Below, piece by piece: positions 1 to 64,000 of a DNA stretch of 64,000 bases (the stretch's first letter is position 1; every line of letters starts with the position of its first letter). Under the pieces are notes generated by a model. It was not told where the DNA came from. It was given only the letters and a program-made list of their open reading frames with translations, and ran no database searches. This stretch comes from Peromyscus leucopus (lineage: Eukaryota; Chordata; Mammalia; Rodentia; Cricetidae). Made by a program: the position numbers and the translations under genes. Location: assembly GCF_004664715.2 (NCBI RefSeq), contig NC_051069.1:7827501-7891500 (forward strand). The letters are read 5' to 3'.

Positions 1-480
1 CTTTCTAGTTTTATACAACTTAATAAAGACTCCGACATCAACTCCTTAATTGATTGTGAACACCTCCAGCCATCCTGTGCTATGCACTACCTGACAACTG
101 ACTGTTCGTTTTTGCTGCTATCTTGATGAAGACTGCAGCACTAGTGCAAGTGTTTAATCCCTTTGTGGCTTGGTGCCTTTGTTTTAGGAAAGGAAAAATT
201 AAAGAATTTGTACGAAAGTTAAAATTTCCCCATGCAAATGTATAAAAGAGCAAAAACATAACAATGGGAGAAAGAAAGAGCTCTTTAAGATCATGGAATA
301 AGATCAGTGTGGAGAAAATGCCTCTGTTCATCAGAATAATGTTCCCAGACACACAGATAGACTGCTGGCTCTCTCTACATCTGCAGATGCAATGTTATAG
401 AGCTATAATAAATGACACAGATTTAGGAAATATTTATGTATAAAGAATGAGTTTTTTAAAAAGCAGTTCACAATACATGT

Positions 481-497
481 GTGTGTGCCTGAATGCA

Positions 498-558
<61 letters not shown>

Positions 559-560
559 AT
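481..560. repeat. (TG)n followed by (TATG)n microsatellite
   Basis: About 20 GT dinucleotides run into five ATGT units. It directly precedes a B1 copy and has no coding content. Confidence 0.95.
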
Positions 561-589
561 TACATGTGAATTCATAAAAATCACACTGT

Positions 590-735
590 AGGCCAGGCAT
601 GGTGGCATTGATCCAGGCTTTAATGCAAGCACCTGAGAGGTAGATTTGTGAGTTCCAGGCCAGTTTGGACTACATAGTGGGTTCCAAAACAGCCAGGGCT
701 CTACAGTAAGACTCTATCTCAAATAATAAAAACTT
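590..735 (+). repeat. B1 SINE, diverged
   Basis: It has the B1 head (ggccaggcatggtggc), a degraded box region and an A-rich tail after actctatctcaaa. Divergence suggests an old copy. Confidence 0.8.
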
Positions 736-749
736 AAAATTACATCGTA

Positions 750-872
750 AGCCACTGTAATCCTGGCCCTCAGGAGGTGGAGACAGGAGGATCAGAATTC
801 CAAGGTCATTATTAGCTACTGAGGTGCTTGAGGCCAGTGTGAGCTATATGAAACCCTGTCTCAAGAGACTGA
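750..872 (+). repeat. B1-related SINE fragment
   Basis: It contains 'ggaggtggagacaggaggatc' spread over the B1 middle and the 3' 'accctgtctcaa' end. The head is missing or degraded. Confidence 0.65.
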
Positions 873-1281
873 ACTAAGAAAAATCACATTGCATATATTA
901 TACACAATTAGGGCAGATTCAACAGGTTCAAAATTTAGTGTTCACTAATTTAACAAGGGGCAGACTTCCTGTTAGGTACATGCCCAACTATAAATGTGTG
1001 ACATCCTAGAACTCCTTTTCTAAGTAGGTTGTTGGAAACTCAGCACATATTGGGTCTTGGAAACAATGTTATATGTAAGGGTTAGGGACTCAGATCAAAC
1101 AGGAAAAGCCTTTTTACCACATAATGGCCATAGATACATCTCAAATATTGTAACATCTCATGTATCCAATACCAATAAAGTTAATTCAGAGAAAAGAATT
1201 ACTTTTTCAGACTCTCCTAGGCATCCAAAATGTTAAGACAGTCTGAAAGAAAATTAAAAGAAAAATTCATTTAGTTTTACT

Positions 1282-1470
1282 CAGTGTATGTGTCTGTGTG
1301 AGTGCATGCGATGTGGGAGCAGGATTCAGCAGAATCCAGAGGAGAGTACTGAATTCCCTGGAGGTGGAGTCACAGGTGCTTGGGAGCTGCCTGCCTGAGG
1401 TGGGTGCCGAGAACTAAAGTCAGGTCCTCCAGAAGTGCCGCTCTTAACCCATGAACCACTCCAGCCCCTG
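1282..1470 (-). repeat. B2/B3-family SINE, antisense
   Basis: Read on the plus strand it ends in ...cttaacccatgaaccactccagcccc, the reverse complement of the B2/B3 head with its tRNA-like promoter. The TG-rich beginning is the reversed tail. Confidence 0.75.
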
Positions 1471-2839
1471 AAAGAGAAATTAAACATGCATCCCTCTCTC
1501 TGCCTCACTAAACAATGTGTGCTAAACGTAGTCACCCTTTGGGAGATGACATGGCCTCACCACCCAGCTCATTACTGCCCTGTTTTGCTACATACTAGCA
1601 TTTTTCTAAGTCCATGCTGCAGAACTCTGTTCTGAAGAGAAGCTCCAAGAAAATTGAGTTCAGAGCTGCATTAACGAGCTAAGGGCAAGGATCACAATAG
1701 TTTGCTTACTAATGTCTACTCAGAGTTACATCGGGCACATAGTAGGTGCTCAACAAATATCTAATCATAACTAATGAACTGCTCCTAATAACAACAATCA
1801 ACATTAATTCATTAGCAAAATACATTATAAAATTTAACCGTGGACACAGAGTTACATTTCCTTTCTTCTATTTTAGCAGAGACACCAGGAATTCCTGCAC
1901 TTTGTTCAGGTATAGTTTATCTGGCTCTTGTGGTCACATTTATGCATGTAGACCTTTATGCTTTTTAAAAGTTGAAGATCACGGAGAATACTACCCTCAC
2001 CTCTTAAGAGAATGGGAAAAGGTTTACTCGGATCAGGTATCAACCAGCACTTGCAGCCCATGAAATCTGCTGTTAGCACTGCAATGGGTGACCACAGCTG
2101 TCAGTCTGGCCTTCTCTGAAGACACCTGAGAAGCTGGCTCTTTCTCCTGACTGATGATGCATTTGTGTCAGGACCCAAGTGCACTTCCTCAGCCGTGGCC
2201 AACTGGTGGCAATCCAATTTTGTACTCAGGTTGTAAGCACTGGGATAAATGAAAGAATGGAATGTTCCTGAGGTTGGTTCACTCAAGTAGTCTGGACCTA
2301 GTTAAAAATTAAAAAAGAAAAGAAAAATTAAACCTCTATCTACTAGCCTAGCATTTTGAGATAACACGGTATTTTTCACTTGGATTGGCTCTGATCTTCA
2401 AGTTTCCCCACACAGCCCTCTGCCTTTTCAAATAGGTACCATTTTACAGACAACGTTTCAGACAACTAAGGGTCTTCTTTCTCCCGGACAGACTACTCCC
2501 GATGATATTCCCTCACCACCTGACTGCTCTAAAAGCCATCAACTATATAGTTAGTTCTACGCTGGAGGGGATAATTAGCCCACTCGCTGCATTTCGTTCT
2601 CAAGAGTCTCGCTCCCAAAACTTGATTCCACCTCAGTTTTCCTGTCACCCTGACTTGCCCTATGAGTTCCTCTGAGTTGCCCTATGAGTTCCTCTGAGTC
2701 CTCAGGTGATCATATCTCTGAATGAACGGCCGGAAATACAGCATCTTTCATATGGATTGCAACTTGAAGAATAGACTTTTACCTTTAAAACGAGCCCAAA
2801 ACATTTGTTGGGGAAAGAGGAGACGAAACTCCCCGGGGC

Positions 2840-3460
2840 CAGGGACGGAAGTCTGTCAGGGGAAGAGGGAACACAGGAGGCTTGGCCCCGGCGCGAAATC
2901 CCGCTGTTTCCCAGAGCCGCGCCGAAGCCCCGGGCCACACGGAAGGGAGGCCGGAGCAGGCCCTGGAGCCGGCGCCCAGAGACGGCCACCCCGCGGGGGC
3001 GGCAGCGAAGGCCGGTCCCCCGCCCGCTGCTGCTTCTCCTTCACGCCTTCCCCCGTAACCCCAACCAGCAACGACACACAAGCCTCACGCCGCTGCTTCC
3101 CGGACTTACCCGGAGCTCAGCGCCAGCCTCGGTCCGTCCGCCTAAACCTTCCGCCCGCGCGCCACAGCCAGAACTTAAGGGCCGCGCCACACAAGGGAAC
3201 CCGGAGCCGGCGGACAGCGCGGGCTGGGCGGGGCTTCCAGACCGCGGGAGCGGGGCTGTAGCTCGGCTGGGACGCTGAGGGGCGCGTCTTCCCCGCCTCA
3301 TGCCCACAGAGCCCGATTTCCGCTGAGGCTGAGCCTTGCGGGCTTCTGGACCTTTCCTCCTCCTCTTACCCCATTCTCCGTTTGCTTCCCCCCATTTACC
3401 TCGGCCTCGCTTTCTCTGTAGACCCCTCCTGGCCAGTCTCCGACTCATTCCGTCATAGCT
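2840..3460. promoter_or_regulatory. CpG-island promoter, possibly bidirectional
   Basis: This is the only strongly GC- and CpG-rich stretch in the window. It has an Sp1-type GC box (GGGCGGGGC at 3226-3234) and no evident TATA box. A perfect minus-strand 5' splice site lies inside it at 3104-3109. In human the INTS14 (minus) and SLC24A1 (plus) transcripts start close together in one island, so this is probably the orthologous shared promoter. The plus-strand first exon could not be placed. Long ORFs here are a by-product of GC richness, not genes. Confidence 0.7.
3110..3300 (-). other. Candidate non-coding first exon of the leftward gene (INTS14 by synteny)
   Basis: On the minus strand the sequence reads CTGAGCTCCGG followed by GTAAGTCCGG, an essentially ideal 5' splice site, so an exon probably ends at 3110. 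Its start is not defined; the right boundary given is only an estimate within the CpG island. No INTS14 start codon is seen, which fits a 5'-UTR exon. Gene identity is inferred from human gene order. Confidence 0.45.
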
Positions 3461-4673
3461 TCTTTTCTTCAGAATTCATCCTCAAGCACATCCTCTGCAC
3501 GGTAGACAGAACGCTCTTCCTACTCTTAAAAACTGTAATTCCCGGCTGAGTGCTCAGACTGTAAGCACCTGGCTGACATGATCCTAATTTGCATTGAGAT
3601 CTGGGTCCCCCTCAGGACATACGCCCATGTTATTTCCCTACCCTGTCTTTGAGACAGACAGAGGCGTGGCTCAGTTATTGCTTCCGTGCCTAAGGTGTGC
3701 TGAGGGGTTTTGCATTTAGGCGTCCTCTAAGGTTTGTGGGCCCCTGCCTGCTCCTCTGTCCACCGGATGTCTTCAGCATAGTATATGCCTCAGGGAGGTT
3801 CTTGGGGATTGGAGGGTGAGGTGGGCAAAAAGTGACTTGCTGGGGTCCAGGGAATGCCAGTTAGTGGCAGGCCTGAATGGATGCCAACAGAGTAGTTATG
3901 GTTCAAAGAGCAAAACTTCACAACATCAATTACAAGTGGGAACACAGAGCTCCCTAGAAGGCCTTAAGCATATGACTTTTTCTTTTTAGCTTGTGGGTTG
4001 CAAGTGGGATAAGGAAGGAAAACTCTTAGAACTGACTTGTCACAGCCTGTTCTGTGAGAGAGTGTGGGTCTAGTTGCTGGTTGTTCTTTCCTGTTTCCTC
4101 TTTATATTGGAGGTGGCAGAGAAAGCAACATCAGGCTCTGGGAATATCTTCACCAATATCAAGGCACACGGCCTGCAGACTTAGCTCCTGTTTGCTTCAG
4201 AATATCTTGCCTCAATGTGGCTAGCCTCAACCGCTCGAAGACCTTGTTATGTTTAAGCAGGCACGGGGTTCTAGGTAAGTAAGACTACAGCCTGACTATT
4301 TAGCCATATTTTCTAATCTCCCGCTTTTGGGAGGGATCTGGCCAAGACTTTCCAGGCAGAGGAGTTATCTATCTAGTTGCCCAGTGTGGTCATGACTCAG
4401 CTATGGGTTACTGTCCTAGGCCAGCTTAGAGACATGATCTAGTTTATTACCTTCAAGTCTAAACTTAAGTTTATTAGTTTGCTCATTAGTAATGATCTGA
4501 TGGGTGATCAGATTTTTGCTGGCCTAGTTCTGCTGAACAACTGGCTTTTCAGAGACTTAGAAAGGAAAAGATCAGTTTATTAAAAATTGATGATAAAAGA
4601 CAGAACTATCAAGAGGAAACCATGACAACCAATACATATTTTGGAGATTTTTCCTTTTTAGTAGAGCCCCATT

Positions 4674-4834
4674 AAAAATCAGAAGGTTGCTGGGCGGTGG
4701 CGGCGCACACCTTTAATCCCAGCACTCGAGGGGCAGAGGCAGACAGATCTCTGTGAGTTCAAGGCCAGCCTGTTCTACAGAGTGAGTTCCAGGAAAGGCG
4801 CAAAGCTACACAGAGAAACCCTGTCTCGAAAAAC

Positions 4835-4870
<36 letters not shown>

Positions 4871-4874
4871 GAAG
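4674..4874 (+). repeat. Young B1 SINE with target-site duplication
   Basis: A well-preserved B1 (4689-4829) with a pure A tail of about 30 bases. It is flanked on both sides by the same 12 bases, aaaaatcagaag (4674-4685 and 4863-4874), the mark of L1-driven retrotransposition. It shows the gcaaagctacacagag variant common in cricetid B1 copies. Confidence 0.92.
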
Positions 4875-5593
4875 ATTTTTCTGTGAATGTACAATCAGAG
4901 AGCACTGATGGAAAGAGTCCAGGGAGATGCCTCTCAAGCTTTAGCTGACTGACAAGTCTCTTTTCCCACCCTAACTGTCCCCGGTCTTTACATGTCCCAC
5001 ACATACTTTAAAGGAAGTCAATAAATACCATTCCTTTGTAATACCTCGCCTCCTTGTTTCCTGATTTGAAACAGTAAACTGCTGTGACACAGGCCTTGAA
5101 AGGGAGAGTGCTTTGGTCAGAGTGTGGTGAAGAGGACATTAGTGACCACTACTGAGCTTCTCTCAGGGGCTAGGATTTAGGGCTCACAGGGAGTTTCCCA
5201 GTTTTCCAGGGGCACTTGTTGAAAGTGTAGTTTTCTGTACTGTGTGAACTGAACTGGAGTTTCATGGTTTGTCCACTAAGTTCCCAAGATGAGTTTTTCA
5301 TCTACAAAGAGAAGGGTAAATAGCAAGCACAGAGAAATGGGAAGACAGGGAGAGGCCCGCTTCCGTTTCCATCCTTCCCTGCTCTCTTACACATCAGTGC
5401 TGGCCCAGATCCTTTATCTCCCTTCCTGCTGCCTCTAGCCTGGCCCAGACCCACTTTTAAGTCTTGTCCAAGCTCCATGCTCGTCCCTTTTGTCCAGTTC
5501 TTCATCCCACTGTTTCCCCAAAGTAGAAGTCCAGTGAAATATGAGATATGACCCTTCTCTTAAAAAAAAATATTTAAGAAATTTTCTGGAGGA

Positions 5594-5760
5594 GGAGATG
5601 TAGCTCACCTGGTAGAGTGCTTGCTTAGTGTGCACAAAGCCCTGGGTTTGGGGCACAACAGTCCTCATAAACAAGGCTTGGGGTGCTCTCCTGGAATCCC
5701 AGTACTCAAGAAGTGAAGGGGGGGTCAGAAATTCAATTACATATGGACTTCTTAACTTCA
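5594..5760 (+). repeat. B4-type (ID plus B1) composite SINE
   Basis: An ID-like head (gatgtagctcacctggtagagtg..., with 'gccctgggtttgg') is joined to a B1-like portion. Confidence 0.7.
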
Positions 5761-5799
5761 AGACCAGTCTGGGTTACATGAAACCCATTTTTTAAAAAA

Positions 5800-5955
5800 A
5801 AAAATCAAGCATGGTGCTGTATACACCTTTAATTCCAGCACTTGGGGGACAAAATACACAAATCTCTGGTTTCCAAGACAGCCTAGTCTACATGTTGAGT
5901 TCAGGCTAGCCAGGGGTACATAGTGAGACCTCCCCCTCCCCCCCAAAAAAGAAAA
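5800..5955 (+). repeat. B1 SINE, diverged
   Basis: The 'cacctttaattccagcacttggg' signature and the 'tagtgagacc' end are recognisable; the tail is C- then A-rich. Confidence 0.75.
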
Positions 5956-6149
5956 AGATGAGAAACACGAAGATGGAGAAATAGCTTAACAAATCCCTCT
6001 TCACCCAGTTTCTACTCTTAACTCAATCTTCACTCTCATTTAAATCTCAACCTACCTCTTCCCAACATAATATTTGGAGATCCCAGGTAGCATAACATTT
6101 TGTCCAGGAACATTTTAGTATCTATCTCTAAAACATAAGAATTTTTGTT

Positions 6150-6154
<5 letters not shown>

Positions 6155-6198
<44 letters not shown>

Positions 6199-6199
6199 T
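6155..6199. repeat. (TG)n microsatellite
   Basis: Uninterrupted GT repeats that begin an antisense SINE tail. Confidence 0.95.
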
Positions 6200-6522
6200 G
6201 AATGCATGTTCTTATGAGTGCATGTGGAGTTGAGGCCCAAGGGTGATGTCAGGAATCTTCTTCAGTTGGTCCCCACCTTATTCTTTTTGAGGCATGGTCT
6301 CTCAATCAAGTACAGAGCTCATCATTTGGCTAGTCTGCTAGGCAACTTGCTCAGAGGATCCCATCTTCATCTTACAGAGGAGAGAAGAGCTGCAGAGGCG
6401 TCAGATCCCCTGGGACTGGAGTTACAGATGGCTGTGAGCTGCCATGTGGGTATTGAGAACCAATCCCTGTCCTCTGGGAAACCAGCCAGCGTTTTTAACC
6501 ACTGAGCCATCTCTCCAGATCC
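6200..6522 (-). repeat. B2/B3-family SINE composite, antisense
   Basis: The stretch ends in 'gagccatctctccag', the reverse complement of a B2/B3 head. It also carries the 'gaggcatggtctctcaatcaag' module that recurs at 6712 and 41975. Confidence 0.65.
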
Positions 6523-6711
6523 CCTAAAATAAGAACTTAAAAAAAAGCATAATTATACTACTGCTATCAAATTTAAAATAACTAGCAATAAATCTCTAAT
6601 ATCCGTAAGTCAACTTTCAAATATCCAGTAATCTCATGAATTTCACTTTTTTTTTTTTTTAATGTTTTGTTTCTTTGGATCATGATCTGATTAATACCGA
6701 AACAATGAAAT

Positions 6712-7030
6712 CTTTGTGTGCATGATGTATATACATGTTTGTGTGTGAGCGCACAGATGGGTGGAGATCCAACCTTGACATAGGATGTCTTCTTCAGTGA
6801 CCCTCCATGTAAATTTTTGGGTATGGTGTCATTCACTGAACCTGGAGCTCACTGGTTGGCAAGCCTGACTGATTAGTGAGCTCCCAGAAGACATATACCT
6901 GTTGCGGTCTCTCCAGTTCCGGAGTCACAGACTTGTATTATCACATTGTCTTTTTGTATTGGTGCTGGGGATCCAAATCTGGGTCTCATGTTTGTGCAGC
7001 AACCACTTGACAGCCAACTACCCAGCCCCA
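6712..7030 (-). repeat. Rodent SINE-like composite, antisense
   Basis: Same module order as 6200-6522: a TG-rich tail, 'cactgaacctggagctcac', then 'gtgctggggatcc' and a degenerate '...acccagcccc' end. Confidence 0.6.
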
Positions 7031-7619
7031 AACGCTGAAACTGTTGCTGTGCCTCTGTAGACTCTAACTCTAGGTTTCCCCTCTGTGTCTCTTTTCCTGT
7101 GCGAGGAGCTTCACGAAGACACTGGGGCCTCTTTCTTTTCATTGCTCTCACATCCCCTTTCAGCCGCTTCCAGAGCATTTGAGAAAGTGACAAAGCTTCT
7201 CTCTATTCTAAAGTCACAGAAGGACTCACTGAACAAGGAAATGCTTTTATACATTTTCAGTTCCAATGAACTTCTTTGCTTTGCACACAGGAACTTGCCT
7301 TATCCCCCACTGGATGCTCCCCCACGCCCGCCCCTCAGTCTCCTGTGATGCTGGATATGGGTATGCAGGAAGTAGAGGGGTCTTTGGGGGTAAAGTCAAA
7401 AGGAAAAGCAGAGAGAGCTGGTGGATACTACATCTCTGTTAGAAAAGGAACTGAACTGCTTTCCCCAGGACACTCTTTTCTGAAAAGTGTCTTAAAGTCT
7501 ACATTTTTAAAGACTTCTGATCTTGACCCCTACCCACCTAGTCAGTCTCAATGCTCAGTCTTGTAAAACCTTGATAGCATCTTTTTTTTTATTTTTGTTT
7601 TGTTTTGATTTTGTTGTTT

Positions 7620-7772
7620 TGTTTTTTGAGACAGGGTTTCTCTGTGTAGGTTTTGGAGCCTGTCCTGGGACTCACTTTGTAGACCAGGCTGGACTTGAAC
7701 TCACAGAGATCTGCCTGCCTTGCCTCCCGAGTGCTGGGATTAAAGGTGTGCACCACCACCGACCGGCTCTCT
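7620..7772 (-). repeat. B1 SINE, antisense
   Basis: 'gagacagggtttctctgtgtagg' runs to '...gggattaaaggtgtgcaccaccacc', a full-length reversed B1 preceded by a T-rich reversed tail. Confidence 0.9.
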
Positions 7773-7995
7773 ACCTATTCCTATGTAATCTTGTAAAATT
7801 GTCCGTATGTGTGCATGTTTACGTGTGTATTTACATATGACTATGTATGAGCACTATAAATATTGTTTTCTAACTAGATGCAACAATACTGTATATACTG
7901 TTCTGCACTTTGCATTATTGTTAATTAGTAATAATAAATAATGACTGAACATAATAGACTGCTGGAAGCTGTGCTATCATTCATCTAACCAAGTG

Positions 7996-8402
7996 TCTTA
8001 GGGTTACTATCACTGTGATGAAACACCACCACCAAAGCAACTTGAGGAGGAAAGGGTTTATTGGCTTACATTTCCATAGCCATAGCTGAAGAAAGATAGA
8101 ATAGGAAGTCAAGCAGGGCAGGAACCTGGAGGCAGGAGCTGATGCAGAGGCCGTGGAGGGGTGCTGCTTACTGGCTTGCTCCTCATGACTTGCTCAGCCT
8201 GCTTCCTTATAAAACCCAGGACGACCAGCCCAGGGGTGGCACCACCCACCATGGCCTGGGCCCTCCCCCATCAATCACTAATTAAGAAGATGCCCTACAG
8301 GACTGTCTACAGCCCTATTATGGAGGCGTTTTCTCAATTGAGGTTCCCTCCTCTCTGATGACTCTAGTTTGGGTCAAGTAGACATAAAACCAGCCAGCAC
8401 AC
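7996..8402 (+). repeat. Interspersed rodent repeat of about 400 bp
   Basis: It starts 'gtcttagggttactatcactg' in essence and ends '...gtcaagtagacataaaacc'. A second copy of the same family lies at 51062-51436. It is non-coding. I recognise it as a common rodent repeat but cannot name the family safely. Confidence 0.75.
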
Positions 8403-8426
8403 CACGTTTTTACATTTTAATATTTG

Positions 8427-8625
8427 TGGGCCACTGAGATGGCTCTGTGGGTAAAAGACTCTTGCTGCTAAGCACAGCAACGAGAGTGCAATCCCCAGGA
8501 CCCCCACAGTGGAAGGAGAGAACAGACTTCCACAGTTGCCCTCTGACCTCCACAAACATGCTGTGACACTCTTGTGCCCGCGCACACGCATACAGACCAA
8601 CAAATAAATAGATGTAATATTAAAT
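8427..8625 (+). repeat. B3 SINE
   Basis: A B3-type head (actgagatggctctgtgggtaaa) is followed by 'atccccaggacccccacagtgg', 'ctctgacctccacaaac' and an aataaataga tail. Confidence 0.8.
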
Positions 8626-8654
8626 CTTGACATTTCTGTTTAGTTATTTCAATT

Positions 8655-8834
8655 ATGCATATGTGTATCTATGTGTTGGTACCTGCATGTGCCACAAAGG
8701 CCGGAGGAGATGTCCTTGGAGCTAGCGTTCCAGGTGGTTAGTAACCAGCTGCAACATAGTTGCTTGAAATTGAACTCTGGTTCTCTGTGAAAGCAATTCT
8801 CGCTCTGAACTGATGAGCCATCTCTTCATCCCCG
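8655..8834 (-). repeat. B2/B3-family SINE, antisense
   Basis: Ends '...gaactgatgagccatctcttcatcccc', a reversed B2/B3 head; the body is diverged. Confidence 0.7.
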
Positions 8835-9069
8835 TTTTAAACACCCCCCCCCACCACAATAACATTAAAAAAATAATCAAAAGCCCAATGCTGTGACATC
8901 AAGGTCTGACTGATGTGAATGCTTTTTCCATGGCTCCCTCACTGTACTGTACAATGATCTCATGGGGAATCTTGTCTTCCTGGTCTTATGAATGAGGAAC
9001 CCGAACATGCAAGGCTCTAGGAAACTTGTTCCGGTCAGACTCATTACTTTGTTTGTGGTTACACAGTGC

Positions 9070-9097
9070 GGGGGGGGGGGGGGGGGGCGCCCCGCCC
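9070..9097. repeat. G homopolymer then C-rich run
   Basis: About 18 consecutive G bases, then cgccccgcccc. Length is likely to be unreliable in any assembly. Confidence 0.9.
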
Positions 9098-9325
9098 CAT
9101 AGATTAAGTTCAGTCTCTTAATACTTTTGAGTGGTTTGACACTGGGGTATTTCTCAGTGTGTCATTCATCCTCTGGGCAGCCACATCCTGGGCAATCTCC
9201 ACAAATGCTGACGAGAGCTACTAGAAGTCATTTTTATTGCCTGGGCCTAAGGCATTTGAAATTGCAGCCCTTGATGAATTGTGTCCACTCTCCACAGGGT
9301 GATTGATTATACAGTTGGAATCCGT

Positions 9326-9712
9326 CTTAGTTACTTTTCTATTGCTGTGAAGATACCGTGATCAAGGCAACTTAGAAAAGAGTTTATTGGAGGCTTACCC
9401 ACTTACCAGAGTTTTGGTTAGAGTCCATGATGATCATGGCAAGGATATATGGCAGCTATAGGCAGGCATGATGCTGAAGCAGTAGCTGAAAGCTTAAACC
9501 CACAAGCGAGAAGCAGAGAGGGGGGTGGGAAGGCAGCTAACTGGGAATGGCATGTGCTTTTTAAACCTCAAAACTCCCCACAACCAGCGACACATCCCCT
9601 CCAATAACACCACACCTCCTAATCCTTCCCAAACAGTTCCGCCAGCTGGAGACCAAGCATTCAAATCTATGAGCCTGTGAGGGCCGTTCTCATTCAAACC
9701 ACCACAACCTCA
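9326..9712 (+). repeat. Interspersed rodent repeat, second long family
   Basis: It opens with 'gtcttagttacttttctattg' and ends '...tcattcaaaccaccaca'. This is a familiar rodent repeat ending but I do not assign a family name. It is non-coding. Confidence 0.65.
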
Positions 9713-10119
9713 ATTCTTGAGGTTGGCTCAGAAATAGATAAATAACCCTGTCCACATCAAATCCCTCCTCTGTTCTGTCACAGGGTAGGGAAGGACAAGG
9801 AGAAAGACACTTTGAAGGATAAGGCTTGCCGCCCTGCCAAAGCTTTGAAGCCCTGGCTTCTCCAGCTGGTGAGGTTATCATGAGTTTACTGCGAGTGTCA
9901 GAGCCAGCATGCCCTGTCCTACCACCCTGTTCCAGAAGAGAGGATAAAATGAGGTAACTGTAGAGCAGAGTGGGTGAATTTCCCCTCCCCAGAGGTACTG
10001 GCCTTTATCTACCCACTTGTTTTCTGAAAGGCCATAAAGCCTTTTAAGTAAGCCGTCTTCTCTCTGCCTAGGTCAGGCCATGAGCCCCAACTCAGCATTC
10101 CACGTCCTACAATACACTT

Positions 10120-10252
10120 TTTGTCTTTTGAGATAGCTTATCACTACGTGACCCAGGCAGGCCTTCAACTCATCATGAAACCAAGGCTGACTTCAAACTC
10201 CTGATCCTCCTGCCTCTGCCTCTCTAATGCTGGAATTATAGGCATGCACCTG
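10120..10252 (-). repeat. B1-related SINE, antisense
   Basis: 'ttttgagatagcttatcactacg' to 'ggaattataggcatgcacctggc' is a diverged reversed B1-like sequence. Confidence 0.65.
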
Positions 10253-12837
10253 GCTGGGATATACTTTTTTTTTTGGTCTCAAAATAAGTATTCTGAGTGG
10301 CAGGCATTGTTCTGAGCTCCCGGGATTCAGCAATAGATAAGACGAGCAAGGTCCTGTCCTCTTGGAGCTCCTGTGCCTTTAAGAGAGGCAGGTACTGATC
10401 AGGCCAACAAGTACACAATACACAAAGTTGTAATAGTGGAATGTGTGGGGATCCACTGCCCTCTCTACACCTGTTACAATCCCTAGCAGCTGTCAGAGCC
10501 TTTGAGCTCTAGAAGTAGATAACCACTGCAGCACCAGGCACTGTGAGCATGCTTTACATATTAATTGCATAATCTACAGGACAACCCTATGAATCAGGTA
10601 GTGTCATATTATCCTCCTCCGACAGATGGGATCTCTACTTACAGCTCTGCTCAGAGAAGTCAGTCCAAGCTCTCAGGGCTAGCGAACATGATGACTGCAT
10701 TCCTAGGCGAACAGCAAACTTTCCTGCGGCTCATTGACTTTCAAAAGGTGTTTTCTTTCCATGAGACTAAGACAGAAGGAACTAGAGTCATCTCTATCAA
10801 GTAGGATGTGAGGATATGAAAGAAAGGAATCTCTTTTCTGGGTGTTTTCTTCTCCACGGAATGTTCTGTGTTGTGTAAGTACAACTTTAAGATAGAAGAA
10901 GTTTCCAGAAGACAGAAATCAGTTCATCAATTGTGTCCTCGTCTCTGTCTCTGTGGGCCAGATGGAACATGGAAGAGAGGAAAAGTGAACCTGGTTCTGC
11001 TCTCGGTGGCATAAAGGTGACACAGAGTGGCTGTCAGAGGTCACCTTCCTTCCCCAGGCATAGGCAGGCATCCAGTGTCACTGCGGGGACACAAAGATCG
11101 CTAGCTCTTCCAGCAGCAGGGAAGCCACCGAGGGGTTCGGTGGAGGAAGCAGCTTACCTTTCACTCTTCTGGGCTACTCAGGGTGACATGGGGCAGAGGT
11201 GAGGCTGGGAGGGATTACCTGCTATTTCAGATTAAAGCAGAAGCTACTCGTGTGCTTGTAGAAAACACGGAAAGGAGGGGCAGACGGTCAGCACACACTA
11301 GGCAGAGTTTGCCAAATGACGTGGCTGTAGGCACAGGACCCCCACTGTTTTACCCACGTCTCACTGTGATCAGCTCCAAGTGGCCAGCTAGAGTTACAAG
11401 AGGCTTGGAGAGCCGAGATCTTAGGTACCTTGTGATGTCCCGGCATGATCCCCTGAGGATTTTCTTTTGGCTTAATAAAATACATTCCATTTGCAAAATG
11501 CTTTCAAATTTGCAAAGCATTTTTGTTCTAGTCCCTCAGTTTCGACGCTGGTTTTCATACTCTCCCTACGTGTAGGCAGGGCGGGTGGTGTTGTCTCCAC
11601 GTGTACACTTATTATGGTTAGACTCCCAGAGTGGAGCCTGGTGCCGATGTCTTCTGATCTCTTAAGCCCCAGGCACTTTCCCTTGGTTTCCTCAGAGAAC
11701 TTTCTGCTTCTATCCATGTCTTTCCTCCCACCTAAGCATGAAAGCCCTAAATGGCCTCGAATTCCCATAGCTTAGTAATACATTTCAGAAGTTCCCCCAC
11801 TGACTCTGGGGCGGGGGTCCCATGGAGAGTCTATTCTGTGTCCCTGGTAAAAGGTCTACCCCCTCGGGCTTCTCCTGAGGCTCTGGGACCCAGAACTTGT
11901 ACAATGCCCCATAAGCTTCTTAGAGGAGGCTGGTATTAGGCAGGATTGGATAGTCTTCCCCTGACATGCCCTTCATACTCGACCCTAGAGAGCTGGGGGT
12001 AGGAGAATGGGGTGTTCCCTGTGGTCCAGCTTCAGACCCACTCTCCGAGACCCTGGATTCTGACAAGTTTCCAGAACTTGGAAGACGCAGATGTCGAGGT
12101 CTGAAGGTAAATGGTGCGCTCAGGCAGGAGGGTTCAGCCGGTGTACCAGCTCAGCTCTCCGCCACATGCACAGGGGAAAGAGAGGCCCTCCAGACTTTCT
12201 GTAGGAAGTGCATGTGGGCTGGCTGCAAAGTGCTGAGTTCAAGGCAAGGGGCAGGGTGCTGGAGGGAGACAGGGAAAGGTCAGGGTAGCCCAGGACAAAG
12301 GGGGAGCTCACTATTCCCACCACTTGGATGGTTCTGCTGTTATACTGTAGGCTGGCACATTGGCACTGCCAGTTCGTGTTGTTTACAAAAGCGCCGGGAG
12401 ATTCAGGGCAGGCTCATGTCTGGGTCCCTCGGAGCGGTGTGAAGTTCAGCGAATCACGTCTCTTCTCCCCTCAGTGTCTCTGTGCCTCACAGGGGGGTTG
12501 TAATAGACAGACCCTGTGTGCTATTCAGCCCACTTCTAATGTATTACTATCCTTCACAAAACCAGGCATCTCTAGTAATTGTTGTATAATGCAGGTGGAC
12601 ACAGGGTAGAGTTTTAACGGGTATTTTTTGGTCTGGGTCTCAAGGCCCTTTATAAAATAAGGTTTCCCTGAGGGTCTTTCCTCCTGCATCCTTGTATAAA
12701 GCTAACCCCAAGAGCTCCGGATTCTGTTTAACACTTCTCATAGACTTCGTGTGTTTGGTCTCTCAGAATTCCTGTAACCTAACTGGCATTATTGTTTATG
12801 TGAACAATATTCTTACCATTAAGTTAAATTTAAATGT

Positions 12838-13050
12838 GCTGGGATATATTTCAGTTGGTAGAGTGCTTGCTTAGAATACGAAGCTCTGGGTTCAATTCCC
12901 CAAAATCACACAAAGTCAACATGGTGGCACAGACCTATAATCTCAGCACTTGGGAGATGAAGGCAGGAGGAAAAGTTCAAGGTCATCCTCACCTACATAT
13001 TGTGCTCAAAGCCAGTGTGGGCTACACGAAGCCCTGTCTCAAAAAATTAC
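12838..13050 (+). repeat. B4-type (ID plus B1) composite SINE
   Basis: An ID head ('ttggtagagtgcttgcttag', 'gggttcaattcccc') is followed by a B1-like body ending 'gccctgtctcaaaa'. Confidence 0.8.
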
Positions 13051-13055
13051 ATTTA

Positions 13056-13200
13056 AACCAGTGATGGTGGTGGTGGTGCACATCTTTAATCCTAGCACTC
13101 GGTAGGCAGAGTTCAAGGCCAGCCTGGTCTACAACATGAGTTCCAGGACAACCAGAGCTATGCAAAGAAACTCTGTCTTGAAAATCAAAACAAACAAAAA
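13056..13200 (+). repeat. B1 SINE
   Basis: 'gtggtggtgcacatctttaatcc' to 'aactctgtcttgaaaatc' with an A-rich tail, immediately downstream of the B4 copy. Confidence 0.85.
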
Positions 13201-14011
13201 TTATGTTTAAAACGTGACAGCGTACACATGGTAAAACAATCTCGTTGAATGTACAGTGAAAATTATGTCTCCCTTTGGCCAGTGGTCCTCAGCTTCCCTT
13301 CCACAGATGTCCTTCTGGAGCTCAATTTTGCATGAGCAACACATATCCACTTAGGTCCTAAGGTCCCCTTACCCAGGAGGGCACAGCTGGCAGGCAGCAG
13401 AGCGGAGCATCCTGGCCTTGGTTCCATCGCTCATTTCCTTCCATCATCCCACACCATTCTGTAAGAAGCTGCAGGACTTTTAAACTTTGTCCTCTTTGGA
13501 TGAGACACTACAAGCATTTTTAAAGAGTCCCAAACAAACTCCAACTGCCCCAACAGCAAAAAATAATACCAACAGCAAAAAATAACACACATGAGCATAC
13601 AGAGCCGTACTTAACTTCCTGTCCAAGGTGATGCCATTCACTGCTTTCTCTTGCTATCTATACTTTAAAGTCATGCCTGCCTAGCTTTGGAGAAGCTGAG
13701 ATCTGTGGTCTGGGCCCCAGTTATGGATGACTGAGCTCCCAGTAACTTTGGCTTGGACCTGAGGGGTTCAGGGAGACTCTTTGCAGGGAGCCCACTCAGA
13801 AGCTTGGACGGCTGGCCTGTCCACAGAGTGAGAATTCTCGCTCCCGAGAGCAGGCCTTGCACCCTGGAATGGAGGCCAAGGGTGCTTAGCTCCTGCAGAA
13901 CAAGTTCTTCCACCACAAGGCTCTCTGGGAATGATACTTTGTGTCCCTGGGACGCTTTTCTAGAGAGTTCTGGATCCCAGAAGAAGGCAAATAACGTCTC
14001 TTCCTCTCTAG

Positions 14012-14140
14012 GTTTGTGGATACCCCCGGCTGGGTTTCATGGAGGAATCTTTCCTGATTACCAACATGAATCCCAGAGCAGCTTCTGCTTCTCCCTGGAC
14101 AGAATGAAAGGCCAGCTGTAGCCAGACGCACCTGGCCACC
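14012..14140 (+). promoter_or_regulatory. Slc24a1: Exon 2 5' UTR of SLC24A1 with upstream ORFs
   Basis: A strong 3' splice site (tctcttcctctctag, AG at 14010-14011) suggests that exon 2 begins at 14012. Before the main start there are two upstream ORFs. One runs 14039-14107 (23 codons including stop, with a second in-frame ATG at 14066). The other is 14104-14121, overlapping the first stop as ATGA. The main ATG at 14141 sits in an optimal context (gccaccATGG), so it is probably used despite them. Confidence 0.6.
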
Positions 14141-17100
14141 ATGGGGAAACTGCTCAGGATGGGGACACAGGAGAGGCGGCTATCCCGGCGACCAAAGAGG
14201 CTTCACTGGAGTCGCCTCTTCTTCCTCCTGGGAATGTTGATCATCGGTTCCACCTATCAGCACCTGAGGAGACCCCAGAACTCCCCCTCACTGTGGACAA
14301 AAGTTTCTCCCCAGCAGCCTATTAAATTGGCCAGCAGGGACCTCCCCAGTGATGAGATGATAGCGGTGGGCAGTGACCCTCCAGAGGCTAGTTCTGAAGT
14401 GGATGGTGAGATGCTGGCACCCCAAAACACAGTGATCAGGGATGAAGCAACACTTAGCATAACAATGGAGGACACCCCCAGCCCACCCAGAACAGCCAAG
14501 ATCACCCCAACGTCACCCAAGAATAACTACAGCCCTATAGCGGCTGGCACAGAAAGAGAAACGGAAAACACGCCCTCTACACCTAGCAGGGCATCGTACC
14601 ACTTCATCTCATCGTCAGGCAGAGAAAGAATAAGAAGCTATACCCCAGTACCCAGGGGAGAAAGGAGGAACTCCATCCCAACTCACTCCAGGGAAAGAGA
14701 AGGAAGTATACCTCATCCCCAGCAGGTGCACCGTCTGATACCACCCCCACAACAACAGAGAAAGACAGCAAAACCATGGCAACCTACAGGCTGTTGGAGA
14801 CCAGACCTCCCGAGAGAACAGCGGAAGAAACCGCCGCAGCTTCTTTCAAGAGAGTGGTTCCGAACACCCCAACTTTCTTAACCCCTGAAGTAGAAGGAAG
14901 CCTCTTGACTTCTCCAAGTTTGGTGGAAGAGAACACCCTGGTCAGTCCTAGAAGAGAGGAACACATCAGCTCTACCGGTCCCCAGGGAGCAGCCCCCCAG
15001 CACTCCCCGGCCACGTCTGAGGAGGAAGAGACAGTGAACACCAGGATGGGCGTATCCCAGCAACCATCCAAGCTGCCACTGTCGCCTGGAGAATCAGCGA
15101 CCCCTTGTCCAGAACCAGTGTCCCAACCATTAGAATCACCTCAGCCACCAACAGGGAGCTGGCAAAGAGACCTCCCACGTCCCACAGTACCCCAGTAACT
15201 CCCAAAGGCAAGGCACTCCTGACCACACAGGTCCACCGCTGTGTGGTTGTGGAGCCAGCCCCAGAGGTCCCCGTGACCTCATCTCCGAGCATGACGGATA
15301 TCCTGTTCCCAGAGGCCCCCAGCTCCAGTCCCTCAGCTTTACCACCTGGCTGGCCAAACCTCCACCACAAGGCAGAGTACCCCCCAGACCTGTTCAGTGT
15401 GGAGGATCGGCGGCAGGGCTGGGTGGCCCTGCACATCTTCGGCATGATGTACGTGTTTGTGGCCTTGGCCATTGTGTGTGATGAGTACTTCGTGCCAGCC
15501 CTGGGAGTGATCACAGACAAGCTGCAGATCTCTGAGGATGTGGCGGGAGCCACATTCATGGCCGCAGGAGGCTCAGCCCCTGAGCTGTTCACCTCTCTCA
15601 TTGGTGTCTTTATCTCTCACAGCAATGTGGGTATTGGCACCATTGTGGGCTCTGCTGTGTTCAACATCCTTTTTGTCATTGGCACCTGTGCCCTTTTCTC
15701 CGGGAGATCCTCAATCTCACCTGGTGGCCCTTGTTCCGCGATGTCTCCTTCTACATCCTTGACTTGTCCATGCTCATTCTCTTCTTCCTGGATAGTCTGA
15801 TTGCCTGGTGGGAGAGCCTGCTGCTGCTGCTGGCCTACGCCCTGTACGTGTTCACCATGAAGTGGAACAAGCAGATTGAGCTTTGGGTGAAAGAGCAGCT
15901 GAGCAGGCGGCCAGTAGCCAAGGTCATGGCCCTGGGGGACCTCAGCAAGGTAAGGCAGTCTGGCTCCAGCTTTGGGGTCTGAAGGGACGGGGGGGTGGGG
16001 GAAAGCTAAGAACTAAAGCGTAGAAAGAGCAAGATTGCTGGCTGTCCCTTCATTACAGCGTGCCTAAGCTCGGTGATTAGCGAGTGTGACTGTGCCTCTT
16101 CCCCAGTCAATCCTCTACACTGGCTGGGACTGTGATCCTTATTTTCAGAAAAGAAATCGAAGCAGGGAGGGAAGTTAAAACATTCATCCAGGGTCACACA
16201 GCAGGCAGTGGGGGCAGGGTTTGAACCCCGATTGGCCTGAATGGATGTGTGGAAATGCCATTTGAGTCAGCTTTGGAGAAAGAAGAGATACCAGGCAGGG
16301 GGTGGGGGAATGGGGAGTGATAATCTCTTCCATGCACACGGAGTCCAGAGTTTAGGCGGCGACATCATTTTCAAGTATGTTTTTCTCAGGCTGGACTTGG
16401 AGAAGAGTGTGACTTAGATGGGATCTGGGGAAGGAGGTGTTTCCCCCCCCTTAATGTTGGAGATGAGGAGAGCGCCACTCGCTGACAAGCCAGCCCTCAG
16501 GCATAGCCCTCAGTGTCTACCAGAGGCCTGACATCAGACATGCTGATCCTGGAGCTTTTCTGCCTCTGTGAAAGGCTTTCCTGCTTAAATTTATTGGATG
16601 ATTCAGTGACTTGATTGGGGAGGTCATCTCTGAAAGCAAATCGCATTTAGGGACCCCTTGCTTTCCTATTCCTGGAGGGTGAGCTTGGGTAAAGATTGGC
16701 TCATAGCCTGTCTCTCTGGTCTCGGAGAGGCTGTTAGTGGGAGCAGAAATTTGCGTGCAAAGAGCATAGGACTTAGCTACTTAATCCCGAGCAGTTTTGA
16801 TGACTGGGCAGGATGGCTACCAATCTCAGCAACAGGAGGCAAGAGATTAAATTGCTTCCTTTAGAATTTTTGAAATAACACAGTGTTCTGGTCAGAGCAT
16901 GGAAACAAGAGCCAGATCCCCTGAGTTCTAATCAATGCTCCTTTTCAGTTAATGGCATGACCTGGATGGGTCTCTTCTGGGCCCTTTCCCAGTCTCTAGG
17001 GGAAATGACAGTCCAGTTCATCACCAAAAGGTCCTGCCTAACTCTGACTTTTATGATGATGTCTGAGTCCAAATGAGTTCAGTTCTGGTGGGACTCAGCA

Positions 17101-18219
17101 CAGTGGTTGTTTGTCTGACCTGGGCAACCATTCACCATTTACCCAAGGCACAGAAAGGGGGACAGGGCTGCTCAGGGTCACATGGCCGGCTGGGGTCAGC
17201 ACTGGAGAGATGCAGCCCCCTGACTCCCTAATCACCACAGTTGCCTGCCAGGCTGATGCTCTGAAGCCACAGACTCAGAGAGAGGGGTAACTCCTTGTTG
17301 CAGAATTGAAGCCGAGGAAGCAGGAGCCTCCAGGCCAGGATTCATTCTGGAGCCCCGGCTTCTCTGAGAAAATCCCTGGTGTGTATCAGGATAGCAGTGT
17401 TCAAAACCTCTCTGACCCGCCTCCTGGTTCTTTGTAGTAAGTCCATTTTCATTGAAACTCAATACATTCTGAAATTTCTGCTGCGCCTGAGCGAGGCCAT
17501 CAAAGCAAAGCTTACTAAGCAAGTGAAGCAAAAACCCATGAATTTGTCCCGCTTAAGAGGCTGTCTGTCCGAGGTCCATAGCAGGAGTTCTCTGCCAGCA
17601 GGCAGGGGTTGATCTAACTGTTTTCTTACTCTGTGTTGAAGCTAATTCAGTAGGACTTTTAAAAAATAATTTATTTATTTTTATTTTATGTGCATTGGTG
17701 TTTTGTTTGCATATCTGTCTGTGTGAGGGTGTCAGGCCTGGAACTGGAGTTACAGACAGTTGTGAACTGCCATGTGGGTGCTGGGAATTGAACCCAAGTC
17801 CTCTGGAAGAGCAGCCAGGGCTCTTGACCACAGGGCCAACTCTCCAGCACCTCAGTAGGATTTTAATTGACAGTATTATTAAAGAAAATTGAATTACTAA
17901 CTGTACTTGAAGGTAAATCCAACATTATTTAAAATTAGAATGCATTCTCTGGACTTGCCTTGAATAATATCCACCATGCTTACAGGTGTAAGTGGGGGCT
18001 GGAGAGATGGCTCAGAGGTTAAGAGCACTGACTGCTCTTCCAGAGGTCCTGAGTTCAATTCCCAGCAGCCACATGTTGGCTCACAACCATCTGTAATGAG
18101 ATCTTGTGCCCTCTTCTGGCCTGTAGTCATATATACTGTATACATAATAAATAAATAAATCTAAAAAAAATTTTAAAAAAAGACTAGGTGTAAGTAACTC
18201 AACTATAGCTTTTAAAAAT

Positions 18220-18265
<46 letters not shown>

Positions 18266-18282
18266 TAACACAGACACACACA

Positions 18283-18318
<36 letters not shown>

Positions 18319-19311
18319 CATTTAGAGTTTCGTTCTGGGGTGACTTTTGGCTACAGAAAGAGGGAACTACCCTCCTTTGTGTCTGGATTAACTGGCCAAG
18401 ATCTGTGATCTGATCAGAGGGACATGAGTTGTGCCATGTCACTGGCAGCATGAGGAAAAGCCACTGCGTTGAATCCATGAGGCAGTTCTGTGCAGACTCC
18501 ATCTTTGCTCTAGCAAACCATGCTGGGTTTCCATTTCTGTGGTTCAATGTTAAGTCTGCGCCTGCCCTGCAAAGGGTTTCCCCTTAGCTATGAAGTGTTT
18601 TTTAGAACAACCTCCTCTCCACCCACCTCTCCTCACTGGACTGTGGCTCTCCTCGAACAGTGGGTCCGTTAGTTAAACATCGATGGAGAAGTCCATTTGT
18701 TAAACATCAGAGAAACTGGGTTTCCTCTGTCAGCCATGGCTCTGAAGTGGAGGAAGCCAGAGAGAAATGGGGCGAGGCGGGCTGGGAGCCAAGGAGCAGA
18801 GCTGGTGAGGTGAGGTCCTCCAGGCCAGAGCATCTTGAGAAGTAGGAGCCAGGCAAGGAGAGAAACACAATGGAGGGGGGTGGAAAGAGATCCTCCTCCT
18901 TCCTCTGAGTGACAGCAATATCAGTGTCATCGTCCGCACTGAACGGGGAAGCAATCTGTGTCCCAAACCTGAGCTCAGAGTTGTAGTCTGTGAGTATTCG
19001 GGTCGGTCTCTTCAGGAATGCCAACAGTTCAGGGATCCAGTTTACTGACAGGAGGGAGCCAGGAGGAAACCCATGTCTATGAGGGTCCATTCCACATACA
19101 ACTGTCTCAACAATTTCTCTCTCTTTTTCTCTTTTGAGTTTTCAAGACAAGGTTTCTCTGTGTAGCCTTGGCTGTCCTGGAACTTACTCTGTAGACCAAG
19201 CTGGCCTCAAATTCAGAGAGATCCACCTGCTTCTGCCTCCCGAGTGTTGGGATTAAAGGAGTGCACCACCACCACCTGGCAACAATTTCTTTTTTCTTTT
19301 CCTTTTTCTTT

Positions 19312-19375
<64 letters not shown>

Positions 19376-20540
19376 TTCTTTTCTTTTCTTTTCTTTCTTT
19401 CTTTCTTTCTTTCTTTTTTTTTTTTCGAGACAGGGTTTCTCTGTGTAGCTGTGCACCTTTCCTGGAACTCACTCTGTAGACCAGGTTGGCCTCGAACTCA
19501 CAGAGATTCATTCGCTTGCCTCTGCCTCCCGAGTGTTGGGATTAAAGGCATGTACCGTCACTGCCCGGCAACAATTTCTTATTAAGTGCTAAAAAAATTA
19601 GACTGTAATCCATATCTTACATATGAGGATACAGGGGCACAGAGTGGGCATTTTATCTGTCCAAAGTCACACAGCCAGTCAGTGATACTCAGTGATGATA
19701 GTGAATCAGTATATTTGGGTTTTAATTTAGGTGCCCTGTTAACTACCCCTTGCTCCGTGAGCAAGTCAAGGCAACTCTACACACTGTTTATTAGTAAGTG
19801 CCTGGACGAAAAGCAGTGTGAGGAATAAAGTTAACTTCAAGGAAGCGAATCCTGGGCTGGAGCTGTTGCTGTTCCGGTAGCCTTCAGTTGCTGTGAACGG
19901 GTGAGACAGCTCAGACCTGGCAAACTCTGCTCAGGCCAGGCAGTGAGCCAACAATCACCAGAGAATTCACTGCCATCCAAGGATGATGGACCCCCTCATC
20001 GCATGTGGACTGAGGAGCTTAGCCAGAAGAACCAGCCATGGTCAGAAGAGAAGCCCTCTGGAGTAACAGTAACAAACAGGGGCATAAGGATAGGAGTCCT
20101 TGTGGAAACCCCATCTCTACACTCTGCACCAAAGAAGTCTCAGGATGTGAAGTTCTGGGGAAAAGCCTGGCACTTGGTCCTGAATACACCAGGGCCTATT
20201 TTCTCCCCAGTGGGAATTTTCTTATTCACCCAGCAAGACTCCACATAGGCAAAGCAGACGTGCCTCTAGAGGCTGGTCTTCCCGTTTCTCGTCAGGGTGG
20301 ATATTTAACTTGAAGGGTCATATCAGCGGCCCGTAGAGCCAGCTGCTTGCTGCAGAGTTGGGAGGCTATAGACAAGAAGCAGCCATCTTGGCTCTTCCTA
20401 CTTCTGTGGGTCCCACCCATGTCAGGCTCCAGAGAAGCACTGTGCTGTAAAGAGCTCATCTTCGCTGGGCCGAGGAATGGCCTTCCATTATTTAACTAGT
20501 TGTTGGCATCCTTCTAATTGTCAGAAAAAGATGGAAGGAG

Positions 20541-20598
<58 letters not shown>

Positions 20599-20880
20599 CC
20601 TCCTGCCCTCGCCTGTCTCTCCCCTTACTATAGCTCACCCTGGCCTCCAACACTAATCCCAGCAGAATTCTGGTCTTTGAATCATTTTTCCCCTGGTCCC
20701 GGACTGCAGTTTTGTGGGAGAGTGCTTGCCTGGCACCGGCCTTTCCTCCTCATATAACTTTTCAAGCTCCCCTACCCGCCAGTGGCAGCAGATGACATCA
20801 CAAATGCACGAGAAGCAAATATTAATAGCACAGCACCAACATCTGCACGAGCCCAGCCCCACGGCTTGTCATTTCCACGG

Positions 20881-20948
<68 letters not shown>

Positions 20949-23900
20949 GTCTATGTCTCTGTGTGCCTGTAGCTGAGGTATTACAGGCATACAACATACT
21001 TTCATACAACACAGTAGCATTTTCTCCTATGGAACTCGATGGGACTAAATATCAAATTGATATTCATGGTGCTCTACAAAGAATAGCATGCATTCTAGAC
21101 GATCTGCCACCTGAGCTAACTGGGGAAAAAGCCAACAAGCAACTGTTTAGTGAAGAGGTGTGGCTGTATGGACAGTAAGTGTGAGTGACAAGTTAATAAG
21201 AGAATTTCAGCGTGAGGAGCACCATGAGGGAGATGCACGGTGACGGCGTGGTGGGGGCCCTTGCTGAGGGGGAGCAGGGGAGGCTCTTTGGGGGAGAAGT
21301 CTAAGGAGTGAGCTGCAGAACAGAACTGGGCAATTCCTGGAGGAAGGAAGAGAGCTTGCAAGGGCCCAGGGCTGGAAGAACCTGACCCGTCATTGTGGCT
21401 AGTGGGTAAGGCAGGGTGAACGGTACAGAACACCGCCGGGGAGGCCAGGGGGCCTGGGAATTGGACACTGAGTTTGGGTTTCTTTTGAGGTACAATAAGG
21501 GATTAACAGAGTTCTGTTTCAGAGGTCACTCCAAAATTGCCGTGTAGAAAATGAGTCACAGGTGCGCAGTAATGGAAGCAGGAGCAGCAGCGTGTCTGAT
21601 TAGGAGCTGTTTGGAACACCCAGTGGTCTAGCTGTGCATGTGTGTTTACACATGCATGCACATGCATATAGTAGTCTCAGGTCAGTCACAGGAGATGCCA
21701 TGTCATGAGCCCCACTTGACATACCTAAAATTTAGAACATTTACTTTATAGCCCTTTTCTTTGGCATAGCTACATGTCCAGCATCATTGTGTTTGTGCTT
21801 TTGAGCCATTATTAAATAAGATAAGGGTTACTCGAATATAAACACTGCAAAATGAGGACAATCTGGTAGTTAAGATAACTACCAAATGACTGATGGGTGG
21901 ATAGTATCCATAACACCAATACACTGAACACAGAGATGGTTCATGCTCCAGGCAGGATGGGCAGGGACAGCCTGAGAATGGACCAAGCTCAGAACACCGT
22001 GCAATTTAGAAGTTACAATTTGTTTCTGAAACTCTCCATCAACGGCTTGGACCACCACTGAGTGCAGGATAACGACATCGAGGCAGGTGAAGCTGTGCCT
22101 CATGTGCACACATATGTACAGTTGTCTGTGGCAGGTGTTCTGGAGAAGTTATCATCTGAACTTGGTGATGAGGAGGGAGGTGGGGGAAGTCAGGGATGGT
22201 GCTGAGCTTTGGGGCATGGGTGGAGAGTGAACGGTGGTGCCAGCCACAAAGAAGCCTGGAGGGAAAATTGGTTCAGGAAGCTCAGGAGCTCTGCTCTGGA
22301 GTGGTGAGTCTGGCAGCGTCCCTGACTGCCCAGGAGGCGCGTGCACACTAGAGCCTGAAGATGGAGCACCAGGTCTGGGCGTGAAGAATGAATTTGTGAA
22401 TCACTAACCAGTGCTTGGGAGGATCAAAGCTCTGTGAACGAGAGAAAGAATAGACCCTAAAGGATCCTATCTTATACTCACGGCCTGTCTTTGTGGGATG
22501 CCTGTCAGGTTTGTGACACAGGGACAGATGAAGCACACTCTCAGCTTTTCTGGAGCTCAGTCTGATGGAGAAAGTAGAGGTGGCTCTTGTGGTACCCGAT
22601 ACTCATCGAGAAGGAGACTATAAGACCACTTCTACATGATTAGGTGTGTAAAGGGAGAGAAGACCCATAGCCCAAGCTTCATCAGCTGCACAAAAAGTTC
22701 TCCTGGGTGGGGAAGATGCAGAAGTCGAAGTTATAGCATCCTACACGTGATACACAGGCACACATGCAAACACTTTCCATTTCGAGAGCTGATAACCATA
22801 GGCATCTATGGCACAGCCCTTCAGACTTCAAGTGAGAGGAGACCCCAGGCTGCAGGTTTGGGTGCCATCTGCCCCTGCTCTGTCCAGGAGACCAAGGTTC
22901 TTGTCTGCTACCTTAGCCTTGGTTTACTCAGACAGGCCAGTCCCAAAGAGAAGGGAACCATCTTTAAAGGTACTGCAGAGGCCCAGGAAAGGCCTGGGAG
23001 AGCAGGATGCAGGGGTCTGCCCTGAAGGAGTGGGTCTTGTCACCATGTGCTGAGGCCGCAGGAACAGAGGCTGTCTGTGAGGAATGAGATGCTGTGCCGT
23101 GCAGAGTGTGGCCACAGCTCCAACATTTGAAAGAAGTGTGAACAAGGAAGTGTGAGATTCACACCACGCACTTAGTATTCAAAAGAGAAGGCAAAACACG
23201 TCAACTTCTTTATGTTCATTGCTTGTTGTAGTCAGATTTTTCTTTGGGCACCAACTCCCAAATAATGACACAGAGACTTCTTATTAATTATAAAACCTCA
23301 GCCTTAGCTTAGGCTCTTATAACGCACATTAACCCATTTATTTTAAACTATGCTCTGTCATGCAGCTCGTTACCTCATCTGTCTGTACTGCCCATGTTGA
23401 TTTTTCCAAGTCTGGCTGGCGACTCCACCTTTCCTCTTCCCAGAGTTCTCTCTGTCTCTGGAAGTCCCGCCTAGCCTCTTCCTGTCCAGCTATGGACCAT
23501 TCAGCTCTTTATTAAGCCGATCACAGTGACACATCTTCACACAGTGTGAAGGAATACTCCGCAACAGCTTGTTGAGATGGTGCTTTTGGAGGACTGGAGC
23601 CAGAGCTCAGTGGTAGAGCACTTGTCCGACATATTTGATCTGTGAGTTTGAACTCCAATGCAGTAAAAACAACAACATTTGAATGTGGGGAAGCACTGGG
23701 GAAAGGCCCAGATTGGGTGCAGTGGCACACACCTTTTATCCCAGCACTCTGGGAGGCAGAGGCAGGCAGATCTCTGTGAGTTCCAGACCAGCCTGGTCTA
23801 CACAGCAAGCTCTGGGACAGCCAAGGCTACACAGAGAACCCCTATCTCGAAAAACAAACAAACAACATCCTCCAAAGCTGTTTGTAGCACTGCACTGTGG

Positions 23901-26900
23901 ACGATCAGGAGGCAGGTTCAGAGGAAGCCCAGCTCTCTCCAGGGGACAGTGAGGCTTCTAGAACATAGAGAAAGGACATGATGTGATGTGCTTGGAAACT
24001 CACTGTGCTGAGGGGGTGGAGGATACACCTGAAGAGGAACAGATCCAGGCTCACGGACTTTCTGGGGCTGGAGGCCGGAGAGTGCAGGCCAAACTGAGCT
24101 GCCTGAGACCAGGTCTGCTGCTTCACTGGTGTGGGCAGTGAGGCAGAGGGGAGATACGCTCACAGCCATTTGTAATTCCAGTTCCAGGGGATCCAACTCC
24201 CAGTTCCGGGGTTCCTTTTCTGGCCTCTTGAGCACCAGGTGTGCACATGGTACAGATACATACACATAGGCAAAATACCCATTCATATTAAATTTTAAAA
24301 GTTAAAAAAAAAATGTTAACATGAAAGTTTGTCAATCTGAGTTTGATTCCTGGAACTCACAAAAAGTGGAAAGAGAGCCAACTCCACAAAGTTGTCCTCT
24401 GACTTACACACAGACACACACACACAGACAGACAACAGACAGACACACACACACACACACACTTACCCTGTCCCATGTGACAAACTGTGTTTGAGCCCCC
24501 CCACAAAAACAACAATAATAAACAAATTGTAGTAATTTAAAGGAAGGAAATGGCTGAGAGCTGTGTATTCATGTAACCTCATCATTCAAGGTGGGCCAGG
24601 GCTATGTAGCAAGATCACGCATCCCCCTGTGAAAGGCTTCAAAGCTAGAATCGCATACGTACTGAGACAGCCCATGCACACACACACACACAAGTATTTT
24701 AGCTTAAAAACGTCTGAACAGCAGAAAGTCATTAGAGTTGTGCACCATGGGGCAAAGGTCAGTCCCTTGGCTCTCTGGGGACAGTCCCCAAAGTAGCATG
24801 CCCCCACCTCTTTGCCTGGAGAAGCCTCAGTGGGAGAAAGTTGGATCTGATGAACGGTGAGATGGGCGGGACTAGAAGCCAGTGCTGGGTGAAGCTTCTT
24901 TCTCAATAGACTCACGGGTGTGACGTGAAAACGTTAGGGGCCCTTCTGAGAATGCACAGCTCCGCCTTCACACCCGGTTTGGTCATTTCAGCTGTCTCCC
25001 TCACGTGTATGCCCATTCTTTAACAGCAGGTATCTAGACACTCAGGCCTTCTCCACCTTTCAGAAGCCCTCCCAGCCCTCTACGGCCTGCAGGAAGCCTT
25101 CCCGGCCCGCCGTACACGGTGGCACTGTCTCTGCTTCTTTTGTTGTGACCTGTGCTGTGCTTTGCCTTGTATCTGTGTGCTTTGTCTCCATTCCTTTCTG
25201 AACACAGACTCCGTGTCCTAAATGTCTCTTCTCCCACCAACACAGTCCCTTATAATAGCTCAGTATAAGAGTGGGTGGCCTGTGGTCAGGTGGTATTTTC
25301 TGTATTTTCAGAGCTGAGCAGAGAAGGAGGCTGTTCCGTTTCTGGGTGTGCCTTGCTGGCCAATGAGGGAGGCAGAGGGATGTAAAGACAGTCACTGAGC
25401 AACTGTTAATAACCTTGGTGCCTAAAGACAGTAGCAGAGGCCACCTGGGATTGTGTATGCACTCTTCTTACCTTGGTGGAGAGCCACAGGTCAGGGAACC
25501 AGAGCCAACTACATCAGGAGTTCACTGCACGGTAAAAACAAACAAACAAACAAACAAACAAACAAACAAATCCAGAATCTAGTGGCTGGCGGTTTACGTG
25601 GCACTCTGTAAAGAAGACTGGGGCAGGAAGATCACCACAGATTCAAAGGCAGCTGGACAGCCTGGGCTAGCTAGTGCACTCATCTCTAAAAACAGCTAAA
25701 TGATTGGACTCGAGTTGAATAGACAATTCACATATCACTCAAATGGCATTTCAAGGCTACGAATGCCAAGTGGGTCTAATGACTTCATGTTTCTTCATCT
25801 TGGGTGTGTAGGGTGCAGCAGGCAGCCTCACAGCTTCCCAAAGACATAAGTACTTACCTGACCCCAAAGCAAGATTTTAGAATCACAGGATGTGCTATTG
25901 CTGCCCAACTTTCAAGGGGAGGGCTGTTTTAGCAAGCGGGACTGAGGGTGGGGTGCCCCTAAGGGGGTCATGGAGAAAGCTTTATACAAGAATCCACCCT
26001 GCACTTCCTGAGGAGGAACAAAGGATTCAGGTTAGCAGAAGGCATAGAGGCGGCGTCTTTGGTATAGGGAAGGGCATGGATAGAGAGGAGTAGAAACAGA
26101 CGATGTGAATCTCTCCATCCACTTAGTAAATACACCGCGCCTTTACCATGTCTGTTCACACGCAAAGAAATCGGGGGAAATGCTAGGACAGCAAAGAATA
26201 AGCATCTGTAAGAGAAGCACAGCGGGAGGAAGGTGACATTTAAATGGAGACCCGAAGCATGAGGCACCAAAGCAGGACAAACAGGAGGAGGAAGAGCCTG
26301 GGATGCCCTTTCCAGGCAGGCAACCACATCTGAGCCAAAAGGTGGTCGGCATGTTGAGATGTTTCCTGAAGATGGATTAGCTCCAGGGTGTTTCTGGGTT
26401 GCATCAGCATCTTCCCCAGAGAGAGGGACAGGTAGGGCAGAGTCTCTCCATGACGTCTGTGATTCATCTCTTGAACTCTGCTCCCCTCTGCAGCCCAGCG
26501 ATGGTGCCGCCGCCGTTGAGGAAAACGAGCCACAGGATAATGAGAGGCTAAAGGTGGGTGTATGAAGGTTACCCAGTGGAGACATTGCAGGGTTCCAGTT
26601 TGAGCAGGGTTATTGGTGGGTCTTGGTATGAGTGGGGACACCTCAGGGTCTCAGCATATGTGTGCACATCAGGGCGCTGTGGTCTCAATGCTGTGGAACC
26701 TGGTCCATCCTGGGAGGCTTGGGAGATTCCTGGGAGCTACCTCATAACAGGGAGCGGTGGCGGGGGGGGGGGGGGGGTGGGGGGGGGCTGGGGGGCAGAC
26801 TGTGTGGTGAGGGCTCTTAGAGCCACATGGTGCTAGATTGGGAACTATCTCTTTAACATCACAGCTCACTCTGTCCCGAGTCTCCTGTATAACCTCAGGT

Positions 26901-29900
26901 TCTTTATCTATAAGATGCAGTTTGGACTAGAGAAACTCAAGTCATACTTTCCAGTCCCAGGATTGATTGATAAAAGTTCAACTACTGGTGGCCTTAGCAT
27001 ATCCAGAGCTAAGGAACTAGGGGTCAGGGCCGAAGGTTTCTGAAAGAGTAGCCCAAGGCACCGCGTGGAAGGCCACAGCCACTAGGTGGCGGAAGAGTTC
27101 AGCTGGGACGGGATGGGGAGGCTGAACGGGGTGTCTCCAGCGGTAATCTTCCAGTATTTCCTGGTGTCACGGTGAACAAACGTGTGTCACATCTGTGTGC
27201 AGTACAAGTGTGTGTACTTCGGTGCCCCTGAAGGTCTCTGGGCACCAGAGTGTAAAGTCAAAATGGGCTCGCGATCCGCAGACTGGGCTGCGAGTTTGAC
27301 TCAATTCCTGCTGGGCCTTGGACGTTAACAACCCTTTGCGTTTTCTTCTTTCCTGTGGATGGGGTTCCCAGAGTTGCTGACCCCTGGACATGGGGCAATT
27401 GGGAACACAGTCAGGCACGATGTGTGGACGGTCAAGGGCTGTGCCTGGCGCAGCAGCCTGCCCGTGTACATGTGGACAAGGGTGTGTTTCTAGAAAGGTT
27501 GCTTGCAATGAGGTGCAAACCTTCCCCTAACATGGTACCCCTGATCCACATGACCTGTTCCCTGTGGAGGCTGTGGGGGGATTCGTGCACGGTGCAGAAG
27601 GAGGAATCAGGAGGATGAGAGGGATTTGGAGGTGAAGGAAGCGGGGGGCTCAGAGCGAGGGGCACCTTCTCTCTGGTCTCTGTGGGAAGGAGGCCCCCCT
27701 GCAGCTCCTGCCCTGCCTGCCCTGGGCAGGGCCCCACTGAGGCCTGTGCGGCTCTCCCCTTGCTCAGCTCCCGTCCGTGCTGACCCGAGGGAGCAGCTCG
27801 GCCTCACTCCACAACAGCATCATCCGCAGCACCATCTACCACCTCATGCTCCACAGCCTGGACCCCCTGGGGGAAGGTAAGCAAGGCCTCCTTAGACTTG
27901 CTGGTCCGCCCCATGGGTGCCTCCCCTTTTGCTACTGGAGAGAATCTGGGACCTGCCAGTGGTAGTGACAGTGGGCTGGGCTGGGAGGGACAGAGTTACC
28001 AGAAGAGGGGGTGGGGGTGGGGTGACAGCTAGACAGTATGGAAGACAGGGCAGAAGTATGACCTGGGCTCACCAAGACAGAGCCGCATGGAACATGGTTC
28101 CTGGGGTCCTCAAGTAATATTCCACTGTTTCCCTGCCTCGGTGTCTCTGACTGTAAAGTGAAGGGCCTTATCCACAGCCAGGACACAAATGCCATGTGGC
28201 CTATTTGGATCTGTGTTGGGTCAGATCCAATGTCTCACAGGTTACCTGGCCTTGGATGATTCAGGGGACACCTCCTCCACAGGCCCGGGGGATTCCTCTT
28301 TGCTTTGCATTCGGCTCTGGAGTCCTAAAGGATGCCCTGGGAGATGCCGCAGCCACTTCCAGGGAGCAGAGTGTAGTGTTTAAGGTGCTGAAGTTGAACC
28401 TGACAAATAACAGCAGCAGAGGAGAGTCCACCTTACCATCTTCCCCTCACTACCCCACATCTCTCTTGCACCCTACTGCCTACCTCTCAGGAACTCTCAT
28501 GTTTCCCTTTGACCCCCCTTTTCTGGGTCTCTGGTGCAGAACTGAGCCCAAGCAAGGAGGCCCACCAGGAAAAAAGCTAGTTTTGGACAAAGCCAAGGCA
28601 TGCAGTTAGGCAGGAGAGCCTGATAATGGCACAAAAGAATGAGCCCCAGGGAGACCCCTCACTGGCCTTTCTGGTTAAGGGACACATTTTAGGATCTCAG
28701 ACTTTCATTAGGCCCCGACTTACCCCTTCAGACACAATGCAGGAGTTATGTGTTTAAAAGTATGTTGTACTGGGAAAAGCCTTGTCAAGGACGAGGCAGC
28801 AAGCCTTGGCATCGTACACGGGAGAAGCCGCCCCACGCGAACAGCACTTCTGAGGGGTGAGCGGACTGGGGCAGCCTCAGGTCTGAAGTCTGGAGTAGAC
28901 CTGGCCTGGCTTTCAAAAGGACTCTAAGTCATGCCTAGCATTCCCAGCAGAACCACAGACTCTAGCCAAGCCCCGAAAACAAAGAACTTCTCCTGAGTGG
29001 GCTGTGGGGCTCCCAGACCCGGCCCCCTTGTGAGCATCAGCGGCCAGCTGGCCTACTTGTCCTAACAGGATTATGGGGTGTTCAGGCCAGGCTGAGGTCA
29101 CAGGAGATTGGCACTAAGGAGATGATCCAGCCATGCTGGGTGGGGAGAGGGCACTCCAGGGGACAGTGACAGGGAGACCCGGTATATGGACTGTGGGTGT
29201 GGTAAACCAGGGGCCACCCTCGAGGTGAATAACTGCAGATGTGTTCTGGGGTGCAATCCTGCTCAGAGCTGGAGTCTGGGCATTTGCCAGCACCTCCACC
29301 CAGGAGGGGCCAGGTCCTCCCAGGCCTTATGAGCCCAAGCCATCCCAGATTTCCATTTCCCTGGCAGCTTCCAGATGGCCATCCAGATGTTTCCACCCTT
29401 CCCAGGTGGAGCTTCCCAGATCCAGCTTTCTCCACAGGAGATGTTCCCTGTCCTCTGAACTCTCACTTCCCCAGGGTGATGTCTTTCTCCCTCAGGTCCC
29501 ATGCTTCTCTTGCGCTCCCAGTCAGATGGGTGTGTTCCAGAGCAGCAATGGGAAGTGAGAGGCCGGGGCGAGTGAGGAGGGTCCTGAGTTCCTCCAGCCA
29601 GCCGTCAGCTGATGTGCCAGGGCCGGGATGGGGATTCCAGGACGCCCTCCTTTGATGGCGAGTCTCTGTTAATCAGGGCACTGTAGCTCTTGATTAGTGC
29701 CTAGAGATCCTTGGGCATTCTGGATCGAGGAGACGGGGTTGTTCTGAAGTCCTGAACCCTCCAGGAAGATCAGCTGGGTGCCAGGACACCTTGAGGACCA
29801 GAGGGGCCATAGCTGTGACTCTGCAAATGGCACTGCCTGCCAAGGCGGCAGCAGCTGAGCCACCCCGAGGGTTTAGGGCACAGGTAGCAGGAGGAAATGC

Positions 29901-32648
29901 CAGGATTGGGTTTCCATTTGCTGCCTACCCTGGAGGCGGGCAGAGGCTTCATTCCGTCCAACTTCCCAGACTGCTTGCCTAGCATCCTTGCCTGCACTCC
30001 CTCCCCATGAGATGATCTCGGGGTCTCTCCACTCAAACCCTCTGTTTCCTGGGTGGAAAGCGGCTGGCCATGATCAGTTCACCATCATCCTCGTCACAGC
30101 CGAAAAGTAGCACAGTGACATCTAGGGGCTGTTATAAATACAGTCGTGCAGAAATTCATCGACCATCTCTACAAGCACTACTCTGGAAGGCTTTGCAGGC
30201 ATAGGGTCTGAGGGATGGATAGGCTAAGAAATCAGCCAGCCGGGGCCATCACTACCGTGCACCTGGTCAAGCCCAGCTTCCCACCCAGGTCCTCAGGCTC
30301 CAGCACGGGTTTCTGATGGTATGGGGGAAGCACTCCCATCTCCTGGGTCCTCAAGTCCCTCAAGTCTGGGTGTGTCACGGTGCTGCCATGTGCAGAAGAC
30401 GCACAGGCTTCCCCAGTAACCTGATGTTCATGGAGAGAGCTAGCCTGCATTCAGCACAGAAACCACGTGGCCATCACTTCCTGGGCCCATTTGCACCATT
30501 GTCCTGCCGGCCTCTGCCCTCCCTTGTGCCACACAGCTGGCAGTGCAGGGGGGAGGGGGAGGGGGGTGGGGGGTGGGGGAGGGCACTGAAGCTCCTGCTT
30601 CTCCGTCCATCCCTTTTTCTTCTCTACGTCAGAGTTACTCATGTGAAGTCCTTCGCAGGTCGCCTGGCACAGTCACGTAGGGAGAGAGGTGGCCTGTCTG
30701 TTCTTTTCCTTTCCTGGAAATCAGGGCAGCTATTCTGTGCCTGCCACACCAGAGGTCTCCAGTAAAAAGCTCTCCCAGTAACACGTGACACCCACTTGGA
30801 ATCTCGGTGTGTCTGGGATCAAAAGGGTATGACCGGAGCTCGATCCCTCCCCCCTTCTGCAGGAAGGGGAAGGCTCCTGGGCAGCAGGCACAGGAGGCGC
30901 TGCCCTGTCTTCTAGGAGATTTGTCAAGAGTAAGCTGCAAGGGACCTTCCAGATCATCTCGTCCAAGAGTGGCAAAAATGGCCTCTCTGCCGTCATTTCT
31001 TCCCCTCCCTGCCCAACATGGACATCACTGACTGATCCTGACAGGGAGTCTCCTACCAGATGCCTCAAATGAGCCATCCCTTGAGGTCATGAAGGAAATG
31101 CATCCTGCAGGCTGGTCCCCGATCCAGCCACATGTTTATCAGGGAGGAGACAGGGGGAGCAACTCGCCCTAGGTCATGGCCAGTCAGGGAGGGCGGGACT
31201 TAGACTTACAAATGGGGCCCCAGGGGTAGGCCTGGAGAGCTCAGACACAGACACCACAGGCCTAGGCCGGCCTTCCCTGCCCTCTCCCTGCCAGGCTGTG
31301 CAGGGTCCCGACTGGACACCGAGGTCCCAGATAAGATGTCTTCCTTTCTCCTCCGCAGCCCGCCCCTCCAAGGACAAGCAGGAGAGTCTGAATCAGGAGG
31401 CCAGAGCCCACCCCCAGACCAAAGCAGAGGGCAATCCAGACGGTGAGAGGACGGCCAGAGAGGCCGCCGGCCGGTTGTCTCCTGCCCCACTTCCCGTCAC
31501 AGCCAGCGTAGAGCAGACACGGAGGCAGTGCCGGTCAGCGGTCAGCGTCACTCGGGCTCTTCCTGCAGTGATGTTTTTCTGCCACTGGCTCCCGGTAGCT
31601 TCCTCCTTGCTGCCCTCAGATGGGGCAGGGAAGGGAAGGCCAGGGGAGCACTCAGCTCCCACATCTTATTTCTTGAACCTCCCCCAAGTGAGACGCGATT
31701 CCTTCTCGCTGTGAGGTCTGCGCGAGGGCATTGTCGCTAGTGAGGGGTCTGATATGAGCAGCACGACTGAGGGACGCAGCGACAGGAGCCTAGCAGCTGT
31801 TGGCAGCTGTGACCCAGGAAGTAGGTCCGGAATTGCCTCATGGGCTCCGCACACCAGGTTTACCTGGCTTACTCAGCAACCCGTAGAGGGAGACACGCGG
31901 CAGCCACCCTTTCTGTTCCACAGCCGAGGAAACCAGGGTTCAGGGAGATCAAGCGAACTGCCCAAAGCCACACGGCCAAGAGGTTGTTAGCCTGTAGCTA
32001 ACCTGAGCACTTCAGAGTCTCCAAGGCCCCCTTCTCTGCAGTTCTGATCCATGGCCTCAGAGCAGCTTGCCTTTGAACTCAGTGGGATCCTTTTCAAAGG
32101 ACCAGCCCTCCCTGCTCCAGTTACCTAAGTAGTTCCAGCATCCCTGGCACAGTTCCAGGAAATGCCTGTAAACACGGAGGGACGCTTCCCAGACGCCCCT
32201 CACGTCCATAGCGTACTCAGGGGACAGAGTAAGCACGGCTCCCAGTTACGCCCCCCCCCCCCCCCCCCCCCCCCCGTAGTTTCTCCTGCCTGTCTCTGCA
32301 GCTGCTCCCAGAACCTGCTCTGCTCTCACCTAACCCGTGTTTGTCCTTTAAGAGGAGGAGCCAGCCCAGCTCCCTGCGGTCACGGTCACTCCAGCCCCTG
32401 CTCCAGACGCCAAGGGAGATCAGGAGGAGGAGGATCCAGGCTGCCAGGTAGGCGCCCAGCCTCTGCACAGCTGGAGGGATTTCAGAGGCCAAGGAAGGGC
32501 TTTCTGGCCAAAATACTTCCTGCTTGAAAGCCTGAAATCCCATTTAGGTTTATCCCTGTGGGATGAACTATGCCCCTTCTCTGAAATCATTTGAAAAATG
32601 CTCACACTTTCCAGACCCAGAAAGTTCATGGCAACACCCCAGCATGAG

Positions 32649-32695
<47 letters not shown>

Positions 32696-33828
32696 GATGC
32701 TATATGTATAAGGATATGTATGCACAACCACATGCTGTAAGAACATAAGAAATTATTAGTGTGTCAGCAAAGCAACCAGAGACTGAGACCAGGCTGTCCC
32801 AGACCACGAGTGGCTTGAAGCGCAGTAAGAGAAAAGGACTTCTGGGTAAGAGGCTTTGGCTTGACCTGAGAGGCCTTTGTTGCTGCTGTACCCGCCTCAT
32901 CCATAGCCTGCTTTGCCTTGAGAGCCTCTTCTTCCATTATTCTCAGACCAAGTGGAATTTGTCTCCACACTTTCCTACTATGGGTCTTGCTTATAGAGAT
33001 CCCTTTCCCTAGAGCCCCCCTCCCCCATCCCCAGATAGCCTTATCTGGCCTGGTATGGGTAGAAAGCTCCCTTGCCAATGAGCTTTCCCTGATGCACCAG
33101 AATCCAAATGCCTGTGGGACTCCGTATCTGACACGTGGCTTCCACAACTGCCTTCTCGTTTTCTGCGCCTCCTCTAGTTCCCCGACCAGATGGTGAGGTT
33201 CCTGAGGATAGGACCCAAGTCTGAGCCATCTCTACCTCCACCTCAAGGGAGACATCCTGCCTGGCACATGCTTCGCTCAATACAGCCTGAGTGATTGGCA
33301 GGAAACAGATGTTTAGGTGCACGTGCCAGCCCTGCTCTTCCTAATCAGCACCCAGAAGCACACTTTTTTGCTCATCTACAGTCCAGCAATTTTTGGGGCT
33401 CAGTCTCTGAGGTGTCTCCCTTCTAGTATGCGAGCACCAAGCAGGCCCATTATGGCCAGCTCATGTGAAAAGGAACAAGAGGGTGCAGAGGTGTCTGGAG
33501 CTGAGCCTCATGCGGAGTTGGGGAGAGGCTGGAGGAGGTCTCCATTCGCTGCCCCCCTCCTTGCTTTCCCTGTGTGCAGATGCTGTGACTGTGACTGGCT
33601 TCAACCCTAAACTGCCAGCCCAGTCCCAGTCCACAGGGACCACAGTCACCAGTTCCTCGTCTTAGAACCTGTTCAACGTAAGACAACCAGAGCCCTAGTG
33701 CATAACCAGGCAACCATAGCCCTAGGAAAGATGGGGTGCCTTCACTGTAACACAGAGGGGAGCTGCTGTTCACCTGGGCTGTTAGGCACCTCTCTCTTTC
33801 TCTGTCTCTGTGTCTCTGTCTCTGTGTC

Positions 33829-33884
<56 letters not shown>

Positions 33885-36643
33885 CTGTGTAGCCCTGACT
33901 GTCCTGGAACTTGCTCCATAGACCAGGCTGGCTTGAACTCAAAGACCCACTTGCCTCTGCCTCCCAAGTTCAGGGATTAAAGACATGTGCCACCTAGCCT
34001 GGCCTAGGCATCCATTCTAATAAGTTGCCCAAGGTAACAATTTTGGGAGCCAGGGAAGGTGGTACGGCTGGGTGGTCTCATACCTAATGACTTAAATGAA
34101 CTGTCACCTCCAGGAATCCTGCTCTTGTGATGGGGCCAGAGGAGGGAGGCAGGGATGACGTTAGACAAATCTCCTTACTCTTCATTCCTAGTTCAAAGCC
34201 CAGGCATCCCTGGATAGTAACTCTTTGCTTCTTCATCTTCAGTTGAGTTCTCCTCAACTCTGGTTGAATATTAGGATAAAGTGGGAAAACTTTAAAATGT
34301 TGTTCTCTGCCTACCCATTGAGTCAACATCCCCAGGGCAGCTCCTCCAGTATCCTGGCTTAAGAAATTTTCAGTCAGGCCAGGCATGATGGAGCATGCAT
34401 TTAATCCCAGCGCTCAAGAGGCAAAGGCAAGCAAATCTCTGTGAGTTCGAGCCCACTCTGATCTTCATAGCGAGTTCCATGCCAGCCATGGCTGCACATG
34501 GAGACCCTGTCTCAAAACAACGGGGAGAAAAAAGATGTTTCCAGGTTGAGAATCACTGAGTGTCCTTTGAGGGTTATTATGACATTTGTTACAAGTGCCA
34601 TGTTTACTCCTTAAACACAGGGGTCTTTGCTCAAGGGAATAGACTACCATGTTACCCATTGGTTTCAGATCTAATTGGACACCATCAGAACTAGTAGTTT
34701 CTAGTGTGGAGATACATCAAAGCTCTGCAGATGAATACTCTAAAATAATGATCACGTGAACTGTGGACAATTGCTTTCATGTCAGAGCTTCTAAGTTAGC
34801 TGGTATACGTTGAGAGAGGAAATCTGCATTTCTTTTTTTTCTTTTTTCTTTTTTTTTTGTTTTTTTGAGACAGGGTTTCTCTGTGTAGCTTTGCGCCTTT
34901 TCCTGGAACTCACTTGGTAGTCCAGGCTGGCCTCGAACTCACAGAGATCCGCCTGCCTCTGCCTCCCGAGTGCTGGGATTAAAGGCGTCCGCCACCACTG
35001 CCCGGCCGGAAATCTGCATTTCTAATAAGATCCCCAAGATAACAATTTTGGAAGCCAGGGGCTCCTTTAGCCCTGGAATGTTAGTGGTCAAGAGGCCAAG
35101 AATTGAACTACAGCTGTTCAAGTCCCAATACCATCACATACAAACTGTGGACAATGGGCAGGTTAACCCTCTCTACTCTAGTTTCTACACCAGTAGTCAG
35201 ATGGGTACAAGTCTATACATTGATGGGTCCATGAAATACAGCAACCACTGTTATTATGAAGTTGTTTACTATTGCACTTGGCCTGTGAGAATGGGCAACA
35301 AATAGGTGTATTATCATCATCTTACACATTCGATATGAGAGTTCGGGAGTTTAGTGGACTTAGCAAGGTGCTCTGACGAAGCATAGCAGGCCACGGTAGG
35401 CAACACGGAAGGAAGCCTAGTACATCAGACCAGGGAGGAGATGGTCCTGTTCAGTGTGCGTAGGCTCTGTGTTAAGTTTTGGGTGCCCCGCTCATGCTAT
35501 GGCTAATTAGCACAAGTTCATCTAACCGTGGCCGTCTCTATGCCGTAGCATGCCGGATGCTGGAGAACCTAGCAACCTTCAACTCAGGAAGGGACTGTCC
35601 TGTGGAAGAGTACTTAGGCTTGTTCCATGTCTCCAAATGTAAAACTGTGTGTCGTGGTGGGGCTTTGATACACATATTGACTTCAAACCTGCCAATGCTG
35701 TTAGAGGTGGCAGATGCCGCCGCGGGTGGTGAGTGCTCCAGCCTCGGAAAGGACCAAATCTCGGGGGGACGACTGCTGGGTAGGACGTTGCGATGCCGTT
35801 TGCCCGTCTTTGCACCAGTTTCCCCCTCTGAACCTTAACTCTGCAGATGCTCTCTGACAACAACAAAGCAAAACCAGGGAGCAACGGGGGAACAAACCAG
35901 GCAGGGTTGTTACCGCTCAGTAATCTGTTGTCTTTGGATTGCAGGAAGATGTGGGTGAGGCTGAACACACAGGAGATGTGACACGTGAAGAGGGGGAAAC
36001 TGAGGCAGAAGGCAAAGAAGATGAAGAGGGGGAAACTGAGGCACAAGGAAAAGAAGATGAAGAAGGGGAAACCGAGGCAGAAGGAAAAGATGAACATGAA
36101 GGGGAAACTGAGGCAGAAGGAAAAGATGAGCAAGAAGGGGAAACTGAGGCAGAAGGAAAAGTTGTTGACCTTGAAGGGGAAACTGAGGCAGAAAGAAACA
36201 ATGAGCAAGAAGGGGAAACCGAGGCAGAAGGAAAAATTGTTGAACTTGAAGAAGAAACTGAGGCAGAAGGAAAAGTTGTTGAACTTGAAGGAGAAACTGA
36301 GGCAGAAGGAAAAGAAGATGAGCAAGAAGGGGAAACTGAGGCAGAAGGAAAAGATGAACAAGAAGGGGAAACTGAGGCAGAAGGAAAAGATGAACAAGAA
36401 GGGGAAACTGAGGCAGAAGGAAAAGTTGTTGAACTTGAAGGGGAAACTGAGGCAGAAGGAAAAGAAGATGAACACCAAGGGGAAGGTGGAAGCCAAGCTG
36501 ACGACGCTGAGGTAAAAGCCAGTGAAGGTGAAACAGAAGCCGATGCTGACAATCCGTGTGAGACCACCCAAGGTGAGAAAGGTGCGGATGGTGAAGGGGG
36601 AAGCGATGGAGAGGACAGCGGAGAGGAGGAAGATGACGAAGAG

Positions 36644-36677
<34 letters not shown>

Positions 36678-39600
36678 AAAGCGAGGAGCCTCTGTCCCTG
36701 GAATGGCCTGAGAGCCGGCAGAAGCAAGCCATCTACCTCTTCCTCCTGCCCATCGTCTTCCCACTGTGGCTGACGGTGCCCGATGTACGGAGGCAGGTGA
36801 GAGGACCCAGCGGTGCCTCAGGCTGCCCATCCTGAGAGAGGGCAGCCGGCCTGTAGGGACTGGGAAGCAGGCTGGGAGCCCTCGCTGGGCAGACTTCCCC
36901 CGTGAGGATGTGGGGAGGGATGTAGCTCTGCAGGGGACCACGTGTCTGGGGACCTCTGATTCAGGAGCCAGAGACCTCAGGTGTGCCTTACGGGTGCCGC
37001 CATGAGCAGTGTGAACCAGTCCATCCTGGATTACAATCTCAGCATTCTGGTCTTGGTTTGGGGACCACAGCCTTGTCCCCATCCACAGTTCACAGAGATA
37101 TTCTGAAAACCCAGGGTGGTAATTGCTATGTCTCCACACTCGTTCTCTCTCTGTAGGGAAAAGTCTAATACACTTCACCTAAAGTCCAGAGAGGAGTCCA
37201 GTCCAGAGGTCTGGGGGAAGGCGCAAAGCCAAACTCAAGTACTTAGCTGGGTCTGATTCTAGAGCAAGCCCACAGCTCTCTGGAGCCTGGTTCTGCTGAA
37301 TGCCTGCTAGACAGGTCAGGCTCCCCACATCTCCCCCACATTCTCCCTGGGGAAAGGGCCACAGCTTCATGCAGACCGCTCCTGATCTTCCTCATTATTA
37401 CCCATCCACTAGGCCTCATCACATTTTGGAGTTCCCTCGGAGAGGGGGCCAAAGACAGTAGCTTCTGCAACTTATTTCTCGTCCCTTTCTATCTCCAACA
37501 GGAGTCCAGGAAGTTTTTCGTCATCACCTTCCTGGGATCCATCATCTGGATAGCCATGTTTTCATACCTCATGGTTTGGTGGGCTCACCAGGTGAGTGGA
37601 CAGTAGCCCAGTCTTCTGGCAGCAGCAGGTGCTAGTGTTTGCCACACATTCCCAGTGTCCAGACTCTACCAAGATCCAGTGTACCCGTGCTTCCCATGCT
37701 GTGTGCAAAGGCCTTCAAAGTAGCCATTTATTCCATCCATCATTTTCCAAGTGTGGCTTTCCTATCTTAACTTGTATTCAGCTGTTTCACGGCACAGGAA
37801 GCCCTTCACATTCAGATTCCAGTGGTCCAGGCTGTCCTGACCCCTCAAAACTGGTGAACATCCTTCCCTCACTGAGCTGACTCAGTTGGGTCTGCTCGCT
37901 GGCATTGGACCAGTGTCTGCCTGAGGACCATGAGATGTTGCGTTCTGCCCGGAACAGCACTTACACAGAGTCCTGACTGGAAGCTTTTCTCTAGGCTAAA
38001 CACACAGGCAGTACTGCCCAAACTTCTGTCCGCAGCCTGGCTTAGCTCCCAAGACACTGCACAGGTCACATGTCCAGAAAAGAAATGTTGACAGAGCAGA
38101 CTATTGGAGGGGCAGTTCTCTGGGGCAGGCAGAGTTGTCACAGTTGGGATGACAGTGAAGGACAGACTTGGTATCATTAGAATTTTAGTATGGTCAGCGA
38201 AAGCTGTGTGGTTCTCTGGAGCCTGGAGCTGGGGCCTGGCTTTCTCCCCGGCCCCATCCGCACCCCTCTCTTGCAGAGGGCATGTGCAGACCTTAGTGCT
38301 TCTCCTGTCAAGTAGTGTCCACTGGTGCTGAGAACTCTCAGATTTTCCACCTGGTGCTGCCATGGTTCCTCATCACTGTTGCTGTTTTGCCAGGTTGGTG
38401 AAACCATTGGGATTTCGGAAGAGATTATGGGTTTGACCATCTTAGCAGCAGGCACTTCAATTCCTGACCTCATCACCAGTGTGATCGTTGCCCGGAAAGG
38501 CCTGGGAGACATGGCTGTGTCAAGCTCAGTGGGCAGTAACATATTTGATATCACGGTGGGGTGAGTGGCAATATTCCTTCCTAAGGCATATTCAGAATAA
38601 CTGGAGACTGCATTGGCTCAGTTGGCTGGTTTTCTTCTTCATTCATTATAGATGCAACAAAAGGGCATTTGTATGGCTTGTCCTTATGAGGCAACGATAC
38701 ATCCTCCCTTCATTCACCATAGCCTGAAATGTAACTGACTGAAACTTCCAGATGAACTGAAAGTGAGGTCCATTCATCCCATTTCCCAATACAGTGAAAT
38801 ACTGCCCTTCAAGGAGATAGAGAAAGAAGGGCTGGAAGAAGTGGAAGGAGCCATTCCAATTCTTCTTCGAATGTGGGCCCCTGCTAGCTCAGAGGCTTTA
38901 CACAGCCCTTTGTATAAACAGGAGCTACCCACCCTCCTGTTTAATGCCCCCTGCTGGTCCTGGTCTCCCAGGGTTGTCAGAGTACATGGCCGCTTTCATT
39001 TCCCTGGTCATGTCTTGGATTTGGTTATTTTGATTGGAATTTGTGTACATGGATGTTAGGGAGGGGCAGTGGGTGGTGTGGGTGTCAGAACAATCTAATC
39101 GCTAAAGAAAATTTATTCTGAGGTAGTTCTTAGTCATAAACATTGAGAAATTTGTCACACATTGACTATGGTTAGTCCTATATACGTCACTAAACTTTCA
39201 GGGGTAGGGGTGGGATGGGACTCAGACCCAGGACACTTTTTCAATGGTTTTTTGAGATGGGATCTTACTTGCCCAGGCTAGACTCAAACTGAGGATCCTT
39301 CTGCCTCAGTGCTAACATGCCTAGCTCCGAGTACTTGTTTTAACCTAGCTTCTCCTCAATAAGCCTTGAACCCTTTGCCAAGTAATTTTGTTTCCCTAAC
39401 CTGTGCTTCCTCATCAGTGAACTGAGGTTAATAATTTCTGCTTCACTTCATCTTGTATGTGTGAGAAATAAGAACTCTGAAAATGGGCTGGAGAGATGCC
39501 TCAGGGGTTGAGTGCTGACTCTTCTTCCAGAGGACCTGAGTTCAATTCCCAGCACCCACATGGCAGCTCACACCTGTCTGAAACTCCAATTTCAGGGGAC

Positions 39601-39976
39601 CCTGACACCCACGGCAAAAACACAAATGCACATAAAAATAAAAAAATAAAATACATTAAAAAAAAGAACTCTGAAAACCTTGAAACACTAACCAAGCACC
39701 TGGGGCCTCACATTTTTCTTTTGCAGCTTGCCTGTACCCTGGCTCCTCTTCTCTCTCATCAACACACTGCAGCCTGTTCCAGTCAGCAGCAATGGCCTGT
39801 TCTGTGCAATTGTCTTGCTGTTTCTCATGCTCCTGTTTGTGATCTTCTCAATTGCATCGTGTAAATGGAGAATGAACAAGATCCTGGGCTTCACGATGTT
39901 CCTTCTTTACTTTGTATTCTTGGTAATCAGTGTGATGTTAGAAGATCGAATCATATCCTGTCCTGTATCTGTCTGA
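14012..39976 (+). CDS. Slc24a1: SLC24A1 (NCKX1) locus: rod Na+/Ca2+-K+ exchanger, coding exons 2-10, disrupted in exon 2
   Basis: SLC24A1 extrudes Ca2+ and K+ from the rod outer segment in exchange for Na+, resetting Ca2+ during the light response; loss-of-function in people causes recessive congenital stationary night blindness. Nine coding exons are placed: 14141-15949, 26494-26553, 27768-27876, 31359-31442, 32353-32447, 35945-36796, 37502-37591, 38394-38560 and 39727-39976. All junctions are GT-AG and phases match exon to exon. Seen in order are an N-terminal hydrophobic segment, a long Ser/Thr/Pro-rich extracellular loop, the first membrane cluster with the alpha-1 motif, a Glu-rich cytoplasmic loop, and the second cluster with the alpha-2 motif. 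Ignoring the exon 2 lesions, the span would code for about 1,170 residues (human about 1,100). Three one-base deletions in exon 2 break the frame, so as written the gene cannot make an exchanger. Exon 1 (non-coding) was not found. Confidence 0.95.
14141..15949 (+). pseudogene. Slc24a1: SLC24A1 exon 2, frame broken by three one-base deletions
   Basis: This exon encodes the N-terminal hydrophobic segment ([13 protein letters not shown], about residues 25-37), the long extracellular loop and the first membrane cluster. That cluster holds the alpha-1 motif [10 protein letters not shown], whose essential cation-binding Glu is at 15582-15584. The start is the ATG in gccaccATGG. Homology to human NCKX1 follows one frame from 14141 to about 14701, shifts at about 14702, again at about 15057, and again at about 15700. 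Each shift is consistent with loss of one base, the latter two within short C-runs. After the third the original frame is restored and continues to the donor (AAG/GTAAGG at 15950). The unshifted reading stops at 14879-14881 after 246 codons, so it would leave no exchanger domain and should trigger nonsense-mediated decay. Confidence 0.93.
17662..17852 (-). repeat. B2 SINE, antisense
   Basis: 'gctgggaattgaacccaagtcctctggaagagcagc' pattern, broken into the B2 body, then a reversed head ending '...actctccagcac'. Confidence 0.85.
17997..18180 (+). repeat. B2 SINE
   Basis: A textbook B2: 'gggctggagagatggctcag', 'ttcaattcccagcagccac', 'ctcttctggcctgtag' and an aataaataaataaat tail. Confidence 0.95.
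18222..18316. repeat. (TA)n then (CA)n microsatellite
   Basis: About 20 TA units pass through a short mixed stretch into CA repeats ending at acatgcat. Confidence 0.95.
19127..19283 (-). repeat. B1 SINE, antisense (first of a pair)
   Basis: 'caagacaaggtttctctgtgtagcc' to 'gggattaaaggagtgcaccacc'. A second antisense B1 follows after a TTTC array. Confidence 0.9.
19287..19424. repeat. (TTTC)n tetranucleotide array
   Basis: About 130 bases of ctttcttt repeats with ttttc variants in the middle. It lies where the reversed A-tail of the following B1 would be, so it probably grew from that tail. Confidence 0.95.
19425..19572 (-). repeat. B1 SINE, antisense (second of a pair)
   Basis: 'cgagacagggtttctctgtgtagc' to 'gggattaaaggcatgtaccg', of the cricetid 'gtgcacctttcctgg' type. 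Confidence 0.9.
20540..20600. repeat. (TC)n microsatellite
   Basis: An almost pure CT dinucleotide run. Confidence 0.95.
20884..20962. repeat. (GT)n then (CTGT)n microsatellite
   Basis: About 16 GT units, then about seven CTGT units and a degenerate end. Confidence 0.95.
23221..23572 (-). mobile_element. Solo LTR of an endogenous retrovirus-like element, antisense to SLC24A1
   Basis: An LTR of 340 bp at 23227-23566 begins TG and ends CA on the plus strand. It is flanked by a perfect 6-bp duplication, gcttgt (23221-23226 and 23567-23572), as expected for class II (ERVK-type) integration. On the minus strand it carries an AATAAA signal (cttaataaagagc). No internal region remains, so it is a recombined solo LTR. 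It lies in the intron between exons 2 and 3, opposite to SLC24A1 transcription. Confidence 0.85.
23587..23675 (+). repeat. ID-type SINE, diverged
   Basis: 'agctcagtggtagagcacttg' is the tRNA-like ID head; a short A-rich tail follows. Confidence 0.7.
23710..23870 (+). repeat. B1 SINE
   Basis: 'cacaccttttatcccagcac' to 'acccctatctcgaaaaac' with an A-rich tail. Confidence 0.9.
24165..24310 (+). repeat. B2 SINE, 3' portion
   Basis: Only the B2 3' half is recognisable ('ttttctggcctcttgagc', 'gcaaaatacccattcatatt'). Confidence 0.65.
24404..24466. repeat. (CA)n-rich microsatellite
   Basis: Interrupted acac/agac repeats. Confidence 0.9.
25533..25571. repeat. (AAAC)n microsatellite
   Basis: Nine or so aaac units. 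Confidence 0.95.
26494..26553 (+). CDS. Slc24a1: SLC24A1 exon 3
   Basis: Sixty nt, phase 0 at both ends, reading PSDGAAAV... to ...DNERLK, which matches the start of the cytoplasmic loop of human NCKX1. The acceptor is ctcccctctgcag and the donor AAG/gtgggt. Because its length is a multiple of three it can be skipped without breaking the frame. No lesion. Confidence 0.9.
26761..26793. repeat. G-rich low-complexity run
   Basis: Near-continuous G tracts; a G-quadruplex could form on the plus strand. Confidence 0.85.
27079..27092 (+). promoter_or_regulatory. CTCF-like motif, forward
   Basis: CCACTAGGTGGCGG matches the CTCF core consensus CCASYAGRKGGCRS at every position. It lies in unique, non-SINE sequence of the SLC24A1 intron before exon 4. 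Binding is not shown by sequence alone. Confidence 0.55.
27768..27876 (+). CDS. Slc24a1: SLC24A1 exon 4
   Basis: 109 nt, phase 0 to 1, reading [17 protein letters not shown]... to ...HSLDPLGE. This is the conserved Ser-rich and SLHNS-containing part of the cytoplasmic loop just after the first membrane cluster. The acceptor is cccttgctcag and the donor GAAG/gtaagc. Open and well conserved. Confidence 0.92.
30545..30590. repeat. G-rich tract, G-quadruplex-like
   Basis: Many runs of four to six G separated by single A or T bases on the plus strand. It lies in the intron between exons 4 and 5. Confidence 0.8.
31359..31442 (+). CDS. Slc24a1: SLC24A1 exon 5
   Basis: 84 nt, phase 1 at both ends (a frame-neutral cassette), reading [18 protein letters not shown]... 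to ...EGNPD. It aligns with the ESLNQGARAQPQ segment of the human loop. The acceptor is ttctcctccgcag and the donor ACG/gtgaga. Open. Confidence 0.88.
32251..32275. repeat. C homopolymer (25 bases)
   Basis: A pure C run in the intron about 80 bases upstream of the exon 6 acceptor. Its length is prone to assembly error. Confidence 0.95.
32353..32447 (+). CDS. Slc24a1: SLC24A1 exon 6
   Basis: 95 nt, phase 1 to 0, reading [23 protein letters not shown]... to ...DPGCQ, nearly identical to the human [13 protein letters not shown] segment. The acceptor is tttgtcctttaag and the donor CAG/gtaggc. Open. Confidence 0.92.
32650..32696. repeat. (CA)n then (TA)n microsatellite
   Basis: About 19 CA units then a short TA run, in the intron after exon 6. 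Confidence 0.95.
33787..33883. repeat. (TCTG)n and (TC)n low-complexity tract
   Basis: Mixed tctg and tc repeats that run directly into an antisense B1, probably its expanded reversed tail. Confidence 0.9.
33884..34005 (-). repeat. B1 SINE, antisense
   Basis: 'tgtgtagccctgactgtcctgg' to 'gggattaaagacatgtgccacc'. Confidence 0.85.
34377..34530 (+). repeat. B1 SINE
   Basis: 'ggccaggcatgatggagcatgc' to 'gaccctgtctcaaaac'. Confidence 0.85.
34838..35008 (-). repeat. B1 SINE, antisense, well preserved
   Basis: A T-rich reversed tail, then 'gagacagggtttctctgtgtagc' to 'gattaaaggcgtccgccacc'; the CpG-retaining end suggests a young copy. Confidence 0.92.
35945..36796 (+). CDS. Slc24a1: SLC24A1 exon 7: acidic tandem-repeat loop and start of second membrane cluster
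   Basis: 852 nt (284 codons), phase 0 at both ends, open throughout. It begins [16 protein letters not shown], then has 13 imperfect units of the type (G/E)ETEAEGK plus a 3-5 residue linker (DEQ, EDEQ, VVEL) from about 35985 to 36480. An acidic run of Asp and Glu follows (36622-36690). It ends in a hydrophobic segment ([17 protein letters not shown]) that opens the second membrane cluster, then VPDVRRQ. Human NCKX1 has a comparable but differently ordered Glu-rich loop. The acceptor is ggattgcag and the donor CAG/gtgaga. The antisense Ser/Phe-rich ORFs here are shadows of the repeat. Confidence 0.95.
35982..36480 (+). repeat. Slc24a1: Coding tandem repeat, 13 units of about 33-42 nt
   Basis: Each unit contains a near-constant core, ggggaaactgaggcagaagg, followed by a variable linker whose length is always a multiple of three. 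The purine strand is the coding strand. Recent internal duplication is suggested because units 9 to 13 are almost identical. Confidence 0.9.
36797..38393 (+). other. Slc24a1: Introns flanking SLC24A1 exon 8
   Basis: Unique, SINE-free sequence apart from exon 8 at 37502-37591. Nothing else recognised. Confidence 0.75.
37502..37591 (+). CDS. Slc24a1: SLC24A1 exon 8
   Basis: Ninety nt, 30 codons, phase 0 at both ends, reading [20 protein letters not shown]... to ...VWWAHQ. This is a membrane segment of the second cluster, almost identical to human. The acceptor is ctatctccaacag and the donor CAG/gtgagt. Open. Confidence 0.95.
38394..38560 (+). CDS. Slc24a1: SLC24A1 exon 9, alpha-2 repeat
   Basis: 167 nt, phase 0 to 2, reading [20 protein letters not shown]... 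and ending ...[10 protein letters not shown]. It contains the alpha-2 motif [12 protein letters not shown]; the essential cation-binding Asp is at 38466-38468 and is intact. The acceptor is gctgttttgccag and the donor GGG/gtgagt. Open and strongly conserved. Confidence 0.95.
38945..38957 (-). promoter_or_regulatory. CTCF-like motif, reverse
   Basis: TGCCCCCTGCTGG is the reverse complement of a CTCF core (CCAGCAGGGGGCA). It is in unique intronic sequence, pointing toward the forward motif at 27079. Binding is an inference. Confidence 0.5.
39484..39665 (+). repeat. B2 SINE
   Basis: 'gggctggagagatgcctcag', 'ttcaattcccagcacccac', A-rich tail. It lies close to the exon 10 acceptor. Confidence 0.9.
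39727..39976 (+). CDS. Slc24a1: SLC24A1 exon 10, C-terminus
   Basis: Phase 2 entry; reads [20 protein letters not shown]..., three membrane segments, and ends ...RIISCPVSV then TGA at 39974-39976. This is the conserved NCKX1 C-terminus. The acceptor is cacatttttcttttgcag. Open with no lesion. Confidence 0.95.
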
Positions 39977-40620
39977 TTCAGTCACTGATGCTCAAGATGG
40001 ACACAGACCAGAAGACCATGCCAGAAGCTACTGTCTCTCTTGCCACACCAGTCAAAGAATGGACATGATCAGGAACGTGAACTGGACAGCCTTGACTCTC
40101 TGAAGTGATGTCATCATGACTGAGGCTTCTCTTCGTAAACACCTGCAGCTCCTGGTGGACCAGTAACATTACATTGAAAGGGAGAGTTCCTATCACTCGG
40201 GCCTGCAGCTCTCACAAAATCAGCAGGAGGACCCTGTAGCCAGTGGGCTTTCCAAATGAGACTTGGGTTAAGACTGGGATGGCAGAAATCCGACAAGCAC
40301 CCTTGCTCATAATTCCCTGGTCACTCTTGAAGAGCCTCTGGCCGAGGGATGTCGGTGTCGGAGGCTTGCTCTCCTGACCACAGCCCCAAACACACACACT
40401 GCCATGTGCTGTTCCTCTTGGTGCAAATGTGAAGTCACATCAGGTCTGCAGTCATTATAAGTTTAGCTAATGAGTTTAAGGGGCTAAGACTATGGAGGGG
40501 CAGGAATAAATTTATCACCCTATAGTCCTGTATGATGCATACCAATGTTTTCTAGGTCAAAAGGAAGACATCAGTGTTTATTGCTGCATTTCTGAAAAAT
40601 TAAATTAAAAACAGGAAACA
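39977..40620 (+). other. Slc24a1: SLC24A1 3' UTR
   Basis: Unique sequence follows the stop. Candidate poly(A) signals are AATAAA at 40505-40510, overlapping ATTAAA at 40599-40604 and 40604-40609, and a more distal AATAAA at 41252-41257. I cannot tell from sequence which is used; the right boundary is set after the overlapping pair. Confidence 0.55.
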
Positions 40621-41032
40621 GCCTAAGAAATGAAGTGTATAATTTGCCTTGATGTGGAGGCAGAGATTTGAGGAGGAAACCTACTCGGACTACTTAAAAT
40701 AGGTCTTACTGGAAAGTCCACGCTTGCTGTGTCTCCATCAGTGGTCTCTTCAAAGGATTAGACATTCTGACACAGCTTCCCTGCTGCCCCTCAGCACTTC
40801 CTTGCCCTGGAGTGACAACCGTCACTAAAGGGATGTATTTGCAGAGAGCACAATCTGGCTTATAAGAGATCTAGGGCTCAGTGCTGTGCTTGAATGCCAA
40901 CCTAGACAGGACTGCAGAGCAAGGCCAGTTCTGTGTAGTTTATCAGTGGATCTTGAGACAATTTACAAAGGAAACAAAATTCAAAACTGCTTAGGACAAT
41001 GATGTATAGTGAGAAAGAAAAGAGTACCGCTT

Positions 41033-41127
41033 GCGACGCAGACCAGGCTGGCCTTGAACTTGCAGAGATCCACTTGCCCCGCCTCCTGAGTGCTGGGATT
41101 AAAATCATGGCCACTACACCTGGCTGA
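41033..41127 (-). repeat. B1 SINE fragment, antisense
   Basis: 'agaccaggctggccttgaact' to 'gctgggattaaaatcatgg'; the head-proximal part only. Confidence 0.8.
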
Positions 41128-41618
41128 GTATCTATTTTTAAGGTCACAAAGGACACTAAAAAAAGTTAAGGTTAAATATTTTCTATGAAATTTCTTGTTA
41201 AATACCATTGGTTGCTGCTTTTATTAGCACCAAGCTGAGGAGAATGTTAGAAATAAAATCTTATCATTGGGTTCAGATCACAAGGAGCTTATGCATCTCC
41301 AGATTATGATGGCAGATTCAGCTGAAGTCATAATCATGGGAATGATGTGGTAACATGTAAGAAGATGGCAGGACAGCTATGGAGTAAACAATCAGTCATT
41401 CTGGTGTTGGAGGGTGGAGGTTTTCAAGTATTCATCTTTTAAGATGGGCTGTGCTTTTTCAAGATTCCCATTTTTTGGAAATAACTTTTATTAAATTTCA
41501 ATGAAAACTGTGGATCCACTTGTATTTTATTTTACAAACATGGATGGACTCACCCCATCTTTAGGTCAATGGGTCAGAAATCACGAGAAGACTGGTAAAG
41601 AATATATGTTCAAATCTC

Positions 41619-41646
41619 TCTCTCTCTCTCTGTCTCTGTGAGTGCG

Positions 41647-41689
<43 letters not shown>

Positions 41690-41690
41690 T
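41619..41690. repeat. (TC)n then (TG)n microsatellite
   Basis: Short TC run followed by about 17 TG units. Confidence 0.95.
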
Positions 41691-41794
41691 GTGAGAACGT
41701 GCTCATACATGCACATGCATGTAAACATGGAGGTTGACATGGGGTGTCTTTTTTTTTTAAAGAAACTTGCGCAATGGCATCAGAGACTTTATTA

Positions 41795-41957
41795 TTATTA
41801 TTTTTTAAAGATTTATTTATTATGTATACAGAAGAGGGGTGCCAGATCTCATTACAGATGGTTGTGAGCCACCATGTGGTTGCTGGGAATTGAACAACTC
41901 AGGACATCTGGAAGAGCAGTCGGTGCTCTTAACCTCTGAGCCATCTCTCCAGCCCGA
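41795..41957 (-). repeat. B2 SINE, antisense
   Basis: 'agatttatttattatgtatac' tail, then '...cttaacctctgagccatctctccagccc', a complete reversed B2. Confidence 0.93.
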
Positions 41958-41974
41958 CATGGGGTGTCTTTCTC

Positions 41975-42112
41975 ACACTTTCTACCCTTTTTTTGAGATG
42001 GACTCTCTCACTGAGCCTGGAACTCTCTGACTAGGCTAGACAGGCTCCTGGTTTCCCTTCATCCGCAGACTGGGATTACAGGCACCTGTCTTTTATGTGG
42101 GGACCCAACTCA
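41975..42112 (-). repeat. Rodent SINE-like composite, antisense
   Basis: 'ttgagatggactctctcactg' and 'gggattacaggcacctg' form the same module seen at 6200 and 6712. Confidence 0.6.
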
Positions 42113-42639
42113 AGTCCTTCCGCTTGCCGTATGAACTGTTCACCTGCCCAGTCAGCTCCTCCCGTCCCTCGTTTCCTGGTCTTAACTATCCTCCTTCCTG
42201 GGGCCACTCTTCTGTGCAGCCTCCACAGGCCATGGCTCAACAGGAAAGAACAATCCTGTGGAAAGGAAGGCCAATACCAACATTCTGGGTGCCAATACCT
42301 TGTCAGCAGCCAGCTCCACCTTGCCTCAAAGATGTCACTTTGCCAACAGCCAAAGGTCTGATGCTCATCAGGCAGAGTGGTGGACAGTGAGAAATTCCAC
42401 AATTATAAAACCATTTAATGATTAAAACCAGAATGATCTTATATCCTTTCCCCAAGCAGCTGAATTTCTGGCATTTTCCTTTGTCCGCAAAGGAAGTTCC
42501 AAGCACTTCCTATTGTGACAGGAAAGGACAAGCACAAAGAGAAAAGCTGGGTCTCTGGCAGATGAGTGGGGGTTCACTGGGGAAGCAACTACTTCAGAGG
42601 CACAGAGAACATAACTTGAATTAATGTTTTTACTAACAT

Positions 42640-42808
42640 ATGTGTCCTTGTGTGTGCTAGACACGTGCAAAAGTCAGGAGAGGGGTCAGATCCTTTGCAG
42701 CTAGAGCTACAGGCAGTTATGAGCCTTCTGATGTGAGTGCTGGGAACTGAACTTGAGTCCTCTGGAAAAGCAGCCAGTGCTCTTAACCACCGAACCATCT
42801 CTCCAGCG
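42640..42808 (-). repeat. B2 SINE, antisense
   Basis: Ends '...cttaaccaccgaaccatctctccagcg'; the body matches reversed B2. Confidence 0.85.
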
Positions 42809-42886
42809 TCTAAACATTGAAGTTTTTTTTTCCCTCTCCTCCAGGATCATTTTTAAATCCTAGAGATTAAACCTAGGGCTCCTGTC

Positions 42887-43124
42887 ATGCTAGGCCAGTG
42901 GTTCTCAACCTTCCTGATGCTGCAACCTTTTAACCTTTTCCTCATGTTGTGGGGACCCCCCAACTATAAAATTATTTTCGTTGCTACTTCATAAGTGTAA
43001 TTTTGCTGTTATGAATCATAATGTAAATACTTGTGTTTTCTGATGGTCTTAGGCAACCCCTGTGAAAGGGTCCTTCAACCCCCAAAGGGGTCTTGACCCA
43101 CAGGCTGAGAACCACTATGCTAGG
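42887..43124. mobile_element. hAT-type DNA transposon remnant (MITE) with 8-bp duplication
   Basis: A 222-bp element at 42895-43116 has inverted ends (ccagtggttctcaacc at the left, gctgagaaccact at the right). It is flanked by a perfect 8-bp duplication, atgctagg, at 42887-42894 and 43117-43124. An 8-bp duplication and these ends fit the non-autonomous hAT-Charlie elements of rodents. It has no coding capacity and appears inserted in an antisense ID-type sequence. Confidence 0.85.
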
Positions 43125-43149
43125 CAAAGGCAGCACCCCTGGGTTGTAT

Positions 43150-43362
43150 CTTTTAGGATGTTGTATGTGTGCATACATGAGTGCTAAGGTGTGTGTGTGT
43201 GTGTTCACACATGTGCATGCACCTGTAGAAGTCAGAAGAGGGTGTTGAAACTCATGGAGCTGAAGTGGGTGCCTCCTGATGTGGACACTGGGGTCTGGAG
43301 TCTGACCCTCCAGAAGAGCAGGAAGCACTCTTACCTGCTGAGGCATCTCTCATGCCCCAATT
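43150..43362 (-). repeat. B2/B3-family SINE, antisense
   Basis: TG-rich reversed tail, then '...gctgaggcatctctcatgcccc'; diverged. Confidence 0.7.
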
Positions 43363-44042
43363 ACATTTGTGTTATATATTTATAAACCCACCCTAACTTA
43401 CTAAAAGCACGCCTTTTTATGAGGGATAAACCAGTATGCTAACACGCTAAGACAAGGTTGAGATGGCCCTTTCATTTGATAGCAATTTGTAGAATTACCT
43501 GAAGCAAATGCGACCTTGTACTTTGAGCCCGGAAGTCTGAGCGGTGGCAGGGTGGGGGTTTGGGGGGTTGTGTGAGGGGGGGAGTGTGCGCTGGCAACAG
43601 TGCCTACAGCTGCTCTCTCCCTTCCCTGCAGCTGTAGACCCCGGATGTCCACCCAAGCAATAGGAAGCACTTCCTGACTAACTGGGTTAAACTGTTATAT
43701 AATAAATGAAAATGGATCTACCTGAAATTTTTGGGAATTGCTGTTTTAAAATAGCTACTGTATGTATTTTGACCATTATATTATACTGTCACTAATAGAT
43801 ATGAAAATGGTTTTAACTGTTTTTCTAAACAACACTGTCTATATCAAAATTTTCATTTAACAACTGAGTTCTGAGGGGGCAGGAACTGAAATTTATATTG
43901 AAAGTACAGTTTGGTAAGGTAAATGGAAATAATTAGTTGCTCTTATCTGCAGGTACAGTCTGTAAGTATTCTGGGACTGGTCCCTATGAAGAAAAAGGGC
44001 TCTCTGAGAAAACCTGTCCATCCCTAGGGGGTCAGCAGGGCT

Positions 44043-44531
44043 TGGCTGTGTGGTGATATTTTGTTGTACTCTAATAAAGCTTGCCTGAAGATTGACGACA
44101 GAGCTAGCCACAGAGTTAGCCACAGTGGTCAGGCAGTGGTGGCACACACCTTTAATCCTAACACTCAGGAGGCAGAGATCCATCTGGATTTCTTTGAGTT
44201 CAAGGCCATGCTGGGCTACATGAAATTAATCTAGTCTAAAAGGGAAACAGAACCAGGCAGTGGTGGCACACACCTTTAATTCCAGCACTTGGGATCACTC
44301 ACCTTCAATCCCGGCACTAGGAAAGTTGATACAGGAAGTGATATGGCTGGGCAGAGAAAGAAATATAAGGCGGGAGGAGACAGGAACTCACGCTCTTTCA
44401 GGCTGAGAAGTTGGTAAGGTAAGAGGTGGTGGCTGTGGCTTGCTCTGTTTCTGAAATCTTTCAGCTTTCACCCTGACATCTGGCTCCAGGTTTTTAAAAT
44501 AAGACCCATTAGGATTTGTGCAACATGGCAG
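44043..44531 (+). mobile_element. Solo LTR with embedded B1-like units
   Basis: An LTR of about 477 bp (44049-44525), starting tgtggtgatatt and ending gtgcaaca. It is flanked by a 6-bp duplication with one mismatch (tggctg at 44043-44048, tggcag at 44526-44531). An AATAAA signal lies near its start (ctaataaagcttgcc). It is the same family as the provirus LTRs at 57230 and 59258, and it contains two B1-like segments in its middle. Confidence 0.75.
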
Positions 44532-45200
44532 GATAGCCATGCCCAAGTTAGCCTGCAGAGCCAGAGGTATACTTCTGGTCTTCAGGTCCTTCACTGTAAT
44601 TAGTCAGTAAAACCTGAAAATGTTCTTGTATAGACTAGTCCACCAGTTGCTACATTAAAAGAAAATCATTTGGAAATAACTCTTTATATAAAGAGGAACA
44701 GCAACTACAGAAAGACTACAGGAACTGTTTCAGTAGAGTCTGCCTCAGAGTGTGAGTGTGTGCATGGACGAGTCACGCAGTTCCTACACAGATGAATGCC
44801 CTCTTCTCCTGTAAACACGGTTAGCCAGTGATGTGCTTTCCCTGGGGCTAGCAAAGTCAGGTAGTATGGGGGTGGGTGATAAGACTCCAAGTCCTGAGGA
44901 TGCTGATGTCCATGAAGGCAGGCATTTGCTCGAGTTCAGGTCACATAGGGCTTTGTGCTGAATCTAAACAGGTGAGCACCCCAGCCACAGCACCAGGCCA
45001 AGGCCTCTCAAAGGCCACTGCTCTTTCTCTTCTTACTCTGACATGAAGTGCCGAAAAGTAGCCTTTAAATTATGGCGGAAGAAATAAAATAATGCTCAAC
45101 TACTGCCCATTTAAAAAAAGTATTTTTTCCATAAGTTATTTAAAATACAATGCAAGTTATATATAGGATTAGCTAACACTTGTTAGTTGCACCAATAAAT

Positions 45201-47705
45201 AATAATTATCAACATGAAGTAAAAATAAGTATTTATTGCCTAAAATGCTGAACCAACATTTTCAGGGTCGTTTCTCTATATACAAAATGAGAAGACATAC
45301 TAGAGAACCTTATTATAGATAAGGTGATAGTTTCAGGGGTTTAAAGGTTATAAAAAAGTTAAGAAAAAAGACAAAATCAGAAGGTGAATAGCTATGTACT
45401 GTGACGTCGGGCAACAGGAGGAAAATGCTGAATATTTAAAGTAGTATGTACATATACTGAATAACATTCAAACCTAGTAAGAGTCTTAAACAAACTATAC
45501 TAGCAAAAGCATGGTTTATTTCCAACAATTTAAACATAAGCAAAACTAAGAATGAGAAATAAGAACTTAGATAGTGGAGGAAAAGGACATTGCTCTCCAA
45601 CACTACTGGCCACAATTTTCCAAGACGTGTGTTCAATAGAAAAACCGAAAAACAGCTTGTATTAAATTGTTTCAAAAGATGATCCTTACTCTAGTTTTCT
45701 TTGGAGCAAGGCTGACTGAGTTCTATTCCATGTTTTAGATATTATTTTTAAAAATTATCTTCAAACAATAATACTTCCTGGAGATTAAAAGCAGGAGAAG
45801 CACAACTTTATTCAGAGACAAAAACGAACTCAGGGTAGGGCTGGGAGACAGAAAGCGTGCTCAGCCTTCTGAGTGAGTATGAAGAGCCGCTCTGTCTGTC
45901 AGACTACTTCTTACACAGTCTGCACTGTGGAGACTGGAGGGAACAGTGCGAGCTGTTCTCATAAGGGAAGGAGAAAGAAAACACAGACGAGAACCCAAAT
46001 CCCGTTTGAGGGGATGTTCACCACCAGTGCCGACAGCCTCCTCTCTCAAGTGTTCCTCTCAGCTTCCCGTGACTTGGGGAGTGTGGAACAGGACAGCAGA
46101 GTGAGGCTGGGTGGATCCCACAGGAGCGCAGGTACGCGTGCATAGCACCAGTGTTTTCAAGTAAGGAAGTTCAGCCTCGAACCAACTGAACTCAAGATTC
46201 ACATTTTATGCTCTCTCCACAACTTGCCAGAGGGCAAAAGCCATGCAACACTTCAGCCTGGCTACTCAGTGGTGGCAGGAACTGAAAGGCAGCTTTTCTG
46301 TGGCTGAACTGCTGAGTCTCAGGGGTCTAAGATATTTCCAGGTCAAGCATCATGTCTGTTGGCTCTAAACACCAAGTTTGGGACCACCTCCTTTCTCTTC
46401 TTTTAAAATGGCTAGCCTTCTGTTATCAATGATAACCTTTGCAAATGTACATACATACACTGAGAAGACATGAACAATTTTAAAGGACAAAGGATGCTTT
46501 TTCCTTATGAGAAATTATTCATAGAAAGTGATCTTAGAAATAATGTAACTAAAAATACATTTTAAAAGTCAATTTAATACTCATGGTGTTTGAACATTGA
46601 ATTTATTGTCTGATTATGTATAGTTCTACATTTTAGATTCCATGAGCTTCAGATTCTGAAGCTTGTTGAAAAGCTAAGTTCCTCAATATGGGAAATTCTC
46701 TCTGGCTGTACTTTTAAACGGTTACTATTTTTCTGCTTTCAAAAAATACTTTGAATCTCTCTCTATACATATTATTAACAGAATACCCCATTAAAACGTT
46801 ATTTCAGATACATATTTTATAGTACAATTTGCTTTATACCCAATATTTTGGGTGAAATTTGGAAGAATCAGATGTCAATCGTATTTCCCCTCTGTAAGTT
46901 TCCACATAGAATATTAACATTTAAGTTGATATTTGGATTGTGAGCTACTTTCCCTGGGTACTGTTCGCATCTACTCACACTGGAGGAGACTGGACCATGC
47001 GTAGGCACCCTGCCTGACTTCCTGCAGCACTCATGCCCTGCCTTCCATCACTCCCTCTCAGTGGTCAGACTTGGGGTGCTAGCATGCAATCCGAGGAGGA
47101 CGCTGACACCAGCACTGACGTGCTAAAATTCATTCTCTCAGTAATAAAAAAAATATAGGTAGATATACATATAGAGATCTGCCGCTGTGCTACTTACTTC
47201 AAAGAGCAGAGACAAAGAAAATAAACACTTGTTTCATAAGTTTAAATTCATTTTAAGTTTGCTATATTAAATTTAAAAATTAAAAAAATATCAACTTACT
47301 ATAAACAATTTAAAATATGTATAATACAACTTCATGGTTAAAACATTTGAATAGTCCATGAAAGCAGGAGATACTTTGATCTCACATTTCTGTTTAGGTT
47401 CCATACATGATTTTCCTACCTGTTTCTTTTAAGAGAAACCATAAAACAGTTGTCTAATCTGTGGCAATCAAGTTTTTAAAGAGACTTTCTCATCACAAAG
47501 TACTTAATTACTCTACAGGGGAGCTAATGAAGAAAGAAATGGGAAATAAGTGGCTCTCTCCCTATCTGTCACTGTCCTCTTACGAAAGCATTCTGTACAC
47601 AAGTGACCTAAACCTTCCAATCCATTTACAAATGCCTTTTCAAAAAGTGAAGTTTAGAGTCTAAAAGTGTTCCTTTGTACACTGACTATACAATATATAT
47701 TGAAT

Positions 47706-47747
<42 letters not shown>

Positions 47748-47749
47748 AT
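45201..47749 (-). other. Dennd4a: DENND4A 3' UTR (probable extent)
   Basis: About 2.5 kb of AT-rich unique sequence without any recognisable SINE, unlike both flanks, follows the DENND4A stop on the minus strand. Minus-strand AATAAA signals lie at 45807-45812 and 45232-45237, and either could end the transcript. The left boundary is therefore approximate. A CA microsatellite lies directly after the stop (47706-47746). Confidence 0.6.
47706..47746. repeat. (CA)n microsatellite
   Basis: About 20 CA units a few bases beyond the DENND4A stop codon, so it would lie in the transcribed 3' UTR as (TG)n. Confidence 0.95.
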
Positions 47750-60371
<12,622 letters not shown>

Positions 60372-60859
60372 CTAAGAACATAATTATAAGCTTAATTTCC
60401 TTCACGTTTAAAGATAATTATCTAAAAGTCACTTCTTAAATAGAAACAACTACCTACCACCTTCTACCCAGATGGTCAACATCATAATCTCTGCAAGAAA
60501 AACAGCCAGTTTTACAAAGGCATACTACCCTGGGTAAATATGCTGGAGTCCAACTCTTTCCATGTGTGTGTTTGCACTGTGTTAAGGTGTGCATTGTGTT
60601 TAAGTAGGCATGTGCATGCATTTTGTTTAGGTGTGCATACATGTGTACAGCTCAGAGGAAATCTTAAGTGTTGTTCCTCTGCAGCTATCCACTTTTTTTT
60701 TGAGTCAGTATCTCTCATGGCCTGAAGCTTGCCAAGTAGGCCAGATTAGATGGTCAGTGAGCCCCTGGGATTTCTGACTCTCTATTGCTATAATGATAAG
60801 CACAAGCTTCTGCAGCTGGCCTTTAAAAAAATACTCATTATTTAAAGAAATACTTTATT

Positions 60860-61062
60860 TATATTTATGTGTATGGCTATTTTGCTTGCATGAGTGTCTG
60901 AGCACAATGTGCATTCAGCACCCATGAAGGCCAGAAGAGGGCATCAGATCTTCTGGTACTAGAGTTACAGACAGGTGAACCTCCATGTGGGTACTGTGAA
61001 CCTAACTGTGGTCCTCTCTAAGAGCAGTGAGTGCTCTTAATCACTGAGCCACCTCTCCAGGC
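60860..61062 (-). repeat. B2 SINE, antisense
   Basis: 'aatactttatttatatttatg' tail to '...cttaatcactgagccacctctccagg'. Confidence 0.9.
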
Positions 61063-61187
61063 TAGCAATCTTTTTCTTTGACTCATAAATTACCTAGAAC
61101 TTTGGATTTTTTGACACCACACTTATTAATAATTTTAGTTGGATTCTACTGTGGTCAGGAAATATGCTTTCATTAAAAAAATTTTAT

Positions 61188-61345
61188 TGAGGCCATGCAG
61201 TGGTGGCGCACGCCTTTAATTCCAGCACTCAGGAGGCAGAGGCAGGAGGATCTCTGTGAGTTTGAAGCCAGTCTAGGTTACTGAGCGAGTTTCAGGAAAG
61301 GTGCAAAGCTACACAGAGAAATCCTGTTTCCAAAAACAACAACAA
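61188..61345 (+). repeat. B1 SINE
   Basis: 'gccatgcagtggtggcgcac' to 'gcaaagctacacagagaaatcc', with an (AAC)n tail. It shows the cricetid-type middle. Confidence 0.92.
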
Positions 61346-61529
61346 CAACAACAACAAAAAACAAGAAAATCTTATTGAGATATAATTTACATGCTATAAC
61401 ATTCAGAAAATAAATTTCACAAAAATTGACTTCAAAAATTCAAGAAAATTTCCTACTAAGATTTTAGAATTCAGTTAAGTTCAATTTTTAAATTCAATTA
61501 AAATTTTTGTTTATTTGTTTTGAGGGGGT

Positions 61530-61685
61530 GAAGTATTTGCACACCACAGCAACAGTGTGGAGGTCAGGAGGTAACCTGATGGAGTCAGTTCCCCTTTTAC
61601 CATGGAGGTCCCTGGACTGAACTCAGGTCCTCAGGCTTGGTAGCGAGTGCTTCAACCTTCTGACCCATCCTGCCACCAGCCCCGG
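61530..61685 (-). repeat. B3 SINE, antisense
   Basis: 'ggaggtcaggaggtaacctg', 'ctgaactcaggtcctcaggc' and an '...ccaccagcccc' end. Confidence 0.75.
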
Positions 61686-62157
61686 AAGTAAATTATGAAG
61701 TTGTATACTGCAATCTCTACAATGTCAACAACTTTTGTTTCAGCTATTATAAGCGCTGTAGGGAACTTAGGAGGCAAAAGGCATCCATCATGCTAGCAAC
61801 TGTTTACAATTTGTTTCTTCCTTCCTCCCTGAAGATGCAGTTTTTCTGTTTTCCTCAGCGTGGTCTCCCTTGAGCACAGCTCACAAAGCAAGGGTGTTTT
61901 TTATTCACTCTTTCCCTTCTTTATCTGTGAGTGCCCCTATTTTAACTAAACCTGTGAAGAGTATTTTCAATGGATAAAGCCTCTGCATTGGCATGTCTTC
62001 TTTCAACATGTTAAGATGCTTTCTCACTGAATTCTTCCCTTCATGGGTTTATGACGAAAACACATGGCCATTCAGAACTTTATTCTTTTAGCAATTTTTC
62101 TTTAATGTTTTTTTTATTTTTTTTATTTTTTTTTTTTATAAACAGTGAGTTATTTTT

Positions 62158-62337
62158 TAATATTTATTTATTTATTGTGCATACAGTGTTCTGCCTGCAT
62201 CCCTGCAGGCCAGAAGAGGGCACCAGATTTCATTACAGATGGTTATAAACCACTATGTGGTTGCTGGGAACTGAACTCAGGACCTCTAGAAGAACAGCCA
62301 GTGCTCTTAACCTCTGAGCCATCTCTCCAGCCCTTAA
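62158..62337 (-). repeat. B2 SINE, antisense
   Basis: 'atatttatttatttattgtgc' to '...cttaacctctgagccatctctccagccc'; well preserved. Confidence 0.95.
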
Positions 62338-62439
62338 TGTTTTTTTTAACAATTAAAAAGTTGACTTGTTTTCTTACAGATGGCTTTGTTAGCCCTTTGC
62401 TTACAGTAAGTACGGATGCATTAAAAAGGATCTGTTATT

Positions 62440-62580
62440 ATTTTGGAGGTCTATGGCTCGTGTGGAGGTCAGAGAGTAACTGCGGTCAGTTCTCCCCCTT
62501 TACATGGGTTCTGGGAACTGAACTCGGTCACTAGGCTTGTGCAAGTGCCTGTCCTGGCAGTGAGCCATCTCAGTGGCCGC
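62440..62580 (-). repeat. B3 SINE, antisense
   Basis: 'tggaggtcagagagtaactg' to '...ggcagtgagccatctcagtggcc'. Confidence 0.75.
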
Positions 62581-62799
62581 AGATGTGGTTTTCTTTCCTT
62601 TATGGTGTGTTGTGCCATGTCTGTAAATTTGTATCTTTTTTCCAAATGTGGTCAGTTACAGTATTACTAAGTATTCAAGTATCTTTTTGGCAATAATCAT
62701 TTTCCTCAATCCTTTCTGAAATGACAACTATACCTATCCTATTTACACTTTCATAATGTCTAACAAGTCTCTAAGGCTCTGTGCACTTTTAAAAGACTG

Positions 62800-62998
62800 A
62801 CTTATATTTTAGTTTGTGTATGTGCTTTGACTGCACGTTTGCATATGTGCCATGTGTACAGAGTGCTTACAGAGGTCAGAAAGGGCACTGGAACTCTAGA
62901 TAGCTGTGAGCTACCATGTGGATACTAGGAACTGAACCCGGATCTTCTGCAAGAGTGACAAGTGCTTATCTGCTAAGGTATCTATCTCTCCAGCCCCC
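62800..62998 (-). repeat. B2 SINE, antisense, diverged
   Basis: 'gaggtcagaaagggcactgg' body to '...tatctatctctccagcccc'. Confidence 0.8.
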
Positions 62999-63379
62999 CA
63001 TCATCTATGCATTCTTATAGTCTTTTATTTTTGCTGTTATCTGCATTCTGTTCTTGAGTTTATTTCAGATGAGTTTATTTCCTGATAAGTAAGCACTTTA
63101 CCACTGAGTTATATCCCCTGCTTCTGTTTTGTCTGGGTTTCTCTCTCCTTCCCTCCCTCTCTTCTCTCTGACAGGGTTTACTTACATAACTTCGGTTTTT
63201 TGTTTTTGTTTTTGTTTTTTTTTAATAGCTGGCTTTGGTTGTTAGTAGTTTGCTTATGATATGTAATGTGTATAGAAATGGTTTTCGTGGAGGTCAGAGG
63301 ACAACTTCCCTTAGCCTAAGCCTAAGGATAATTCTTCCTCAGAGTCCTGGTCACTGTAACTAAAAGGTGTGCACCACTA

Positions 63380-63530
63380 TTTCCAGCCTTTCAGTTCTTT
63401 ACATCATCATTTTTGAGAAGTCTTATACAGCCCAGGCTAGCATTGAAACTACGTAATGTAGCTGAGAACTGGATTCCTCTGACTCTGTATTCCAAGTGCT
63501 GGGATTACAGGCACATGTCACCATGCCCAT
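63380..63530 (-). repeat. B1-related SINE, antisense
   Basis: 'ttatacagcccaggctagc' to 'gctgggattacaggcacatg'; old copy. Confidence 0.6.
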
Positions 63531-63540
63531 CTGTATTGTT

Positions 63541-63570
63541 ATCATCATCATCATCATCATCATCATCATT
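63541..63570. repeat. (ATC)n microsatellite
   Basis: About ten ATC units. Confidence 0.95.
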
Positions 63571-64000
63571 TCATATTGGCTATTGTGAATTTTAACTCTG
63601 CATAGCACAGGTACTGTTATAATATTTTGGGGAATATGGATGCTTTTGTTTTAGTAAACATTACTAAATTATATTTAGACTGTGTACTATGTTTTGCTTC
63701 TTGTAGGTGGAGTTTGAACTCAGTCTTCTCTGTTAGTCTGCATCTATCGTGTGTGTAAATCAAGGGTTAGGGTAAGACTTGAATGGGTCTCCTTCAAACT
63801 CTTTAGTGCCCCAAGGCCTTCTTTCCTGATTCTTTTGTGCAAAGAGTAAGGGTTCTCCTGTGATTTCAGTTTTTTGAGCTACTATGGCCCACTGTGACTG
63901 CCCTTGGGGCAAGGAGGTATGGGATGAAAAACAGGAAACTCATCTCTGTGGAAGTTCTTCCTCCAACTCCACCAATTCTTACTTGCTTTGTAGAATCTTT

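Follow-up and report, generated by a model that had tools for sequence, protein, structure and literature searches.

Three one-base frame breaks in the large first coding exon of a rodent SLC24A1: a probable local consensus error, with recent gene loss as the main rival

The SLC24A1 locus and its coding exons

The window, the whole 64-kb stretch of DNA that was analysed, corresponds to positions 7,827,501-7,891,500 of a 118.8 Mb contig and carries SLC24A1 (NCKX1) on the + strand, with INTS14 to its left and DENND4A to its right, both on the - strand. The human SLC24A1 reference is matched from residue 1 to residue 1099 with the exons in order, and this near full-length NCKX1 match together with the conserved gene order points to the SLC24A1 orthologue. 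Nine coding exons were located, several of their ends being set by hand from the printed sequence; nine is also the number stated for placental SLC24A1 in the part of PMC10671557 available to us. The largest of them, the first coding exon (exon 2), runs from the ATG at 14141 to CTCAGCAAG at 15949, where the donor gtaagg follows. It is succeeded by a small 60-bp exon at 26494-26553, which is in frame, has ends set by hand with CAG before and GTGGGT after, and shows 54.5 % identity to the human reference (E 2.8e-4). The exon at 27768-27876 (83.8 % to human; flanked by ag and gtaagc) is likewise in frame, as are those at 31359-31442 (3' end by hand) and 32353-32447, both placed by tblastn and the printed sequence.

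The exon at 35945-36796, whose 3' end was set by hand, encodes an acidic repeat and the start of the second transmembrane half and is fully open, with 0 stops. Tandem Repeats Finder (TRF) describes the acidic cytoplasmic-loop repeat at 35986-36472 as having a period of 36 and 13.1 copies; the spacing is 36 or 39 bp, and 12 of the 12 unit intervals are divisible by 3, these being related copies and hence not 12 independent tests. The array is a slip-prone structure, yet it is in frame. Its copy number may differ between individuals. Downstream lie an in-frame exon at 37502-37591 (tblastn and printed sequence; 3' end by hand), the in-frame exon with the alpha-2 repeat at 38394-38560 (3' end by hand) and the last coding exon at 39727-39976 (5' end by hand), which is in frame, ends in TGA and is 96.3 % identical to human over 82 residues. 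The alpha-2 match, at 38391-38561, agrees with the human reference in 57/57 residues, its span including an edge codon outside the exon. The SLC24A1 splice sites are AG/GT and both alpha-repeats are complete; judged by sequence motifs, the two repeats of the cation/Ca exchanger fold, in 15051-15698 and 38394-38560, appear intact.

Three frame breaks in the large exon

NCKX1 homology in 14141-15949 is spread over three reading frames that are joined by three -1 steps. It was traced by tblastn with a human SLC24A1 query that locates exons and frames and gives no exact identity. Block 1 (14141-14701), which we take to cover the N-terminus and the start of the ectodomain, lies in the ATG frame and has no stop; the underlying frame 2 match aligns human residues 1-193 to 14141-14722 at 60.5 % identity. 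Block 2 (14704-15048) continues the ectodomain in the next frame, again with no stop, and corresponds to a frame 1 match of human residues 164-350 at 14632-15111 (37.2 %). Block 3 (15051-15698) comprises the end of the ectodomain and the first transmembrane segments with the alpha-1 repeat, and derives from a frame 3 match of residues 330-547 at 15048-15701 (72.9 %). Finally, block 4 (15701-15949) returns to the ATG frame and leads to the donor, with residues 546-630 matched in frame 2 at 15695-15949 (92.9 %). The open reading frame 15021-15800, which holds the alpha-1 region, matches Na/Ca exchanger structures (NCX/NCLX) with a best E-value of 5.8e-12. Chance homology of the exon blocks is excluded by tblastn E-values of 1e-23 to 1e-129.

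The steps were placed by eye from the frames of adjoining blocks. The first falls at 14700-14705 in an AAGGAA context and is located only to a few bases, the second at 15048-15050 in a GGG context, and the third at 15700-15704 in a CCGGG context within the membrane part of the protein. Each equals one base lost (formally also two gained), and all three lie at or beside short runs of 2-3 bases within 1.0 kb. As a consequence of the first step, the frame opened at 14141 closes after 246 codons at 14879-14881, the end of the open reading frame 14108-14881 and upstream of the exchanger domain; translated from the ATG, the present sequence would yield no exchanger segments. The earlier note, made from the letters of this DNA, had described NCKX1 homology passing through three frames of one exon and returning to the starting frame, each change equal to one lost base and the first leading to a stop before the exchanger segments. 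The tblastn comparison agrees on all these counts, and the frame breaks as such are confirmed.

Beyond the three steps, neither the four blocks of exon 2 nor any of the eight other coding exons showed another lesion. In-frame stops number 0 in the four blocks and the seven exons tested, and 0 in the small 60-bp exon. A look for signs of relaxed constraint gave 0 stops, AG/GT splice sites kept and an acidic array in frame, a pattern that a very recent loss would share. An old pseudogene is unlikely, since no further lesion was seen. When the exon was searched against its own genome (2.475 Gb, 1,840 contigs), the one full-length match was the exon itself and the other three matches listed were short (53-90 bases); no second full-length copy was found in this search, which scored the best candidates only. 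Rodent relatives did not appear in two contig collections, one of viral contigs (0 relatives) and one of genome contigs (7 loci, all bacterial). A Rfam scan of the window gave no match at gathering score.

Background frameshift rate and other rod genes

The neighbouring genes offer a local control. The 3' exons of DENND4A, a gene that extends to window coordinate 123230, were placed by protein match at 52877-60371 on the - strand. Over residues 1 to 1618 of the reference protein every matched exon of DENND4A lies in one frame, a few edge residues apart; the piece at 52877-52975 (residues 1619-1658, 45 %) is too weak a match to use. For INTS14, the matches cover residues 1 to 391, the rest lying beyond the DNA fetched, and each matched exon is in a single frame. 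Stops in the alignments of both genes sit where the match overruns an exon edge.

A broader sample came from a RHO search of the genome, which listed 117 matches. Five RHO rows and ten other opsin-like rows, all split by introns, were omitted, leaving 102 GPCR-like matches, and 94 of these contain a stop-free open frame that spans 300 aa or more. Among the other eight, read by eye, seven look like exon pieces of intron-containing genes, presumably NPY1R, GALR1, OPRD1, OPRM1, two tachykinin receptors and LPAR1. The eighth, an olfactory-receptor-like gene at C1:101452500-101454700, has a single in-frame TAG and is an apparent pseudogene. One-base breaks were noticed in none of the 102, in a check that would miss receptors with both halves scoring weakly or with a break beyond 300 codons. 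The background would come to ~99 kb free of frameshifts on an assumed 1.05 kb per gene, and the resulting bound of about 0.03 per kb is optimistic because some broken receptors would be missed. Under a uniform error rate, 3 frameshifts in 1.8 kb have P about 3e-5; at the 95 % bound, about 0.5 such cases would be expected genome-wide. No raised frameshift rate was found in the unrelated conserved exons of DENND4A, INTS14 and the 102 GPCR-like matches, and generally low assembly quality was not seen there either, a result with which a purely local error is still compatible. Uniform background error being improbable, an error, if any, would therefore have to be local.

Of the wider surroundings, it may be mentioned that a 70-N run, either an assembly gap or a stretch whose letters were replaced by N, lies about 19 kb beyond the window's left edge, and that A78, A83 and C25 homopolymer runs occur within the 164 kb read around the locus; the 70-N run and the A78/A83 runs would fit a hybrid assembly.

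Two other rod genes were examined in the same genome. For RHO, the whole set of exons (5 of 5) is in frame, and both the start and the stop codon are present. SAG gives in-frame matches from residue 26 to residue 405; its short first exon was missing from the matches, the match to the exon around residues 342-348 is short and weak, and for the last exon the figure is 63 %. Decay was thus found in neither of the two. RHO differs from the human reference at several residues (95 % identity in exon 1). ARR3-like matches were encountered on contig C24, which would presumably make C24 the X.

Interpretation and comparison with known systems

Alongside the frame breaks, then, the rest of the gene is in frame, and so are RHO, almost the whole of SAG and those parts of the two neighbours that were tested. 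We consider that the three one-base gaps probably represent a local consensus error. One poorly corrected assembly stretch of ~1 kb, such as a patch with low coverage or one produced by gap filling, may have dropped three bases from the consensus; the bases would then be missing from the consensus and not, we infer, from the animal. The animal would keep a working Slc24a1, whose product, to judge from its family, would extrude Ca2+ as the rod outer-segment Na+/Ca2+,K+ exchanger usually does. Such an error is favoured by three steps that are all of the -1 kind, lie within 1 kb and are accompanied by no other lesion. Furthermore, a local sequencing error is somewhat likelier than true loss because the remainder of the gene, like the two other rod genes, looks healthy. 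Base errors in assemblies can indeed mimic gene loss (PMC9355568, in the text available), and in one cricetid project a draft was gap-filled with about 5x PacBio and then corrected with short reads, as far as the available text of PMC7204510 describes it.

The number of stops points in the same direction. Per human transmission, 74.5 SNVs stand against 7.4 non-repeat indels (PMC12240836, in the part available). If indels are taken as ~1 in 10 of point changes and the share of 1-bp deletions among indels is assumed to be 0.25-0.5, neutral decay with three 1-bp deletions should bring with it some 60-120 substitutions across the gene as well as 1.9-3.7 new stops. Under these assumed ratios, the 0 stops observed have P 0.16-0.025, which makes a moderate argument against neutral decay. 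That the three steps lie close together in the gene is by itself weak evidence, since by our own estimate three random places in the coding sequence would fall within 1 kb with a chance of about 0.2. As a counterpoint to a consensus error, the assembly looks accurate where it was checked, in DENND4A, INTS14 and the GPCR-like matches, and no direct sign of a bad patch was found, the 64-kb window containing no N letters and the exon having a moderate GC content of 0.51-0.61.

The same low background frameshift rate speaks for the main rival, a possible but less favoured reading in which Slc24a1 is really broken, either by a recent isolated pseudogenisation or because the stock that was sequenced carries a defective allele. 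In that case the protein would end after 246 codons, ahead of every exchanger segment, and rods would need another route of Ca2+ extrusion. Of the three genes checked locally, only SLC24A1 has breaks, and there is precedent for its loss while other rod genes are kept, in golden moles and in the numbat, there with GRK1 (PMC10671557, in the part seen). Against a real loss, three deletions occur with no accompanying stop or splice lesion, three separate deletions in 1 kb are hard to fit into the short span of a recent event, and RHO and SAG are in frame; the stop-count argument is only moderate. In its strongest form, this reading would have Slc24a1, of which one full copy was found, lost very recently in a rodent that can see and whose rhodopsin and rod arrestin are in frame, an isolated loss of rod Ca2+ extrusion outside the burrowing mammals; we regard this as possible but less likely than not.

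General decay of the rod pathway in a rodent that lives underground, which the earlier note had considered by suggesting a burrowing cricetid such as a mole vole, is very improbable. SLC24A1 does belong to the eye genes lost mainly in subterranean mammals (PMC7671337 and PMC9355568, as far as their available text goes), but the two genes tested give no sign of broad decay, RHO (5 of 5 exons) and SAG (residues 26 to 405) being in frame, and a burrowing, eye-regressed setting finds no support. That the frames are used as they stand, through programmed ribosomal frameshifting or editing that would yield a full exchanger, is scarcely credible: all four blocks are open and the membrane part is conserved, but this would take three separate shifts, each at a short context unrelated to the others, and we know of nothing of the kind for SLC24A1.

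Should the consensus error we favour be the cause, this gene model must stay out of surveys of vision-gene loss. A real loss would instead represent a natural Slc24a1 null in a rodent whose other rod genes are in frame, and would reveal how rods handle Ca2+ with their main exchanger gone, a question prompted by the mildness of the mouse knockout: Slc24a1-deficient mice show no severe rod degeneration, according to work cited in the accessible part of PMC10671557. Literature found for Slc24a1 together with mole vole or Peromyscus came to PMC9355568 only, the available text of which names SLC24A1 in a general list.

In its overall organization, the locus resembles known SLC24A1/NCKX1 genes: its exons follow one another in the same order, it encodes a long variable ectodomain, an acidic repeat loop and the two alpha-repeats, and it has the same flanking genes, INTS14 and DENND4A; it differs in the three -1 frame steps of the large first coding exon. 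Studies of assembly errors that mimic loss describe the same kind of frame breaks in an otherwise conserved gene (PMC9355568); in that study, so far as its available text states, mutations were validated by independent evidence, e.g. a second assembly, whereas here a single assembly is at hand. Losses reported for golden moles, the marsupial mole and the numbat likewise involve frameshifting changes in SLC24A1, the numbat having lost both SLC24A1 and GRK1 (PMC10671557, in the part available for this and the following comparisons). Two golden moles are similar in that, save for a deletion in SLC24A1, their rod genes proved intact as far as they were examined, but that deletion measures 22-23 bp, lies in exon 4 and has a 3' boundary common to the two species. 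The marsupial mole is similar in having several lesions in the same large exon, but these include stops and insertions too and two individuals were compared, whereas the present exon has only 1-bp steps, seen in one assembly.
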